Below, piece after piece: positions 1 to 64,000 of a stretch of 64,000 bases of DNA. A program made the translations under genes and the position numbers. The DNA is taken from contig NZ_VIRF01000078.1 in the NCBI RefSeq assembly GCF_008107685.1, positions 1 to 64,000 on the forward strand, written 5' to 3'. This stretch comes from Novosphingobium sp. BW1 (GTDB taxonomy: Bacteria > Pseudomonadota > Alphaproteobacteria > Sphingomonadales > Sphingomonadaceae). Below the pieces are notes generated by a model that had not been told where the DNA came from, did no database searches, and saw nothing but the letters and a program-made list of their open reading frames with translations. The stretch's first letter is position 1. Every line of letters begins with the position of its first letter.

Positions 1-345
1 CGCCCGCACCGTCCAATGGGTGGCCTCATGGCTGGGTGGTTCCAGCGTCAGCGCAACGACCTTGTCGACCAAAGCCGCATCGAGAGGCGCGATCCCCGGA
101 GGTCGGGTCTTGTCGCGCAGCAGCCCATCCACGCCTTCGGCCATGTACCGTTCCTGCCAGCGCCACACGCACGGCTTGGATTTGCCAGTCGCCTCCATGA
201 TCGCCTGCGTTCCTAGCCCTTGAGCCGTCAGCAGAATGATCCGCGCCCGCCAAACATGCTTTTGAGGAGAACTACGCGCTGCGACAATCGCTTCGAGCCG
301 CTTGGTGTCCGGTCCTGTAACCTCAATCTGGATGCCCGTTCGCAT
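1..345 (-). CDS. IS630-family transposase, N-terminal part (runs off left edge)
   Basis: The minus strand is open from the ATG at 345 down to base 1 (115 codons, no stop), so the C-terminal DDE catalytic part lies outside the window. The visible part is a helix-turn-helix module: 'IILLTAQGLGTQAIMEATGK' (about residues 36-55) followed by 'CVWRWQERYMAEGVDGLLRD' and 'TRPPG'. This arrangement is typical of IS630-family transposases, which move by a DDE mechanism and target TA dinucleotides. The ends of the element cannot be located. It lies beside decayed genes, which fits a history of insertion and rearrangement. Intactness cannot be judged from this fragment. Confidence 0.8.
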   Translation of the reverse strand, partial: MRTGIQIEVTGPDTKRLEAIVAARSSPQKHVWRARIILLTAQGLGTQAIMEATGKSKPCVWRWQERYMAEGVDGLLRDKTRPPGIAPLDAALVDKVVALTLEPPSHEATHWTVRA

Positions 346-655
346 GCGCCATCTTCGCATGTCCCCCCGTTCAAGGGAATCCCGAAAACGGAATCATCTG
401 TTCCGATCAATCCACTAGCAACTGGCACAGACCATTTGCGGCTCAAGGCATGGTACCGATTACATGACGTACTGCAGCGCCGCTCCCACGCGGTAAGACG
501 GGTATCCCATCCCTCTTCACCTTCAGATCACTAGAGCCTTCCCATGGCCGCGCGCCGCGAGGGCCACATCCATCTTGTGCCGGAGCCTTCAGCCGCGAAG
601 CCGCACGCGCACGGCCGCACAAGTCGGATCGCGCTTTCCCAGGGGCGACCCCTAG
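346..655. other. Intergenic stretch without recognisable gene
   Basis: No convincing coding frame, RNA or repeat is visible between the transposase start and the oxidoreductase remnant. The final part (about 545-655) may belong to the decayed oxidoreductase but cannot be aligned by eye. Confidence 0.4.
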
Positions 656-850
656 GGCCTGCTCGAAGCACTCGCCAACCTCTGCACCGACTTTGCGGGG
701 CACCTGCGCGGCGCGCCCGATACGATGGTGCCCGGCGCGGGAAATGGTCTTCGCGGCAAGGCCCTCATCGCCACGGCCCTTGCCGCCTGCCGCCCCGGCG
801 CGGGCTGGGTCGATCTCACCGTCTGCGCGCGCCACCAGAACCTGGAAACA
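656..850 (+). pseudogene. Remnant of a Gfo/Idh/MocA oxidoreductase C-terminus
   Basis: One frame reads 'GLLEALANLCTDFAGHLRG', 'GAGNGLRGKALIATALAA' and 'GAGWVDL'. This is the pattern that closes many Gfo/Idh/MocA sugar dehydrogenases (EGYLEAFANLY..., G.RG..FIEAA..S, W..L). A TAG at 653-655 interrupts the frame just upstream, and no NAD-binding Rossmann part is left, so this is a short dead fragment. It directly precedes the isomerase remnant; such pairs are commonly co-transcribed in sugar catabolism operons. The family assignment rests on motif recall only. Confidence 0.55.
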
Positions 851-855
851 GGTAC

Positions 856-1720
856 ATGCAGACCATCGAAGGCTCCGCCATCTTCCTCGCCCAGTCCCTG
901 GGCCGCATCGCTGAAGTACGAGGGCATCCAGGTGAGCACCAACGACCCGGCCATATTCGACCTTGAGAAAGCCGCTGCAAGCCAGGACTAGTGCGACGAG
1001 ATCACCGAGATACTGGCTGAAAAGGGCATCGCCATCATCGAGACTTCGACCCACCTGCGGGGCCAGCTCGTCGTGGTCGACCCAGCCTGTGACGCGCAGT
1101 TCGACGGCTTTGCCGCCCCCCACGTGCGCGGCATCCCGAGGCGCGTCAGGAGTGGGCGACAAAGCAGGTCAAGCTCGCTGCCGTCGCCTCGCGGCGCCTG
1201 GGTCTCACCGCTCACCTCAGATTTCGGGCGCGCTCGTCTTGCCCTACGTCCACGCCTCACCGCAGCGCCCGGCGGGCTTTGTCGAGGACGCCTTTGCAGA
1301 GCTCACCCGCCGCTGGACGCCGTTCTCCTCGATGTATTCGATGAGAACGGCGTCGAAATCGGCTTCAAGCTTCATCCGGGCGAGGACCTGCACGACGGCG
1401 TCACCTTCGAGAGGTTGCTCAAGGCCGCCAGCGACCATGCGCGGGAGAAGTGCTTCCACGTCAGGTATGCCGAGCTCCGTCTTTCGGGCAGGTCGATTTC
1501 GCGCAGATCTTCTCCAGGATGGTGCAGTAAAATTTCGACGGCCGGGTGGTACTCCAATGGGAATGCTCGCTGAAGCACCCCGAAGTCGGTGCCCCCGAAG
1601 GCGCGCCCTTCATCGACCGGCTCATCATCCGCGTCACCGACAAGGCCTTCGACGATTTTGCCGACACCGGTCCAGGCCGCGCACTGAACGCGCGCCTCAT
1701 GGGCATCGGCGACTGCTCGA
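856..1720 (+). pseudogene. Decayed sugar phosphate isomerase/epimerase (xylose-isomerase-like TIM barrel)
   Basis: Pieces of one protein can be read across three frames in the expected order: 'MQTIEGSAIFLAQS' from the ATG at 856, 'IQVSTNDPAIFDLEKAAASQ', 'CDEITEILAEKGIAIIETST', 'HLRGQLVVVDPACD', 'PGEDLHDGVTFERLLKA', 'VVLQWECSLKHPEV' and 'PFIDRLIIRVTDKAFDDFAD'. An in-frame TAG at 989-991 sits where a Tyr codon is expected (GAC-TAG-TGC). Frameshifts follow near 1,145-1,260, and the centre, including most metal-binding positions, is deleted around 1,440-1,460. The family acts on sugars and inositols, usually beside Gfo/Idh oxidoreductases. The gene is clearly non-functional. Confidence 0.75.
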
Positions 1721-1877
1721 CCCGAGCGGGAAAGGCCAACGCGCCTCTCCCCATTCCCTCCTCTCTTGCTCGGACATCGCCAGCACGCACCGTAGAAGTC
1801 GCTAGGCGCACCCAAGCATATGCTCATTCGTTTCAGGTACCTGCTTGCCAGGGCACCCGAGAAACGGTGAGATAGCA

Positions 1878-2192
1878 ATGCAGATCAGCGTAGGCGATAC
1901 CGCCACGATCAGGACCATCCAAGGCCTAGCGACGCGCCTTCTCGAAGGCTTCGCCGCGCTTGGCCCGGGCGAGGAACTCGAACTCGATACATCGCAACTG
2001 AACGAGGCCGATCTCAGCTTCGTACAGCTGGTCGAGGCCGCACGTATCCAGGGCGCGCAGGAGGGCAAGCCCCTTCGCCTGGCGCACCCCGCCAATACCG
2101 TTCTCACCGCGCTCCTCGAGCGCGGGGGCCTCGCCGCGTGCGCGGACAGCGCCGCCCTCGCCTTCTGGTTCCACGGAGACGCCCCGCAATGA
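1878..2192 (+). CDS. STAS-domain protein, first gene of the chemosensory operon
   Basis: A 104-residue single-domain protein of the STAS / anti-sigma-factor-antagonist fold. 'LELDTSQLNEADLSFVQLVEAA' (about residues 35-56) matches the strand-loop-helix containing the usual phosphorylated Ser/Thr; here the loop reads NEADLSFVQL. I chose the ATG at 1878 because homologous sequence begins there; an ATG 33 nt upstream would add an unrelated 11-residue leader. Its stop overlaps the cheY start by 4 nt, so the two are translationally coupled. STAS proteins occur at the head of several alphaproteobacterial che operons, but their partner there is not established. Its role in this array is inferred from context. 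Confidence 0.8.
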   Translation: MQISVGDTATIRTIQGLATRLLEGFAALGPGEELELDTSQLNEADLSFVQLVEAARIQGAQEGKPLRLAHPANTVLTALLERGGLAACADSAALAFWFHGDAPQ

Positions 2193-2554
2193 GCAGCATT
2201 CTCACCGTCGACGATTCCGCCAGCGTGCGCATGGCGATCCGCATCGCGCTTTCGGGCGCGGGGCACTCTGTGGCGGAGGCTGCCGATGGCAGCGAGGGCC
2301 TGGGCAAGGCGCGCATGGCCAAGTACGATCTCATCATCACCGACCTCAACATGCCGCGCATGAACGGGCTGGAGATGATCCGCGAGATCCGCAAGCTGCC
2401 GATCCAGACGGGCACCCCCATCATCTTCCTCACCACCGAATCCGCTGACAGCCTCAAGAGCCAGGCCAAGGCGGCCGGCGCGACCGGATGGCTGGTCAAG
2501 CCCTTCGTCCCCGACCACCTCCTCAAGGTCGCGCGCAAGGTGCTGGGCGGATGA
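2189..2554 (+). CDS. cheY: Chemotaxis response regulator CheY
   Basis: A 121-residue stand-alone receiver domain. The acidic pair is D8/D9, the phospho-acceptor is D52 in 'IITDLNMP', the switch Thr lies in 'IIFLTTES' (about T82/T83) and the conserved Lys in 'GWLVKPF' is K104. It should take phosphate from CheA (next gene) and signal to an output, the flagellar switch or another target. The ATG at 2189 overlaps the STAS gene stop, and the stop overlaps the cheA ATG, so STAS, cheY and cheA are tightly coupled. An in-frame start 51 nt upstream lies inside the STAS gene and was rejected. Confidence 0.95.
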   Translation: MSSILTVDDSASVRMAIRIALSGAGHSVAEAADGSEGLGKARMAKYDLIITDLNMPRMNGLEMIREIRKLPIQTGTPIIFLTTESADSLKSQAKAAGATGWLVKPFVPDHLLKVARKVLGG

Positions 2555-4563
2555 GCGAGCCGGACCCCGCCGCAGCCTTCCGCATCGAAGCTGCCGACCT
2601 GCTTGATGCAACCGAGCAGGCGCTTCTCGACCTGACCCATGACCTTGCCAGTCGCGACCTCGTCGACACAGTGTTTCGCGGGATGCATACGCTCAAGGGC
2701 TCAGGCGCGATGTTCGGCTTCGACGCGCTCGCGGCCTTCACCCACCATTGCGAGACCGCCTTCGACAAGGTGCGCAAGGGGGTCGTCCCGGCCAGCGCCG
2801 AACTCGTCGCGATCACGCTGGGCGCGATGGACCACATGCGCACCCTCGTCGACTTCGATGCCGACGATCCCGCGCTGGAAGAGGCCGGAAACGCGATCCT
2901 CGAGCGCCTGCACCAGGCGCTGGGCTCCACGCCCGACGCGGGCGGTGAGGCGCCCCCTGCCGCACAGCCCATGGCCGCGGCCAACGCTTCGTCTGCGCCC
3001 GGCGGTTGGCATATCGTCTTCCGCCTTCCTGCCGAGGCCATAGCGAACGGGACCAATCCGCTGATCCTCCTCGATGAACTGCGCGAGTTGGGCGATGCAG
3101 AAATACACATCCTGACCGACACCGTCCCCCCCCTCGACGAGCTCGATCCGACGCTGTGCTACCTCGGGTGGGACGTGACGCTGAAAGGCGCCGCCACGCA
3201 CGAGGACATCGAGGACGTCTTCATCTTCGTGATGGATGACATGGACCTTACCATCGAAGCGCTCGAAGGCGAGGCTCCGCCGGATGCCGGAGCGGTGCAG
3301 GCCGCCGCCCCGACCAGCGCACCAGCCCCCGCCGAGAGCCCTCGCAGCCCAGCCCCGCGCAGCGCCCGTGCGGCCGAGGAAAGCGTGCGCGTGCCCGCGG
3401 GCCGGCTCGACGTGCTGATGGACCGCGTAGGCGAACTCGTCATCGTTCAGAGTCGCCTTGCGCAGCTTGCCGAAAGCGGCCTTCGCGGGGCCGCGGGTGA
3501 ACTGGCCCTGCGCTCGATCTCGGAAGAAGTCGAAAGGCTTGCGAGCGAACTGCGCGACACCACGATGGTGCTGCGCATGGTGCCCATTGCCGCCCTGTTC
3601 GGGCGCTTCCGGCGCCTTGTCCACGATCTTGCCCACGAGACCGGCAAGGAGATCGAACTGGTCACCGAGGGCGAAAGCACCGAAATCGACAAGACCGTCT
3701 CCGAACAACTGGCCGATCCCATCGTCCACCTCATCCGCAACGCCTGCGACCATGGTCTGGAGACACCCGAGGAGCGCGACAAGGCAGGCAAGGCCACGAC
3801 CGGACGCATCCGTCTCAGCGCCGAGCAGGCCGGCGGCGAAGTGCTCATCACCATCACCGACGACGGACGCGGCATAAACCGCCAGCGCGTGCGCGCCAAG
3901 GCCGAGGCCAACGGGCTGCTCCAGCCCGGCCAGGTCGTGCCCGACAGCGAACTGCTGCAGATGATCTTCCACCCCGGCTTCTCCACCGCCGAGCAGGTCA
4001 CAAGCCTCTCGGGGCGGGGCGTGGGCATGGACGTGGTCAAGCGCACGATCGAGACGCTGCGCGGCACCATCGACATGACCAGCGAGCCGGGCAAGGGATC
4101 GACGATCACCCTGCGCATTCCGCTCACCCTCGCCATTATCGAGGGCCTCCTCGTGCGTGTGGGCCAGGGCAACTACGTCATCCCGCTTGCCGCGGTCGAG
4201 GAATGCATCGAGCTTTCGCTGGAAGAGGACATCCGCACGCGCGGGCGCAGCATGATCTCGCTGCGCGGTCGGCTCGTGCCTTTCCTGCGCCTGCGCGAGG
4301 TGTTTCAGACGGGAACGCGCCCCGATCCCTACCAGAAGATCGTCGTCATCGGCACGGGCGGCGAGCGCGTGGGGCTGGTCGTCGACCAGATCATCGGCAG
4401 CCACCAGACCGTCATCAAGTCGCTCTCCGGGCTGCATCGGCGCCTGCCCAGCTTCTCGGGCGCGACAATCCTGGGCGATGGCGGCGTCGCGCTCATTCTC
4501 GACATCGTCCAGCTTGTCGCGCTGGGCCAGCAACAGGAAGAGCGGCTGCGCGCCGCAGGATAA
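2551..4563 (+). CDS. cheA: Chemotaxis histidine kinase CheA
   Basis: A 670-residue kinase with the standard order. The HPt domain is at residues 1-110, with phospho-acceptor H46 in 'MHTLKGSG'. A middle domain of about residues 155-250 opens with 'GGWHIVFRLP'; it is seen in a subset of CheA proteins and does not resemble the E. coli P2. Dimerisation helices start near 290, the HATPase follows with N-box 'HLIRNACDHGLETP' and G-box 'GRGVGMDVVKRT', and a CheW-like regulatory domain ends the protein. There is no fused receiver domain. It autophosphorylates under receptor/CheW control and passes phosphate to CheY and CheB. The ATG overlaps the cheY stop by 4 nt; cheW follows after 6 nt. Confidence 0.95.
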   Translation: MSEPDPAAAFRIEAADLLDATEQALLDLTHDLASRDLVDTVFRGMHTLKGSGAMFGFDALAAFTHHCETAFDKVRKGVVPASAELVAITLGAMDHMRTLVDFDADDPALEEAGNAILERLHQALGSTPDAGGEAPPAAQPMAAANASSAPGGWHIVFRLPAEAIANGTNPLILLDELRELGDAEIHILTDTVPPLDELDPTLCYLGWDVTLKGAATHEDIEDVFIFVMDDMDLTIEALEGEAPPDAGAVQAAAPTSAPAPAESPRSPAPRSARAAEESVRVPAGRLDVLMDRVGELVIVQSRLAQLAESGLRGAAGELALRSISEEVERLASELRDTTMVLRMVPIAALFGRFRRLVHDLAHETGKEIELVTEGESTEIDKTVSEQLADPIVHLIRNACDHGLETPEERDKAGKATTGRIRLSAEQAGGEVLITITDDGRGINRQRVRAKAEANGLLQPGQVVPDSELLQMIFHPGFSTAEQVTSLSGRGVGMDVVKRTIETLRGTIDMTSEPGKGSTITLRIPLTLAIIEGLLVRVGQGNYVIPLAAVEECIELSLEEDIRTRGRSMISLRGRLVPFLRLREVFQTGTRPDPYQKIVVIGTGGERVGLVVDQIIGSHQTVIKSLSGLHRRLPSFSGATILGDGGVALILDIVQLVALGQQQEERLRAAG

Positions 4564-4569
4564 CCAGCC

Positions 4570-5118
4570 ATGCCCCAATCCGCCACACAGAACCAGAACG
4601 ATTCTCCCGGCGCAACCGCCTGGGATGCGCACGGCCAGCTTGAGGTTCTCACCTTCGAGGTCGGCGACGAGCGCCTTGCCGTCGAGGCCGTGACGATCCG
4701 CGAAATCCTCGATCTGCTACCCGAGACCCCGGTGCCCGGTGCCCACGCGCTTGTCGGCAGCGTGATCAACTTTCGCGGCAAGATCATCCCCATTGCCGAC
4801 CTGCGCATTGCCTTTGGCATGCCGCTGGAGGAGCCTACGCCCGACAGCCGCATCGTCGTCATCGAGATCGAGCTCGATGGCGAGGAAACGCAGATCGGCC
4901 TGCGCACCGACAAGGTCAATGAGGTGACCCTTCTGGAGCGCACGACCTCGGCGCCGCCCCCGGTGCTGGGCATGCGCTGGCGCCGGACCTACGCGCGTGC
5001 CCTGGCGCGCCAGGGCGAGGCCGTGATCGTCCTCCCCGATCTTCCCGCCATCTTCGCCTCGCTCTCCCACCCCCAGGGCCTGGGTAGCGGCGAAACATCC
5101 ATGGAGCACGCCGCATGA
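4570..5118 (+). CDS. cheW: Coupling protein CheW (first copy)
   Basis: A 182-residue CheW-like beta-barrel that links receptors to CheA in the signalling array. 'VLTFEVGDERLAVEAVTIRE' (from about residue 26) and 'SVINFRGKIIPIADLRIAFG' are the family's two signature blocks. A 22-residue Ser/Gln/Asn-rich N-terminal extension precedes the domain. The protein shares its end with the next gene by a 4-nt overlap. The two CheW copies in this operon are quite different from each other, so they may pair with different receptors or form the CheW rings known from other arrays; that is inference. Confidence 0.92.
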   Translation: MPQSATQNQNDSPGATAWDAHGQLEVLTFEVGDERLAVEAVTIREILDLLPETPVPGAHALVGSVINFRGKIIPIADLRIAFGMPLEEPTPDSRIVVIEIELDGEETQIGLRTDKVNEVTLLERTTSAPPPVLGMRWRRTYARALARQGEAVIVLPDLPAIFASLSHPQGLGSGETSMEHAA

Positions 5119-5606
5119 CCGCTGCCAACGAACTCCAGATCGTCGAATTCGGCATGGGAGAGGACGTCTTTGCCGTGCCTGTAGCCATCGTGCGCGAGAT
5201 CCTCGACTACGCCCCGCCCTCACCCGTGCCCAATGGCCCGGCCTATTTCCTGGGCCTGACCGACGTGCGCGGCCAGGGGGTCGCGACGCTCGACCTGCGC
5301 CGCCGACTTGGGTTCCCGCCCGCCGAAGCCTCGCTCGCCACCCGCATCCTCATTCTTGATCTGGCCCAGCAGGGCAGTGCCCTGACGCTGGGCGTGGTCG
5401 TCGACCGGGTGCTCAGCGTCACCAGCTTCGAGACCGCCGCGATCGAGACCCCGCCTGAAATCGGGGTCGCGTGGAGCAGCGACTATCTCCTGGGCGTCGT
5501 ACGCCGCGAGGGGGGTTTTGTCCTCCTCGTCGACATCGCCGCCATCTTCACCGGGACCGAGGCCGCGAGCCTCGCCCTTTCCGCCCTGGCGCCCACCGGC
5601 ACCTGA
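5115..5606 (+). CDS. cheW: Coupling protein CheW (second copy)
   Basis: A 163-residue CheW-domain protein. 'IVEFGMGEDVFAVPVAIVRE' and 'YFLGLTDVRGQGVATLDLRR' give the family pattern. In the second block the usual G(V)INLRG reads GLTDVRG, close to CheV/CheW variants. The ATG overlaps the previous cheW stop by 4 nt, so translation is coupled. A 78-nt gap separates it from the receptor gene. No receiver domain is fused, so it is not a CheV. It is expected to sit in the same cytoplasmic array as the kinase and the soluble receptor encoded next. Confidence 0.92.
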   Translation: MTAANELQIVEFGMGEDVFAVPVAIVREILDYAPPSPVPNGPAYFLGLTDVRGQGVATLDLRRRLGFPPAEASLATRILILDLAQQGSALTLGVVVDRVLSVTSFETAAIETPPEIGVAWSSDYLLGVVRREGGFVLLVDIAAIFTGTEAASLALSALAPTGT

Positions 5607-5684
5607 TCCGCCCCATCGACCACCCCCGCACCCCGCCGAAGGCACACCGCTGAGCGCACGCCGACTGCACAAGGAAACGTCCCC

Positions 5685-7901
5685 ATGCCCTTCACCTTGT
5701 TTTCCAGCCTCGATCCGGACCACGTCCTCGACGAGATCGCCCGCGTCGAGCGGGCGGTGGCGCGCGGCGACATGTCGGCGCGCACCGAGATGACTTACGG
5801 CCAGGGTCAGACCCGCGCCGTCCTCGACGCGGTCAACCGCCTTGTCGACACCTGCCTGCAGCCATCCGAAGCGCTCAGCCGCGAAATCTCGACGATGAAC
5901 GCCGAGCATGACCGCGGCGACATCGACGCGGTGATCCCGGTCCAGGACTTCCACGGCGAGTTCGCCGTCATGGCGCGCCACATCAACGAGCTCGTCGCTG
6001 CGCACATCACCGTCAAGAAAAAGGCGATGGCCTGCGTGCGCGAGTTCAGCGAGGGCAATTTCGACGCACGCCTCGAACAGTTCCCGGGCAAGAAGGCCTT
6101 CATCAACGATACCATTGAGACGCTGCGTCACAACCTCACCGGCCTCATCACCGAAATGAACCACATGGCCAGCGAACACGAGCGCGGCGACATTGACGTC
6201 TTCGTTCCCGCCGAGAAGTTTGCCGGGGACTTTGGCACCGTCGCGCGCGGTATCAACGAGATGGTCGCCGCCCATATCCACGTGAAGAAGCAGGCGATGG
6301 CTTGCGTCAAAGCGATCAGCGAGGGCGACTTCAACGCCAAACTGGAAGAACTTCCCGGCAAGAAAGCCTTCATCAATCGCACCATCGATACCCTGAGCCG
6401 AAACCTCCAGGGCCTCGTCGACGAGATGACGCATATGGCGCAGGAGCACGAGCGCGGCGACATCGACGTCTTCCTCCCGGTCGACAAGTTCGACGGCGAT
6501 TTCGCCGGCGTCGCGCGCGGCATCAACGAGATGGTCAAAGGCCATATCGCGATCAAGAAGAAGGCCATGGCCTGCATCCGCGAGTTCGGCGAAGGCAACT
6601 TCGATGCCCCGCTCGAACGCTTCCCGGGCAAGAAGGCCTTCATCAACGAGACGGTCGAAACGCTGCGCTCGAACCTGCGCGACATCACCGCCGAAATCCA
6701 GCGCCTGATCTTGGCCGCAACCGCCGGCAAGCTGGAGACGCGCGGCGATGATCGCCGTTTCGTAGGCGACTTCGCCAGCCTCATCGCCGGCATCAACGGC
6801 ATGCTAGATGCGATCCTGGACCCGATTGCCGAAGGCAACCGCGTCCTCGCGCTGGTGAGCGAGGGCAACCTGCTCCAGACCGTCGACATTGCTTGCGAGG
6901 GCGACCACCAGCACATGAAGGATGCCATCAACGCGCTCGTCGGCAACCTGCGTCAATTCGCCCGCGACGTGGGCGAAGCAGCCAACAAGGTCGCCAGCGG
7001 GTCCAGCCAGATCGCCGGCAGCTCGCAGCAGCTTTCCGAAGGCGCGACCGAGCAGGCCGCCTCGACCGAAGAGGCCTCCGCCTCGATGGAAGAGATGGCC
7101 GCCAACATCAAGCAGAACGCCGACAATGCCTCCCAGACCGAGAAGATCGCGCGCCAGTCATCCAAGGACGCGGAACTTTCCGGCGTCGCGGTGGAGAAGG
7201 CAGTGGGCGCCATGCGCACGATCGCGGAGAAGATCTCAATCGTTCAGGAGATCGCTCGCCAGACCGATCTCCTCGCCCTCAATGCCGCGGTCGAGGCCGC
7301 CCGCGCGGGCGAGCACGGCAAGGGCTTTGCGGTCGTCGCTTCCGAGGTTCGCAAGCTGGCCGAACGCAGCCAGAGCGCGGCGTCAGAAATCGTCTCGGTG
7401 TCCTCCGACACGGTGAAAGCCTCGGCCGAGGCGGGCGAGATGCTGGGCAAGCTCGTCCCCGACATCCGCCGCACCGCCGAACTCGTCTCCGAGATCAGCG
7501 CGGCCTGCCGCGAACAGGACATCGGTGCCTCGCAGATCAACGATGCGATCCAGCAGCTCGACAAGGTCACGCAGCAAAACGCCCATGCCTCCGAGCTGAT
7601 CTCCTCGACCTCGGACGGCCTCGCCGGACAGGCGGGCGACCTGCAGAACTCGATCACCTTCTTCCAGGTCGGCGCCGGTGACGGTGGTTCGCGCATGCTG
7701 CGCGCGAACCCGGCTCCCGCACCGCGTCAGGCCGCCCTGCCCCAGCCCGCCGCGCGGCCTGCCCCCAAGGCGCCCGCGCGTTCCTCTGGCCCCAAGCCCG
7801 GTAGCGTCCAGCACCAGCAGGAGCGTGCCCAGGGCTTCACACTCGACATGAACCTGGGCGGACCGGATTCCGACGACGCCGACTTTGGGTTCGCTGCCTG
7901 A
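5685..7901 (+). CDS. Soluble poly-HAMP methyl-accepting chemotaxis protein
   Basis: A 738-residue receptor with no signal peptide and no transmembrane segment, so it should be cytoplasmic. Residues 74-343 are three tandem copies of an exact 90-residue unit, beginning EHDRGDID (74), EHERGDID (164) and EHERGDID (254), each with 'KKxAMAC' and 'PGKKAFIN'; the pattern is that of concatenated HAMP modules. The signalling hairpin tip is conserved: '[20 protein letters not shown]' starts at residue 522. The C-terminal tail is rich in Pro and Ala and ends DADFGFAA, without a CheR-docking pentapeptide. The ATG follows an AAGGAAAC site. No ligand-binding domain is visible, so its input is unknown and may come through HAMP contacts or a partner. 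Confidence 0.93.
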
Positions 7902-7932
7902 TCCCTCCTTTCCTCCTGCAAACGGGCCCGCC

Positions 7933-8796
7933 ATGAACGACGCTGCCTTCGTCCCCTTCGAGAACCACGCGACCGGGGACACCATATCCCCGGCGCAGTT
8001 CAAAGGCCTTGCCGCCCTTATCCGCGCGCACACCGGGATCAACCTGCCACCGGCGAAGCGCGCGATGCTCGAAGGGCGGCTGCGCCGCTGCGCGCGTGAA
8101 GGGGGCCACGCGACGCTCGGAGCCTACTGCAAGTGGATTCTCTCGCAGGAGCATGGCGGGGACGAGATCGAGAACCTCATCAACGCGGTCACCACCAACA
8201 AGACCGACTTCTTTCGCGAACCGCGCCATTTCGACTACCTGACCGAAACGATCCTGCCCCAGCTTGCCGAGAGCGGTCGCCGGCAGGTGCGCTGCTGGAG
8301 TGCGGCCTGCTCGACAGGCGCGGAGCCCTACACCATCGCCATGCTGCTCGACGCCTTTGCCCAGCGCAATTCCGGTTTCGAGTATTCCATCCTTGCCACC
8401 GACCTCGACACGCGCGTCCTCTCCACCGCGATCCGGGGCATCTACCCGCGCGAAATGGTGGACCCCGTGCCCGTCCCCTTGCGCAAAGCCTATGTCATGG
8501 AAGCCAAGGACCCGGTGCGGGGCGAAATCCGCATCGCACCTGCCCTGCGCCGCAAGATCGCGTTTGGCCGCCTCAATCTCATGGACCGCCACTACGCCAT
8601 TGGCGAACCCGTCGACATGATCTTCTGCCGCAACGTGCTCATCTACTTCGACCGCCCCACGCAGGAGGCCGTGGTGAACCGCCTGTGCAACCAGCTGCGC
8701 CCCGGTGGTTACCTCTTTCTGGGCCATTCGGAATCGATCAGCGGATTCCAGCACAACCTGACGGCCGCATCCGGCACCGTCTTCCAGAGGAACTGA
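7933..8796 (+). CDS. cheR: Chemotaxis protein methyltransferase CheR
   Basis: A 287-residue S-adenosylmethionine-dependent methyltransferase that methylates receptor glutamates. An all-helical N-terminal domain (about residues 15-85) precedes the methyltransferase domain. The SAM site '[14 protein letters not shown]' carries Ala where most CheR proteins have Glu (GEEPY). '[11 protein letters not shown]' is the second family block. The ATG at 7933 was preferred over a start 48 nt upstream that falls in the end of the receptor gene. cheB follows 4 nt after the stop. Together with CheB it sets the adaptation state of the poly-HAMP receptor. Confidence 0.93.
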
Positions 8797-8800
8797 CCCA

Positions 8801-9883
8801 ATGCCTTTTGCCAAGACGCGCGTGCTCATCGTCGATGACAGTGCGAGCGTACGCCAGACGATGAAGGCCATTCTCGAAGAGGACCCGGTGATCGAGGTCA
8901 TCGCGACCGCCGCCGATCCCTTCGCCGCCGCACGCATCATCCAGAGCGAAGTTCCCGACGTCATCACGCTTGACGTCGAGATGCCGCGCATGGACGGCAT
9001 CACCTTTCTGCGCAAGCTGATGAGCCAGTGCCCGGTCCCCGTGGTCATGTGCTCCTCGCTCACCGAGGATGGCTCGGACACCTTGATGGAGGCGCTCGAG
9101 GCAGGCGCGGTGGACGTGATCCTCAAACCGCGTGTCGGGGTGGCCGAGCATCTCCAGGAGGCCCGCGCCACCATCCGCGATGTCGTCAAGGCCGCGGCCT
9201 GCGCGCGCGTCTCCGGACGCAAGCCCTCCCCCCAGCCCTCACTCGAACCGCAGAAAAAGCTCACTGCCGACGCCATGCTGCCCCCGCCCGACGGGCGCCC
9301 GATGAGCCGCACAACCGAGATGGTGGTGTGCATCGGCGCCTCGACCGGCGGCACCGAGGCGCTGCGTGAGGTCCTCCAGGCGCTTCCCGCCAACGCGCCG
9401 GGAGTCGTCGTCGTCCAGCACATGCCCGAGAACTTCACGCGCGCCTTCGCCAAGCGCCTCGACAGCCTGTGCGAGGTAAGCGTCAAGGAGGCCGAGGACG
9501 GCGACACGGTCATGCGCGGCCATGTCCTGATCGCGCCGGGGGGCAAGCACACCCTGCTCGAACGCCAGGGCGCGCGCTACCTCGTCGCGGTGCGGGACGG
9601 GCCGCTGGTCTCGCGCCACCGCCCCTCGGTTGACGTGCTGTTCCGCTCGGCCGCGCGCTCGGCCGGGTCCAACGCGGTCGGCGTCATCATGACCGGCATG
9701 GGCGATGACGGCGCGCGTGGACTGCTGGAGATGAAGCAGGGCGGCGCACGCACCATCGCCCAGGACGAGGCCACCTCAATCGTCTTCGGCATGCCCAAGG
9801 AGGCCATCGCCCACGGCGCGGTCGACCGCATCGTTCCGCTTTCGGCGATTGCGCGCGAGTTCCTGCAGGCCACGGTTCGCTAG
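8801..9883 (+). CDS. cheB: Chemotaxis protein-glutamate methylesterase CheB
   Basis: A 360-residue two-domain protein. The N-terminal receiver has phospho-acceptor D58 in '[13 protein letters not shown]'. A linker of about residues 125-175 leads to the methylesterase domain with its catalytic triad in three motifs: Ser in '[14 protein letters not shown]', His in '[16 protein letters not shown]' and Asp in '[13 protein letters not shown]'. Phosphorylation by CheA activates removal of receptor methyl groups, closing the adaptation loop. It starts 4 nt after cheR and is followed 3 nt later by the coiled-coil gene, so the last three genes form one translational unit. Confidence 0.95.
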
Positions 9884-9886
9884 GCC

Positions 9887-11620
9887 ATGGCACCCCTTGC
9901 CCACCGTCACAATGCCGGGCCCGACGCGCCTGATGGTCGCGCCGATCTTGTGCGCCAGAACCTCGCGGCTGTTGCCGAGGGGCTGAACGGACATTTCGAC
10001 AAGGCCGGGCTCGCGCTTGGCCAGACGGTCGAGATGATCGACGTCATCCTGACCGCGCTGCGCGAAGTAGCCCAGGTCTTCGCCCAGAGCGAGGCCACCG
10101 CCGCCATCGCGAACTTGCGCGCGTCAGCAAGTCGGCTTGGCCAGGTCGCGCAGAGCCTGGAGCGGCGCGGCACCGAGATCGCGGCAATCCACAAGGTGTC
10201 TCGCGACCTGCGCCGCGCCATAAGTGAACTGCAACGCTGCCTGCAGGTCCTCCAGATCTACGCGATGAACGTGAAGATCGCGGCCTCGGGTGCCCCGGAC
10301 TTCGTGAACTTCGCCGACGAGATGAACGTGAAGCTGGGGGCCGGCAACCGCGAGACCGAGGCCTTTTCGCACAAGCTGGCCGAACTCGACACCAGCATCA
10401 CCTCGATGCAGGGCATCGACGCCCGGCTCCTGCGCGAATGCCGCAAGGTCATCCCTCAGGTTCCCGACCGGCTTGCCCGCGATGCCGAGGCCCTTTCCAG
10501 CCATCAGGACGAGCTTGTCGACCTGGCCGAAGCCACCACCAACCACGCCCGCGCGATCCAGGGCGAACTGGCGAGCGCGCTCACCGCACTACAGGTCGGC
10601 GACCGTGCACGCCAGCGCCTCGAACATGTCTGCCAGGCCTGCACACGGCTCGACCAGCCCTCGGGGCAGGCCCTGTGCGATCCCCAGCGCGGCCATGTCC
10701 TTGCCCTCGTCCACGCACAGATCGAGGACACGGCCCAAGAGTACGAACGCGATACCCGCGCGCTCGTCGACGCGCTCCAGCGCCTGCGTACCAATGCCGA
10801 GAAGCTGACCGCATTGCAGGACCGCGACACCTTCGATGAGCAGGCCGGCGCCCTGTTCCTGCGCCGCATGGAAGACGGCATTGCGGAAGCCGCCGGGATG
10901 ATCGGCCAGCTCCACGAAGCCGATGTTCAGGCCGAGGCCACGCTTGGGGTGATCCTCGCGACCGTGGAGACCGTGACCGAACGCGTTTCCGCGATCCGCA
11001 ACCTGCGCGTCGATGTACGCCAGATGGCAATCAACATCGGTCTGCGCTGCCGCAAAACCGAGGTCATCGGGCGCCCCGTGTCGATCATTGCCAACGAGAT
11101 CCGCAGCCACTCCGACAAGCTCGACACGCTGATTTCCGGGATCAACACCGCCGAAGCCGAGCTGGTCGCGATCTCGGAGCGCATGCGCACGATGGCGGGC
11201 AACGGCGACGGCGCGGTGGGCAACGGACTTTCCGGGGCGCTGGAAACCATCCGTGACAGCGCGCAGGCCACCGACATGGCCATGGCCACCGTCGAGCAGG
11301 GCGCGATCGGCATGGCCGAGCTGATGGAACAGACCCAAGGCTTCCTAGCCGCCGCGCTGCAGATGGCGCCGGGCATTGCCGAAGAAGCCCAAGCGCTGGC
11401 CTCCAGCCCGCTACCTCCCGGTGCGCCGGGCGACGACAGCCCCTTGCGCCTCCTGCTTGAAGACATCGCGGGAAGCTACACGATGGCGGGCGAACGCAGC
11501 GTCCACAATCGCTTCCTGCGCCCTGGCATGGTGGCGCTGGGCACAAGCGCAAACGCTCCCTCTGCCAGCGTTTCGGACGACGAGGCAGGATTCGAGGACT
11601 TCGACGACGGCCTTTTCTAA
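9887..11620 (+). CDS. Receptor-like coiled-coil protein, last gene of the che operon
   Basis: A 577-residue protein, almost entirely helical with heptad-like Ala/Leu spacing. It has no signal peptide and no transmembrane segment. Short stretches such as 'LQVLQIYAMNVKIAAS' and 'VRQMAINIGLRCRKTEVIGR' look like degenerate versions of the receptor hairpin 'IAxQTxLLALNAxIEAAR', but the canonical tip is absent, so binding to CheA/CheW cannot be assumed. The C-terminus is acidic ('DDEAGFEDFDDGLF'). It begins 3 nt after cheB, so it is part of the operon. It could be a structural or sensory partner of the array. I do not recognise a named family. Confidence 0.75.
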   Translation: MAPLAHRHNAGPDAPDGRADLVRQNLAAVAEGLNGHFDKAGLALGQTVEMIDVILTALREVAQVFAQSEATAAIANLRASASRLGQVAQSLERRGTEIAAIHKVSRDLRRAISELQRCLQVLQIYAMNVKIAASGAPDFVNFADEMNVKLGAGNRETEAFSHKLAELDTSITSMQGIDARLLRECRKVIPQVPDRLARDAEALSSHQDELVDLAEATTNHARAIQGELASALTALQVGDRARQRLEHVCQACTRLDQPSGQALCDPQRGHVLALVHAQIEDTAQEYERDTRALVDALQRLRTNAEKLTALQDRDTFDEQAGALFLRRMEDGIAEAAGMIGQLHEADVQAEATLGVILATVETVTERVSAIRNLRVDVRQMAINIGLRCRKTEVIGRPVSIIANEIRSHSDKLDTLISGINTAEAELVAISERMRTMAGNGDGAVGNGLSGALETIRDSAQATDMAMATVEQGAIGMAELMEQTQGFLAAALQMAPGIAEEAQALASSPLPPGAPGDDSPLRLLLEDIAGSYTMAGERSVHNRFLRPGMVALGTSANAPSASVSDDEAGFEDFDDGLF

Positions 11621-11682
11621 AGAAGCTTTCAACCAGATGGAATCATCTGATGCCTCAGGAAATGCGTTGAACCAAGGGCCTG

Positions 11683-11720
11683 GAGCGGTTGATCCGATGC
11701 ATTGGGATCGGAAACCGCTC
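11683..11720. terminator. Strong hairpin between convergent genes
   Basis: GAGCGGTT (11683-11690) pairs with AACCGCTC (11713-11720), and TCCGAT (11693-11698) pairs with ATCGGA (11707-11712), with a 2-nt bulge. It lies exactly between the end of the che operon and the end of the convergent transporter gene, so it can serve both directions. No clear T-run follows, so a mobile palindromic repeat is the alternative. Confidence 0.5.
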
Positions 11721-13045
11721 TAGATCGCGCGCGCCGCGCCCTTGAGGCCCAAAAGCGCGAGGATGGCGATTAACGAGCCCAGTCCCATGACCACGGCAAC
11801 GCCCTGAAGGCCAAGTCCGCCCTCGAACAGGAAGCCTGCCAGCACGGGGCCCGGCGCCGCACCGCCGCGCCCGATGCCGATGACGAACCCGGTGCCACCC
11901 GCGCGCGCTTCAGTCGGATAGGCTCCCGCGATCAGCGAGTAGAAGGCGACCATGCCCGCATTGGTGAAGAAGCCCGCCGATGCCGCCGCCCAGGACAGGC
12001 CCGAGAGGTCACCCGCCCCCCGCCCGAAGTTGATGACAAGCAGCGTCGAGCAAGCAAGCGCCGCGACCATCAGCGGACGCAGACCGATGCGCAGCAGCAG
12101 CGCGCTCAGGAGCAGCGAGCCCAAGAGGCCGCCAATGTTGGCCCAGACCAGCACGCCCCCTGCCGAGGACGGCGCGTAGCCCATGTCGACCACGATCTTG
12201 GGCACCCACTTCAGAATGAAGTAGAAAGTCATGACGTGGGTGAAATAGGCGATGGTCAGAAGGATGGTGGTGCGGCGAAGATCGGGCGCGAAAAGGCGCG
12301 CGGTCGAGACTTTCGCGCGCGGCGCCAGTTCCGGCTCGGTCACGGCCGCGACTGCCGAATGGCCAAGCCCAGCCAGCGCGCGGTTGACCTTGGCAAGACG
12401 GCCTGAGCGGCCACCCTGCATCAGGAAGCCCACGCTCTCGGGCACCAGGAACAGCACGATGGGGATCAGCGCCGCGCTCACCGCCGCGCCGAACACAAAG
12501 ACACCCCGCCAGCCATCCTCGAGCAGGAAAGCGCTGACGAAGGCGCCCCCCGTGATGGCTCCGATGGGATAGCCCGCCGCCATTACCGAGATCGCGGCCT
12601 TGCGCCACTTGTCGTTGGCGTATTCGGCCACCAGCGCGTTGGTGCAGGCGAGCATCCCGCCAATTCCGATGCCTGTGCCAAATCGCAGCGCCGCCAGCTG
12701 GTAGACCGACCCGACGTAGGCCGCCCCGAACATTCCGGTCGCCATCACCGCAAGACAGGCAAGCGCCGTAGGTTTGCGCCCGATCCGGTCAGCCATGGGG
12801 CCCAGCACGAAGGAGCCCAGCGCCATGCCGAACAGCTCCATCGACAGGACGATGCCGAGCGCGCCCCTGTCGATACCCCAGTCCGCTGCAATACCGGGCG
12901 AGGCGAAGCTGATAGCAAGGACATCGAACCCGTCGAGCGCGTTCAGCAGGACGCACACCCCGATGGCAAGCATCTGGCGCGCGCGCATGGGGCCTTGCGC
13001 GATCAGCGCGCGGGGATCTGTCGCACCTTGCGATGATGCGCTCAT
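11720..13045 (-). CDS. MFS aromatic-acid transporter (AAHS type)
   Basis: A 441-residue transporter with 12 predicted membrane helices. 'LLNALDGFDVLAISFA' near residue 35 is the DGxD-type signature of helix 1 in the aromatic acid:H+ symporter group, and 'GPMADRIGRKPTALA' is the major-facilitator loop 2-3 motif. It lies 88 nt downstream of ferA on the same strand, so uptake of hydroxycinnamates (ferulate, p-coumarate) or a related aromatic acid is the likely job. The family assignment is firm; the substrate is inferred from position. Confidence 0.85.
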   Translation of the reverse strand: MSASSQGATDPRALIAQGPMRARQMLAIGVCVLLNALDGFDVLAISFASPGIAADWGIDRGALGIVLSMELFGMALGSFVLGPMADRIGRKPTALACLAVMATGMFGAAYVGSVYQLAALRFGTGIGIGGMLACTNALVAEYANDKWRKAAISVMAAGYPIGAITGGAFVSAFLLEDGWRGVFVFGAAVSAALIPIVLFLVPESVGFLMQGGRSGRLAKVNRALAGLGHSAVAAVTEPELAPRAKVSTARLFAPDLRRTTILLTIAYFTHVMTFYFILKWVPKIVVDMGYAPSSAGGVLVWANIGGLLGSLLLSALLLRIGLRPLMVAALACSTLLVINFGRGAGDLSGLSWAAASAGFFTNAGMVAFYSLIAGAYPTEARAGGTGFVIGIGRGGAAPGPVLAGFLFEGGLGLQGVAVVMGLGSLIAILALLGLKGAARAI

Positions 13046-13132
13046 GCCGGACTTCCTCTCTCTCGGCGCTTCTTCGGCACCGCTGTGTTGTTTGTTTTCA
13101 GGGGAAAAACGGGCCTTGCAGGCCGTTCCGCC

Positions 13133-15247
13133 TCAGGGTGCGATCGGCTCGACCAGCATCAGGGCATCGAGGGCGACCACACCATGTGTTTCGGGATAGA
13201 CGATAACCGGATTAAGGTCGAGTTCCGAAAGACTTGGCTCTGCGCTGAGAACCGCCGCCACCTGCGCGACGAGCTCGGCCAGCGCGGGCACGTCAAGCCG
13301 GGGGGAACCGCGGTACCCAGCGAGGAGCGCTGCGGACTTCAGGCCCATCAGCCCCTCCTCGATCTGCGCCAGCGTCATGTCGGGGGTGAACAGGCACACG
13401 TCTTTCAGGATCTCGGCGGTCACGCCGCCAAAACCCGCAAGCACCACCGGGCCCCATTCCGGATCGTTGCGCCCGCCCACGATCATCTCCATGCCGCGCG
13501 CGCCCATCTTCTCAATCAGCACGCCGTCGAGCGCGAGGGTGGCGTTGTAGGCCGCGACGTTGTCGTGAATTGTCGCCCACGCGGTGCGCACCGCGTCGGC
13601 GTCGGCGAGGTTGAGGAGCACACCGCCCGCATCGCTCTTATGGCCCAGCGCCTGAGCCTGCGCCTTCATCGCGACCGGATAGCCCACCGTCTCGGCCACG
13701 GCAACGGCCGCGTCCGCGCTGTCGGCAAAACCACCTTCCGGGAAGGCAAGGCCGAGCGGCGCAAGCAATTCCTTCGCCTGATATTCCGCGACGACGCCAG
13801 TGCAGGCGTTAAGCCCTGGCACCGGGGTCGGCTCAAACGCGCCCTTCGCAAGATCCCGGCGCGCGAAGGCGGCAAGGCGCGAGAGCGCGCGGATCGCGCG
13901 TTCCGCGTTGGGGAAGCAGGGAATGCCGCGCGCGCGGAAATCAGTGATGATCTCTTCGGGGATCGGTGCGCCTTCATCGAGCCCTGCATAGATCAACGGC
14001 TTGGTCGAGGTTCGCCCATCGAGCGCGGCGCGAATCGCGGGCGCTTTGATGCCGATGGTGACGGGATCGGTCTGGATGATCCCGGCGACAACGGCGCCGA
14101 CCCGGTCGTCATCAAGCAGCGCGGTGAGGCAATTGGTGTAAATCTCAGGCTGGCTGAGCCCCTGCGCGGTAATGTCGAGCGGATTACTGACCGGCACGAA
14201 AGTCGGAAGGGCCTCGCGCAGCGCGGGTGCGTTGGCGTCGTCGAGCTGCGCCAGGGGCAAGTTGAATTCTTCAGCAAGATCAAGCGTCAGCGCCTTGAAT
14301 GCTCCCGATTCGCCCAGCACCGCGATGTCGGCGCGTTCCATGTGCGGGCAGTGCATGAGGATCTCGGTGATGTCGCCCAGTTCCTCCAGCGTCTCAGCGA
14401 AGATCACCCCCTCGCGCTCGACCTTGCGGCGCATAAGCGAGTAGTCACCTGCCATCGCGCCGGTGTGGGTGGCCGCGCTTTCACGCGCCGCGCTCGACTT
14501 GCCCGGGTGCAGGAGCACGATGGGCTTGCCCGCCCCACGCGCCCGTGCGGCAACGTCCAGGAAGCGGGCCGGCTTGCGGAACTGCTCGACGATCATGGCA
14601 ATGACATGGGTCTCGTCATCTTCCAGCAGCCACTCGACATAGTCCTCCACCCCGCTCGCCGCTTCATTGCCGGTCGAGATCGAATAGCTGATTGGCAGAT
14701 CGCGCGCGCCGAAAGTCGCGCCCAACACCGCGGCCATTGCACCTGACTGCGACACCACGCCCAGCGCCCGGCGCCCCGCGGGCGGCAGCGCCTGCGTCTC
14801 CACGAACGTCAGCGGCACGGCATCGACGTAGTTCACCGCGCCCAGGCAATTGGGCCCCTCGATGACCATACCGTGGTCCGCCGCGATGCGGGCGATCTCG
14901 GCCTGCTGGGCCTTGCCCTCCTCGCCGCCTTCGGCAAAGCCCGCCGAGAAGATGATGGCCCCGCCCGCCTTGCGCGCGGCAAGCCCCTTCACCGCGTCGA
15001 GCACGGCGGGTTGCGGGATTGCCAGAACGGCCACATCCACGCCCTCGGGCAGCGCCTCGACGCTGGGGTAGCAGCGGTGCGTGCCAATCGTCTCGCGCTT
15101 GGGATTGACCGGGTAGATGGCCCCCGAATAACCATTGCGTTCCAGGTTCTTGAGCACCGAGGCGCCGAGCGCGCCGGGCTTGTCGCTCGCGCCTACAATG
15201 GCAATTGAGCTGGGCTTCAGGAAACGCGAAAGGGTGGTAACGGTCAT
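13133..15247 (-). CDS. ferA: Feruloyl-CoA synthetase, ADP-forming type
   Basis: A 704-residue NDP-forming acyl-CoA synthetase. The CoA-binding domain comes first ('SIAIVGASDKPGALG'), then the ligase domain with the phospho-His loop 'ATHTGAMAGDYSLMRRK', and a C-terminal ATP-grasp domain ('YPVAMKAQAQALGHKSDAGG', 'LDLNPVIV'). Sphingobium SYK-6 FerA belongs to this ADP-forming family, not to the AMP-forming ligases used elsewhere. It activates ferulate and related hydroxycinnamates for FerB. It lies 94 nt after ferB and before the transporter gene. ADP-forming acyl-CoA synthetases also act on other acids; the FerB/FerC context decides the call. Confidence 0.85.
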   Translation of the reverse strand: MTVTTLSRFLKPSSIAIVGASDKPGALGASVLKNLERNGYSGAIYPVNPKRETIGTHRCYPSVEALPEGVDVAVLAIPQPAVLDAVKGLAARKAGGAIIFSAGFAEGGEEGKAQQAEIARIAADHGMVIEGPNCLGAVNYVDAVPLTFVETQALPPAGRRALGVVSQSGAMAAVLGATFGARDLPISYSISTGNEAASGVEDYVEWLLEDDETHVIAMIVEQFRKPARFLDVAARARGAGKPIVLLHPGKSSAARESAATHTGAMAGDYSLMRRKVEREGVIFAETLEELGDITEILMHCPHMERADIAVLGESGAFKALTLDLAEEFNLPLAQLDDANAPALREALPTFVPVSNPLDITAQGLSQPEIYTNCLTALLDDDRVGAVVAGIIQTDPVTIGIKAPAIRAALDGRTSTKPLIYAGLDEGAPIPEEIITDFRARGIPCFPNAERAIRALSRLAAFARRDLAKGAFEPTPVPGLNACTGVVAEYQAKELLAPLGLAFPEGGFADSADAAVAVAETVGYPVAMKAQAQALGHKSDAGGVLLNLADADAVRTAWATIHDNVAAYNATLALDGVLIEKMGARGMEMIVGGRNDPEWGPVVLAGFGGVTAEILKDVCLFTPDMTLAQIEEGLMGLKSAALLAGYRGSPRLDVPALAELVAQVAAVLSAEPSLSELDLNPVIVYPETHGVVALDALMLVEPIAP

Positions 15248-15340
15248 TCTGGGGCCTCTCCCGGCGAGGTTCTGGTCAATGTCAGATAGGTGAAGGGGCG
15301 ACGGGGCCCACCGCTCTGGCGTGGCCCCGTGCCGCGAAGG

Positions 15341-16174
15341 TCAGTCCTTCTTGTTCAGATCATAGGCGCCCAGTCCCGGCTTGAAAGTCTTCTCATCGAT
15401 GAACTGGCGGGTGGCTTCCTTGCGGCCTTCGCCGTCGAAGAAGTTGGCCGCTTCCTGCGTGCGCACGAGGTAGTCCATCGAGTTGTCGAAGGTCATCTCG
15501 CCCACGCGGCGGATCGCCCACTTGGTGGCGCGCAGCGCGGTCGGGTTCTTGCCCAGCAGCACGCCGGCGATTTCCTCGACGCGGGCCTTGAGCTTGTCGC
15601 CGGGCACGGCCTCATTGACGAGGCCCCACTCGGCGGCCTTCTTGCCATCGACGTTCTCGCCCATCATGGCGTGGTACATCGCGTTGCGGAAACCGGTCAG
15701 CTCGACGATGACCTTCGAGGCGCCGCCGCCGGGCAGGATGCCCCAATTGATTTCCGAAAGGCCGAACTGCGCGTCCTCGGCCGCGACGGCCAGGTCACAG
15801 CTGAACAGCGGACCATAGGCGCCGCCAAAGCACCAGCCGTTGACCATCGCGATGGTCGGCTTCTCGTACCAGCGCAGGCGCTCCCACCAGCCATAGGCCT
15901 CGCGCTGCGCCTGGCGGGTCGCCCACAGGCCCTTTTCCTCGTTCTCGCGGAAGTACTCCTTGAGGTCCATGCCCGCCGAGAAGGCGGTGCCCTCACCGGT
16001 CAGGACGAGCACGCCTACATCCTCGCGGAATTCCAGCTCGTTGAGGATCTCGGTCATGCGCCGGTTGAGGTTGGGGCTCATGCAATTGCGCTTTTCCGGG
16101 CGGTTGAACGAAACCCAGGCTATGCGGTTCTCGACGGTGTAGGAGACGGTATCTTCAGGTGCACGTTGGGACAT
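15341..16174 (-). CDS. ferB: Feruloyl-CoA hydratase/lyase
   Basis: A 277-residue crotonase-fold enzyme that hydrates feruloyl-CoA and splits it to vanillin and acetyl-CoA. 'PEKRNCMSPNLNRRM', 'GTAFSAGMDLKEYF' and 'VNGWCFGGAYGPLFSCDLA' are close to known p-hydroxycinnamoyl-CoA hydratase/lyases, including the oxyanion-hole region and the Glu in 'GLSEINWGILPGGG'. The ATG at 16174 is preferred; an in-frame extension to 16330 would run through the promoter region and into ferC. It heads the ferB-ferA-transporter operon and faces ferC across 82 bp. Confidence 0.92.
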   Translation of the reverse strand: MSQRAPEDTVSYTVENRIAWVSFNRPEKRNCMSPNLNRRMTEILNELEFREDVGVLVLTGEGTAFSAGMDLKEYFRENEEKGLWATRQAQREAYGWWERLRWYEKPTIAMVNGWCFGGAYGPLFSCDLAVAAEDAQFGLSEINWGILPGGGASKVIVELTGFRNAMYHAMMGENVDGKKAAEWGLVNEAVPGDKLKARVEEIAGVLLGKNPTALRATKWAIRRVGEMTFDNSMDYLVRTQEAANFFDGEGRKEATRQFIDEKTFKPGLGAYDLNKKD

Positions 16175-16204
16175 GGCAAATTTCCTTGATGTGTGTATTT
16201 GACT

Positions 16205-16224
16205 ATCTTCAATATGAATAAGAT
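16205..16224. promoter_or_regulatory. Candidate FerC operator between ferB and ferC
   Basis: Within the 82-bp divergent interval, ATCTT (16205-16209) and AAGAT (16220-16224) form an inverted repeat with a 10-bp spacer, a usual geometry for MarR-family dimers. A site here could control both ferB and ferC. It was found by eye and is not compared with the published SYK-6 site. Confidence 0.45.
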
Positions 16225-16256
16225 GGCTCGCAAAGAGCCCAATTGCGGAGAGAACC

Positions 16257-16721
16257 TTGGCCGACACATCCGGAAAGCCCGATAGCGGCTCCCTTACTGC
16301 GCCCGATGGGGAACCCGATCCGCTTGCCATCCTGCCGGGCTATACGCTGCGCCGTGCGGCCAATGCGATGATGGCGGAACTGGGCACGCTGCTGTCCGAG
16401 GTGGACCTGCGCGTGTCCGAAGCCTCGATCCTCTTGCTGATCGACGGGTGCGACACGATGACCTCCAGCCAGATCGGAACCGCTCTCGACATCCGCTCGG
16501 CGAACATGGCTCCGCTTATCGGACGCCTGGTCTTGCGCGGACTGGTCGAACGCGTGCCGCTCGATGGAAAGTCGATGGCGATCATTCTGACCGATGACGG
16601 CGAGGCGACCCTGCACGAGGTGCGCCGGATCACCCAGACCTTCGAGCAGGACTTGCTCCAGCGCATCCCGGCCGAGCACCGCGACCATTTCGTCCCCGCC
16701 CTCAACGCCCTCTGGCGCTGA
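16257..16721 (+). CDS. ferC: MarR-family regulator of the ferulate operon
   Basis: A 154-residue MarR-type winged-helix protein: 'SEASILLLIDGCDTMTSSQI' and 'DIRSANMAPLIGRLVLRG' form the helix-turn-helix, and 'KSMAIILTDDGEA' the wing. It is encoded divergently from ferB. In Sphingobium SYK-6 the MarR regulator FerC represses ferBA and is released by hydroxycinnamoyl-CoA thioesters; the same arrangement here supports that role. The start is a TTG at 16257 with GGAGAG 5 nt before it; nearby ATG codons are out of frame. It converges with the vanillin dehydrogenase gene. Confidence 0.85.
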   Translation: MADTSGKPDSGSLTAPDGEPDPLAILPGYTLRRAANAMMAELGTLLSEVDLRVSEASILLLIDGCDTMTSSQIGTALDIRSANMAPLIGRLVLRGLVERVPLDGKSMAIILTDDGEATLHEVRRITQTFEQDLLQRIPAEHRDHFVPALNALWR

Positions 16722-16732
16722 GCCGAGGCCCC

Positions 16733-16760
16733 GGAGCAGCAGACCCGAAAGGCTGCTTCC
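16733..16760. terminator. Hairpin between ferC and the vanillin dehydrogenase gene
   Basis: GGAGCAGC (16733-16740) can pair with GCTGCTTCC (16752-16760) around an 11-nt loop, leaving one bulged base. It lies between two convergent stops, where a bidirectional terminator is expected. There is no T-run. Confidence 0.4.
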
Positions 16761-16810
16761 ATGGGGGAGAAGTGCATCATGCCGATCGTGCCCGAACCGC
16801 CTGCGACCGC

Positions 16811-18211
16811 TCAGATCGGGTAGTGCCCGGGCTGGGTCTCGACCGTGATCCAGCGCAGCTCGGTGAAGCTGTCGATCCCGGCCTTGCCGCCAAAGCGCCC
16901 GTAGCCCGACGCCCCGACCCCACCGAAGGGCATCTGCGCCTCGTCGTGGACGGTCGCGCCGTTGACGTGGCAGATTCCCGACCTGATGCGCCGGGCGACC
17001 GCAAGGCCGCGCGCGGTATCCCGGGTGAAGACAGCGGCGGACAGGCCGTATTCGGTGTCGTTGGCCAGCGCAATCGCGTGCTCCTCGTCGCCCGCATGGA
17101 GGAGGGCGACGACCGGGCCAAAACTCTCGTCGCTGTAGATCTTCATCGCATCGGTCACACCCGAGACGACCGTTGCGGGCATCAGCACGCTGTCCGCCGT
17201 TCCGCCCGTCAGCAGGGTTGCGCCATGGGACAAAGCGTCCTCGATCAGCGAATTGACGTGGTCCACCGTATTCTGGTCCACCACCGCGCCAAGCGGGTGC
17301 GTCCCCTCCCGCGGATCGCCCGTGGTCATCGTCGCAACCTTGGCCGCGAACTTTTCCGCAAAAGCTTCGGCGACCGCTTCGACCACGATGATGCGCTCGG
17401 TCGACATGCAGATCTGGCCCTGGTTCATGAAGGCGCCGAACGAAGCAGCCTTCACGGCTTCGTCAAGATCAGCATCCTCCAGGACGAGAAGCGGCGCCTT
17501 GCCGCCCAGTTCCAGGACGCAGGGCTTGAGATGGCCAGCTGCGCGCTGGGCGATGATGCGGCCCACCGCGGTGGAGCCTGTGAAATTGATGCGCTTGACC
17601 TCAGGCGCGTCGATGAGCGCGCCAACAACCTCACCCGCATCTTCAGGCGCGTTGGTAACGACGTTGACAACGCCTTCGGGGAAACCGGCGGCGGCAAAGG
17701 ATTCGATCACCAGCGAATGGACCCGCGGGCAGATCTCGCTCGCTTTCAGGATTACCGCATTGCCGCAGGCAAGAGGCGTTGCGATGGCGCGCACGGCCAA
17801 GATGATCGGCGCATTCCAGGGCGCGATGGAGAGGATGACGCCGACCGGCTCACGCACGGCCATGGCAAGGCAGCCGGGCTTGTCCGACGGAATGATCTCA
17901 CCCGAGATCTGCGTCGTGAGCGCGGCGGCCTCGCGGATCATGCTGGCCGACAGGCCGTGATTGAACATTGCCCAACCGGCGGTTGCGCCGATCTCGCTTT
18001 GCATGGCCGCCACGAAATCGTCGCGGCGCGCCTCGAGCGCTTCGGCCGCTTTGGTAAGAACGGCGCGGCGGGCGTTGGGCCCCATCTGGCCCCATTCCGC
18101 CTGCCCCTGCGCGGCCTTCTGCGCGATGGCCGGAATTTCGCCGGGCTGCATGGCCGGCGCGCTGGAGGCGATTTCGCCCGTCAACGGATTGCGACGCGAG
18201 AACTCAGTCAT
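16811..18211 (-). CDS. vdh: Vanillin/benzaldehyde-type dehydrogenase
   Basis: A 466-residue NAD(P)-dependent aldehyde dehydrogenase. 'SIAPWNAPIILAVRA', 'GNAVILKASE', catalytic Glu in 'CVLELGGKAPLLVLED' and catalytic Cys in 'FGAFMNQGQICMSTERI' are all present. The C-terminal 'GGKAGIDSFTELRWITVE' matches the vanillin/salicylaldehyde dehydrogenase group. It would oxidise the vanillin made by FerB to vanillate. The ATG at 18211 follows GGGAG at good spacing; a GTG lies immediately before it. It is convergent with ferC and separate from the ferBA transcript. Vanillate demethylase genes are not in this window. Confidence 0.85.
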   Translation of the reverse strand: MTEFSRRNPLTGEIASSAPAMQPGEIPAIAQKAAQGQAEWGQMGPNARRAVLTKAAEALEARRDDFVAAMQSEIGATAGWAMFNHGLSASMIREAAALTTQISGEIIPSDKPGCLAMAVREPVGVILSIAPWNAPIILAVRAIATPLACGNAVILKASEICPRVHSLVIESFAAAGFPEGVVNVVTNAPEDAGEVVGALIDAPEVKRINFTGSTAVGRIIAQRAAGHLKPCVLELGGKAPLLVLEDADLDEAVKAASFGAFMNQGQICMSTERIIVVEAVAEAFAEKFAAKVATMTTGDPREGTHPLGAVVDQNTVDHVNSLIEDALSHGATLLTGGTADSVLMPATVVSGVTDAMKIYSDESFGPVVALLHAGDEEHAIALANDTEYGLSAAVFTRDTARGLAVARRIRSGICHVNGATVHDEAQMPFGGVGASGYGRFGGKAGIDSFTELRWITVETQPGHYPI

Positions 18212-18620
18212 CACTATCTCCCTTGGCTCTGCTGGCCCTGAATCACTTGGCTATGCTGAATAGCGATATTTTGCCTATCAGCAATAGTAATATCAGAAGA
18301 TGCGACGAGCCGTGCCGCACAGCGCCACGCGCTGAGGCCAAGTGCAAGGGAAAAAGCGTACGGGAGGGCGGGTGCTGCGCCGTGACAAGGCGCGTGAGCA
18401 GCCCACGTGTGGTCGGCTGCTCAGCGAACCAGGCCAGTCTTATCAAGGACGCGCATAAGATTGCGCGGGAGATAGGGAAAGGGCTTGAACGGGGGCTCTG
18501 CCACAGCCGCACTGTCCCCGCTCAGGTTCAGACACGCGCCAGCACACGATCAGGCTCTTGGACATGGCTCTCTCCTCTCGTGGGCACGGCGGCCCGGTCT
18601 GGGGTGTTCCGGCACACGCG
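18212..18620. other. Gene-poor stretch upstream of vdh with inverted repeat
   Basis: Close to the vdh start, GATATT (18265-18270) and AATATC (18289-18294) form an inverted repeat that could be an operator. Further on, a 40-codon minus-strand frame (18565-18443) opens after a purine-rich GAGAGGAGAGAG site but reads into nothing recognisable; another frame across the same bases contains 'PFKPFPYLPRNLMR', so this may be the frameshifted start of a lost gene. I see no intact gene here. Confidence 0.4.
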
Positions 18621-19880
18621 TCATACCCTCTTGCCCAGAAACTGGGCCAGCGGATCGCGCATCAGCGGGAGCAGCGCGGCCAGCGCGAAGAACGAGGTCC
18701 TGAGGAGCTGGACCAGATTGGGTGAAACGTAGGCCACCAGCACAAAGGCCGCTATGTAAGGCATCAGTTGCAGGTAGCCGCGCTCCACCAGATCGCGGAT
18801 CGATGCCCGTTCATGAAAATTGATCGTGCGACCATGCGCCAGCGCCAGGAGACGTGCTTTCTACGGATAACCTCCCAGCGCGTCCCAAGTCATGCGCGGG
18901 TGGGACTGCATTTGTTCACGGCGCGCCTTCAGCCGTTCAGGAGACACCCGGACCGGAAGGAAATAGAGACCGGTGAGGTGCTCGGCCACAGCCACGAAAA
19001 GCCGCTACAAGGCAGCCCTGAAGAGCGCGACGAAGACGCCGAGAAGCAGCACGGTCAACCAGTGGGGATGAAGCGGCAGCTGCGCCGAAGCCCTGCTGAA
19101 CAGCACTTTCTGCACGAGCGATCCCCCCGCCTCAATGGCACGGACAGGCTGGAACTGGCTGGGTAAAATCAGGTCGAGACGCCTCGCCTCCCGGACCAGA
19201 ACGTGACGGTTGGCCTGATCGGCCACCACCGGATCGGGCACACCAATGCGCGACTGCAGACGCTCGACCATGGCGGCCAGCCATCCTTGTGCCCGATGGG
19301 GCGGCAATTCACACTCCCACCCGTTGCTGTTCTCGCCGCGGTTCGTGACGCCCACCCCAAACAGCCCGCCTCCGTCCGTATCCTTCGGCCCCTCCCGCAA
19401 TGGACTTACCAACGAGCCGGGATTCTTCGACAGATCCGTGCCAAGCCCCTATGCGCCTTCCCATTGCTGACGTGTCTCAGCGCGCGTCCCATGTACCGCT
19501 CGACATTGACGCTGTAGGTCGGCGCCATAATGCACACCATGGGCATGCTTTCGACGATAGTCTGCAGAGTAAGGGTCCGCAGGAAGTAAGCCTGGCACTA
19601 ACGGGCGCAGTCCTGGGGCGTCGGGGGGGGTACGCGCCGGTTTGTCCGGGTCGCCGCGCAGGCTTTGCCAACGCACTGCCTGTATTGCCGCCATCGCCAG
19701 CACCGAAATCAGAAACAACGAAGCTTGCGCACGATCGGCATGATCGACTTGCCCGTAGAAACCCAGACTGAGGACCATCACGAACAGAGTGACACCCGCA
19801 GTCCCGTTGCGCCGCCACGCAGCCCGGACCGCGTTCCGGCGGCCGCGCTCACCGCCCAATCGTGAAGTAAGGCGTAAACT
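18621..19880 (-). pseudogene. Decayed membrane protein gene
   Basis: One minus-strand protein can be followed across several frames and stops. It has an N-terminal part with two hydrophobic segments ('GVTLFVMVLSLGFYG', 'LFLISVLAMAAIQAV'), a middle part ('VVADQANRHVLVREARRLDL'), another membrane segment ('HWLTVLLLGVFVALFRAAL'), then 'RTINFHERASIRDLVERGYL', 'YIAAFVLVAYVSPNLVQLLR' and a natural end 'FLGKRV' with TGA at 18621-18623. In-frame TAG codons occur at 19005-19007 and near 18862, and at least two frameshifts lie above 19,400. I do not recognise the family. It sits between vdh and a dead IS5 transposase. Confidence 0.65.
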
Positions 19881-19944
19881 CATAAAGCGGCTTGAGGTTT
19901 GTCGGATATGCGGATTCACAGCGCTCCAAGATTGGAGGAGTGTG

Positions 19945-20352
19945 ATGGCCCGGCGGCGCTACGAATTGACGGATCGGGAATGGGCAATCATCGAGCCCTT
20001 GCTGCCCAATAAACCGCGCGGCGTGGCTCGGATGGATGATCGCGGGGTCCTAAACGGTATCATGTGGCGCTTCCGGTCTGGTGCAACCCTGCTGGGCGAC
20101 AAGGGCTATGACAGCAACGCAATCCGCGAGGCTGCTGCCGCGCGAGATATCTGGGCCAACATTCCCAACCGTTCCAACCGCAAGCAACGCTTTAGCTTCT
20201 CGCCTTAGCTCTACAATCAGCGCAATCTGGTCGAACGCTTCTTCAACCAAATCAAGCAATTCCGGGGCATGGCAACCCGATACGACAAGGATCCCGCAAA
20301 CGACCTCGCCGCTATTAAGCTCGTCTGTGCTCGCATATGGTGCGCCAATTAA
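19945..20352 (+). mobile_element. IS5-family transposase remnant, internally deleted
   Basis: From the ATG at 19945 the frame reads 'RRYELTDREWAIIEPLLPNK', the N-terminus of IS5-group transposases, up to 'GIMWRFRSGA'. It then jumps straight to 'LLGDKGYDSNAIREAAAARD', so the central DDE-containing part is lost. A TAG at 20206-20208 interrupts it again, but the same frame continues through 'NLVERFFNQIKQFR' to the natural stop at 20350-20352. The element is dead. No terminal repeats or target duplication could be defined. Confidence 0.85.
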
Positions 20353-20474
20353 TGAGTCTGCGCGCTAGCCGTCCGCGCCATAAGGCTTCGGCATGCCCTA
20401 ACGCGGGGCCGTGAACCGTGCGCATCCCTCTTCGCACCGTTGCAGCGCGGCCCGCTTGGCGGCATCGTGCCGCC

Positions 20475-23400
20475 ATGACGCTCTCGCCCCTTCGCCTCGT
20501 GCTGCTCGTCCTTGTCGCCATGATGGCGCTGGCCGTGTGTGAGACGCCGCTCCTCGCGCAGCCCACCGAGGCCGACGCCACCCCCGCAAGCGCGCCCGAG
20601 ATGGCTCCGGCCGCCCAGCGCGCCGCACGCATCCAAGCGCTTCTCACCGGGAATCTGGACCCGGCTGTCGATGCCCACGACCTCTTCGGGGCCAGCCTCA
20701 TCGGGCAAGACACCGCACGACTGCGGTTCGTCGCGCGCATGGTCGAGGGCCGCGATTTCTACCAGCGGGCCGCGCGCGATCCGGCCGCATTGGAAGGCCT
20801 GCCTCCGCCGCAGGCGCAGCTCGCGCTTGCCGAAGCCGCCTTCCTGCGCCTCTCAGACCAGCGCCGCCGCACGCTTCTCGAGAGCCATGCGAAAGCCCAC
20901 CGCAGTTTCCGCGAGTCTGCCGAGGAAATGAGCTCGCAGGCCCAAGAGCTCAAACGCCTGAACGCTGAGCTTACCGCGCTTCATGCCTTCCTCAAGGGGG
21001 AGGCCGTGCCACCGGGCGCGCTCGACATCAACCTGCTGGATGCCGCCAGCAACGCAGGCCAGATGGCGCTCCTGCGCGACACCAAGATACCCGATGAGGA
21101 CGAACCCGCCGAAAACGCATCTCCGGCGCTGCGCATCGCCTGGCTAAAGGACCAGGTCGCGCTTGCCCGGCGTACGATCTTCCGCTTGCCTCCCGACCGT
21201 CTGGCCCAGCTTGCAGCCGCTTCCGGCATCTCCTCGCGCTCGGCGCAGGAAGTCGCCCAGGCTGATGCGCGGCTCAAGAACACGAACACCCGCCTTAGCA
21301 AGGCCGAGCAGGACGCGCGCGTTGCGGCGAGCGAGCATGAACGCCTTGTCGCCAGCGAACGCGCGCGCCTCATCAAGACCGAACAGACCCAGGCTAAATT
21401 CCGAGCCGACCTCGTGCGCGACATCGCCTCGCCCGACACCATCGGCGACAACGCTCTTGCCTGGCGCCGCCGCACCTTCGAAGCCGCCAAGGCCGGCCCG
21501 GCCGCGGCCGACGCGCTCTACCCCCGAACTCGTCGCCGAACTGACCGAGGTGCGCGGACGGTTGCAGGCCGCACTTAAGGCCTCCGAAGCGCCCTCGACG
21601 CCCGGCCTGACGCCGCCGGCCCTCGACCGCGCGCTGTCCTCCGAGGCGCCGGAGATACGCGCGCTGGATATCCACCGTGCCGCACTCGAACGCGACGCAG
21701 CGCTGCTGACCGAAGCCCACGCCCAGCGGCTGTGGCAGCAGCGCAGCGCGCTGCGCGAGGCGATGAACCTGATGAATGGCGCACGCCTCACTCTCCTGCA
21801 CGCGCTGAGCGGTTCGATGCGCAACCGGATGACCGGCTTTGGCCCGGAAGGCGTCGCGCAGGTCCGCCGTGAGGTCTTCGAGATCGTCCTCGAGCTGCGC
21901 TTCAACCTTCAGGCCTGGCGCCATACCGCCAACGATCTTCTGGCCCGCGTGGCCCGCCCCAGCCCTGCCTTCGTCCTCGCTGTGCTACGCCTCATGCTGA
22001 TCGCCATGGCGTTCGCCTGGTGGCGCAAGCGCGGCGATGCGCTCCTCGCGCGCGCGCAGATGGCGGCGGCAGTCAAGCGCCCGCGCACGATTCTGCGTTC
22101 GCTGCAGAGCGCCGCGCTCCAACACTGGTGCCAGGTGCGCGCACCGCTCGACTGGCTGCTGCTGGCCTGCGTCCTGAGGTGGCTCTGGCCCGAGGACCTT
22201 GCTCTTGCCGGACTGCGCTTCATCTGGATTGTGGCGTTCTGGTCGTTAGCGACCGTGGCTACCGTACGCCTTGTCAACGAGCTGGCGCGCGGGCGCGGAC
22301 AGGACGATCCGCGCGCGGCGCTGCGCTGGAAGTCGCTGCGCCTGATCGCTGGCAGCCTGCTGGCGATCAGCCTAATGCTCAACCTCACCCGCGCAAGCGT
22401 GGGGGAAGGCGCGATCTACAACTGGGTGGTAACAGTCGCCTGGCTGCTGGTGTCGGTGGTGGCGGTTCTGCTCGCTAAGTGGTGGCGCGCGCACATCGTC
22501 AACCTCGCCGCGGCGGACGCGGGTGACAGCGCGCTGCTGCGCTGGATCGCACGTGACCCCGGCGGCGCAACCGGCGTCACCGGGCGCATTGCGGTAGGTG
22601 TGCTGCTGCTGGCCAAGGGTGTGCGCGCGGTGGTCGCACGGCGCGTGCGCGATGTAGCGCTGGTGCGCGAGATGCTGGAGCAGCGCGCGCGCATCGCGGC
22701 CGAGCGGCAGGTCGCCAAGGACAAGGTGAGCGGACGCTTCCACCGCCTTGCCCCCGAGACCCTCGCGGTCTTCGATCCGCACCGCCCGCCGTCGACGCTG
22801 CGCCTCGGGACCGAGCGCCCGGGGCATCTGTCTATGCCTCTGATCCCTGCCGGATCACTCACCCTGTTCGTGGGCGAGCGCAGGATCGGCAAGTCCTCGT
22901 ACTTCCGCGACCTCGCCCAAAAGTCGGGCAAGGACATGCGCCACGTCCATCTTGAAGTACCTCCTTGCCCGCCCACAGACTGGGTCGCGCGCTTGCCCAA
23001 CCAGCTGGCGCAAGAGGCACGCGGCGGCGCCCCGCTCTTCATCACCATCGACGATATTCAGCGCCTCATCACCCCGGCCATCGGGGGACTTGCCACGCTC
23101 GACCGGCTGATCGGACAGGCCCGCCATTCCTGCGAGGAGGGCCATGCCTGGGTCTTCGCAATCTCGGATGCCGCCTGGCGATTTCTCCAGCGCGCGCGCA
23201 GCGAACGCATCCTCTTCGATGTCATCCACACGCTCCCCGTCTGGACCGCAGACGAACTGCGCGCCCTTATCGAGCGCCGCTCGGCGCAGGCCGGGATCGC
23301 CCCCGACTTCTCCGCCATGATCGATGACGGCGTGTTCGAGTTCGGCGAGGATGTCTCGGTCACCGAGCGGCGCAAACGCGGCTACTACGAGCGCCTCGCC

Positions 23401-23766
23401 GAACACGTAGGCGGCAACCCGGCGATCGCGCTTGACTACTGGCGCCGCTCGCTCTTCGTCGAGGCTGGCACCGGCGCGGTCAACGTGCGCACCTTCGACA
23501 CCCCGCCCACCGAAAGCCTTGCCGCCCTTCCGATGCCCGCCCTCTTCGTGCTGCGCGTGCTGCTCCAGATGGACTTTGCCGACAAGGCGACCATCCAGGC
23601 CAGCACCGACCTTTCGGACATGGAGATCAGCGACGCGCTGCGCCGCCTCGAACGCATGGGCGCGGTGACATACGTGGCGCCCGGCTACCAGATCGCGCTC
23701 AACTGGTGGACGACCATCGCCCGCCTGCTCGTGCGCCAGAACCTCATCGTGCGGGAGACACGCTGA
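20475..23766 (+). CDS. Membrane-anchored P-loop NTPase with periplasmic coiled coil; one frameshift
   Basis: Read through one frameshift this is a protein of about 1,096 residues. A signal-peptide-like start ('LVLLVLVAMMALAVC', ATG 20475) leads to about 450 residues of Ala/Arg/Glu-rich coiled coil, as in the periplasmic part of MscK-type channels. Several membrane helices follow (about residues 500-715), then a cytosolic NTPase domain with Walker A 'GERRIGKSS' (about 800) and Walker B 'LFITIDDIQ' (about 856), and a winged-helix-like C-terminus ('SDMEISDALRRLERMGAVTY'). At 21521-21525 a C5 run (TAC CCC C GA) moves the frame +1; without it the protein ends at 21578. The stop overlaps the mscS ATG. 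Lesion, assembly error or CCC-C slippage cannot be told apart. I know no named family with this full layout. Confidence 0.65.
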
Positions 23767-24674
23767 TGCCCGGCCCCTCGTTTGCCCCCGCCCTGTTCCG
23801 GCCCTTGCGGTCAGCCGCCCCGCTCCTGATTCTGGTCGCCAGCCCCGCGTGGGCCCAGGAAGATATCGACATCGACACGATCAGCCGCCTCGCCGACATC
23901 GTGCGCTGGGGCGGAGTCATCACCTCGCTCTTCGTCGTAGCCGGCGCATGGATGCTGCTGCGGCTTCTCGGACGCTTCGTCGCCGCCTTCGGAAGCGAGT
24001 TCTCCTCACGCCGCCTGACCTTCCACAAGGTCAGCACGATCGGCCAGTTTGTGATTTACGTCGCCACGACCCTGCTCGTGCTCCTGCTCTCCTTCCGGGT
24101 CGACGAAACGACGCTCGCGGTGATCGGCGGCACGGTGGCGGTGGCGGTCGGCTTTGCAATGAAGGACCTTGTCGCCTCGTTCATCGCCGGCGTCATCGTC
24201 ATGCTCGACCGGCCCTTCCAGGTCGGCGACCGTGTCAATTTCGGTGGCGAATACGGCGATATCACCGCTATTGGCCTGCGCTCGGTGCGCATGCAGACGC
24301 TGGACGACAACACCGTCACCATCCCCAACAGCAAGTTCCTGAGCGATGTGACGTCCTCGGGCAACTACGGCGCGCTCGACATGCAGGTGGTGATGGATTT
24401 CCACATCGCCGCCGACCAGGATTTCGAGCGTGCCCGCGAGATCGTGAACGAGGCCGTGCTGTCCAGCCGCTACGTCTTCCTCGCCAGGCCCGTGGTCATT
24501 CTCGTCAACCAGTGGGTGTCGGATTACCTTGTCGGCGTACGCCTGCGGCTCAAGGCCTACGTCCTCGATACGCGCTTTGAGAAGGCCTTCGAGTCCGACG
24601 TGAACCTGCGGGTCCTATGCGCTTTCCAGCACGAAGGAATCCTGACGCCCGGCCAGCCCCGCCCCGCCACCTGA
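23766..24674 (+). CDS. MscS-family mechanosensitive ion channel
   Basis: A 302-residue channel subunit. A signal peptide or first helix ('LLILVASPAWA') is followed by two membrane helices ('GGVITSLFVVAGAWMLLRLL', 'VIYVATTLLVLLLSF') and the pore helix 'IGGTVAVAVGFAMKDLVASF', the Gly/Ala-rich TM3 of MscS. The beta domain 'LDRPFQVGDRVNFGGEYGDI' and 'VTIPNSKFLSD' are canonical. It opens on membrane tension to release solutes. The ATG shares its A with the TGA of the NTPase gene, so synthesis is coupled; the NTPase protein may gate or localise the channel. That link is inference. Confidence 0.9.
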   Translation: MPGPSFAPALFRPLRSAAPLLILVASPAWAQEDIDIDTISRLADIVRWGGVITSLFVVAGAWMLLRLLGRFVAAFGSEFSSRRLTFHKVSTIGQFVIYVATTLLVLLLSFRVDETTLAVIGGTVAVAVGFAMKDLVASFIAGVIVMLDRPFQVGDRVNFGGEYGDITAIGLRSVRMQTLDDNTVTIPNSKFLSDVTSSGNYGALDMQVVMDFHIAADQDFERAREIVNEAVLSSRYVFLARPVVILVNQWVSDYLVGVRLRLKAYVLDTRFEKAFESDVNLRVLCAFQHEGILTPGQPRPAT

Positions 24675-24757
24675 CCCCAGCAATGGATTGCAGCGCCCCA
24701 GAATTAGCGTAGTGTATGCCGACAGCGAACGGCACCCACGAAGGGAGAGGGGCCCGA

Positions 24758-26125
24758 ATGTCCAGCAACGCACATTCCATCGCCGATTTCACAGGCGCCG
24801 TGATTGGCCCCGACGATCCCGAGTTCGACACCGCCCGGCAAGGCTGGAACGCCATGATCGAGAGGCGCCCGGCGCTTATCGCGCAGTGCAACAACGCCGC
24901 TGACGTGGAGGCTGCCGTCCGCCATGCCGCCGCGCACGGGATGCAGGCCGTCGCGCGCTGCGGAGGCCATTCGGTGTCGGGCGCCGCGCTTGTCGAAGGC
25001 TCGCTCCTCATCGACCTGGCAGCCCTCAAGCGGATCGAGGTCAACGCGGTTGCGCGCACCGCACGGGTGGGCGGCGGCGTGCTCCTGGGCGAACTCGATG
25101 CAGCCACGCAGGTCCATGGCCTCGCCGTCACCGCCGGAGTCGAGCCCGAGACGGGCGTCGGAGGGCTGACGCTGGGCGGAGGGATTGGCTTTCTCGCCCG
25201 CCAACTGGGCCTTGCCATCGACAACCTGATCGGCGCCGAAGTCGTGCTCGCCGATGGCAGTCGCGTCGAAGCCAATGCCCGCGAGCATCCCGACCTTTTC
25301 TGGGCGCTGCGCGGTGGGGGCGGCCAGTTCGGGATCGTCACCCGGTTCGACTTCCAGCTTGCCCCCGTGGGCCCCGAAATCACCACCGCCTGGGCCTTCT
25401 ACCCCTTGGACGGAGCGCAGGAGGTCATGGCCTTCGTGGGTGATTTCATGCGCGCCGCCACGCGCGAGGTCGGCCTTGTACCCGCCTTCATGAGGCTACC
25501 GCCGCTGCCCGACTTTCCAAGCGAACTGCACGGCAAATCCTGCCTGGCCCTCATTGCTCTCCACACAGGCGAGCCCCAGCGCGCCCCGCGCGAGCTTGCG
25601 CCCCTGCTGGAAGTTGGAAAGTGCCTGCACGGCTTCGTCACGCCCCAGCCTTATGTCGAGTTTCAAAAGGCCTTCGCCAATTCCTCCCCCAGGGGCGGGC
25701 GCTACTACTGGAAGTCGATCTTCGCCGCCGAACTCAGCCCTGATCTCGTCGCATGCCTCGCCGAGGGAATCGCGGCGATCCCCGGAGAGTACACGCTGAT
25801 ATTCCTTGAAGCGCTTGGCGGGGCGATTTCCGAGGTCGACATTTCGGCCACCGCCTTTCCCAATCGCCATGCGCTCTACAACGTTGGCATCTCGGCCGGG
25901 TGGTGCGAACCGACTGAGGATGAGGCCATCATCGAGGCCGTGCGCGAGGTCTTCACGCAGCTTGAGCCGCTGTCGGATGGCACCGTCTACCTCAATTATC
26001 TCGACCGGGACGAAGCCGCGCGGGTGCCCGCCGGGTTCGGCCCGAACTACAAGCGCCTTCGCGCGGTAAAGGCCCGCTACGACCCGGAAGGTCGCTTCCC
26101 CGGCCCGCTTTCACAAACTACGTGA
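24758..26125 (+). CDS. FAD-linked oxidase (berberine-bridge/6-HDNO type)
   Basis: A 455-residue oxidoreductase with a PCMH-type FAD-binding domain (about residues 35-210) and a C-terminal BBE segment ending in 'NYKRLRAVKARYDPEGRF'. The probable covalent FAD attachment site is H71 in 'RCGGHSVSG'; 'GGLTLGGGIGFLARQLGL' forms the FAD loop and lacks the second-attachment Cys of bicovalent enzymes. Such enzymes oxidise alcohols, sugars or amines with O2; the substrate cannot be read here. The ATG at 24758 follows AGGGAGAGG. No signal peptide is seen. It stands alone, with an AT-rich gap after it, and may or may not belong with the following TonB/sulfatase genes. Confidence 0.85.
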   Translation: MSSNAHSIADFTGAVIGPDDPEFDTARQGWNAMIERRPALIAQCNNAADVEAAVRHAAAHGMQAVARCGGHSVSGAALVEGSLLIDLAALKRIEVNAVARTARVGGGVLLGELDAATQVHGLAVTAGVEPETGVGGLTLGGGIGFLARQLGLAIDNLIGAEVVLADGSRVEANAREHPDLFWALRGGGGQFGIVTRFDFQLAPVGPEITTAWAFYPLDGAQEVMAFVGDFMRAATREVGLVPAFMRLPPLPDFPSELHGKSCLALIALHTGEPQRAPRELAPLLEVGKCLHGFVTPQPYVEFQKAFANSSPRGGRYYWKSIFAAELSPDLVACLAEGIAAIPGEYTLIFLEALGGAISEVDISATAFPNRHALYNVGISAGWCEPTEDEAIIEAVREVFTQLEPLSDGTVYLNYLDRDEAARVPAGFGPNYKRLRAVKARYDPEGRFPGPLSQTT

Positions 26126-26287
26126 ACTTACGAGGAGTTAACCACAACCCATTGTTTTGTAGATGATATATCTAAACATTATAGGCCTTCACTGCCATGC
26201 TCAGCGTCCGAAACCCTTGCAGAAAGACCTAATAAAATATCTAAGCAATAAGACGTAATTATATAAGATTACGCATTTTCGGCAGGT
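26126..26287. other. AT-rich spacer
   Basis: This 162-bp gap is far richer in A and T than its surroundings (for example 'GATGATATATCTAAACATTA'). It separates the FAD oxidase gene from the end of a convergent LysR gene. No clear hairpin with T-run or coding frame is seen. The base composition suggests an old junction or a regulatory/termination region. Confidence 0.35.
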
Positions 26288-27214
26288 TCAAATCAGTGCT
26301 GGGTAGTCCGGATTGTCCATCACACAGCCAATCAGGAAATCCGCCACGAGATCGGGTAGACGCCCCTCCGCTCCCGCCCGGCGCATCCACATCAGACGGT
26401 AGTTCTCGAGCGGAAAGAGCGGGGCAAGATGGGGCCGGATGGCGGGCGCAATCATCGCCTCGGTCATGCATGCCGCTCCCATCCCGCGCTCGACGAGGTT
26501 CACCATCACATCGAAGTCGTCGCAGTGGCCGACGATCCGGCGCGGGACGATGCCCAGCCGGGCAAGCCCGTCAAGCTGCGCGCGGATCTGATCCGAACCG
26601 GCCGCAGGCAGGATGAAGGGAAGCGCGCTCACCGCCTGGTGCGAAAGTTCCTCAGCGGCATCACCCACCAGCGAGCGCGCAGCGTAGATCGCGCAGCGCA
26701 CCTGCGCGAGACTGCGTGCCCCCTCCCCCACTTCTCCAACGAGCGGAGCATGGAACAAGGCAAAGTCGGGTTCGGGCTCGCGCTGGCCCGGGTCGAAAGC
26801 CTCGCCCGGCACATGGGTATCGAAGGCGATCTCGAGTTCGGGATGCGCGCCGAGCAGGTAGCCGAGGCGCGGCCGGACATAGTGCTCGAACAAAGCCAGC
26901 CCGATCCGCACGCGGAAACGCCCAGCACAGGGCTCTGCCGTTTCCTCGGGCCGGTGCGCGGCCAGTCGGCCCGCCGCGGCGTGAAAGGCCCGGAGGTCCT
27001 CGGCAAAGGCCATACCCTGCGCGGTCAGCGCCAGCCCCTTACCTGCCTGCCGCGCAATCAGCGCAAAACCCAGTTGCTTTTCGAGAAGCCCGATCTGGCT
27101 CGACACCGCGGCATGCGAGATTCCCAGCCGCCGCGCGCAGCCGCGCACGCTCAGGTCCTGCGCAAGCGCCGCGAAAAGCTCCAACTGGCGCAGCGTGAAC
27201 GGCAGAGGCGTCAT
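26288..27214 (-). CDS. LysR-family regulator, divergent from the TonB receptor
   Basis: A 308-residue LysR regulator. The N-terminal winged helix is 'LRQLELFAALAQDLSVRGCA' with 'LGISHAAVSSQIGLLEKQLG', and a co-inducer domain follows from about residue 95 ('FRVRIGLALFEHYVRPRLG'). The ATG at 27214 was chosen since the helix-turn-helix starts directly after it; the longer frame to 27547 would overlap the receptor start. It shares 'VRIGLALFEHYVRP...' and 'VERGMGAACMTEAMI' type blocks with the second LysR at 31,483-32,418, so the two are paralogues flanking one cassette. It probably regulates the receptor/sulfatase genes. Confidence 0.88.
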   Translation of the reverse strand: MTPLPFTLRQLELFAALAQDLSVRGCARRLGISHAAVSSQIGLLEKQLGFALIARQAGKGLALTAQGMAFAEDLRAFHAAAGRLAAHRPEETAEPCAGRFRVRIGLALFEHYVRPRLGYLLGAHPELEIAFDTHVPGEAFDPGQREPEPDFALFHAPLVGEVGEGARSLAQVRCAIYAARSLVGDAAEELSHQAVSALPFILPAAGSDQIRAQLDGLARLGIVPRRIVGHCDDFDVMVNLVERGMGAACMTEAMIAPAIRPHLAPLFPLENYRLMWMRRAGAEGRLPDLVADFLIGCVMDNPDYPALI

Positions 27215-27252
27215 GGCGATCTCTCTCCCGGCCCCCTCCCATGGGTGCCCAT

Positions 27253-27274
27253 CCCCCGGGTCATAACCTGGGGG
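27253..27274. promoter_or_regulatory. Dyad in the LysR/TonB-receptor intergenic region
   Basis: CCCCCGGGT (27253-27261) and ACCTGGGGG (27266-27274) form a near-perfect inverted repeat with a 4-bp spacer. Two ATGGGT direct repeats lie on either side. This is a plausible LysR-type box for the divergent promoters; no protein-specific consensus is available. Confidence 0.35.
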
Positions 27275-27369
27275 TTGCCACATGGGTAACCCAGCGATGC
27301 GTTGCCGACAAGCGCACACAGCCGCATCACACCTCCCACAACGATGAAAACATAACGGGAGAGTTGACG

Positions 27370-29946
27370 ATGACGAGGAGCCTAGCGCCCGCGCCCCTTG
27401 GCGCGCGCCGAATTGCGCGGGAACCGGGACTTGGAGGTCTGGGGACAGCGATGAGCGCGCTGGGCCTCGTGCTGGCCTGCCTGCCGCTAGACGCCGCCCG
27501 GGCACAGGAGACCCCGCCGCCCGAGCCCGAACCCGATTTCGCGACAATTATCGTGACCGCGCAGTTCCGCGCCCAGAATCTACAAGACACCCCCATCGCG
27601 ATCACCGCAATGACCTCAGACATGCTGGAAGAGCGTAGCCAGCAGAGCCTGGCCGACATCGCCAACCAGGCCCCCAGCGTTGCGCTGCGCCAGCAGTCGG
27701 CCTCATTCGGCCCCTCGATCAGCGCCTCGATCCGCGGCATGGGCCAGATCGACTTCAACCCGCTGGTGGAGCCGGGCGTTGGTCTCTATATCGACGATGT
27801 CTATTTCCCGCGCCTCACCGGGGCCAACTTCGAACTGGTCGATGTCGAGCGTGTCGAAGTCCTGCGCGGCCCCCAAGGCACGCTGACGGGCCGCAATTCC
27901 GAGGGCGGAGCGATCCGCTACATTTCCAAGAAGCCCGACGGCACCTTCGGCGGCTATGCCGAGGCAACCTACGGCGTCCGCGACCGGGTGAACCTGCGCG
28001 GCGCACTGCAGTTTCCCATTGCCGGCGATCTCTCGGCGCGCGTCTCGGCCGCGTACGGTCGTCAGGACGGATACGTCACCGGCTACGACTACGGCTGCCT
28101 TAATCCGGACAGCGGCGTCCCCGCGCAGACTTCGGGCGGCGACTGCAAGACTGCAGATTACGGGAACAAGGACTATTCCGCCGGGCGCGTTGCGCTGCGC
28201 TTCGAACGCCCTGGCATCGACCTGCAGCTGGTCGGCGACTACTCGCACGATTCCACCTACAACGCAGGCGAAGTCCTCCTCTACGCGAACAATCCCAACC
28301 CGAACGTCGCGACCGAGAACGGCTTGCCCTTCGACAACCGCTTCGTGTGCGGACGCTACTGCAATTACGCCGCGTTCCAGTCGGCGGGCGACAGTTTCCA
28401 GGCGGGGCTTATCCCTGGGCTCGACGGCTTTCCGGTCCAGCCCTCCACCCACGCTAACAAAGCCTTTTTCGAAGGCTGGGGCGTCTCGCTTCACGGCCAG
28501 TTCGACCTTGCCGACTGGATGAACCTCACCACGATCACCGCCTACCGGGGCTTTGATTCCAGGTTCTCCAACGACAGCGACCTCTCGCCTGCCCGCCTCG
28601 ATGCGCCGGTAGTCGACCTCAAGAGCCGCTTCTTCAGCCACGAGATGCGCCTCAACGCCGAACTTGGGCCCATCGTCGAGGCAACTCTCGGAAGCTATTT
28701 CTCCAGGGAGGACACAGATCAGGCGACCCGCACCGACATTCGCTATGTCGCTGCGGCGGGCCAGCCTATCTACCCGCTACAGTTCCTGGGCGGCGGGCCG
28801 GTCGAAGTGGAATCCTTTGCGCTTTTCAGCACCGTCTTCGTGCGCCCCACCAGCGACCTCACCCTGACGCTGGGCGGGCGATACACCGACGAGAGCAAGT
28901 CCACGACGTATGAGCGCCTGAACTACGACGGCACCAGCCCCAACGCCTTCGTCGACCCCATCGGTGCGGCCTACGGCATCGGCTACCAGGGCCCGGACGT
29001 GCTCGACGTCAACGGCAATGGCAACACCGCCGAGATCGTGACCGCGCTCAATGGTCTTACGGGCGGCTTCAAGGGCACCCGCTTCGACTACCGTGCCAGC
29101 CTGGACTATCGCATCTCGGACGAGGTGCTGGTCTACGCCTCGACCTCGACCGGCTTCAAGGGCGGCGGGATCAGCCCGCGCCCGTTCAACGCAGCTCAGG
29201 TCCAGCCCTTCGGGCCCGAGGAGCTGACCGCCTACGAGGTCGGCGTGAAGACCGACCTTTTCGGACACCGCGTACGGCTCAACCTCTCGGCCTACCTCAA
29301 CACATTCAAGGGCGCGCAGCTGGGCCTGCTGTCCTGCCCCCAGTTTGGCGGGCCCGGCCCCTGCGCCCTCCCCCAGAACGCGGGCGATGCCACGATCAGG
29401 GGGCTGGAAGCGGAACTGAGCGCCGAGCCTATCGACGGGCTCGACCTCAACGCCTCGGCCTCCTACCTCGACTGGAGCTGGGACTGCGTGAACATCCAGG
29501 TCGTGCGCGCACTGGCCCCCGGCGAGAGCAACAGCTGCAGCCAGGATGCCACCATCGTCGATCGCCTCGCCAGTCCGCCGCGCGGAGTGACCAAGTGGCA
29601 GTGGTCGATCGGGGCCCAGTACCGCATTGCGATCGACCGCTTTGGCAGCCTGACCCCGCGCATCGACGTCTCGCACCAGGGGGCGATGGCGGGCAGCGCG
29701 CTCGTGCCAGTGCCGGGCTCGCCCTCCGACCTCTACGGCCGGATTCCCAGCTACACCCTCACCAATGCGCGGCTTACCTATCGCACTGCGCAGGACAACT
29801 GGCAGCTCTCGCTCGGGGTCACCAACCTCTTCGACCAGTACTACTTCAGCCAGAAATTCGACCTGACCGGCGCGGGCGCGGGGCTCATCTCCGGCACCCC
29901 GGCGCGCCCGCGGGAATGGGCGCTCACGGTCAAGCGCCGCTTCTAG
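27370..29946 (+). CDS. TonB-dependent outer-membrane receptor
   Basis: An 858-residue receptor. A signal peptide ends near 'DAARAQE' (about residue 40). The TonB-box-like segment 'FATIIVTAQFRAQNLQDTPI' and plug domain ('SIRGMGQIDF', 'VERVEVLRGPQGTLTGRNSE') follow, then a long beta-barrel ending in the C-terminal Phe of 'TVKRRF'. It has the FyuA/CirA-like plug common to sphingomonad receptors for sugars and other substrates. GGGAG precedes the ATG at 27370; an in-frame extension to 27241 would run through the promoter. The sulfatase gene follows after 109 nt. Together they suggest uptake of a sulfated compound; the ligand is unknown. Confidence 0.9.
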   Translation: MTRSLAPAPLGARRIAREPGLGGLGTAMSALGLVLACLPLDAARAQETPPPEPEPDFATIIVTAQFRAQNLQDTPIAITAMTSDMLEERSQQSLADIANQAPSVALRQQSASFGPSISASIRGMGQIDFNPLVEPGVGLYIDDVYFPRLTGANFELVDVERVEVLRGPQGTLTGRNSEGGAIRYISKKPDGTFGGYAEATYGVRDRVNLRGALQFPIAGDLSARVSAAYGRQDGYVTGYDYGCLNPDSGVPAQTSGGDCKTADYGNKDYSAGRVALRFERPGIDLQLVGDYSHDSTYNAGEVLLYANNPNPNVATENGLPFDNRFVCGRYCNYAAFQSAGDSFQAGLIPGLDGFPVQPSTHANKAFFEGWGVSLHGQFDLADWMNLTTITAYRGFDSRFSNDSDLSPARLDAPVVDLKSRFFSHEMRLNAELGPIVEATLGSYFSREDTDQATRTDIRYVAAAGQPIYPLQFLGGGPVEVESFALFSTVFVRPTSDLTLTLGGRYTDESKSTTYERLNYDGTSPNAFVDPIGAAYGIGYQGPDVLDVNGNGNTAEIVTALNGLTGGFKGTRFDYRASLDYRISDEVLVYASTSTGFKGGGISPRPFNAAQVQPFGPEELTAYEVGVKTDLFGHRVRLNLSAYLNTFKGAQLGLLSCPQFGGPGPCALPQNAGDATIRGLEAELSAEPIDGLDLNASASYLDWSWDCVNIQVVRALAPGESNSCSQDATIVDRLASPPRGVTKWQWSIGAQYRIAIDRFGSLTPRIDVSHQGAMAGSALVPVPGSPSDLYGRIPSYTLTNARLTYRTAQDNWQLSLGVTNLFDQYYFSQKFDLTGAGAGLISGTPARPREWALTVKRRF

Positions 29947-30055
29947 GAGGCCATGAGGGCGGGCCGGGAGGGCACTGATCTGGCCCCTTCCGGCCTTGCG
30001 CCCGGATCCGCCCCTGCCTTCACCTTCGGATACCTCTCGCGACAAGGGACGCACG

Positions 30056-31486
30056 ATGACCAAGACGTTTTCTCCCAGCCCCCCGGTGATCTCGCGCCGC
30101 GCCGTCGTCGCGGGGCTTCTGGCCGGCGTCGCGCTGGCCCATGCGCCCGGGGCGCTCGCCGCTCCTTCGCAGACTTCGGGAACGCGCCCCAACATCCTGT
30201 TCATCATGGCCGACGACATGGGCTTCGCCGACCTCTCCTGCTATGGGCGGCGCGAATACGAGACCCCTGTGCTCGACCGGCTTGCGGCCGAGGGCATGCG
30301 CTTCACCCAGGCCTATGCCAACAGCGCGGTGTGCACCGCCACGCGCGTCGCGCTCATCACCGGGCGCTACCAGTACCGCCTGCAGGTGGGCCTGGAAGAG
30401 CCGCTCGGCCTTCGCGACGTGGGCCTTCCGCCCGAACAGCCGACGATGGCCTTGCTCCTGCGCGCGGCGGGCTATCACACCAGCCTCATCGGCAAGTGGC
30501 ACATGGGATCGCTTCCCAAGTACGGCCCGCTCAAGAGCGGCTATGATCAGTTCTGGGGCATTCGCCAGGGCGGGGTCGACTACTTCACGCACAAGATCGG
30601 CGGTTTGCCGGACCTGTGGGACGGGGAGACCCCGGTCGAGGAGGCGGGCTATCTGACGCAGCTCCTTGCCGAGCGCACCATCGCAACGCTGGACGAGCGC
30701 GCGCGTGAGGACACGCCCTGGCTTATCAGCCTCCACCTCACCGCCCCGCACTGGCCTTGGGAAGGCCCCGAGGACCAGAGGGAAAGCACACGCCTCGATG
30801 CCAAAGGCGGCTTTTCCATCGCCCATTACGACGGGGGCTCCATGGACACCTACGCCGCGATGGTGACGTCGATGGATGAGCAGATCGGCCGCGTCCTCGA
30901 CCGCCTTGCGCAGTTGGGCCTTGCCGAGGACACCCTTGTGGTCTTCACCAGCGACAACGGCGGCGAGCGCTTCTCCGACACCTGGCCCTTCACCGGCAAG
31001 AAGACCGAACTGCTCGAAGGGGGCCTGCGCATCCCCGCCATCGTGCGCTGGCCGGGCGTGACCCCGCCTGCAAGCACGAGCGCGGCGCAGATCATGTCGA
31101 TGGACTGGATGCCCACGTTCCTGGCCGCCGCGGGCGCCGCGCCCGATCCGGCAAGCCCGAGCGATGGGCGCGACCTTCGCAGCGCGCTGGAAGGCCGTGA
31201 GTTTCCCGAGCGCGCGCTGTTCTGGCGCTTTCGCAACCATGACCAGATGGCCGCGCGCGAGGGCCGCTGGAAGTACCTGTCGATCGCGGGCAACAGCTTC
31301 CTGTTCGACGTCGAGGCCGACCCGCTCGAACGGGCGAACCTCAAGGAGCGCCACCCCGAAACCTTCGCCCGCCTGCGCAAGGCCTGGGAGGCCTGGAACG
31401 CCGAGATGCTGCCCAACGATCCCGAGGCCGCCTCCTACGGCTTCACCGGAGAGATGCTGGCCGACCATTTCGGGATCGATAGCTAG
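30056..31486 (+). CDS. Exported type I sulfatase (arylsulfatase family)
   Basis: A 476-residue sulfatase. The N-terminus 'SRRAVVAGLLAGVALAHA' has a twin-arginine motif, so Tat export to the periplasm is likely. Metal ligands lie in 'FIMADDMGFADLS', and the formylglycine motif C-x-A-x-R is present as 'CTATR' at C93, so the enzyme should be matured by a formylglycine-generating enzyme encoded elsewhere. 'GKWHMG', 'TSDNGGE' and 'GGLRIPAIVRWPG' are further family blocks. It removes sulfate esters from a carbohydrate or aryl substrate. Its stop overlaps the stop of the convergent LysR gene by 2 nt. The ATG at 30056 is used because the Tat signal starts there. Confidence 0.9.
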   Translation: MTKTFSPSPPVISRRAVVAGLLAGVALAHAPGALAAPSQTSGTRPNILFIMADDMGFADLSCYGRREYETPVLDRLAAEGMRFTQAYANSAVCTATRVALITGRYQYRLQVGLEEPLGLRDVGLPPEQPTMALLLRAAGYHTSLIGKWHMGSLPKYGPLKSGYDQFWGIRQGGVDYFTHKIGGLPDLWDGETPVEEAGYLTQLLAERTIATLDERAREDTPWLISLHLTAPHWPWEGPEDQRESTRLDAKGGFSIAHYDGGSMDTYAAMVTSMDEQIGRVLDRLAQLGLAEDTLVVFTSDNGGERFSDTWPFTGKKTELLEGGLRIPAIVRWPGVTPPASTSAAQIMSMDWMPTFLAAAGAAPDPASPSDGRDLRSALEGREFPERALFWRFRNHDQMAAREGRWKYLSIAGNSFLFDVEADPLERANLKERHPETFARLRKAWEAWNAEMLPNDPEAASYGFTGEMLADHFGIDS

Positions 31487-32418
31487 CTGCCCTCGTGCGT
31501 CGAAGGATAGGCGTTGTCCTTCAGGATCGCACTGCGCACGAACGCCTCCAGCGCATCGGCCTGCTCCCCGCACAGCGCCGGATTGCGGTAAAGCACGAGC
31601 GTCCAGTCTGAGAGAGGGAAGAGCCGAACCAGCTTCGCGCGTGCCGAACGCGTCAGGAGCGGCTCGAGCAGGCAGGCCGCGCCCACCCCGCGCTCGACCA
31701 TGGCGACAAGAACGTCGGGATACTCGGTCCGCCCCACCACCCGGTGCGGAACAAGGCCCCGCTCGGCAAGGCTCGCCAGTTGCAGCGCCTCCTCGCGCGA
31801 GCCTTGCGGGGGGAGGATGAGCGGCAAGTCGGCGCACGCCTCGGCCGCAAGGGGAAGCGCGGCATCCTGCGCCATCTCGGGGACGCCGTAGATCCCGGAG
31901 CGCACCTGCCCGAGCGGCCGGCAATGGGAGGGCATGGGCCAGTCGCTGCGCAGGTGAAACACGGTGAAGTCACTTGCCTCGCGCCGCTGCGGGGCGGCCA
32001 GTTCCTCGGCAGGATGGGTACGCTGGACCTCGCAGGCGATCCCCGGGTGCGCGGCAAGGAAGGCGCCCAGCTTGGGCTTCACGTAAGGATCGAAAAGACC
32101 CACTCCAATGCGCATGCGAAACGTCTGCGCACTCGCGCGTTCGCGGCGCGAGAGACGATAGCTCGCCAGCTTGCGCCCGGCTTTATCGAGTGCATCCAGA
32201 TCCTCCAGAAAGGCTTGCCCCCGTATGGTCAGGTTAGGGCGGCGGCCAGGTCCCCGCACGAACAGGGCGAGGCCCATGCGCGCCTCCAGCTCGGAGAGCT
32301 GGCGGCTGACAGAGGCCTGTGAAATCCCCAGCCGCTCGGCACAGTCGCGAAAGCTGAGCGTCTCGCTCAGGAGGGCAAAAACCTCCAGCTGGCGCAGTGT
32401 GAACGGGTAATCCCGCAC
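31483..32418 (-). CDS. LysR-family regulator, paralogue of the one at 26.3-27.2 kb
   Basis: A 311-residue LysR regulator: DNA-binding part 'LRQLEVFALLSETLSFRDCA' and 'LGISQASVSRQLSELEARMG', then a co-inducer domain ('FRMRIGVGLFDPYVKPKLGA', 'MVERGVGAACLLEPLL'). The start is a GTG at 32418 preceded by AAGGAGGAG; the upstream ATG is out of frame. Sequence blocks are shared along the whole length with the regulator at 26,288-27,214. It is convergent with the sulfatase gene, so the TonB/sulfatase pair is enclosed by two related regulators. Whether they act together or on different targets is unknown. Confidence 0.88.
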   Translation of the reverse strand: MRDYPFTLRQLEVFALLSETLSFRDCAERLGISQASVSRQLSELEARMGLALFVRGPGRRPNLTIRGQAFLEDLDALDKAGRKLASYRLSRRERASAQTFRMRIGVGLFDPYVKPKLGAFLAAHPGIACEVQRTHPAEELAAPQRREASDFTVFHLRSDWPMPSHCRPLGQVRSGIYGVPEMAQDAALPLAAEACADLPLILPPQGSREEALQLASLAERGLVPHRVVGRTEYPDVLVAMVERGVGAACLLEPLLTRSARAKLVRLFPLSDWTLVLYRNPALCGEQADALEAFVRSAILKDNAYPSTHEGS

Positions 32419-32519
32419 CCTCTCCTCCTTGCATCGCCCCTCTTGCGGGAGCCGTGCGATCCTGCGCCGGGGCCGGCAAAAAGGCAATCGGGAAGGCGGT
32501 TTGGTGAGGCCCAAAGGTC

Positions 32520-32560
32520 CAGGTCCCGCGTCCCCCTCGGTGCTGGGGACACGGGACCTG
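32520..32560. terminator. Long GC-rich hairpin
   Basis: Bases 32520-32535 (CAGGTCCCGCGTCCCC) pair with 32545-32560 (GGGGACACGGGACCTG) with a single mismatched pair and a 9-nt loop. It lies between the start of the LysR gene and the end of the next minus-strand gene, so it could end a transcript arriving from either side, but it has no T-run. A mobile palindrome is possible. Confidence 0.4.
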
Positions 32561-32628
32561 TCACCGAGAGGGGGTATGGTCCCGGCGAAGTCGGTCTTTG
32601 CGCCGCGTTCAACAAGCCACCACGGCTC

Positions 32629-33420
32629 CTAGCGGCACTTGGGGTGGCTGTGGATGTCGCGGATGTCCTTCACGCGGCCGTCTGCCACGGTCATCTGGAG
32701 GCATTGCTTGGACGAGGGGCGGTTCCAGATGGTGTAGGCCGCGCTGCCCGACTTGAAGCCATCGACATTGCGAAAGCCCCGCCGCTCAAGCGTCGAATCC
32801 GCGCCGGCCGCCCGCGCGCCATTGAGGTCGAGATATGTCGCCGTGCGCTGGTACCCTCCATCCCCGTGGTGATACTGGGTGCGGTTATTGCGCTGTTCCA
32901 CGCCTTTGGAATACCCACGCGAGTAGTACTTGGAGTCCTCGTAGTTGTGGTAGGACTTGTGGTAGAGCCCGTCCTGGTAGCCACGATCATATTCGCGTTC
33001 GTGGTCGTGGTTGTCGAAATGGACCTTGTCATCGTGGTCGTCGGACTTGTGGGCGATCAGCGCGCCGAGCAGTGCCAGCCCCGCCACAGCGGCCACCGCA
33101 GCCCCAGTATTATCACTCGAATGGTGGCAATCCTTCTTGTCGGCATCGTTGATGGTCATCACGCGCCCGTCGCTCACCTCGACCACCACGCAGTCCTTGC
33201 CGTCATCGTCCCACCAGTAGGAATAGCTCTCGCCATAACTTCCCTTGCGCCCGTCAATATACTTGAGGCCGCGCGACAGGAGCGCGCTTTCCGCGCTTGA
33301 TGCACGCGCACCATTGAGATCGGTGAACGAGGAGGCCTTCTTGGCCATGACCGCATGCGGCGCCAGCGCGATGAAAACCGCCAGTGATCCCATGACGGCG
33401 AAGCGTAAGTGCGTATTCAT
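32629..33420 (-). CDS. Exported protein with two copies of a DLNGARA domain
   Basis: A 263-residue protein I do not recognise. A signal peptide covers about residues 1-26 ('FAVMGSLAVFIALAPHAVMA'). Residues 33-98 and 197-262 are two copies of one domain, each starting DLNGARA and ending in a Cys (pairs C77/C98 and C240/C262, perhaps disulfides). Between them lie a Gly/Ala-rich hydrophobic segment (107-123) and a His/Asp/Tyr-rich stretch (124-190: 'HKSDDHDDKVHFDNHDHERE'). The segment could insert in a membrane, leaving one domain on each side, or could be a glycine-zipper segment in the periplasm. The His/Asp stretch could bind metal. No operon partner is evident. Confidence 0.8.
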   Translation of the reverse strand: MNTHLRFAVMGSLAVFIALAPHAVMAKKASSFTDLNGARASSAESALLSRGLKYIDGRKGSYGESYSYWWDDDGKDCVVVEVSDGRVMTINDADKKDCHHSSDNTGAAVAAVAGLALLGALIAHKSDDHDDKVHFDNHDHEREYDRGYQDGLYHKSYHNYEDSKYYSRGYSKGVEQRNNRTQYHHGDGGYQRTATYLDLNGARAAGADSTLERRGFRNVDGFKSGSAAYTIWNRPSSKQCLQMTVADGRVKDIRDIHSHPKCR

Positions 33421-33468
33421 GATCAGGCTTTCCCCTTCTGTTTGCCCATCTGCGCGTATCCCTGCGCC

Positions 33469-34527
33469 TCAACCCCCTTCAGGGACGGCGTGCGGGTGGA
33501 TCGCTTCGATCACGGTGAGGTGATCCCACGTACCCGCGCCGACCCGCGAATTCGTGACCAGGACCGTCGTTCCAGGCCCGATCACCGCATTGAGGTCGCG
33601 GTAAAATTGGCGTGGCATCTCCACCCGGTTGAGCAGGGCCTCGTCGATCGCGCGTCCTTCCTCCTCCTCGTGGCCCGCCATCCCTACGAAGACCCAGTGC
33701 GGTTTGCCCTCCCGCACGATCTGGGTGATGACATGTGATCCTGGATCCGCGTCGCGGATGCGCGCGACACTGCGCCCGATTTCCTTGCCTCCACGCAGCA
33801 CGACGATGCGCTGGTCGAGCTTGGAGACGATCACCGAGACCGGTCCTTCGCGGGCAATATTCGGGGTCCAGTGGAACTGTTCGCCGGGCCGCAAGGGATG
33901 GTAGGCGATCGCCTGGCCCGCATCGTCAAAGGGCGAAAGGAGCGCATTGCCGCTTGTCTCCAGGTGGTGCTGGGCATCGCCCTCGATCACCACAGTCACG
34001 CCCAGTTCGGTCGCGGCAAAGAGTTCGCGCGCGAAATTGTAAGGCAGGTGCACGCAGCCATGGCTTTCGGGGTAGCCCGGCAAGCCGCCCGCGTGGAGCG
34101 CCACGCCATCCCAGGTCAGCCGCTGCTGGTAGGGCATGGGCGCGTTGTTGTAGGTGCTGGAGCGGTGCTTGGCATCCTTCTGCAGGATCGTAAAGACGCC
34201 CGTCGGCGTCGCGTGGCCAGGTTTCCCCGTGGAAACCGTGGTCGCCCCGATGCGGACGCCGTTGCGATAGACGAGCGCGATCTGACGTGAGAGATCGACG
34301 AAGACGAGCACGGGCCCATCGGGCGCGACCTCGGGGGCCCAGACCCATTCACCCGGCTCCAGCGTCTCGATGGCCCGCGCCAACTCGGGCGCGGAACTGA
34401 CCTTGGAGCCTTGCGCGCGCGCCAGGACCGGCAGCAGCGCGAACGCCACGGCCAGGACAAGCGCCAGCGCGTTGGCCGGCGCGCGCAGCCTCGCCGCGTC
34501 GAGGCGCGCAAACCCACAGCGCCCCAT
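33469..34527 (-). CDS. L,D-transpeptidase (YkuD/ErfK family)
   Basis: A 352-residue exported enzyme. A hydrophobic signal near residues 15-38 ('ALALVLAVAFALLPVLARA') is followed by the YkuD catalytic domain, with the signature His and Cys in 'GVALHAGG' and 'SHGCVHLPYNFA'. Such enzymes form 3-3 cross-links in peptidoglycan or attach proteins to it. About 180 residues follow the catalytic domain, with an internal segment 'VSVIVSKLDQRIVVLRGGKE' that resembles a second, catalytically empty YkuD-like repeat. The ATG at 34527 overlaps the stop of the GlsB-like gene, so the two are coupled. A longer upstream frame to 35100 overlaps two other genes and was rejected. Confidence 0.85.
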   Translation of the reverse strand: MGRCGFARLDAARLRAPANALALVLAVAFALLPVLARAQGSKVSSAPELARAIETLEPGEWVWAPEVAPDGPVLVFVDLSRQIALVYRNGVRIGATTVSTGKPGHATPTGVFTILQKDAKHRSSTYNNAPMPYQQRLTWDGVALHAGGLPGYPESHGCVHLPYNFARELFAATELGVTVVIEGDAQHHLETSGNALLSPFDDAGQAIAYHPLRPGEQFHWTPNIAREGPVSVIVSKLDQRIVVLRGGKEIGRSVARIRDADPGSHVITQIVREGKPHWVFVGMAGHEEEEGRAIDEALLNRVEMPRQFYRDLNAVIGPGTTVLVTNSRVGAGTWDHLTVIEAIHPHAVPEGG

Positions 34528-34790
34528 CAGCGCACTTTCCCGCGCTGGATCAGGTTGACGATGCCGAGCAACACCACCGCGCCGCCAAAGGCGACAAGAA
34601 GGCCCACGATCGAGAACTCCTGCACGCTTCCGGCAATGCCGAAATTGTTGGCAATCGCATTGCCCACGACCGAGCCCACGCAGCCCACCACGATGTTCCA
34701 GAAAACACCCATCGAAGCATCGCGGTTCATCACCTTGCTCGCCAGCCACCCGGCCAGCCCGCCCACGATCAGAGCAACGATCCAGCCCAT
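34527..34790 (-). CDS. GlsB/YeaQ/YmgE-family small membrane protein
   Basis: An 87-residue protein with three hydrophobic helices. 'IVALIVGGLAGWLASKVM' and 'NIVVGCVGSVVGNAIA' are the glycine-rich repeats of the GlsB/YeaQ/YmgE family (transglycosylase-associated), found in envelope-stress settings. The ATG at 34790 gives the standard family N-terminus 'MGWIVALI'. The stop overlaps the start of the L,D-transpeptidase gene, which fits a joint role in the cell envelope. Confidence 0.88.
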   Translation of the reverse strand: MGWIVALIVGGLAGWLASKVMNRDASMGVFWNIVVGCVGSVVGNAIANNFGIAGSVQEFSIVGLLVAFGGAVVLLGIVNLIQRGKVR

Positions 34791-35094
34791 GACGTATCTC
34801 CTCGTCCGTGCGCGCAAGGCCTCTTTCCCCTGCCCGCGATCCCGTTATCCGGCTGTGCGCCGCCACCCTTACAAAGCCTCCAGAGCAGCACGGCGTTGAT
34901 TGCCGGCGCCAGCACGCCGCCCCCCAGCCAAGGCGATCGGCCAGGCGGTTCCAGGAGAAGCCCAGTGGCACCAGGAAGACGCCCGAAAGCGGGTTCCTCT
35001 CCGGATCCAGCGATCCGAACGGGCCGATGCCGAGCAGCGCCAGCGCCAGCGCGCCCAGGTAGAGCACGATGAAAACGAGAAAAACCCACGTCAT
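34769..35094 (-). pseudogene. Small membrane protein with probable frameshift
   Basis: From the ATG at 35094 the frame reads 'TWVFLVFIVLYLGALALALL', then 'PLSGVFLVPLGFSWNRLADR'. A run of six G (minus strand, about 34919-34924) then breaks it: in the next frame the text continues sensibly as 'GGGVLAPAINAVLLWRLCK'. One extra G would restore a two-helix protein. The restored frame overruns the GlsB start, so its true end is uncertain. I do not know a function for this protein type. The lesion is a one-base change in a homopolymer, so a sequencing error is as likely as real loss. Confidence 0.5.
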
Positions 35095-35126
35095 CGCCAT
35101 ATTCCGAGCGGCGCGCCCATGGCCAT

Positions 35127-35765
35127 CTAGAGCGCGCCCTCATCGCCGCCGTAAAAGACCTGGTCGAGCACGCCGTCGCGGCTTCCAAAGCATTGCCACG
35201 GCGCCTGCGCTCTCCGCACGTTCACGTAGATCATGACGCCCGATTCCGCCTCCTCGATACGCTGCGTGCCGATTACCTGCCCGTTGGTCACTTCGTTGAT
35301 GCGGGCATGGCAGGCGCTTTCCATACCACCCGCCCCACGGATCGGATCACTCCCGAGTGCAGTGGCTGCTGGCGCCGTTGTCGCTCCAGAGCCCGCCTGC
35401 GCCAGGCCGGCATTGGCATCGCCCATCGGCACCGAGACGATGGCAATGGGCCCGTCTGCACCGAGAATGGTGCCGCCAAGTACCTTGGCCTCCGCCATGC
35501 CAGGACAACCGACGAGGACCGCGCTGTCATCGAGCCAGTTGGATGTCACCGCGCTTTCGCCCAGGCGCCGACAGGGATCGCCACTTGCCGGATAGCCATC
35601 GCCGATCACAACGAGGCTTTCGGGAAATGCCACCGGCTCAGCCGTCGGAACCGTGGTCTCTTCCCCAGGGGCCATGCCGCAAGCCGCCAGCAGGCCGCAA
35701 AGGCTGACGAGCAGCCCTGAGGGCCTGAAACGGTATCCCCACACGTGTGCAAGACAAAGGTGCAC
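35127..35765 (-). CDS. Predicted lipoprotein of unknown function
   Basis: A 212-residue protein with a lipoprotein signal: '[12 protein letters not shown]' carries a lipobox (LAAC), so it should be lipidated at that Cys. The GTG at 35765 lies 5 nt after AGGAGG and is the best start; a TTG 15 nt upstream contains that site. The mature part has several Cys residues ('PCRRLGES', '[11 protein letters not shown]', '[10 protein letters not shown]', 'WQCFGS') and a hydrophobic strand '[16 protein letters not shown]'. I do not recognise the domain. It lies upstream of the envelope genes on the same strand and could belong with them. Confidence 0.75.
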
Positions 35766-36084
35766 CTGCCCCTCCTGCAAGTCGCCATGGCGCGGAAATA
35801 TCCCGCGAATGCCCGCAGATCATTTCGCCAGACACTCCAACGGTCAATAGCAATAGATGGCAACATTCTTGGCATTTACTGCCAAATTGGGAGAAAACCC
35901 CCAAACTCGATTGAAACATGCAAAGTACAAATCTCGGGAAACCAGTCCTAAAATTCTGAAAAGAATACACTTCGATCAATTTTTCACACGTGACCGGAAT
36001 GTCTTTCCCTACTTTCGCGTTGACCTCGCTCGCGGGCCTCCGCAAACTTGCCTCCGGTTCGCACAGCGCTTCAGGGAGGAAGGG
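35766..36084. other. AT-rich intergenic region before the AraC gene
   Basis: A 319-bp divergent region between the lipoprotein gene and the AraC-type gene, notably A+T-rich from about 35,830 to 35,990. A coding frame spans part of it in frame with the AraC gene, but the good Shine-Dalgarno at 36,075-36,084 places the start at 36085. Promoters for both genes should lie here; no clear operator was found. Confidence 0.4.
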
Positions 36085-37275
36085 ATGTCGAACAGATTAC
36101 GCGCCAGCGCGAGGAATACAGGGAGCAAGCCCGGCCCGGCGTCCAAAACTCCGGACGACCGGGCGGAGCGCAGGATTTGCGCACGTTTTGTCCGCTCACT
36201 CGACGCGATGCTCGAAAGGCCCGCCTGGCTCCTTTCCGGTACGGGGCTCGCAGGGGGGAACGAGCTCCCCGAAACGGTCTGCGTGGGCCAGTACATCACG
36301 ATCATGTCGAACATCGCGCGCCATGCCCCCGACCCTGCCTATTTCATCGATTTCCTGGAAGCCGGCGTGCCCTACTTTCGGGGCGGGATCGACCTTGCCA
36401 CCCGCTACGCCCCCGATATCCGCAGCGCCTTTGCGATCCTGCCGCGCTTTGCCAACGAACGCCCCGGCATCTTCGAGCACCGCCTTTCGATGGATGCGTG
36501 CACGCTGACGCTCGAACTCGAAGCCCGCGTCACACTTGGCAAAGCCCGCCCGATCCTGACCGGAGCGCCGCTGCTTTTCCTCGCGCGCGTCGCGGCGGCC
36601 AACCTCGGCCACCCCGTCCATGAAGCGCGGATCGAATTGCGCCATCGCGAAGTGCCCTATGCCGACCGGCTGCGCGAGGCCTTTCGCTGCCACGTCGATT
36701 TCGCCGCCCCGCGCGATGCCATCAGCCTGCCCCGCGCCCTGGCCCTTCGCCCCAGCGTGACCCACGACGCAGCAGTCTGGACAGAAGCGCTTGCCCGCTG
36801 CGAGGCGGAGTTGGTCCCCTCGCAGCCCATGGCAGGCTGGGCGGCCCGAACCCGGGGCGCCTGCTGCAATCTGCTGACATCCACCGGCCGCGTTCCCCGC
36901 CTCGAACAGGTGGCCGGTGAACTTGGCGTGTCGGCGCGCACGCTGATCCGCCACCTCAAGGCCGAAGACACGCGCTTTCATGCGCTGGTCGACGCGCTCC
37001 TACAGGAACGCAGCGAGGTACTTCTGCGTAAGAATGGCATGGCCATCCGCAGCGTGGCCGAACAGCTGGGACTGAGCGATGCCTCCGACTTCAACCGCCG
37101 CTTTCGCCGCTGGTTCGGAATAACGCCAAGCCAGTACCGCGCGCGTGCCAACCTTCCCGCCACTGCGCAGTCCTCAGCTGAGGACGCTGTTTCGCGCAGG
37201 CGCGCCACCGCCGCGGCGACATCGGCGGCCGGATCGCAGTCCGCGCCATCCGGATCGAGCAGAGCCTACAGTTGA
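36085..37275 (+). CDS. AraC-family transcriptional regulator
   Basis: A 396-residue protein. The C-terminal AraC DNA-binding domain (about residues 275-360) has both helix-turn-helix units: 'RVPRLEQVAGELGVSARTLI' and 'RSVAEQLGLSDASDFNRRFR', followed by 'WFGITPSQYR'. The N-terminal 250 residues resemble the ligand-binding half of the OruR/ArgR-like AraC group ('ETVCVGQYITIMSNIARHAP'). The ATG at 36085 follows GGGAGGAAGGG. The last 35 residues are low-complexity Ala/Ser. The gene stands alone, and its target is not apparent from the neighbours. Confidence 0.85.
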   Translation: MSNRLRASARNTGSKPGPASKTPDDRAERRICARFVRSLDAMLERPAWLLSGTGLAGGNELPETVCVGQYITIMSNIARHAPDPAYFIDFLEAGVPYFRGGIDLATRYAPDIRSAFAILPRFANERPGIFEHRLSMDACTLTLELEARVTLGKARPILTGAPLLFLARVAAANLGHPVHEARIELRHREVPYADRLREAFRCHVDFAAPRDAISLPRALALRPSVTHDAAVWTEALARCEAELVPSQPMAGWAARTRGACCNLLTSTGRVPRLEQVAGELGVSARTLIRHLKAEDTRFHALVDALLQERSEVLLRKNGMAIRSVAEQLGLSDASDFNRRFRRWFGITPSQYRARANLPATAQSSAEDAVSRRRATAAATSAAGSQSAPSGSSRAYS

Positions 37276-37281
37276 AGCCCG

Positions 37282-37567
37282 CTAGAGAGCGCTGAAAGCT
37301 GGCTCGCGGCGCACACGCGCCTGCCGGGCGCGAATGAAATCGTGGCCGGGGTGCGCGGGCACCATGTCCTCCCGGCTCACAAAGTAGTAGAGGACGTGCT
37401 GTGCCTCCATCTCCAGCGCCTTGGCAAGTTCACGCAGCGATTGCTGGCGGAAACCTTCACGCGCGATGATCGCGATCAGTCCGCCCAGGATCTTCTCGCG
37501 CCGCGCCGGCCCCTTTGCAGACGCGGTCGCGCGCGCAGGGGGCGGTATCGGATGATGTCGTCGTCAT
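37282..37567 (-). pseudogene. Truncated, frameshifted TetR-family regulator
   Basis: The minus strand encodes a TetR DNA-binding domain: 'ARREKILGGLIAIIAREGF' and 'QSLRELAKALEMEAQHVLYY'. The ATG at 37567 opens with 'MTTTSSDTAP', but a one-base shift in a C5 run (plus-strand G run 37538-37542) is needed to join it to the domain. The protein then stops at 37282, some 90 residues in, where a normal TetR of about 190 residues would enter its ligand-binding domain. So the gene lacks its sensor half even if the frameshift were an error. It may be a deletion scar together with the truncated GTPase gene next to it. Confidence 0.65.
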
Positions 37568-37644
37568 CGGCAATATCCTAGCCCGCTTTTGCGCTCCTCG
37601 ACGAATAGAGTTTTGCCCCGCGCCCCAACTACAGGGCTGCGCGG

Positions 37645-38610
37645 CTATGGCGGCGTACGATGGGAACGACGGTGCCCGATGCGGGGAACGCCGGTTCTAT
37701 GACCGGCCTTCGGCTCTACGCCCAGTGCCAGCGCGGTGCCGCCGGCGGTGACAGCGTCCACAGTCGAATCCGGCACCGGCTCGGGCGTGAACATCGCGAA
37801 CGTCTCAGGGTCGAGTGGCTCGTCGAAGGTGAGGCAGGTGGCGCGGATATCGGGGCCGTGGCGGTTCACGTCGTGCGCTTGGTCGTGGTCATGCCCATGG
37901 GAATGCTCGTCATCCGCATAGGCCTCGGCGCGCAGCCAGTCCTGCACATCGCCGCTCTTACCCGCCGGGTCGAAGGCTCCGCCCCCGAAAAGCGCGCTTG
38001 CCGCGACGGCGCCGTGCTGCACAGCCAGGATCGGTGCAGCCGGGTTCAGCGACCGCAGCCACCCGGTCAGGGCTTCGCGCTCGGGCACACCGACGAGGTC
38101 GGTCTTGGTGAGCAGAATGCGGTCGGCGATCGCCGCCTGCTTCACCGCCTCCTCCTGTCTGTTGAGCGTGGCCGCGCCGTTCACCGCATCGACCGTGACG
38201 ATCACGCTGTCGAGCCGGTAGATCGTCTCGAGCGTATGATCGCGCATCAGCGTATGGAGGATCGGGGCGGGATCGGCGAGGCCCGTGGTCTCGATCACCA
38301 CCCTGTCGAACCAGCAGCGCCCTTCGCGCGCAAAACGCCAGGGGGCATCGCGCAAGGTGGCCAGAAGATCGCCGCGGATGGCGCAGCACAGGCACCCGCC
38401 AATCATTTCGACCTTCACTTCCTCGTGCCCTTGCGCGACAAGATCATGGTCGAGCCCGACCTCGCCCAACTCGTTGATGATGACGCGCGCACGCGCCATC
38501 TCGGGGCTCCGTACGAGAGCGTTGAGCGTTGTCGTCTTGCCGCTCCCCAGAAACCCGGTGAGGACCGAGACGGGGATCAGGCCATCGAGACTGGAAAGCA
38601 CCCCGCTCAC
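37645..38610 (-). CDS. COG0523/CobW-family GTPase with truncated C-terminal domain
   Basis: A 321-residue member of the COG0523 metallochaperone GTPases. The P-loop 'GFLGSGKTTTLN' is at about residues 18-29, the metal-binding motif reads 'GGCLCCAIRGD' (CxCC), Walker B-like 'VVIETTGLADP' and guanine motif 'LLTKTDLVG' follow, and a His/Asp linker 'HSHGHDHDQAHD' is present. The C-terminal CobW domain begins ('CLTFDEPLDPETFAMF') but breaks off into unrelated sequence, so most of it is missing. The GTG start at 38610 overlaps the DUF1826 stop by 4 nt. The protein may still bind GTP and metal, but partner recognition could be lost. Confidence 0.8.
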   Translation of the reverse strand: MSGVLSSLDGLIPVSVLTGFLGSGKTTTLNALVRSPEMARARVIINELGEVGLDHDLVAQGHEEVKVEMIGGCLCCAIRGDLLATLRDAPWRFAREGRCWFDRVVIETTGLADPAPILHTLMRDHTLETIYRLDSVIVTVDAVNGAATLNRQEEAVKQAAIADRILLTKTDLVGVPEREALTGWLRSLNPAAPILAVQHGAVAASALFGGGAFDPAGKSGDVQDWLRAEAYADDEHSHGHDHDQAHDVNRHGPDIRATCLTFDEPLDPETFAMFTPEPVPDSTVDAVTAGGTALALGVEPKAGHRTGVPRIGHRRSHRTPP

Positions 38611-39206
38611 CGGATGCCCTCCCCGACGCCCAGCGGATCGAGCACGAGAAGCAGCCGCGTGCCACCCAGAGCCGACAGCGGAACCGAGCGGTGGAGGATC
38701 GCCGGTTCGGGCGCGAGCAGACGCCCCTTGAACAGGCCTACGTCCCCGGCGCGCATCTGGTGGATTTCCTCGGGCTCGCCCTGCGTGATCGCGTCGACCT
38801 CGATCCACTGCGTGCCCGGCCCGGCCAGCGTCGTGATCAAACGCGCGGGCACGTAGTCGGCGTGGAACTTGCGGCAGGCATCGGTGCGGATCACCTCCAG
38901 CCGGACCTTGACCTCAGCACACCCCATAATCGCGGCAAAACGGCGGCACAGATCCGCCATAAGCTGGGACAGCGCCTCTGTCTTCGCACCTTTGGGATAG
39001 CCCGCCTCCGCCAACCCCTCTCCGATCTCCCGCTCCAGATCGGTAAGCGCACAGGGGAAGGACAGGTCCGAAATGCCCGCATGGTCGAGTGCCTCGAGCC
39101 AGTCGAGGCGGCCCGACCGGCCCGCCTGCCAGATCGCAAGATGGACATCGGGTTCGGCGATGCGCGTGAGAACCTCGGGCGCGCTGGCGCAAACGGCCGC
39201 ACTCAT
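38607..39206 (-). CDS. DUF1826-family protein of the zinc-starvation cluster
   Basis: A 199-residue protein of the DUF1826 family, found in bacterial gene clusters with COG0523 GTPases under zinc-regulator control. Conserved-looking parts are '[20 protein letters not shown]', '[16 protein letters not shown]' and '[20 protein letters not shown]'. The His and Cys residues in these segments and the jelly-roll-like strand pattern suggest metal binding or an oxygenase-like fold, but the activity is unknown. The ATG overlaps the upstream GTPase stop, and its own stop overlaps the downstream GTPase start (each 4 nt), so the three genes are one translational unit. Confidence 0.82.
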
Positions 39207-40438
39207 GCCATCACTTCCTGCGCAACCGGTACCCAGGCCGGGAAGGGGTCGGGCAGGTCCGCCCAGTCTTCGGGCACGAAGACCGCGCTGTGTATGAGGG
39301 AGGCCTCGAGCGCGCGGCGGATGCGCGCCTCGTCCATGCCGATACCGATAAAGACCAGTTCCTGACGCCGGTCGCCCCAGACAGGGTCCCAGCGCTCCCG
39401 CACGAAATTTTCGAACTTTTCGTCCTCGGGCCAGAGGTGCCGGGGCACGCTGTCCCACCAGCGCCCCATGCGCGCAGTCATCGTCTCGCTTCCCGCCACC
39501 GCCAGTTCGCCCACCCAGTCGGGCCGGGTCGCCAGCCAGAAATGCCCTTTGGCGCGCACCACGTGGTCAAGCCCGTCCGCCGTCAGGAAGCGGTGGAAGC
39601 GCGCCGGATCGAAAGGCTGGCGCGCGCGGTAGACGAAGCTCTCGATGCCGTATTCCTCCGCCTCGGGCCGGTGCTGCTCGTAGCCGTAAAGCTCCTTGGC
39701 CCAGAGCGGATGCTGCGCGGAACGTTCCTCGTCGTAGAGCCCGGTATCGAGTATCGCGCCTGCTTCGATCCGGCCATGGTCGCAGGTCTCGATCCGAGCC
39801 TCGGCGTTGAGGCAGCGCACCAGTTTTCGGACCACGTCCAGATGCAGGGGGCTCACCGAAGATGCCTTGTTGATGATCACGACATCGGCAAACTCGATCT
39901 GCTCAACGAGCAGGCCGACCAGCGAGCGAGTATCCTCCTCACCCGTACTCTCGCCCCTGTCGGCGAGGAAATCCTGGCTCGAATAGTCCGCCAGAAGGTT
40001 CACCGCATCGACCATGGTCACCATGGTGTCGAGCCGGGCAACATCCTCGAGCGCGGAACCCGCCTCGTCGCGAAACGAGAAAGTGCTGGCCACGGGAAGC
40101 GGCTCGGAAATGCCGGTGCTTTCAATCAGGAGATAGTCGAAGCGCCCCTCTTCGGCGAGCCGGCGCACCTCGTGGAGGAGATCGTCGCGTAATGTGCAGC
40201 AGATGCAGCCATTAGTCATCTCGACCAGCGTTTCCTCGCTGCGCGACAGCGCCGCCCCGCCCCCACGCACGAGATCGGCATCAATGTTCACCTCGGACAT
40301 GTCGTTGACGATAACCGCAACGCGGCGTCCCTCACGGTTGGAGAGGACGTGATTCAGTAACGTCGTCTTGCCCGCGCCGAGGAAACCGGAGAGGACGGTG
40401 ACGGACAGGCGCGCGTCGGGCTGGGAAAATGGAGTCAT
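39203..40438 (-). CDS. zigA: ZigA/YciC-type zinc metallochaperone GTPase (COG0523)
   Basis: A 411-residue COG0523 GTPase, full length. P-loop '[20 protein letters not shown]', metal motif '[11 protein letters not shown]' (CxCC), '[14 protein letters not shown]', guanine motif 'VIINKASSV' and a complete CobW C-terminal domain ('[20 protein letters not shown]', '[20 protein letters not shown]') are present. This subgroup supplies zinc to essential enzymes under zinc starvation and is typically Zur-repressed. The ATG at 40438 lies just past the divergent promoter region with a palindrome at 40501-40520. It heads the operon zigA-DUF1826-GTPase. Confidence 0.88.
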
Positions 40439-40500
40439 GGCAATCCTGCTTTCGGAATGGGCCTGTGATCGGACTAGGTTCGCACACCGCCTAGCAGGAT

Positions 40501-40520
40501 ATGTTGTATCATTACAATAT
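40501..40520. promoter_or_regulatory. Candidate Zur operator upstream of the zinc cluster
   Basis: ATGTTGTA (40501-40508) and TACAATAT (40513-40520) are an inverted repeat with one mismatch and a 4-bp centre. The half-site resembles the ATGTTATA half of Zur boxes, although the spacing is wider than in the usual consensus. It lies 63 bp before the zigA start, so control by Zur is plausible. Confidence 0.45.
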
Positions 40521-40537
40521 CGATCCACAGCTACGCC

Positions 40538-40568
40538 TTGACCCTGACACGATGTCAGACCCTATTTG
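40538..40568 (+). promoter_or_regulatory. MerR/CueR-type promoter of the copper ATPase gene
   Basis: TTGACC (-35, 40538-40543) and TATTTG (-10, 40563-40568) are separated by 19 bp, the over-long spacing typical of MerR-family promoters. Between them CTGAC (40544-40548) and GTCAG (40554-40558) form a dyad. The regulator encoded at 42,922-43,314 is the obvious ligand. Confidence 0.65.
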
Positions 40569-40594
40569 CGAAGTCGGTCCAAGGAGGGACTGCG

Positions 40595-42925
40595 ATGCAC
40601 GACGAACATCACTGCCATCACCACGCCCCGCACGACGCACATACAGTCACCGATCCGGTCTGCGGCATGACGGTCGATCCGACGACGAGCCCGCACCACG
40701 CAGAGCACGAGGGGCAGGCCTACCACTTCTGCAGCGCGCGCTGCCAAGCCCGCTTCGAAGACGACCCGGCACGCTGGCTGGAGGGCACGGGCGCCGACGC
40801 GCCTGTCCCCGAAGGCGCCATCTGGACCTGCCCGATGCACCCGGACGTGCGGCAGGATCACCCAGGCGCATGCCCCATCTGCGGCATGGCGCTGGAGGCC
40901 GAGATGGTCGATCCCGACGCCGGACCGAGCGAGGAGATGCTCGACATGACGCGCCGCTTCAAGGTGGCGCTGGCGCTTGCCCTCCCGGTTTTCCTGCTGG
41001 AAATGGGCGGCCATGTCGCCCCTACACTTCACCGCCTCGTGCCCATGCACGTCTCGGTGTGGATTCAGCTCGTGCTCTCGACGCCGGTCGTGCTCTGGGC
41101 GGGCTGGCCCTTCTTCACCCGCGCGCTCGCCTCGGTACGCACACGCAATCTCAACATGTTCACGCTGATTGCGCTCGGCACCGGCGTTGCCTGGACCTAT
41201 TCGATCATCGCCACGCTCGCCCCCGGCCTCTTCCCGCCGGCCATGCGCACCGTGGACGGCACCGTGCCGGTCTATTTCGAGGCTGCGGCGGTGATCACCG
41301 TCCTGGTGCTCCTGGGCCAGGTGCTCGAATTACGCGCGCGTGAGCGCACCTCCGACGCGCTCAAGGCGCTGCTTGGCCTCGCCCCGCCCACCGCACGGCG
41401 GCTGACCGAAAGCGGTGAAGAGGACGTCCCGCTTGAGGATCTGGAGATCGGCGATCGCCTGCGTGTGCGTCCGGGCGAGAAGATCCCGGTCGACGGCATG
41501 ATCCTGGAGGGGCGCTCCTCGCTCGACGAATCGATGGTGACAGGCGAAGCCATGCCGGTTACGCGCGAGCCCGGCGATGCAGTGATCGGGGGCACGCTCA
41601 ACTCAAGCGGCGCGCTCGTCATGGAGGCGCAGAAGCTGGGATCCGACACGCTCCTTGCCCGCATCGTCCAGATGGTCGCGCAGGCACAGCGCTCGCGCGC
41701 GCCGATCCAGCGCCTCGCCGATCAGGTCGCAGGCTGGTTCGTGCCGTTGATCCTCGCCGTGGCCGCGCTAGCCTTTGCAGCCTGGATGATCTGGGGGCCC
41801 GAACCGCGCGCCACCCATGCCCTGCTCGCCGCAGTCGCCGTTCTCATTATCGCCTGCCCGTGTGCGCTCGGCCTAGCTACGCCCATGTCGATCATGGTCG
41901 GCATCGGGCGCGGCGCAGAGGAAGGTATCCTGGTCAAGAACGCCGAGGCTCTCGAACGCATGGAAAAGGTCGACACACTGGTCGTCGACAAGACCGGCAC
42001 GCTCACCGAGGGGCGCCCTTCGGTCACGCAAGTCCGCACTTTCGGCGGGTACGGGGAAGATGATGTGCTGCGCCTTGCCGCTGCACTGGAGCAGGCGTCG
42101 GAACACCCGCTCGCCCGGGCCGTCGTTGCCGAAGCCCAGCGCCGCGACCTGGCGCTCGGCGAGCTGTCGCAAGCCGATTTTCCCACCGGCAAGGGCGCGC
42201 AAGGCCGGGTCGACGGGCGCCGCGTTCTCGTCGGCTCGGCCCGTTTCCTGGAGGAAAACAGGATCGCGACCGGTGAGGCCAGCGAGACGCCCGAGGCCCT
42301 CCGCAAGAACGGCGCCACCGCGATCTTCGTCGCGCTTGATGGAAATCTCGGAGGCGTTCTCGCGCTGGCCGACACGGTGAAGGAAAGCACGTCCGACGCC
42401 CTCACCGCGCTACGCACAGAAGGAATACGCGTGGTCATGCTCACCGGAGACAACGCGACGACCGCCTCCGCCATCGCCCGCCGTCTCGGCATCAAGGAGG
42501 TCGAGGCCGAAGTCCTCCCCGACCGCAAGAGCGAAGTGGTCGAACGCCTGCGCGCCGAAGGCCGGGTCGTCGCCATGGCGGGTGACGGGGTCAACGACGC
42601 GCCCGCACTGGCCGCGGCCGACGTCGGCATCGCGATGGGATCGGGCAGCGACGTCGCGATCGAAAGCGCAGGGATCACGCTTCTCACCGGCGACCTCACC
42701 GGCCTTGCCCGGGCCCGTACGCTGAGCGGCAAGGTCATGGCCAACATCCGCCAGAACCTCCTCTTCGCCTTCGGCTACAACGCACTGGGCGTTCCGGTAG
42801 CGGCGGGTGTCCTCTACCCGCATTTCGGCATTTTGCTCTCCCCGGTGATCGCGGCGGCAGCGATGTCGCTCTCCTCGGTCAGCGTGATAGGCAATGCACT
42901 TCGCCTCAAAGCCACGAAGCTGTGA
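40595..42925 (+). CDS. copA: Copper-exporting P1B-type ATPase
   Basis: A 776-residue P1B ATPase. The N-terminus has a His cluster ('[12 protein letters not shown]'), then a YHS-type metal domain ('[10 protein letters not shown]') and a heavy-metal-binding segment ('[20 protein letters not shown]') in place of the usual HMA domain; this is the architecture of the CopA/SilP subgroup. Membrane metal site '[12 protein letters not shown]', phosphorylation site 'DKTGTLTEG', HP-type hinge 'SEHPLARA' and '[10 protein letters not shown]' are all intact. It pumps Cu(I) (possibly Ag(I)) out of the cytosol. The ATG at 40595 follows AAGGAGG. Expression should be induced by copper through the next gene's product. 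Confidence 0.92.
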
Positions 42926-43314
42926 ACATCGGGGAAGCCTCTGCGCGCACGGGCGTCTCGCAGCGCATGATCCGTCACTACGAGAAGATCGGCCTGATCC
43001 CGGCGCCCGCGCGCCGGGACAGCGGTTACCGCGATTACGCCCACGCCGACATCGCGCGGCTGCGTTTCATTGCCAACGCGCGCGACCTGGGCTTTACCAT
43101 CGAGGAAATCGGCGAGCTGCTGGCGCTGTGGGGGAACGACCACCGTACCAGCGCCGAGGTTAAGGCGCTCGCGCTCGCCAAGGCGGAGGAACTGCGCCGC
43201 AAGGCCAAGGCGCTGTCGAACATGCGCGAGAGCCTGCTCCACCTGGCGCAAAGCTGCGCGGGTGATGCGCGGCCCGACTGCCCGATCATCGCGCGCATGG
43301 CGGGCGAGGTTTGA
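42922..43314 (+). CDS. cueR: CueR-type MerR regulator
   Basis: A 130-residue MerR-family activator. The helix-turn-helix '[20 protein letters not shown]' is at the N-terminus, a coiled-coil dimerisation helix follows, and the C-terminal metal loop has two Cys spaced C-x7-C ('CAGDARPDC'), the pattern of Cu(I)/Ag(I) sensors CueR and HmrR. The start is a GTG at 42922 that overlaps the ATPase stop by 4 nt, so regulator and pump are made together. It should activate the 19-bp-spacer promoter at 40,538. Confidence 0.9.
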
Positions 43315-43664
43315 GGCGTAGACCGGGCGCACCGGAACGCGCCAAGAAAGGAAAACGCTTTCATGGGTTCATCACCCCTCGCCCCCAAAACTCGCAAAGC
43401 TCGGCTTTCTTAGCCCGCGTTGCCCGCATGAGGTGACGTAGACATTTGGAGAGCCCGAGGGCGATGGCCCTCGGAACCACTTTTCCTGCAGATCTTTTCC
43501 GCCGGCACGCGATCAAAGCCGCTGTGTCCGCAAACTTTGCCCCCTCGCGCACCCTCTCCCGTCAAGAGCATCCCGCCACCGGATCAGGCCGCTACGGCCA
43601 CCATCTTGATCCACCGTTGGACGGGACATCCCCCGCCTTGCGTCTTTCTAAACTTCGCCAATTC
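43315..43664. other. Intergenic region after cueR
   Basis: About 350 bp with no credible gene. It holds one palindromic element (43,455-43,474, listed separately). A 63-codon minus-strand frame spans 43,361-43,552, but it has no recognisable domain and no good ribosome-binding site. Confidence 0.45.
43455..43474. repeat. Short palindromic repeat, copy 1
   Basis: CCGAGGGC (43455-43462) and GCCCTCGG (43467-43474) form a perfect 8-bp stem around GATG, followed by AACC. A near-identical element lies at 54,017-54,036. It could act as a terminator for cueR, but the recurrence points to a dispersed palindromic repeat. Confidence 0.6.
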
Positions 43665-43693
43665 TTGCTATTGCGAATAATTTGCATTATAAG
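43665..43693 (+). promoter_or_regulatory. Fur-type operator within the siderophore operon promoter
   Basis: TTGCTA (-35, 43665-43670) and TATAAG (-10, 43688-43693) are 17 bp apart. The spacer and -10 edge hold TGCGAATAATTTGCA (43672-43686), which reads the same on both strands at 12 of 15 positions and resembles alphaproteobacterial Fur boxes. Iron-bound Fur here would block transcription of the receptor gene. Confidence 0.65.
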
Positions 43694-43728
43694 GATTTGC
43701 AGCAGGTCAGAGAGAATGAGGGGACATC

Positions 43729-45969
43729 GTGAGAAAGTACGCAATTGGCGGGCTGATGCTCAGCGCCGGATGGAGCAGCTTGTGCGCCGCACAAGGAGTG
43801 CCCGCCCCCGAAGATGCGGGTAAGCGCATCATCGTCACCGCGACGGGCCTTTCCAGCGCGACATCGACGACCAAGACCGACACGCCTATCATCGAGGCGC
43901 CCCAGAGCGTCTCGATCGTCGCGCGCGAGGAAATGGACTTGCGCGGGGCGACGACGATCGCTGATGCCCTGTCCTACACCGCCGGTGTCCAGGCCGAGCC
44001 GATGGGTATCGACAGCCGCACCGACGAGGTCTCGGTGCGCGGCTTCAGCGCGGGCGGCTATTCCTCGAACAACAACTTCGTCGACGGCCTGCGCCTGCCC
44101 ACTGGCGGCCAGTTCACCCGCTTCGGTTTCGACACTTTCGGCCTTCAGCAGATCGAGGTCTTGAAGGGCCCCTCGGGCGTGCTCTACGGCCAGTCGGCGC
44201 CGGGCGGCATCGTCAATATCGTCACCAAGCGTCCCACCTCCAGCTTTCAGGGTGAAGTGCTGCTCCAGGCCCAGGGCTACACGGAACTTGGCAATTGGTC
44301 TGGCCGCATCGGCGCGGACTTTGGCGGCCCACTAAACACGGATGGGCAGATCTCCGCCCGCCTCGTCGGCCTCGCCCAACACGGCGGTAGCCAGGTCAAC
44401 GATGTCGAGAACAGCCGCTACTACGTCTCGCCCAGCGTCACCTGGGAGCCCACATCGGCCACCAGCTGGACCCTCCTGGGGCAGTACCAGCACGACGATG
44501 GCGGCGCGACCTACCAGTTCCTGCCCGCGCTCGGCACCTACGAGCCCAGCAACGGCGGCTATATCGCCAACGACGCCAACATCGGCGAGCCTTCGTGGAA
44601 CAATTTCACGCGCAACCAGTATCTGGCCGCCTCGTTCTTCCGCCACGAGATCACGGACAACCTCACCTTCCGCAACAACCTGCGCTACACCCACATCACC
44701 TCGGCCTACCGGGTGACCGTGCTTTCGGGAGGGACCGTCACCGACTGCAGCGCCGTCCCGCAGTACGGACCGGCCTGCATTGACGGGCAGACCATCGGGC
44801 GCCGCGCGATCGCTTCGGCCGGGGCGAGCGACGGCTTTGCGATCGACAACCAATTGGAATGGCGCGTGCGCACAGGCCCTTTTGCCCATACCCTGCTCGC
44901 CGGGCTCGACTACTTCCACACCGACTGGACGCACGACCGCGACCTCGTCAACCTGCCGGGACTACCGCGTGGCCAGGTCGATCCGCTCTACGACATCTTC
45001 GATCCCCAACCGCGCGGCAGCCAGCACTACACCGCGAGCATGACACCGCAAGTCTACGGCGCAGCGACCAGCGAGCAAACCGGCCTCTATGCGCAGGACG
45101 AGATCGAATGGGGGCGCCTTCGCATCAACATCGGCGGACGCCATGACTGGACCAGCGACCATACCCGAAACCGCCTCACCGACACTGAAAACGACTACGA
45201 CGCCAGCAAGTTCACCTGGCGCGCAGGCGCGGTCTACCTCTTCGACAACGGCCTCGCGCCCTACTTCAGCTACTCGCAGAGCTTCATCCCACAGCTCGTG
45301 CCGCTCGAAAGCGTGCTCGACCAGAAGCCCTTCCGCCCCACCACCGGCGAGCAGTTCGAGGCGGGCCTGCGGTATCAGGCAGGCAAGGGCGTCTACCTCA
45401 CCGCCGGGGTCTTCGAGATCACCCAGCAGAACGTCCAGACGAGCGATCCCGACGGTACCATCTGCGGCAACGGCAATGTCTGCCTCGTCCAGGCAGGTGA
45501 GGCCCGCATTCGCGGCGCGGAACTGGAGGGGCGTGCCTCGCTCGGTTCGGGCACGACTGTCATCGCGTCCGCCACCCACCTCGATTCCGACGTGACGCAG
45601 GACACCCACGACGACCTCGTCGGCAAGAGCCTGCCTCAGGTGCCCTCCTACATGGCCTCGCTCTTCGTCAACCAGCGCATCGTTAACGGCTCGCTGGCCG
45701 GGCTCGGCTTTGGAGGGGGCGTGCGCTATACCGGCAAGAGCTGGGGCGATGCGATGAACGCCGATTTCCGCATCCAGGACTACACCCTGTTCGACCTCAT
45801 GCTGCGCTACGATCTGGGTGAGGCGAACGTGGCGCTGGAGGGCATCGGCCTCTCGCTCAACGCGCGCAACGTGGCGGACAAGCGCTACGTCGTCACCTGC
45901 ACTACCGCGGCCTCGTGCTACTACGGACAGGGCCGCGTGGTGACCGCGCGGGTGCAGTTCACATGGTGA
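43729..45969 (+). CDS. TonB-dependent siderophore receptor
   Basis: A 746-residue receptor of the ferrichrome/FoxA-like group. A signal peptide ends near 'SSLCAAQG' (about residue 22). The plug follows ('TDTPIIEAPQSVSIVARE', 'TDEVSVRGFSAGGYSSNN', 'QQIEVLKGPSGVLYGQSAPG') and the barrel ends in the terminal Trp of 'RVQFTW'. The start is a GTG at 43729 behind GAGGGG. It is the first gene of a five-gene operon with every junction overlapping, under the Fur-type promoter at 43,665. It should import a ferric siderophore, possibly a hydroxamate; the ligand cannot be fixed from sequence. Confidence 0.9.
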   Translation: MRKYAIGGLMLSAGWSSLCAAQGVPAPEDAGKRIIVTATGLSSATSTTKTDTPIIEAPQSVSIVAREEMDLRGATTIADALSYTAGVQAEPMGIDSRTDEVSVRGFSAGGYSSNNNFVDGLRLPTGGQFTRFGFDTFGLQQIEVLKGPSGVLYGQSAPGGIVNIVTKRPTSSFQGEVLLQAQGYTELGNWSGRIGADFGGPLNTDGQISARLVGLAQHGGSQVNDVENSRYYVSPSVTWEPTSATSWTLLGQYQHDDGGATYQFLPALGTYEPSNGGYIANDANIGEPSWNNFTRNQYLAASFFRHEITDNLTFRNNLRYTHITSAYRVTVLSGGTVTDCSAVPQYGPACIDGQTIGRRAIASAGASDGFAIDNQLEWRVRTGPFAHTLLAGLDYFHTDWTHDRDLVNLPGLPRGQVDPLYDIFDPQPRGSQHYTASMTPQVYGAATSEQTGLYAQDEIEWGRLRINIGGRHDWTSDHTRNRLTDTENDYDASKFTWRAGAVYLFDNGLAPYFSYSQSFIPQLVPLESVLDQKPFRPTTGEQFEAGLRYQAGKGVYLTAGVFEITQQNVQTSDPDGTICGNGNVCLVQAGEARIRGAELEGRASLGSGTTVIASATHLDSDVTQDTHDDLVGKSLPQVPSYMASLFVNQRIVNGSLAGLGFGGGVRYTGKSWGDAMNADFRIQDYTLFDLMLRYDLGEANVALEGIGLSLNARNVADKRYVVTCTTAASCYYGQGRVVTARVQFTW

Positions 45970-46829
45970 GCTTCCAGGAACGCGCCCTGGCCGCCGGGCT
46001 TGCCCTTGCGACATTCGCCGCGCCCGCCCCGCTGCTGGCGGCACCGTATGTGATTGCGGGCAGCGACACATTCGCCATGACCTCGCAGGCAGGTGCCCAC
46101 TACCGCGTCCATGTCCACGTGCCCGAGCGCCCCGCACCGCCAGAGGGCTTTCCCGTGCTCTACCTGCTCGACGGCGACATGACCTTTGCGAGCGCGGTCG
46201 AAACCACCCGGCGCCTGGCCCGCTTCGGACGCGATGAAGGGCAGAGCGAAGGCATTGTGGTTGCCATAGGCTACCCGGACGAGGACGACATGCTCGCGCG
46301 GCGCAGCTTCGACTATACGCCCGAAGGGCCGCCCGATGCCGTCGCCCTTCCGACCGGCGGCGCCCCTGTCTTCCGCCGCTTCCTCGCGGGCGAACTCATG
46401 CCCCGCATAGCGGCCAGCTACCGCGTCGATACCGCGCGCCAGACGCTCTGGGGCCACAGCTTCGGCGCCCTCTTCGTGCTCGACACGCTGCTTGGCAAGC
46501 CGGAGCTGTTCCGCAACTACGTCGCGACCAGCCCCTCGCTCTGGTTCGGCGCGCGCAGCCTGCTGGGCGGTCTTGCCAGCCTTCCCGCGCGCCTCGCAGC
46601 GGCCGGGCCCCGAACGCTCCATCTCGGGGTGGGTGAACGCGAGCAGGACAGTGTGCGTGCCCGCAGCCACGCCATGTCGTTGACCCACCGCGAACTGGCC
46701 GACCGGCTCGCCGCGGTCGAGAACCTCGATCTCCACAGCCGCGTCTATTCGGGCGAGAGCCATGGCGGCACGCTGCTGCCCGGCCTCGGCCAGGCGGTGC
46801 GCGTCGCATTTCAGGAGGTCCGGCCATGA
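45963..46829 (+). CDS. Exported esterase, siderophore-hydrolase type
   Basis: A 288-residue alpha/beta hydrolase of the esterase D / IroE-like family (PF00756 type). A signal peptide comes first ('ALAAGLALATFAAPAPLLAA'), then 'YRVHVHVPERPAPPEGFPVL' and 'YLLDGDMTF'. The nucleophile elbow is 'LWGHSFGALF' and the catalytic His is probably in 'SGESHGGTLLPGL'. Enzymes of this family cut ester-type siderophores such as enterobactin in the periplasm to release iron. The ATG overlaps the receptor stop, so it acts in the same uptake pathway. If so, the imported siderophore may contain ester bonds. Confidence 0.85.
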   Translation: MVSFQERALAAGLALATFAAPAPLLAAPYVIAGSDTFAMTSQAGAHYRVHVHVPERPAPPEGFPVLYLLDGDMTFASAVETTRRLARFGRDEGQSEGIVVAIGYPDEDDMLARRSFDYTPEGPPDAVALPTGGAPVFRRFLAGELMPRIAASYRVDTARQTLWGHSFGALFVLDTLLGKPELFRNYVATSPSLWFGARSLLGGLASLPARLAAAGPRTLHLGVGEREQDSVRARSHAMSLTHRELADRLAAVENLDLHSRVYSGESHGGTLLPGLGQAVRVAFQEVRP

Positions 46830-47125
46830 CCGGTTCGGCGCTTGCCGCCGAGCTGGCCCTGCCCGCCGGGCTCGTCCTGACCCTGCTGGGCGCCGCGATG
46901 CTCTACCGCGCCGCGCCCAACCAGGCGCTGCGCCCGGGCAAGCCCGCAGGTCGCTGGATCGCCCGTGGAGGCTGGGGGGCCACCCTGCTTGGCCTTCCCG
47001 TGCTTCTGACCTGGTCGGGCCCGGCCACCTCGGTCTTCATCTGGCTGACCGCGCTCATGCTGGTCTGGTCGCTCCTCCCGCTCGCTGCAGCCTGGCGCGC
47101 CGGAGACAGAAAGGCTTGCAAATGA
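46826..47125 (+). CDS. Small membrane protein of the siderophore operon (1)
   Basis: A 99-residue protein with about three hydrophobic segments ('LALPAGLVLTLLGAAMLYRA', 'WGATLLGLPVLLTW', 'SVFIWLTALMLVWSLLPLAA') and few charged residues. It overlaps the esterase stop and the next gene start by 4 nt each. I do not recognise a named family; short helical proteins like this (DUF3649/DUF3325-like) are seen beside PepSY proteins in iron-uptake operons, so a role with the PepSY protein in ferric-siderophore reduction is a reasonable inference. Confidence 0.75.
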   Translation: MTGSALAAELALPAGLVLTLLGAAMLYRAAPNQALRPGKPAGRWIARGGWGATLLGLPVLLTWSGPATSVFIWLTALMLVWSLLPLAAAWRAGDRKACK

Positions 47126-47412
47126 CGCCGCCTCTCACCAGCCGGAACTGGGCGGGCAAGACCGCCGCCGGCCTCGTCCTTGGCCTCGCTTTCGCACTGG
47201 GTGTCTCCGGGCTGCTCGCCGCCCTGCTGGACGTGCGCGACAGCTTCTTTTCCCCGCAAGGCCAGTTCACGATGTGGATCATCGCTCCGATCTGGTGCGC
47301 CGTCCTGTCGCTGTGCTTCCTCTTTCGCAGTGGCCCTCGCGCCTGGCTCTGGCTCGGCCTTGCCGCCGCAGCCGTGTGGCTCACACTGTTCGCCGTGGGG
47401 AGCCTGTCATGA
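47122..47412 (+). CDS. Small membrane protein of the siderophore operon (2)
   Basis: A 96-residue protein with about three membrane helices ('GLVLGLAFALGVSGLLAALL', 'MWIIAPIWCAVLSLCFLF', 'WLWLGLAAAAVWLTLFAV'). The ATG overlaps the previous stop (ATGA), and its stop overlaps the PepSY gene start. Likely oriented with its basic N-terminus 'SRNWAGK' in the cytosol. It probably forms a complex with the PepSY protein and the preceding small protein; this is inferred from the conserved-style layout, not from a recognised domain. Confidence 0.78.
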   Translation: MTPPLTSRNWAGKTAAGLVLGLAFALGVSGLLAALLDVRDSFFSPQGQFTMWIIAPIWCAVLSLCFLFRSGPRAWLWLGLAAAAVWLTLFAVGSLS

Positions 47413-49037
47413 AAGTGCGCACCGATATTCTGCGGATGTACAAGGAGATACATGGCTGGGTTGGAATCGTCTCCGGCCTGGCCCTGTTCATCGCCTTCTT
47501 CGCAGGCGCCGTCACGATGTTCGAGGAGCCCCTCCAGGGTTGGGCCTCACCCCCGACCTCGCTCTCAGCCCCCGTGCCGCTGGCGCGCGCGCCCGAGCTT
47601 GTCGAGGCGGTCCTCGCCGCCCATCCCGAGGCTGCACGCTCATACGACGTGCATCTTGAAACCGGACCGGAAAACCCGGCCCGCGTCACCTGGTCGCAAG
47701 GCAGTCGACGCAATCCGCAGGTCTTCCTCGCCGCGCTGGCGCCTGACAGCACGCTCGAGGTTGAGGCACAGGCCGCTTCGCCCGTGGCCCAGTTCGTTGA
47801 CATGCTGCACCAGCAGGTCGGTCTGCCCTTCGCGCACGAGATCGCCATGCCGATCATGGGCGCCATCTCGCTGCTCTACTTCATTGCGCTGGTCTCGGGC
47901 GTGATCGTGCTGCTCCCCAGCCTCGTCTCGGACTTCTTCGCAGTGCGCGTGGGCAAGAACGTCAAGCGCATGTGGCTCGACGTGCACAACGTGCTCGGCA
48001 TCGTCAGCCTGCCCTTCCACGTCATCATGGCCCTGACCGCCGTGGTCTTCGCCTTCCACGACGAATTCTACGACCTGCAGGGCGCCGCCTTCATGGACCG
48101 GGGCGCCCCGCGCGCGCAGATGGCGCCGCCTGCGCTGCCGTCCCCGCGCGCACAGAGGCCCCAATTGCTCACTCCGGCCGAGCTGGCCCAGCGCGTCGAG
48201 AGCCAGGCGCCCGGCTTCACTGTACGTGAGATCAATTACCGCATGGACCGCGAGGGCACGCCTCAGGCGCGCATCAGCGGGCGCGATCCACGTTTTGGCC
48301 TGCGCGGCCCCACCTTCGGCATGGTCGAGGCCGATCCGGTCACCGGGTCCCTCACCGACACGACCTACATGCCCGGCCTGCAGGATGCCTGGGGCGCCAC
48401 AATCACGAGCTTCTTCGCGCTCCACTTCGGCAGCTTCGGGGGCGCGCCGATCCGCTGGTCCTACTTCCTGCTGGGCCTCGCTGGCGCGATGCTGTTCTAC
48501 ACCGGCAACCTGCTCTGGGTGGAATCGCGCCGCAAGCGCGAGCGCAAAGCCGGTGCGGTGACGCAGACCCGCGCGACACGAACCCTCGGCGCCCTAACCG
48601 CGGGCGTACCGCTCGGGTGCGTGGCGGGCATCGCGGTAACGCTCGCAGCGGCCAAACCGCTCGGCATCGAGGCCACCGCAGGCATCCACAGTGCCATCTA
48701 CTACGCGGTCTTTACAGGATTCGTCGCCTGGGCGCTGGTGCGCGGCGCGGCCAGAGCCGCGCTCGAACTCGTCCCCGCAGCCGCGCTCGCTTTCCTCACC
48801 ATCCCGCTGGCGAGCATGGCCTTCATCGATATTCATCCCTGGAGCCAGCCGCTGGTCGATGCCGTCAGCGTCGCGCTCGCCGCCAGCCTCGCCCTCGCCG
48901 CACGCGCCGCTCGCCACCGCGCCCGCCATGGCCCCCGCGACAGCATCTGGTCCCACCGGCGCCGCGAAGCCGTGTCAGATACGCCCCCACACGCTGCAGC
49001 CCACGCCACAGCGCCCGAACGAAAACCTGCGATCTGA
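47409..49037 (+). CDS. PepSY-domain membrane protein (iron-uptake reductase type)
   Basis: A 542-residue protein of the PepSY-associated TM family. The N-terminal helix with 'EIHGWVGIVSGLALFIAFFA' carries a conserved His, a periplasmic PepSY domain follows (about residues 55-125), then 'ALVSGVIVLLPSLVSDFFAV' and 'LDVHNVLGIVSLPFHVIMAL' with further paired His. The C-terminal third has several more helices. The spaced His in helices suggest heme-type electron transfer, as in FoxB/PiuB-like proteins that act as siderophore reductases. The protein ends in a His/Ala-rich tail. It is the last gene of the operon, and a tRNA gene on the other strand follows. Confidence 0.85.
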   Translation: MKVRTDILRMYKEIHGWVGIVSGLALFIAFFAGAVTMFEEPLQGWASPPTSLSAPVPLARAPELVEAVLAAHPEAARSYDVHLETGPENPARVTWSQGSRRNPQVFLAALAPDSTLEVEAQAASPVAQFVDMLHQQVGLPFAHEIAMPIMGAISLLYFIALVSGVIVLLPSLVSDFFAVRVGKNVKRMWLDVHNVLGIVSLPFHVIMALTAVVFAFHDEFYDLQGAAFMDRGAPRAQMAPPALPSPRAQRPQLLTPAELAQRVESQAPGFTVREINYRMDREGTPQARISGRDPRFGLRGPTFGMVEADPVTGSLTDTTYMPGLQDAWGATITSFFALHFGSFGGAPIRWSYFLLGLAGAMLFYTGNLLWVESRRKRERKAGAVTQTRATRTLGALTAGVPLGCVAGIAVTLAAAKPLGIEATAGIHSAIYYAVFTGFVAWALVRGAARAALELVPAAALAFLTIPLASMAFIDIHPWSQPLVDAVSVALAASLALAARAARHRARHGPRDSIWSHRRREAVSDTPPHAAAHATAPERKPAI

Positions 49038-49046
49038 AGAAGATAA

Positions 49047-49123
49047 TGGTGCGCCCAAGTGGATTCGAACCACTGGCCCCCAGATTAGGAATCTGGTGCT
49101 CTATCCGGCTGAGCTATGGGCGC
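49047..49123 (-). tRNA. tRNA-Arg (anticodon CCT)
   Basis: The minus strand folds into a 77-nt cloverleaf. The 7-bp acceptor pairs GCGCCCA with TGGGCGC, the D arm contains AGCTCAGCCGGATAGAGC, the anticodon stem CCAGA/TCTGG encloses TTCCTAA (anticodon CCT), and the T arm has GGTTCGAATCC. The discriminator is A, and CCA is encoded at 49047-49049. It reads the rare AGG codon. It lies 69 nt downstream of the DUF1178 gene on the same strand. Confidence 0.96.
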
Positions 49124-49191
49124 ACGCAAGGGCGTCCTAGCGGCGAGAAGGCGGGTAGGCAAGCCGGGGATGGCACGCAGAGCTCGGAAAC

Positions 49192-49719
49192 CTAGTTGGT
49201 TTCCTCAGGGGGCGCGATCGGGAACGGGAGGGGCACGACCGAGATGCCCTCGTCCATCAGCTCCTGCGCGTCCTCAAGTGTGGTTTCGCCGTGGATCTGC
49301 TCCACCTCGCGCTCGCCGTAATGCATCTGACGCGCATTTTCGGCAAAGTTCTCGCCCACGTAGCGTGAGGCCTTGAGCGCCTTGGCCTGCATCTCGGCGA
49401 GCTTGTGGATCATCTCCACCGTCTGCTGGGGCAGCTCGTGCGAGGCAACCGGGGCCACTGCGACAGGTTCGCCGACTTCGCGCGGTCCGCTCGCGGGGGC
49501 ACGCTTGGGCGACCTGGCGGCGGGGCGGGATGGTTCGGGCTTCTGGTTACCCTTGCGTGCGAGACGGGCGGCCTGAGGCGCCTTCTCGACATCGCCCGAG
49601 CCGCAGAACGGACAGGCGACGAGGCCCCGCTCCTGCTGGCGCGCAAAATCGTCCGAGGACTTGAACCAGCCCTCGAAGCGGTGGCCCTCACCGCGGCATT
49701 CCAGATCGTAGACAATCAT
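49192..49719 (-). CDS. DUF1178-family protein
   Basis: A 175-residue DUF1178 protein. The N-terminus is a small zinc-ribbon-like unit: 'MIVYDLECRGEGHRFEGWFK' with C8 and H13, and 'CPFCG' with C36 and C39. A Pro/Ala/Lys-rich linker (about residues 50-85) leads to a conserved helical part ('YVGENFAENARQMHYGEREV') and the end 'GISVVPLPFPI'. Function is unknown. It follows the nitrilase gene by 18 nt on the same strand, an association common in alphaproteobacteria with grxC upstream. Confidence 0.9.
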   Translation of the reverse strand: MIVYDLECRGEGHRFEGWFKSSDDFARQQERGLVACPFCGSGDVEKAPQAARLARKGNQKPEPSRPAARSPKRAPASGPREVGEPVAVAPVASHELPQQTVEMIHKLAEMQAKALKASRYVGENFAENARQMHYGEREVEQIHGETTLEDAQELMDEGISVVPLPFPIAPPEETN

Positions 49720-49737
49720 GTGACGCCTATGTGGCGA

Positions 49738-50577
49738 TCACAGGGGGCTTGGCAAGGCCTGCCTGTTGGCAAGACTGGGGAGTTGGCCGCGCACTTCGGC
49801 GATCCGGGCCGGATCGATCTCGGCAAAGCCAAGGCCGGGGCGCCCGCCATCGTCGGCCCCGCCCATATCGAGCCGGATCTCACCCCAGGGATCGACCACC
49901 AGCGAATGCCCATAAGTCGTGCGCCCGTCCGCGTGTTCGCCCACCTGCGCGGCTGACACCACGTAGGCGCTTGCCTCGACCGCGCGGGCGCATTGCAAGA
50001 GGTGCCAATGGGCGCGCCCCGTTGGCACCGTGAAGGCGGCTGGAATGGCGATGAGGTCGCACCTTGCGTGGCCCAGCGCCTCGAACAAGGCGGGAAAGCG
50101 GATATCGTAGCAGATCGCGAGGCCAAGTTTGCCCAGCGGGGTATCCACCCCCACCACCTCGCGGCCCGGAGCGTAGGCGTTCGATTCGCGCCAGCTCTCC
50201 CCGCTCGCCAAGTCTACGTCAAACATGTGGATCTTGTCGTAGCGTGCGCGCACCGCGCCGGTATCGTCGATCACGAAGGCACGGTTGGCAAAACGCCCGT
50301 CCCCGCCCTCACCCCTCACCGCGAGCGAACCCAGGTGCACCCAGATGCCTTCCCGCGCCGCAGCCTCGCGCGCGGCGGCGAGGACCAGGTTCTCCTCCTC
50401 GGCCACGACATGCGCCGCCCCGCGCTTGCGGTCGCGGTCAAGCAGGCCGCACATCTCGGGCGTGAAGAGCATCGCTGCGCCTTCGCCGCGCGCATCGGCG
50501 ATGGCGCCGACGATGGCTTCGGCGTTGGCTGCGGGATCGATCCCGCTGGTCATCTGGAAAAGCGCTGCGCGGGGCAT
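49738..50577 (-). CDS. Carbon-nitrogen hydrolase (Nit1/Nit2-like amidase)
   Basis: A 279-residue nitrilase-superfamily enzyme with the Glu-Lys-Cys triad in place: E41 ('LFTPEMCG'), K115 ('ARYDKIHMFDVDL') and C156 ('LAICYDIRFPALF'). 'WHLLQCARAVEASAYVV' supports the Nit-type omega-amidase / deaminated-glutathione amidase group, and the glutaredoxin gene directly upstream (12-nt gap) fits a link to glutathione repair. It is cytosolic, with no signal peptide. The exact substrate is inferred. Confidence 0.9.
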   Translation of the reverse strand: MPRAALFQMTSGIDPAANAEAIVGAIADARGEGAAMLFTPEMCGLLDRDRKRGAAHVVAEEENLVLAAAREAAAREGIWVHLGSLAVRGEGGDGRFANRAFVIDDTGAVRARYDKIHMFDVDLASGESWRESNAYAPGREVVGVDTPLGKLGLAICYDIRFPALFEALGHARCDLIAIPAAFTVPTGRAHWHLLQCARAVEASAYVVSAAQVGEHADGRTTYGHSLVVDPWGEIRLDMGGADDGGRPGLGFAEIDPARIAEVRGQLPSLANRQALPSPL

Positions 50578-50589
50578 CAGGTCAGCCGT

Positions 50590-50853
50590 TCACAGGCCGA
50601 GAATGGCGTCGAACTTGCCCGCGCGCTCGAGCGCGTTGACATCGTCGAAGCCGCCGTAGGCCTTGTCGTCGACGAGGATCTGGGGAACCGTGCGAGCGCC
50701 GGGCACACGCGCTTCCATCTCGTCGCGCTTGGGGCCACCCATGGTGATGTCGTATTCCTCGTAAGCGACGCCCTTCTGGTCGAACAGCGCCTTGGCGGCC
50801 ACGCAATAGGGACAGCCCCACTTGGAGTAGATCTCGACCTTGGGCTGGCTCAT
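50590..50853 (-). CDS. grxC: Glutaredoxin 3 (GrxC)
   Basis: An 87-residue dithiol glutaredoxin. The active site is 'KWGCPYCVAAK' (C14, C17), with 'RTVPQILVDDKAYGGFDDVN' providing the cis-Pro and glutathione-binding Gly-Gly/Asp segment. It reduces disulfides and mixed glutathione disulfides. The ATG at 50853 gives the full normal domain; a longer frame to 51000 would overlap the hsp20 leader. It heads the grxC-nitrilase-DUF1178 operon. Confidence 0.95.
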   Translation of the reverse strand: MSQPKVEIYSKWGCPYCVAAKALFDQKGVAYEEYDITMGGPKRDEMEARVPGARTVPQILVDDKAYGGFDDVNALERAGKFDAILGL

Positions 50854-50898
50854 GCGGGTGTCTCCTGAAATTTTGCGAAAGGCCCGAGTGTCAGGCCC

Positions 50899-50926
50899 TT
50901 GATTTGGCGCGGCGCTATCATATCTA
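50899..50926 (+). promoter_or_regulatory. Possible promoter of hsp20
   Basis: TTGATT (50899-50904) and TATCTA (50921-50926) are 16 bp apart, placing a transcript start just before the hairpins of the hsp20 leader. CTTGAT at the -35 also suits the heat-shock sigma factor RpoH, but the -10 match to its consensus is weak. Confidence 0.4.
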
Positions 50927-50932
50927 ATTCCA

Positions 50933-51022
50933 CGTGTCATGGCCCAACCAGAAGGGGATGACACGCCTGACGAAGCGCCGGACAGCCGGGCTTCACCCAC
51001 GAAGATTGCTCAGATGAGGATT
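50933..51022 (+). promoter_or_regulatory. ROSE-like RNA thermometer in the hsp20 leader
   Basis: The leader can fold into hairpin I (CGTGTCAT 50933-50940 with ATGACACG 50958-50965) and hairpin II (GAAGC-CCGG type stem, 50972-50994). A short final hairpin has TTGCT (51006-51010) opposite GAGGA (51016-51020), the ribosome-binding site 8 nt before the ATG. Rhizobial ROSE elements end with the same UUGCU...GAGGAU pairing, which masks the site until heat melts it. Confidence 0.65.
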
Positions 51023-51028
51023 TTTGTC

Positions 51029-51505
51029 ATGAACCGTATCGATTTTGCGCCCTATCGCCGTTCCATGGTCGGTTTCGACCGTCTCTTCGACATGCTCGAG
51101 AACCAGCACCGCGTGAATGCGGGCGATAAGTATCCGCCCTTTAACATCGAACGTCGCGGCGAGGATGCCTACCGCATCACGCTGGCCGTGGCCGGCTTCA
51201 AGCCCGAGGACATCGACATCACCGCGCAGGCCAACCTGCTCATCGTCAAGGGCCGCAAGCCCGACGAGGGCGCGGATGGCGACTATCTGCACGTGGGCAT
51301 CGCCCAGCGGGGTTTCGATCGCCGCTTCGAACTCGCCGATTACGTGCGGGTCGATGCGGCCGACCTGGCCGATGGTCTGCTCGTGATCGACCTCGTGCGC
51401 GAAGTGCCCGAGGCAATGAAGCCCAAGAAGATCGCCATTGGCGGCAACCAGCTCAAGGTGATCGAGAGCGAGCCCGACAAGGACGCGGACAGCGCCGCCG
51501 CCTGA
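51029..51505 (+). CDS. Small heat-shock protein Hsp20 (IbpA type)
   Basis: A 158-residue small heat-shock protein. The alpha-crystallin domain runs from about residue 35 ('YPPFNIERRGEDAYRITLAV') to the strand 'DGLLVIDLVREVPEAMKP'; 'MVGFDRLFDML' is the IbpA-like N-terminal motif. The usual C-terminal IxI motif appears only weakly as 'KKIAIGG'. It holds denatured proteins in a refoldable state. The ATG at 51029 was preferred over one at 51014 because GAGGA lies at proper distance and the thermometer covers that site. Confidence 0.92.
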   Translation: MNRIDFAPYRRSMVGFDRLFDMLENQHRVNAGDKYPPFNIERRGEDAYRITLAVAGFKPEDIDITAQANLLIVKGRKPDEGADGDYLHVGIAQRGFDRRFELADYVRVDAADLADGLLVIDLVREVPEAMKPKKIAIGGNQLKVIESEPDKDADSAAA

Positions 51506-51533
51506 GGCCTTTTCCATTCGAAGCTGACTTTGG

Positions 51534-51564
51534 GGGCGGTCTGCACACGCGGGCCGCCCTTTTT
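51534..51564 (+). terminator. Intrinsic terminator of hsp20
   Basis: GGGCGG (51534-51539) pairs with CCGCCC (51554-51559), followed directly by TTTTT (51560-51564). It lies 28 nt after the hsp20 stop and just before the end of the convergent transporter gene. Confidence 0.7.
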
Positions 51565-51571
51565 CGTGCAG

Positions 51572-53056
51572 CTACTCATCTTCCTCGCCGTGCCAGGACA
51601 AGGGGCGCGCCACGCTTTCCAGCGCCTTGCGCTCGTTGTCGAGCCCGAAGCGCCAGCCCACGAAGGCGGCCAGCAGCATAAGCGCACTGGCGAAAAGGTA
51701 GCCGCCCAGCACGTCGGCGCGCGATCCGCTCTCGATGAGGACACCGAAGAGCCAGGGGGCCATGACCCCGCCGATGCCGGTTCCCAGCGCATAGAACACC
51801 GCAATGGCCAGCGCGCGCACTTCGAGCGGGAAGCTCTCCGCCACGGTCAGATAGGCCGAGGAGGCGGCCGCCGAGGCGAAGAAGAAGGTGACGCTCCAGC
51901 ACAGGGTCTGCGTGGTGGCATCGAGCATCTCGAGCCGGAAAGCGAGCCCCGTCGCGGCAAGCAGAAGCCCCGAGACGCCATACGTCAGCGCGATCATCGG
52001 ACGCCGCCCCCAGCTGTCGAACAGGGGCCCAAGGAGCAGTGGCCCCAGCACATTGCCCACCGCGAAAGGCAGCACATACCAGCCTACCCGGTCCGAAGGC
52101 ACACCATAGAAATCGCTCAGGATCAGGGCGTAAGTGAAGAAGATCGCGTTGTAGAGAAAGGCCTGCGCCGCCATGAGAACGAGGCCAAGCGCGGTGCGAC
52201 GGGGATAGGTTCGAAAGAGCGCCTCCCACACCTCGCGCAGAGGCGTGGCGCGGCGCGCCTTGAGTCGGGCCTTCGGGGTCTCGCCGTGAATGGTGAGCCC
52301 CTGTCCCCGCGTGCGCGCCTCAATCTCACCTACGATGGCCTCCGCCTTCGGGCCCTGTCCATGGGTGAGCAACCAGCGCGGGCTCTCCGGAATATGACGG
52401 CGCAGTGCAATCACGATAAGTCCCGTGACCGCCCCGAAGCCGAAGGCGATGCGCCAGCCGATATCGGGCGCAAACAGGCGCGGGTCGAGTACCACCACCG
52501 AAAGCGCGCCCGCGACCCCTGCCCCCACCCAGTATGACCCGTTGATGACAAGGTCGGTCCAGCCCCGGCGGCGCGCGGGAATCAGCTCCTGAATGGCCGA
52601 ATTGATCGCGCTGTACTCGCCCCCGATACCGGCGCCTGTCAGAAAGCGCATGAGCGCAAAGCTCGGCAGATCCCAGGTGAATGCCGTGCCCGCCGTGGCG
52701 AGCAGATAGATGAGAAGCGTCACCGTGAAGAGGCGCTTTCGCCCCAGCCGGTCGGTCAGCCAGCCGAAGAACAGCGCACCCGAAACCGCCCCGGCAAGGT
52801 ACAGGCTGTTGGCGAGCCCGATCTCGCGCGCGGAAAAGGCCAGCACCGGGCTTTCACGCAAGGCGGGCGCGATCGACCCGGTAAGCGTAACTTCCAGCCC
52901 GTCGAGGATCCAGGTGATGCCCAGCGCGCAGACCACCAGCCAGTGAAAGCGCGACCACGGCAGGCGGTCGAGCCGGGCCGGAACGTCGCTTGCGATTACG
53001 CTGTCAGGCGACGCTGACTGCGCCCCCCGCCCCTCACCTTGGTGTCTGGTTGCCAT
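51572..53056 (-). CDS. MFS transporter, sugar/aromatic-acid porter type
   Basis: A 494-residue transporter with 12 predicted helices. 'FGWLTDRLGRKRLFTVTLLI' is the loop 2-3 motif, 'RFLTGAGIGGEYSAINSAIQ' follows TM4, 'PESPRWLLTHGQG' lies before a large central loop, and 'SWGRRPMIALTYG' mirrors the first motif. This pattern is typical of the sugar porter / metabolite:H+ symporter groups. Helix 1 has 'GITWILDGLEVTLTG', close to the DGxD motif of organic-acid porters. The substrate cannot be assigned. The ATG at 53056 was chosen because sequence before it is not porter-like. Confidence 0.82.
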   Translation of the reverse strand: MATRHQGEGRGAQSASPDSVIASDVPARLDRLPWSRFHWLVVCALGITWILDGLEVTLTGSIAPALRESPVLAFSAREIGLANSLYLAGAVSGALFFGWLTDRLGRKRLFTVTLLIYLLATAGTAFTWDLPSFALMRFLTGAGIGGEYSAINSAIQELIPARRRGWTDLVINGSYWVGAGVAGALSVVVLDPRLFAPDIGWRIAFGFGAVTGLIVIALRRHIPESPRWLLTHGQGPKAEAIVGEIEARTRGQGLTIHGETPKARLKARRATPLREVWEALFRTYPRRTALGLVLMAAQAFLYNAIFFTYALILSDFYGVPSDRVGWYVLPFAVGNVLGPLLLGPLFDSWGRRPMIALTYGVSGLLLAATGLAFRLEMLDATTQTLCWSVTFFFASAAASSAYLTVAESFPLEVRALAIAVFYALGTGIGGVMAPWLFGVLIESGSRADVLGGYLFASALMLLAAFVGWRFGLDNERKALESVARPLSWHGEEDE

Positions 53057-53099
53057 GCCCCATGCTAGCAAGCGGCAGGGCAAGAGCAAGCTCAGGGGC

Positions 53100-53825
53100 T
53101 TAGCGCCTGCGGCGAATTCCTCGCAGACGCGGAAAGCGGTTTGCGAGGAGGACGAATCCTGAAAGCGTAATGGCCGTACCGCCGAGCGCAAAGAGAAACA
53201 GCCACCAGCTGTTGATCCGATCGCGCTGGGTCCAGTCCATGATGTGCAGCCCCCATACGAAATCGAAGAAGCGCCAGGTGTCGCTGCGCGCAGCAAGCAC
53301 CGCGCCGCTCGACATGTCGATGTAGAGCCGGGTGCGGCCCGGGTCTGCAAAAGTCACCTGCCAAGCCGGAAAAGGCCCGGCATATTCGGTGCCGACAGGC
53401 GTGCGCACAGGCGAAATGGCCTGCACCTTCGTCGGCGCTCCCTTCCACGCGGCCTGTGCGATCTCGGAAGCCATGCGCGCCGGAAGCTGAGAAAGCAGAC
53501 GACCGGAGAAGGGATCGTGCAGGGCTGTGGCGCCATCGCGGCGGCGCACTTCGATGACGCTCCGCCCGTTCACCGCGCGCATCGTGACCGAAACCAGAGC
53601 CCCATCATCGGCAAGCCACGAGGGCAGCGGCGCGTCGGTCGGAAGCACTTCAGGCGTGCGCGCAATCACATGCTCGGAGCGCACATGCTCGATCTTGAGC
53701 CAGGACATGATCACACCCGATCCCATCCACAAGAGGACCTGAATGCCCACACACAGCGCCAGCCATTTGTGAAAGCGACTGCCCAGTATGTGCAGCCTCT
53801 GCTTGCGCGAGCGCGGTAAAGCCAC
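53100..53825 (-). CDS. PepSY-domain membrane protein
   Basis: A 241-residue protein with an N-terminal membrane helix ('HKWLALCVGIQVLLWMGSGV'), a periplasmic PepSY-like region (about residues 55-190, 'WQVTFADPGRTRLYIDMSSG') and a C-terminal helix ('WWLFLFALGGTAITLSGFVL') preceded by the conserved-type 'LHIMDW'. The start is a GTG at 53825 behind GAGGGGG. This two-helix layout matches PepSY proteins found with TonB receptors or copper/iron genes; no partner is adjacent here. A role in periplasmic redox or metal handling is only inferred. Confidence 0.8.
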   Translation of the reverse strand: MALPRSRKQRLHILGSRFHKWLALCVGIQVLLWMGSGVIMSWLKIEHVRSEHVIARTPEVLPTDAPLPSWLADDGALVSVTMRAVNGRSVIEVRRRDGATALHDPFSGRLLSQLPARMASEIAQAAWKGAPTKVQAISPVRTPVGTEYAGPFPAWQVTFADPGRTRLYIDMSSGAVLAARSDTWRFFDFVWGLHIMDWTQRDRINSWWLFLFALGGTAITLSGFVLLANRFPRLRGIRRRR

Positions 53826-53927
53826 GTGTTCCCCCTCTTCGCCAGGCCCGCAACGATCAGGGCCTGAACACCCAAGGTTTCGAGAATAGAAGGGAAAGGC
53901 AACAGGAAGTAGAAGGGAATTACTCCA

Positions 53928-53949
53928 AGGGGTCATCGCCCATTGACCC
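53928..53949. terminator. Hairpin downstream of the Gfo/Idh gene
   Basis: GGGGTCA (53928-53934) pairs with TGACCCC (53943-53949). Together with the repeat at 54,017 it may end the pyrG/Gfo-Idh transcript on the minus strand. No T-run follows. Confidence 0.4.
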
Positions 53950-54016
53950 CAAGATGGGCAACATCGCCTTTCACAGCCTGCTTAGCGCGCGCGACGTGGG
54001 CAGGCAGTTCGGGGCC

Positions 54017-54036
54017 CCGAGGGCGATGACCCTCGG
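54017..54036. repeat. Short palindromic repeat, copy 2
   Basis: CCGAGGG (54017-54023) and CCCTCGG (54030-54036) flank CGATGA. The element differs from the one at 43,455-43,474 at a single base of 20, and both are followed by AA. It lies just past the stop of the Gfo/Idh gene. Confidence 0.6.
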
Positions 54037-54041
54037 AAATG

Positions 54042-55118
54042 CTACTTCGGACCTGCCTCTTCCAGCACGTCGGCCAGCGCCACGCGTTGCCCCGTCCGGC
54101 TCGCCATACGCGCGGCCTCGATCACCGCCTGGACGAGGAGGATGTCCTTGCCGGAGACCGCTGCCGCCTTCTCGCCCAGGCAGGCGGCGGCGACATCGTT
54201 GTAGAAGCACTCCTGGCGCCCGCGCGGAAGGGCCATCTCATGGCGGACGCCATCACCATCGAAGCGCACCAGCGGTTCGGGATCGCGGCCCCAGTCGGGA
54301 TCGCCAGGACGCATGCCGGCCACCGACTGCGCTTCCTGCGGATCGAGGCCATACTTGACCAGCGATCCGCCAGTCCCGTGGACACGAAAGCGCGGCTCGC
54401 CACCCGCCACGCACATTCCTGCATGAAGAATGCTACGCATCTGCGGGTAGTGGAGCGTGACGTGGGCGTAGTCGTCCGACCGTCCGCCTTCACGCAGCGC
54501 CGCGATATCGGCGCTTACGGCTTCAGGCGCACCAAACAGGCATAGCGCCTGGTCGACAAGATGGGGGCCAAGGTCGAACCACACGCCCGAACCTTCGCTG
54601 CCGTCCTCGCGCCAGCGCTCGCGCACAGCGGGGCGGAAGCGGTCGAAGTGGGATTCGAAGTGGACGACGCGGCCGATTTCGCCCGCCGCAATGGCCGCCT
54701 CGATGGCCAGGAAATCGGCATCGCCGCGCCGGTTGTGGAAGGCGGTGACGACGCGGTCCATCGCCTTCGCGCGCGACACGAGGTCCTGCGCGCTCGCCAG
54801 ATCGAGGGCAAAAGGCTTGTCGACAACGACGTGCTTGCCCGCGTCCAGCGCCCGAGCGGCCAGATCCGCATGGGTCGCGCCAGGGGTCGCGATCACGACG
54901 AGGTCGATCGCGGGATCGCCGAGCAGGTCGGCGATGTCGGGGACCCGTGCAAGACCGGGCAGAGGCAGCTCGGCCTCGGCCCGGCGGCTCACGACCGCGC
55001 GCAGGTCAAGGCCTGCGCAGGCCGCGATGTAGGGCGCGTGAAACACCCGCGCGGCCATGCCGTTTCCGACCAGGCCAACACCTAGTGGGCCGACGCCGAC
55101 GCGCTGCGAATTGCTCAA
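54042..55118 (-). CDS. Gfo/Idh/MocA-family oxidoreductase
   Basis: A 358-residue NAD(P)-dependent oxidoreductase. The Rossmann start is '[20 protein letters not shown]', the cofactor-domain motif '[20 protein letters not shown]' holds the conserved Lys-Pro, and '[10 protein letters not shown]' plus '[20 protein letters not shown]' (catalytic His) place it in the subgroup with E. coli YdgJ and YhhX. Likely substrates are sugars or inositols; the true one is unknown. The start is a TTG at 55118 that overlaps the pyrG TGA, so it is translated with pyrG, an unusual partner. Confidence 0.88.
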
Positions 55119-56746
55119 ACCAGGCGCGAGTGCTGGAGCGCAGCCGCCACGAAGCCTGAAAACAGCGGATGCGGTTCAAAGGGGCGCGACTTGAGTTCGG
55201 GGTGGAACTGCACGCCCACGAAAAACGGATGATCGGGACGCTCGACGATCTCGGGCAGCAGGCCATCGGGCGACATTCCCGAGAAGATCAGGCCGTCCTT
55301 TTCAAGCGCGTCACGGTACTTGCCGTTGACCTCGTAGCGGTGGCGGTGGCGCTCGGAAATCTCGGTCGCGCCGCCGTAGATGCTGGAGACCTGGCTGTTG
55401 CCGTCGAGCATGGCCGTATAGGCGCCTAGGCGCATGGTGCCGCCTAGATCGCCGCCCTCGGCGCGGGTTTCCAGGCCTTCCTTGCCCATCCACTCGGTGA
55501 TGATGCCCACCACCGGCTCGTCGGTCGGGCCAAATTCGGTCGAGCTCGCTGCGGCGATGCCAGCCGCGCGCGCGCCCTCGATGCAGGCCATCTGCATGCC
55601 GAGGCAAATGCCGAAGAAAGGCACCTTGCGTTCACGCGCAAAGCGCACCGCTGCAATCTTGCCTTCGGTCCCGCGCTCACCGAAGCCGCCCGGCACGAGA
55701 ATACCGTGCATGGGTTCGAGCGCGTGCGCGATCTCAGCGTCGGACTTCTCAAAAATTTCCGCGTCGAGCCACTTGATCCGGACCTTGGCCTTGTTGGCCA
55801 TTCCGCCATGGACGAGCGCTTCGTTCAGCGACTTGTAGGCATCGGGCAGACCGACGTACTTGCCGACCACGCCGATGGTGACTTCACCTTCCGGGTTCTG
55901 GAAGCGATCGACGATGCCAGTCCAGCGCGACAGTTCCGGCGCGGGCGAATTGAGGCCGAAGTGGTGGAGCACCTCGGCGTCGAGCCCCTCGGCGTGGTAC
56001 TGGAGGGGCACCGCGTAGATGTTGGGGGCGTCGAGCGCGGGGATGACCGCTTCGCGGCGCACGTTGCAGAACAGCGCGATCTTGGCGCGCTCGCTCTCGG
56101 GCAGTTCGTGCTCGCAGCGGCACAGCAGGATGTCGGGCTGGATGCCAAGGCCGGTCATCTCGCGTACCGAATGCTGGGTCGGCTTGGTTTTCAGCTCGCC
56201 CGCGGCCGCGATGTAGGGCACCAGGGTGACGTGGACGAAGCAGGTGTTCTCGCGGCCCAGTTCGTTGCGCATCTGGCGCAGCGCCTCAATGAAGGGCAGG
56301 CCCTCGATGTCGCCGACCGTGCCACCGACTTCGCACAGCACGAAGTCGAGATCCTCGGTGTCGGCCTGAGCGAAGTTCTTGATCGCGTCAGTGACGTGCG
56401 GGATTACCTGGACCGTGGCGCCGAGGTAGTCGCCACGGCGCTCCTTGGCGATGATGTCCTGGTAGATGCGGCCCGAGGTGATGTTGTCGCCCTGATGCGC
56501 CGAGACGCCGGTAAAGCGCTCGTAGTGGCCAAGGTCAAGGTCGGCTTCCGCACCGTCGTCGGTCACGAAGACCTCACCGTGCTGGTACGGGCTCATCGTG
56601 CCCGGGTCGACGTTGAGATAGGGGTCGAACTTGCGGATCCGCACTCGGAACCCACGGGCCTGCAACAACGCGGCCAGGCTGGCGGCCATAAGGCCCTTGC
56701 CAAGCGAGGAGACCACGCCGCCGGTGATGAAGATGTGCCGCGCCAT
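55115..56746 (-). CDS. pyrG: CTP synthase
   Basis: A 543-residue CTP synthase, full length. The amidoligase domain is N-terminal ('[20 protein letters not shown]', '[20 protein letters not shown]'). The glutamine amidotransferase domain is C-terminal, with catalytic Cys in '[20 protein letters not shown]' and His/Glu in '[14 protein letters not shown]'. It makes CTP from UTP, ATP and glutamine. It lies 170 nt after secG on the same strand with a terminator between them, so it probably has its own promoter, and its stop overlaps the start of the Gfo/Idh gene. Confidence 0.98.
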
Positions 56747-56817
56747 GGGAATTGGGCCTTAAATTGTGTGGGGGGTTCAGCGCAAGCGCCAAGAACCCGA
56801 ATCCACAGGTCAAACTC

Positions 56818-56852
56818 AATAAAATGCCGCCTGACTGCGCCAGACGGCATTT
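56818..56852 (-). terminator. Rho-independent terminator of secG
   Basis: On the minus strand AAATGCCG (plus 56845-56852) pairs with CGGCATTT (plus 56822-56829), extended by CTGG/CCAG-type pairs inside, and TTTTATTGAG follows. It lies 65 nt after the secG stop. Confidence 0.8.
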
Positions 56853-56916
56853 CGGTTACAATGCTGTTTCGAGACGGCTCCGGATTTTCCGATCCAAAGC
56901 CGCCTGCTCGAAGCTC

Positions 56917-57309
56917 TTACTGCTGCACGGCTCCGGCCAGCGGATCGTCGTTCGCGGGCGCCGCTGCGGCGTCTGCGTCCGATTCGCCGACAGCCGAGCC
57001 GGCAAGCGGGTCCGCCGGGGCTTCCTGGGCCGCCGGTTCACCGCCACGCTGCAGCGAGGTATCGATATCGCCGACGCTGTTGGCATCGACCGCCATCGCG
57101 GCAAGAAGAATGCTGAGAACCACGAAGAGACCGGCGAGGATCGCCGTCGCCCGGGTCAGAAAATCGGCCGCACCGCGCGCCGACATCAGACCACCGGGGT
57201 TGCCCCCGCCACCGACGCCAAGGCCACCGCCCTCGGACTTCTGAACCAGGATAATACCGACAAGGGCGGCAGCTACCAGCGCCTGGACGACGGTCAGGAA
57301 AACAAACAT
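56917..57309 (-). CDS. secG: Preprotein translocase subunit SecG
   Basis: A 130-residue SecG. The first membrane helix 'LTVVQALVAAALVGIILVQK' is followed by the Gly-rich loop 'SEGGGLGVGGGGNPGG', then 'GAADFLTRATAILAGLFVVL' as the second helix. It supports SecYE during protein export. A tail of about 50 residues rich in Ala, Pro and Asp ('EAPADPLAGSAVGESDADAA') is typical for this order and contains two DPLAG repeats. The ATG at 57309 begins the normal N-terminus. It is downstream of tpiA on the same strand. Confidence 0.95.
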   Translation of the reverse strand: MFVFLTVVQALVAAALVGIILVQKSEGGGLGVGGGGNPGGLMSARGAADFLTRATAILAGLFVVLSILLAAMAVDANSVGDIDTSLQRGGEPAAQEAPADPLAGSAVGESDADAAAAPANDDPLAGAVQQ

Positions 57310-57536
57310 CAGCTCGATCTCAGCTCTTCTCAACGGGCCTGCGAACAGGATCACAGACCGCAATCACAAGCGGCGCAGATAAGCGCAACGCCCCCCGAAC
57401 GCAACCCGGCCCGGACACGGGATTCGACATGCACGGCCGCGCAGACGCGACGGCCCTGCCGCCCTCCCCCGGCCCCGTTCGCGCGCAGGCGCGACCAAGT
57501 GTCGGAAGATCAGGCGATTACTCAGTCACCTACGGC

Positions 57537-58295
57537 TCAGTCAGCGGCCAGCGTCGCGGCGGCGCCGACGATGGAGAGGAAGCTCTCCGCGCTCAGGCTC
57601 GCCCCGCCGACGAGCGCACCGCCCACCTCGGGGACCGAAAGCAGCTCAGCCGCGTTCTCGGCCTTGACCGAACCGCCGTAGAGGATGCGCACGCCCGTAC
57701 CGCTCTCACCGTAGAGTTCGACCAGCTTGGCGCGGATCGCACTGTGCATGGCCGCGACGTCCTCGACCGAGGGAACGCGGCCCGTACCGATCGCCCAGAT
57801 CGGCTCGTAGGCCACCGAAAACTTTTCGGGCGCCTGTTCGCCCTGCGGGCATGAAGCGGCCACCTGGGCTGCGACGACGCTTTCCGCCTCGCCCGCATCA
57901 CGCTGCGCTTCGCTTTCGCCCACGCACAAGATCACGCCCAGGCCAGCGGCGATGGCCGCGTCCGCCTTCGCCTGCACGACCGCGTCGCTTTCACCATGCA
58001 GTGTGCGGCGTTCGGAGTGGCCGACGATGGTGAAGTCGGCGCCTGCGTCCTTGAGCATCGGAGCGGAGATATCGCCGGTGAAGGCACCATTCTCCTGAAC
58101 GTGGCAATCCTGGCCACCAACGCCAATGATTTCAGCGGCATCGCGCGTACGGTAGATAAGCGTCGCCGGCGGCGCGATGGCCACCTGAACCCTGGGAAAA
58201 CGTCCAGCGGCACGATCGATCGCGCGCACTTCGTTCAGCATCGCGCGCGTGCCGTTCATTTTCCAGTTTCCGACGATGTAAGGCAATCCGGCCAT
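57537..58295 (-). CDS. tpiA: Triosephosphate isomerase
   Basis: A 252-residue TIM barrel with all catalytic residues: K12 in 'VGNWKMNG', His in 'FTIVGHSERR', Glu in 'SVAYEPIWAIGTG', and the phosphate-gripping 'ILYGGSVKAENA'. It interconverts dihydroxyacetone phosphate and glyceraldehyde-3-phosphate. The ATG at 58295 gives the family N-terminus. It is divergent from ppiD across a 444-bp interval and is followed by secG 227 nt downstream, the usual order in sphingomonads. Confidence 0.98.
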   Translation of the reverse strand: MAGLPYIVGNWKMNGTRAMLNEVRAIDRAAGRFPRVQVAIAPPATLIYRTRDAAEIIGVGGQDCHVQENGAFTGDISAPMLKDAGADFTIVGHSERRTLHGESDAVVQAKADAAIAAGLGVILCVGESEAQRDAGEAESVVAAQVAASCPQGEQAPEKFSVAYEPIWAIGTGRVPSVEDVAAMHSAIRAKLVELYGESGTGVRILYGGSVKAENAAELLSVPEVGGALVGGASLSAESFLSIVGAAATLAAD

Positions 58296-58739
58296 CTTGG
58301 TCCCTTGATCAAATCGACGACACACCGAGCGAATCCCGCAAACGGGGGAATCGGAACGCCGTTGTAGCGGGGCGCTGCTAGGCCAGCACTAGCGGATTTG
58401 TCAAAGCCGGGGGAGACTTCTCTTTCCACCGCGCCCAATTCAGGGCCACACAAGAGCCACAACCTCACCTGCCCGAAACTACACCCCGGACTGTTCACAC
58501 GAACGGGGAAGCAAGCCCACATTCATCCAGCCCCCGCCACCACAGGGCCCGTTCGCACCGCGCCCACGCGCCCGAAACCACAGGAATCGGGCGCAAAGCG
58601 ATGCGATGCCATTGCAGGACGGCGAAAGCCCCCCTAAAGCCTGCGCCATTTCCCGCCTCCTGCATGAAGGCCCCTGCCCCGGCAGGCCGCCCCGGGCAGG
58701 AGCGCTTCACAGACCGCTCAGTCAACGGCCGGACAGGAC
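58296..58739. other. Divergent tpiA/ppiD intergenic region
   Basis: A 444-bp stretch with no credible gene. It holds the tpiA promoter candidate at 58,375-58,404. No obvious ppiD promoter, riboswitch or stable hairpin could be found. Short frames of 60-100 codons occur on both strands but have no domain or ribosome-binding site. Confidence 0.5.
58375..58404 (-). promoter_or_regulatory. tpiA: Sigma-70-type promoter of tpiA
   Basis: On the minus strand TTGACA (plus 58399-58404) is a perfect -35, with TAGCAG (plus 58375-58380) as -10 after an 18-bp spacer. It lies 80 bp before the tpiA start. Confidence 0.55.
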
Positions 58740-60710
58740 ATGCTCAGCTTCTTCAGATCGTTCATCAAGTCCAAGATCGGCGCGGCCCTCGCGCTGGTCG
58801 TGCTCGGCGTCATCGCCCTCGCCTTCGCCAGCGGCGACATCGCCGGGATCCAGGGTGCAGGCGGCGCAGGCGATGCCAACGCCGTCGCCAGCGTCGGCGA
58901 CGAGACCATCGACGCCAATGAACTGGCGCAGGGCGCGAACTCCGCGCTACGCCGCGTTCAGCAGAACAACCCACAGGCCTCGATGAGCCAGCTCCTCGCG
59001 CAGGGCGGTCTCGACACGATCCTCGACGAGCTGGTCCAGCGCACCGCCTTCTTCGCCTTTGGCAAGGAGCACGGGATCGTGGCGGGAGACCGCCTGGTGG
59101 ACAGCGAGATCGCGCAGATCGCCGCCTTCCAGGGCGTCGACGGCAAGTTCGACCAGGACACCTTCCGCCAGGCGCTCGCCCAACAGGGCCTCTCCGAAAA
59201 GGCCTTGCGCGAGGACATCGCGCAAGGCCTCGTCGGCCAGCAGCTTGCCAGCCCGGCGCAATTCGGCGCGAAGATGCCCGCCTACATGGCCAAGCGTTAC
59301 GCCGCGATGATCGACGAGACCCGCAGTGGCTCGGTCCTTGCCCTGCCCTCGATGCTGTTTGTGCCCGAGGACGAGCCCGATACGAAGACGCTCAAGGCCT
59401 TCTACGACAGCCACACCCAGAACTTCATCCGGCCCGAGCGCCGCATGATGCGCTATGCGCAGTTCACCATCGATTCGATGAAGGCGCCCCCCGCCCCCAC
59501 TGACTCGCAGATCCAGGAGGCCTACAAGGCCAACGCCGCGCGCTACACGGCCAAGGATGATCGTCGCATCACCCAGGTGATCGCGCCGACCGAGGACGCG
59601 GCCAAGGCCATCATCGCGGCCGTCAAGGGCGGCAAGACGCTCGAAGCGGCCGCTACCGAGAAGGGCCTCTCGGCTGCCAAGCTGGAATTCTTCAGCCGCA
59701 AGGACCTTACCGACCAGTTTGCCAAGCCCGTCTCCGACGCCGTCTTCGCCGCCAAGGTAGGCGAGCTTGCGGCTCCGGCGAAGTCGGCGCTGGGCTGGCA
59801 CGTCGTGCGCGTCGAGGAAGAAAGCACCAAGCCCGCGCGCACTCTCGATGAGGTCCGCGAGGAACTGGTTGCCGAGCTCGAGGCCGATGCGAAGCGCAAG
59901 GCGTTCGCCGCCAAGCTCGAAGGCATCGAGGACCAGTTCGCCGACGGTGCGAGCCTGCCCGAAGTTGCCAAGTCGCTGGGTGTCGAAGTCGAGACCACTG
60001 GCCCCGTCACCGCCGATGGCCGCATCTACGGCGAAATCGACAAGAGCGTCGATGAGGGCCTCCAGCCGCTTCTCCCCACCGTCTTCAAGATGCAGCAGGA
60101 ACAGCCCCAGCTCACCCAGATGGGCCAGGGCCAGAACTTCGAGGCGAACCGTCCCTTCGTGATCTACGACGTGACCGAGATCACCCCCTCCGCGCCAGCG
60201 CCGTTCGACGACATCCAGGACGACGTGAGGTCAGCCTGGGCGCTCGACAGCGGTTCCAAGGCAGCCAAGGCCGCTGCGCTCAAGGTGCGCAAGGCGATGG
60301 CCGAAGGCAAGACCATGGCCCAGGCCATGAAGGACCTCAACAAGCGCCTGCCCCCGATCGAGGAGCTTGGTATGTCGCGCGCCACGCTCAGCCGCGCGCT
60401 CCAGTCCGGCCGCCAGGTCCCCCCGCCTGTCTCGCTCATGTTCCACATGACCAAGGACAGCGTGAAGGTACAGTCGGCCGACGGCGAGCGCGGGTGGTTC
60501 GTGGTCCAGCTCAAGGACATCAAGGCCGGCAAGGTCGAGTCCGACGAGATGGTCGCGCAGGCTCGCGAGGAACTGGGCGCCCAGATGGGCAACGCCTTCG
60601 TCACTTCGCTCGGCCATGCCGTCGCCGGTGAGATGAAGGTCGAGAAGAACGCCGCGACCATCAAGGCCGTGCGCGAGCGCCTGGGCGGCACCGCCCAGCC
60701 CGGCGCCTGA
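58740..60710 (+). CDS. ppiD: Periplasmic peptidyl-prolyl isomerase PpiD
   Basis: A 656-residue PpiD/SurA-type chaperone anchored by one N-terminal helix ('GAALALVVLGVIALAFASGD'). A SurA-N-like region with 'FQGVDGKFDQDTFRQALAQQ' (about residues 125-150) and a parvulin domain of about residues 265-360 ('FSRKDLTDQFAKPVSDAVFA', 'ALGWHVVRVEEE') follow, then a long helical C-terminus. It assists folding of outer-membrane proteins at the Sec exit. The initiation ATG has only a weak upstream GGACAGGA. It is 51 nt before trpE, so it may be co-transcribed with the trp genes. Confidence 0.93.
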   Translation: MLSFFRSFIKSKIGAALALVVLGVIALAFASGDIAGIQGAGGAGDANAVASVGDETIDANELAQGANSALRRVQQNNPQASMSQLLAQGGLDTILDELVQRTAFFAFGKEHGIVAGDRLVDSEIAQIAAFQGVDGKFDQDTFRQALAQQGLSEKALREDIAQGLVGQQLASPAQFGAKMPAYMAKRYAAMIDETRSGSVLALPSMLFVPEDEPDTKTLKAFYDSHTQNFIRPERRMMRYAQFTIDSMKAPPAPTDSQIQEAYKANAARYTAKDDRRITQVIAPTEDAAKAIIAAVKGGKTLEAAATEKGLSAAKLEFFSRKDLTDQFAKPVSDAVFAAKVGELAAPAKSALGWHVVRVEEESTKPARTLDEVREELVAELEADAKRKAFAAKLEGIEDQFADGASLPEVAKSLGVEVETTGPVTADGRIYGEIDKSVDEGLQPLLPTVFKMQQEQPQLTQMGQGQNFEANRPFVIYDVTEITPSAPAPFDDIQDDVRSAWALDSGSKAAKAAALKVRKAMAEGKTMAQAMKDLNKRLPPIEELGMSRATLSRALQSGRQVPPPVSLMFHMTKDSVKVQSADGERGWFVVQLKDIKAGKVESDEMVAQAREELGAQMGNAFVTSLGHAVAGEMKVEKNAATIKAVRERLGGTAQPGA

Positions 60711-60761
60711 TCGCCCTCCACCGCCTTCCACACACCATCCGATAGCGAAACCAGCAGGACC

Positions 60762-62309
60762 ATGACGACACAGCGCCAGACCAGCAGCGATGCCATCCGT
60801 ACCGACGCCCAGACACGGCTCTCGAACGGAAAGCCCGCGCTGGTCTGGCGTCGTCTGGTTGCCGATACCCAGACGCCGGTCGGCGCCGCGCTCAAGCTGT
60901 TCGAGGACGGGCGCGGTGATTTCCTGCTCGAGTCGGTGGAAGGCGGCGCCCAGCGCGGGCGCTACAGCCTGCTCGGGCTCGACCCGGATTTGGTCTTCCG
61001 TGCACAAGGCCACGAGGCCCAGATCAACCGCTCCTGGAAGAACGACGCCGAAGCCTTCACCCCCCTTCCGGGCGACAGCCTGACGGAACTGCGCGCGCTG
61101 GTCGAAAGCTGCCGCATCGACGTTCCGTGCGAACTTCCACCCGCACTGGCCTGCGTGGTCGGCTACTTCGGCTATGAGACCATCGGCCTTGTCGAGAAGC
61201 TGCCGCGCGCGCCGCAAAGCGAACTCGACGTGCCCGACATGCTGTTCGTGCGTCCCTCGATCCTGCTCGTCTTCGACAGCCTGGGCGATGAGCTGTTCTG
61301 CATCGCCCCGCTCTGGCCCGAGAGCGCGGCCGACCCAGCCCGCGCCATCGAAGCCGCTGAAGATCGTATCGCCGAGACACTGCGCCGCCTCAACCAGCCG
61401 GTGCCCGCCAGCCCCGTCCTCACAGACCTTCCCGATCCGGTCCAGACCTCGGTCCTGAAACCCGGTGAATACGAGGCGATGGTCACGCGCGCCAAGGACT
61501 ACATCACCGCGGGCGACATCTTCCAGATCGTGCTGGCGCAGCGCTTCACCTGCGAATTCCCGCTGCCCCCGCTCGCGCTCTACCGCGCGCTGCGCCGCGT
61601 GAACCCCTCGCCCTTCCTCTACTTCCTCGACCTGCCCGGCTTTGCCGTCGTCGGCTCGAGCCCGGAGATCCTCGTGCGCGTGCGCAAGGATGAGGACGGC
61701 CAGCCCCAGGTCACCATCCGCCCGATCGCGGGCACCCGTCCGCGCGGCAAGACCGAGGCCGAGGACAGGGCCAATGAGATCAACCTGCTGGACGACCAGA
61801 AGGAACGCGCCGAGCACCTCATGCTGCTTGACCTTGGCCGCAATGACGTCGGCCGCGTCGCCACGGCGGGTTCGGTCGAAGTCACCGACAGCTACACCAT
61901 CGAGCGCTACAGCCACGTCATGCACATCGTCTCGAACGTGGTCGGCACGCTCGACACGAATACCCACGATGCCATCGACGCGGTCTTTGCCGGCTTCCCT
62001 GCGGGCACTGTCTCGGGCGCCCCCAAGGTTCGTGCCTGCCAGATCATCGCCGAACTCGAACACGAGACACGCGGCGCCTACGCGGGAGGCGTGGGCTACT
62101 TCTCGCCCGATGGTTCGCTCGATTCGTGTATCGTGCTGCGCACCGGCGTCCTCAAGGACGGCGTGCTCCACGTCCAGGCGGGCGCGGGCATTGTCGCCGA
62201 CAGCGACCCGACCTCGGAACAGAACGAGTGCCTCCACAAATCGGGCGCACTTTTCGCCGCCGCGCGCGAGGCGATCCGTATCGCCGGGGAACCGGGCTTC
62301 GGGCAATGA
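60762..62309 (+). CDS. trpE: Anthranilate synthase component I
   Basis: A 515-residue chorismate-binding enzyme. The tryptophan feedback element is present as 'LLES' at residues 55-58, and the catalytic domain carries 'IFQIVLAQRFTCEFPLPP', 'SSPEILVRV', 'RPIAGTRPRGKTEAEDRANE', 'GRNDVGRVA' and 'GTVSGAPKVRACQIIAELE'. With TrpG it turns chorismate and glutamine into anthranilate. It lies after ppiD, and its TGA overlaps the ATG of a lipoprotein gene. No trp leader peptide or attenuator fits in the 51-nt gap before it. Confidence 0.97.
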   Translation: MTTQRQTSSDAIRTDAQTRLSNGKPALVWRRLVADTQTPVGAALKLFEDGRGDFLLESVEGGAQRGRYSLLGLDPDLVFRAQGHEAQINRSWKNDAEAFTPLPGDSLTELRALVESCRIDVPCELPPALACVVGYFGYETIGLVEKLPRAPQSELDVPDMLFVRPSILLVFDSLGDELFCIAPLWPESAADPARAIEAAEDRIAETLRRLNQPVPASPVLTDLPDPVQTSVLKPGEYEAMVTRAKDYITAGDIFQIVLAQRFTCEFPLPPLALYRALRRVNPSPFLYFLDLPGFAVVGSSPEILVRVRKDEDGQPQVTIRPIAGTRPRGKTEAEDRANEINLLDDQKERAEHLMLLDLGRNDVGRVATAGSVEVTDSYTIERYSHVMHIVSNVVGTLDTNTHDAIDAVFAGFPAGTVSGAPKVRACQIIAELEHETRGAYAGGVGYFSPDGSLDSCIVLRTGVLKDGVLHVQAGAGIVADSDPTSEQNECLHKSGALFAAAREAIRIAGEPGFGQ

Positions 62310-63142
62310 TCCGCGCACGGGCGGCTCTCGCCCCCGCTGCGCTTGCCCTGCTGCTGGCCGCCTGCTCCGGCTCGGACGAGGACACCGCCGAGGCTGCCCC
62401 GCCTCCGGCCTGCGAAAGCGCGCGCTTCGAGGGCGCAGCCTTCGTGCACTGCACTGCGGTGCCCGGTCGCCACGCAATCCACACCGTGCTCAGGCCTGAG
62501 GGCGGCGCGCCCTACCGCACGCTGAGCCAGCTGGCCGTCAGCCGCCCCGAGGGCAGCGCGCCTGTCGCCTTTGCCATGAACGCGGGCATGTACGACAGCG
62601 CCGGACAGCCCATCGGCTACTACGTCGAGGAAGGCGAGCGCCTCCACACGCTCAACACCAACGAGGGACCGGGCAATTTTCATCTTCTGCCCAACGGCGT
62701 CTTCTTTGGCGATGCCAAGGGGCACTGGCGGGTGATGACCTCGGACGACTTCGCCGCGAAGATCACGCAGCGCCCCGCCTTCGGCACGCAGTCGGGCCCG
62801 ATGCTGGTGATCGACGGCAAACTGCACCCGGCCATCGATCCGGACGGCACCTCGCACAAGCTGCGCAACGGCGTGGGCGTTGATGCGACGGGCCGCGCAC
62901 ACTTCGTCATTGCCGAGGAGCCGGTCTCCTTCGGCAAGCTCGCCCGCTATTTCCGCGACGACCTGCAATGCGCCAACGCGCTTTTCCTCGACGGCTCGGT
63001 CTCGTCCTTGTGGGACCCCGAACACGGCCGGCTCGACACCGGACCCGAGCTTGGCCCCTTGATCGTCGTCGAGAAACGCGCGAAGGCGCAAGACACACAG
63101 ACGCAAGGCGCACCGGCGCAAGGCCAGAAGGCAAACCCATGA
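62306..63142 (+). CDS. Phosphodiester glycosidase-family lipoprotein inside the trp operon
   Basis: A 278-residue predicted lipoprotein: the signal '[14 protein letters not shown]' has a lipobox (LAAC). The body matches the NAGPA/phosphodiester glycosidase family (PF09992): '[20 protein letters not shown]', '[14 protein letters not shown]', '[15 protein letters not shown]', '[20 protein letters not shown]' and '[20 protein letters not shown]'. Bacterial members are thought to cut or remodel cell-surface glycans. Both ends overlap neighbours by 4 nt (trpE and trpG), so it is translated with the tryptophan genes although the product is exported. A link to tryptophan synthesis is not evident. 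Confidence 0.88.
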
Positions 63143-63735
63143 TCCTCGTCATCGACAACTACGACAGCTTCACCTGGAACCTGGTCCACTACGTCATGGA
63201 ACTGGGCACCGAGGTAAAGGTGGTGCGCAACGACAGCCTCACCGTCGAGGACGCGCTGGCCACAGGCGCGAGGGGCTTCCTCGTCTCGCCCGGCCCCTGC
63301 ACCCCGAACGAGGCGGGCATCAGCCTCGATCTCGTCGGCGCGGCGGCCGAGAAGGGCCTGCCGCTTCTCGGCGTGTGCCTGGGCCACCAGTCGATCGGTC
63401 AGTTCTTTGGCGGCAAGGTGGTGCGCGGCGGGCTCATGCACGGTAAGACCTCGACCATGACGCACGATGGCACCGGGGTCTTTGCCGGGCTACCATCGCC
63501 CTTCACGGCGACGCGCTACCACTCGCTGATTGTCGAGGACATTCCCGACTGCCTCAAGGTCAACTGCCGCTCCGAGGACGGCCACGTTATGGGCTTCGCG
63601 CACGAAAGCCTGCCCATCCACGGCGTGCAGTTCCACCCCGAATCCATCGCCACCGAGCACGGACATGCCATGCTGGCCAACTTCCTCGCGATTTGCGGGA
63701 TCGAGGCGAAGCTTCCCGAAAGGCTGAGCGCGTGA
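63139..63735 (+). CDS. trpG: Anthranilate synthase component II (glutamine amidotransferase)
   Basis: A 198-residue class I amidotransferase. Catalytic residues are C80 in '[17 protein letters not shown]' and H166/E168 in '[10 protein letters not shown]'; '[15 protein letters not shown]' and '[14 protein letters not shown]' are family blocks. It supplies ammonia to TrpE. The same subunit may serve PabB for folate synthesis in organisms with one copy. The ATG overlaps the lipoprotein gene stop and its own stop overlaps the trpD GTG. Confidence 0.97.
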
Positions 63736-64000
63736 GCGCCCTCACCCAGCTTCCCGATACCGCCGGTGCCATTGCCGAGGACGAAGCGCACGAGGCCTTC
63801 GGCGCGATCCTCGATGGCAAGATCGACGACGAGATGGTCAAGGACTTCCTTGTCACGCTGTCCGAACGCGGTGAGACGGCGAGCGAGATTGCAGGCGCCG
63901 CGCGCGCCATGCGCGAACGCATGATTCCGATCGATGCGCCCGAAAACGCCATCGATGTGTGCGGTACGGGCGGCGACGGGCACCACACGCTCAACGTCTC
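63732..64000 (+). CDS. trpD: Anthranilate phosphoribosyltransferase, N-terminal part (runs off right edge)
   Basis: From the GTG at 63732 the frame is open to the window end (about 89 residues). The helical N-domain reads '[20 protein letters not shown]' and '[20 protein letters not shown]', and the glycine-rich PRPP/anthranilate motif begins as 'DVCGTGGDG'. It transfers phosphoribosyl to anthranilate, the step after TrpE/TrpG. The start overlaps the trpG stop by 4 nt. Confidence 0.95.

Follow-up and report, generated by a model that had tools for sequence, protein, structure and literature searches.

The window, a stretch of 64,000 nucleotides from Novosphingobium sp. BW1, carries on its forward strand a sensor/NTPase gene (20,475 to 23,766) followed by a gene for an MscS-family pore subunit of 302 amino acids (P0003; 23,766 to 24,674), the latter assigned by Pfam. 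The two genes meet in the sequence TGATG (23,764 to 23,768), in which the NTPase stop codon TGA and the MscS start codon ATG (23,766 to 23,768) have one base in common, as the original prediction had stated. The frame of the sensor/NTPase gene is broken near 21,518 to 21,526: its N-terminal part runs from the ATG at 20,475 to an in-frame stop at 21,578, and its C-terminal part lies in another frame that is open from about 21,523 to the TGA at 23,764 to 23,766. The frameshift-corrected length of 1,096 residues equals that of an intact homologue read from the homologous ATG. The encoded protein starts with a signal peptide (residues ~1–29; 20,475 to 20,561), recognized from the sequence and, in the homologue, from a helix at residues 5–21 with a hydropathy peak; its cleavage site was placed by eye. 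A predicted periplasmic all-helical domain follows (20,601 to 21,952; homologue residues ~43–493, based on AlphaFold secondary structure), and then five predicted membrane helices, A to E (21,964 to 22,479; residues 497–668), delineated by hydropathy, profile alignment and loop charges. The AAA+ NTPase domain (22,777 to 23,505), Orc1/Cdc6- and STAND-like and predicted to be cytoplasmic, comprises a Walker A motif GERRIGKSS (22,873 to 22,899; GERGLGKSS in the closest relative), a Walker B motif LFITIDDIQRL (23,035 to 23,067) and a GNP (GxP) motif GNPAIALDYW (23,413 to 23,442), identified by the conservation of G.P in the family. The winged-helix end (23,509 to 23,745) corresponds to helices 1020–1061 and strands 1064–1073 of the AlphaFold model. 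Reading frames and the model of the homologue hence confirm the domain order that had been proposed upstream of the MscS gene (signal, helical part, membrane helices, P-loop NTPase and winged-helix-like end). Of the several membrane helices claimed, five are convincing by hydropathy and loop charges, while a doubtful sixth hydrophobic stretch probably does not span the membrane.

The closest homologue (L031, from Novosphingobium profundi EaN21-2) is a single intact frame of 1,096 residues with 91% identity to the window copy. Compared with it, the window copy has a dN/dS of 0.143 before the break and 0.145 after it; three intact family pairs have values of 0.15, 0.158 and 0.288. Given an intact relative at 91% identity and a dN/dS of ~0.14 on both sides, the family is real and under selection. 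The like dN/dS on both sides and the intact homologue also leave two explanations of the break: an error in sequencing or assembly, or a very recent event. A programmed frameshift was rejected because the intact homologues are translated without one. That the gene is a pseudogene would concern the window's own copy only and stands beside the family-level readings discussed below. The frame break near 21,520 and the substituted Walker A motif of this copy would fit such decay, but the dN/dS values astride the break resemble those of intact family pairs and the 91% identical homologue is intact, which makes it rather unlikely.

P0003 matches PF00924 with 65.4 bits (cut-off 20.2) and PF21088 with 23.3 bits (cut-off 23.1), and PF21082 with 17.2 bits, under the cut-off of 21; its MS_channel_2nd match lies over the cut-off (E = 5.1e-18). 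The protein begins with a stretch resembling a signal peptide and has three membrane helices, as judged by eye, and beta and C-terminal domains. No cNMP domain was found in it, as Pfam gives MS_channel families only. Its pore helix (24,108 to 24,215) was aligned with the gate positions of MscK. At the positions of MscK V921 and F925 it has the same residues, V and F, and at that of W914, which is absent from P0003, a V; the roles of these MscK residues are taken from PMC9653487.

The NTPase and MscS genes constitute a conserved module. An MscS domain lies downstream on the same strand, at a distance of at most 2 kb, in 97 of 100 loci with an NTPase score of at least 100 bits. These 100 loci include the window (L030), a remnant (L029) and a one-frame case (L142), and leave out the duplicate contigs L022, L024 and L037 as well as L083, L097, L103 and L153, which lack a C-terminal NTPase frame. 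In two of the three exceptions (L090 and L139), the sequence ends ~705 and ~514 bases past the NTPase, and in the third (L126) an MscS gene occurs ~3.5 kb further on, with other genes between. By the same test, 11 of the 17 loci under 100 bits have an MscS gene and six have none; by eye, the partners in L153 and perhaps L148 resemble divergent MscS. NTPase homologues are thus nearly always found beside MscS genes, as the proposed pairing implied, and not usually apart from them. The nearest possible MscS start lies at −20 to +60 nt from the NTPase stop in 92 of the 97 loci, and exactly at −4 or −1 in 37. NTPase and MscS share one frame in L142 only; its MscS is an incomplete C-terminal part and the case is put down to a deletion or to a fault in the assembly.

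Seen from the pore, the MscS subfamily (E ≤ 1e-40) occurs in eight of 394 sphingomonad family genomes, and all eight hold the NTPase, the window copy being frame-broken. Near full-length NTPase copies number eight among 397 sphingomonad family genomes, the window's included; a first survey of 61 genomes had yielded the window's own copy alone, and wider surveys gave more. In the phylum of G839, which is probably myxobacterial, 78 of 282 genomes contain this MscS, at 85 places in all. An NTPase match lies within 6 kb at 79 of these and, on closer look, directly upstream at five more, and the remaining place is truncated at the end of its contig. Counting weak matches too, 87 of the 282 genomes have an NTPase match at E ≤ 1e-6, and 13 of these 87 have no MscS at E ≤ 1e-40; most of these 13 are low-scoring. 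Weak matches in G184 (17.9 bits) and in G581, G777 and G459 (~23 bits; frames of 407–452 amino acids, P-loop region only) were dropped; the latter three are, at a guess, DnaA-like. G857 (29.5 bits, 406 amino acids) is of the same kind, yet is within the count of 87. Occurrence is patchy in sphingomonads and amounts to ~28–31% of the 282 genomes of the probably myxobacterial phylum. The pair recurs in genomes of Alphaproteobacteria and Deltaproteobacteria/Nannocystaceae, and plasmid copies of the NTPase are present. One sphingomonad genome (G453; L029 and L230), presumably outside the sample of the 394-genome count, has an MscS with 66.5% identity to P0003 and an NTPase reduced to about its last 80 residues. 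NTPase and MscS diverge together (r = 0.838 over 90 pairs, with 0 of 1000 permutations as high, without control for the species tree), the sensor faster than the pore. That NTPase and MscS only share an operon belonging to a general stress regulon, with no functional link between them, is a very improbable explanation. The pairing is known here from genes alone and MscS genes are common (eight Pfam matches in the window's genome), but the near-complete two-way linkage in alphaproteobacterial and probably myxobacterial genomes, the conserved start–stop spacing and the co-divergence argue against coincidence, as does the kinship of the sensor half with the regulatory part of an MscS-type channel that is made as a single chain.

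This kinship was gauged against reversed and shuffled controls and against 141 single E. coli ORFs. In profile alignments (hhalign), the sensor half aligns with the MscK family with a Prob of 76–91 and a score of 56–69, whereas reversed controls score no higher than 36 and shuffled ones no higher than 35. The last part of the helical domain aligns with MscK from about residue 353 on; the similarity covers the end of the periplasmic domain and TM1–5, and helices A to E are collinear with the five hydrophobic segments that come first after the MscK periplasmic domain. Widening the query to 49 N-terminal rows gave no higher score (56–64 versus 61–69); another alignment setting, under which the positive control (the pore) reached a Prob of 99.6, A5 one of 95 and A3 one of 0.1, was not relied on. 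The AlphaFold model of the intact homologue as a single chain (mean pLDDT 82.7, pTM 0.47) predicts long helices as far as about residue 493; membrane helices come next, then an NTPase of alpha/beta type and finally a helix-turn-helix bearing a beta wing. When the sensor-half model was compared with 350,542 PDB chains in Foldseek, two E. coli MscK structures ranked first and second, with E-values of just 0.21 and 0.25 and no PDB match at E ≤ 0.001; their VIA Z-scores are 8.5 and 7.9, in a range (near 8) that is common among helical models. In the single-sequence test, MscK came first (29.3) and MscM second (27.5), a narrow lead over the best decoy (25.9). No clear counterpart of MscK TM6–8 was found in the sensor, and Pfam MscS_TM and MscS_porin gave no match at E ≤ 1 to the window pieces. 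A distant relationship of the sensor half to the periplasmic domain and TM1–5 of MscK is supported by these profile and model comparisons, and with it the original suggestion that this is an MscK-like system split in two, its pore being separate: the profile match exceeds its controls, and MscK is the top, though weak, fold match in the PDB. Lysine and arginine residues are concentrated in loops A–B (7), C–D (5) and E–F (4), as opposed to B–C (1) and D–E (0), a distribution that favours a cytoplasmic NTPase domain.

The NTPase model has an AAA+ fold according to Foldseek and Z-score comparison, with the best Z-scores to NSF D2, Orc1 and clamp loaders. At E ≤ 0.5, all 16 relatives match Pfam AAA_22 (best 1.1e-11), and among the matches listed (25 of 46 families) the relatives fit just generic AAA models; they are annotated as 'AAA family ATPase' or 'ATP-binding protein'. 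No AAA model in Pfam scores above its cut-off with the window's own protein. The window NTPase pieces stay below every cut-off in Pfam and NCBIfam and have no strong match in PADLOC or PHROGs, and a PDB sequence search with P0002 gave chance-level matches only. The AlphaFold model, Foldseek and the Pfam matches of relatives agree with the earlier claim that the sensor has gained an NTPase, in the form of an AAA+ domain with a winged helix; no well-described family with another role was found in Pfam or NCBIfam, and the relatives are generically annotated. Among the matches listed for 16 members, weak STAND matches occur to NB-ARC (n = 2; best 1.5e-4), NACHT (n = 4; 0.022) and nSTAND_NTPase5 (n = 2; 0.0084), and the NB-ARC domain of Roq1 ranks 34th in Foldseek (E = 2e-3) amid many other AAA proteins. 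A GxP motif and a C-terminal winged helix are features of switch-type STAND NTPases, and both are present here, the motif as a G.P kept in 106 of 113 members and the winged helix in the AlphaFold model. Pfam HTH matches at the winged-helix end are below cut-off. The Walker A lysine is kept in 99 of 113 members and absent in 14 (0 of 53, 7 of 43 and 7 of 17 from the top to the lowest score band); ordinary hydrolysis is therefore unlikely to be essential everywhere. A KAP NTPase was rejected, as the domain order does not fit; KAP NTPases have membrane helices inside the P-loop domain. The best structural matches, the order of NTPase then pore with coupled starts, and the absence of the Walker A lysine from some members, which fits a structural role, could all be accommodated if the NTPase were a chaperone-like AAA+ factor for the assembly, quality control or localisation of MscS and not a gate. 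Nonetheless, a chaperone would not be expected to have a large MscK-like part in periplasm and membrane, and the winged helix and GxP motif are switch-type traits, so we consider such a factor unlikely.

Similarly, the STAND-like features, including the weak NB-ARC, NACHT and nSTAND_NTPase5 matches among those listed and the Roq1 NB-ARC hit, may call to mind an NLR/STAND-like NTPase that, on sensing a threat, would open the MscS pore and so kill the infected cell or arrest it. Patchy presence, plasmid copies and the faster divergence of the sensor than of the pore would be in line with such a defence role. Yet the window proteins gave PADLOC matches of 10.7 and 15.2 bits only, two intact NTPase homologues gave none at E ≤ 0.01, and the 101 neighbour proteins of 14 loci matched seven models at 1e-8, one protein each, and no cluster was apparent. 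No relative turned up in one scan of viral contigs, and MFS transporters and TonB receptors are the most frequent families among the neighbours. A threat-sensing NTPase with the pore as effector, which the original prediction had offered as an option, thus finds no support in PADLOC and is quite improbable. One Caulobacter plasmid copy sits among stress-tolerance genes; other neighbourhoods are mixed.

Like the pair, MscK (KefA) and MscM of E. coli have a large N-terminal periplasmic helical domain, extra helices and an MscS-type pore with V and F at the gate positions. In MscK and MscM, however, the pore is part of the sensor chain, while in the pair it is a separate polypeptide, and an AAA+ NTPase and a winged helix form the end of the sensor chain. 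The MscK family has eleven membrane helices, compared with five and one doubtful in the sensor and three (by eye) in the pore. MscK requires external K+ for opening. The downstream protein resembles small-conductance MscS as an MscS-family pore of ~300 residues; it differs by V and F at the gate, where E. coli MscS has L105 and L109, and by being tied to a partner gene. With Orc1/Cdc6 and STAND proteins (NB-ARC, NACHT), the NTPase has in common the AAA+ fold, winged helix, Walker A, acidic-pair Walker B and GxP motifs, but it is membrane-anchored behind an MscK-like sensor, and its clear matches among those listed are to generic AAA models only. In cyclic-nucleotide-gated MscS-like (bCNG) channels, an MscS pore is controlled by a nucleotide-binding cNMP domain in the same chain; in the pair, the controlling domain would be a separate AAA+ protein.

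We lean slightly towards reading the two genes as one split MscK-type channel, in which the nucleotide switch of the sensor biases the gating of the pore. The small protein would form the MscS-type pore, and the large one would be a detached MscK-type sensor with a periplasmic helical domain and helices related to MscK TM1–5, carrying at its cytoplasmic end an AAA+/STAND-like switch and winged helix where MscK has its remaining helices and pore. Both would be co-produced by translational coupling, and the sensor probably assembles around the pore like the peripheral helices of MscK. How easily the pore opens may then depend jointly on the nucleotide state and on a signal from the periplasm or membrane, presumably for ion release under stress or osmotic challenge. 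More tentatively, a STAND-type switch may have replaced the pore on an MscK sensor and now gate a separate MscS ring, such that envelope tension, a periplasmic signal and the ATP/ADP state of the cell would together govern ion release. In lineages without the Walker A lysine, the switch would act by binding or conformation alone. Some observations sit uneasily with a split channel: the weak Foldseek E-values for MscK, the narrow single-sequence lead and the lack of a clear TM6–8 counterpart; the 14 members without Walker A lysine and the frame-broken window copy with its altered Walker A; and the G453 MscS with only an NTPase remnant, along with a stress context that comes from one plasmid.

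Literature searches that covered neither preprints nor most subscription journals showed no published MscS–NTPase pair, which is weak evidence of absence. Pfam, NCBIfam, PADLOC and PHROGs contain no specific curated name for the family, although 78 of 282 genomes of one probably myxobacterial phylum carry the MscS subfamily. If gating is nucleotide-dependent, bacterial osmotic or stress release would be tied to the energy state of the cell, and the pair would exemplify a STAND-like switch that acts on a channel. The natural split makes the sensor's part directly testable: with pore and sensor in separate genes, the sensor can be removed, mutated in its Walker motifs or swapped while the pore is left untouched.

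The pairing of a membrane-anchored NTPase gene with a downstream MscS gene, as put forward in the original prediction, is real and conserved, as judged from its frequency among loci, its reciprocity and a dN/dS of about 0.14 for the NTPase gene. Loci were gathered with the NTPase alone, without MscS as a query, from plasmids (three records), 397 genomes of the family, a species-level genome collection (17 loci) and two wider sets, one with 385 genomes from the class and one with 282 from the phylum to which genome G839 belongs. The G839 locus is titled Deltaproteobacteria bacterium and another match Nannocystaceae, which belongs to the Myxococcota, and we infer that this phylum is Myxococcota. 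An MscS domain lies within 2 kb on the same strand in 97 of the 100 deduplicated loci with an NTPase score of at least 100, and directly downstream in 17 out of 17 loci of the species-level collection. In the 97 loci, the MscS domain starts between -281 and +195 bases relative to the NTPase stop. The possible start codon nearest to that stop falls between -20 and +60 bases in 92 of them, and exactly at -4 or -1 in 37. A 1.7 Mb alphaproteobacterial genome (G472) also keeps the pairing, with a very divergent NTPase (102 bits, Walker A site GERGAGATT); the MscS behind it scores 198 bits and overlaps it by 8 bases. In one of the 97 loci (L142), both genes share a single frame, taken to reflect a deletion or an assembly fault; this frame (1750-4239, - strand) joins the NTPase end to a C-terminal MscS part without membrane helices.

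The linkage also holds from MscS to NTPase. With E <= 1e-40 as the membership threshold, the MscS subfamily occurs in eight of 394 family genomes, all eight of which carry the NTPase. In the phylum of G839, 78 of 282 genomes carry it, at 85 places in all, 79 of which have an NTPase match within 6 kb. At five more, an NTPase is located directly upstream (G875, 184 bits; G1087, 114; G903:C195, 175; G1120, 48; G891, 37), while at the remaining one (G997:C201) a contig end interrupts. A counter-example is the sphingomonad G453 (L230), in which the MscS of the subfamily is intact and the NTPase is reduced to approximately its last 80 residues; this genome offers a natural experiment on pore function without the partner. 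Pairwise distances of NTPase and MscS correlate (r = 0.838, 90 pairs), a value reached by none of 1000 permutations; without a species-tree control, this is evidence of co-inheritance, not of interaction. Of the two proteins, the pore diverges more slowly, with a mean p-distance of 0.523 versus 0.758 for the NTPase. In loci L025 (11244-12128, - strand) and L036 (737-1639, + strand), a second MscS of a different subfamily lies directly upstream of the NTPase, and on the Caulobacter plasmid pNIBR24541 two consecutive MscS genes follow it, the second again of a different subfamily (L021:7784-8839, + strand). These additional neighbours suggest mixed or alternative pores.

In the window, the NTPase gene starts at the ATG at 20475 (+ strand) and its first frame closes at 21578; the remainder can be read from about 21523 up to the TGA at 23764-23766 (+ strand), the last base of which is the first base of the MscS ATG (+ strand). 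The closest homologue, from Novosphingobium profundi EaN21-2 (L031), is read in one frame of 1,096 residues, counted from the homologous ATG; its identity to the window copy is 88.9% in the first 350 residues and 91.4% in the remaining 747. Between these two genes, Nei-Gojobori dN/dS is 0.143 before the break (347 codons) and 0.145 after it (746 codons), compared to 0.09 for MscS. The values are alike on both sides and similar to those of three intact NTPase pairs from the same family (0.15, 0.158 and 0.288). The break is therefore either recent or an artefact of sequencing, and selection has acted on the protein. The Walker A motif (GERRIGKSS, 22873-22899) deviates at its fourth position, which is glycine in the 91% identical relative and in most family members. 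Together with the frame break, this hints that the window copy may be newly impaired. Just upstream, a short ORF (19789-20208) resembles, by eye, an internally deleted IS5-type transposase. A copy in a Hyphomonas MAG (L040:6737-10258) is spread across three reading frames, possibly through sequencing errors.

An AlphaFold model of the intact homologue (16-row alignment; mean pLDDT 82.7, pTM 0.47) begins with a signal helix and continues as long helices up to about residue 493. Membrane helices, an alpha/beta NTPase and a helix-turn-helix carrying a beta wing come next. Across the aligned sequences, hydropathy marks strong membrane stretches around 506, 591, 633 and 658, along with a weaker run at 567-571 and a further one at 704-712. 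Read together with the model helices, five spans emerge (A-E; approximately 497-520, 557-575, 582-601, 622-641 and 649-668), and a sixth stretch at 700-720 is doubtful. According to the positive-inside rule, loops rich in lysine and arginine stay in the cytoplasm. Loops A-B, C-D and E-F hold 7, 5 and 4 such residues, loops B-C and D-E only 1 and 0, and 10 occur within 40 residues past the doubtful stretch. These counts favour a predicted topology of five spans with a cytoplasmic NTPase domain.

E. coli MscK is described as having a roughly 500-residue periplasmic domain, eleven transmembrane helices, an MscS-like C-terminus and gate residues W914, V921 and F925 (PMC9653487). In a profile-profile comparison with eight aligned MscK-type proteins, residues 375-661 of the NTPase protein aligned with MscK 353-678 (score 68.6, Prob 91), helices A-E being collinear with the first five hydrophobic segments past the periplasmic domain (TM1-TM5 by our own count). 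Controls scored 35.5 (reversed MscK alignment), 33.2 (reversed query) and at most 32.3 (30 block shuffles). With MscM added or other query alignments, scores were 56-69, against 31-36 for reversed controls and at most 34.9 for 40 shuffles. In a comparison with 141 individual E. coli ORFs, MscK (29.3) and MscM (27.5) ranked first and second, by a slim margin over the next (25.9). A separate AlphaFold model of residues 1-767 (pLDDT 83.3, pTM 0.58) was searched with Foldseek against 350,542 chains; no match reached E <= 0.001, and two E. coli MscK structures took the first two ranks (E 0.21 and 0.25). VIA-align gave MscK Z-scores of 8.5 (rmsd 10.9 over 264 residues) and 7.9 (rmsd 10.4 over 333 residues, 291-742 on 286-760), the next best being a 63-residue match of long helices (7.4). 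Each line is weak or moderate singly, but taken together they support a distant relationship to MscK. On the pore side, the V921 position is valine in the window MscS (23766-24674, + strand) and in six of six aligned family sequences, and the F925 position is phenylalanine in the window MscS and in five of six; none of these seven has tryptophan at the W914 position.

The NTPase domain is AAA+, of the Orc/STAND kind. Foldseek with the whole model ranked archaeal Orc1/Cdc6 first (E 3.7e-6), and the NB-ARC of the Roq1 resistosome appeared at rank 34 (E 2e-3) amid many AAA proteins. In VIA-align, NSF D2 (Z up to 13.2, residues ~769-1010), Orc1/Cdc6 (12.9, 757-1089) and clamp loaders (up to 12.8) spread over about one unit. 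All 16 members scanned matched Pfam AAA_22 (E <= 0.5; best 1.1e-11), with weak matches to NACHT (four), NB-ARC, nSTAND_NTPase5 and ORC-CDC6-like (two each). The label STAND depends on the GxP motif and the winged helix, both features of that class. Among 113 members spanning the domain, the GNP motif keeps its G.P in 106. The lysine of Walker A occurs in 53/53 members at >=250 bits, 36/43 at 100-250 bits and 10/17 below 100 bits. As it is replaced in 14/113, mostly by arginine, some versions may be pseudo-NTPases; two of them (L054, in G472, and L047) still have their MscS neighbour. The AAA+ domain, together with the controlled profile comparison, Foldseek and VIA-align, supports the predicted split MscK-like architecture with an NTPase on the sensor.

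Channel opening set by both tension and nucleotide is a good hypothesis. The alternative, a threat sensor that opens the pore in defence, lacks support. In 14 alphaproteobacterial loci (101 of 150 mechanically called neighbour proteins scanned), neighbours vary from locus to locus, MFS transporters (six) and TonB receptors (five) being the commonest among the best 25 of 106 families. Seven PADLOC models matched one neighbour protein each at 1e-8, and one scan for relatives on viral contigs found none. The single case of the Caulobacter sp. NIBR2454 plasmid (L236:151-36001) favours stress and ion homeostasis rather than defence. Here, a disaggregase resembling ClpK/ClpG (1601.5 bits to ClpK, below the 1900 cut-off) is encoded 5.5 kb from the module, and a superoxide dismutase 0.4 kb past the second MscS. 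An annotated HdeD (without an NCBIfam match), an SLC13 permease and a sodium:proton antiporter are found at a distance of some 10-18 kb, and conjugation genes lie in between. The region resembles a stress-tolerance island, in an alphaproteobacterium.
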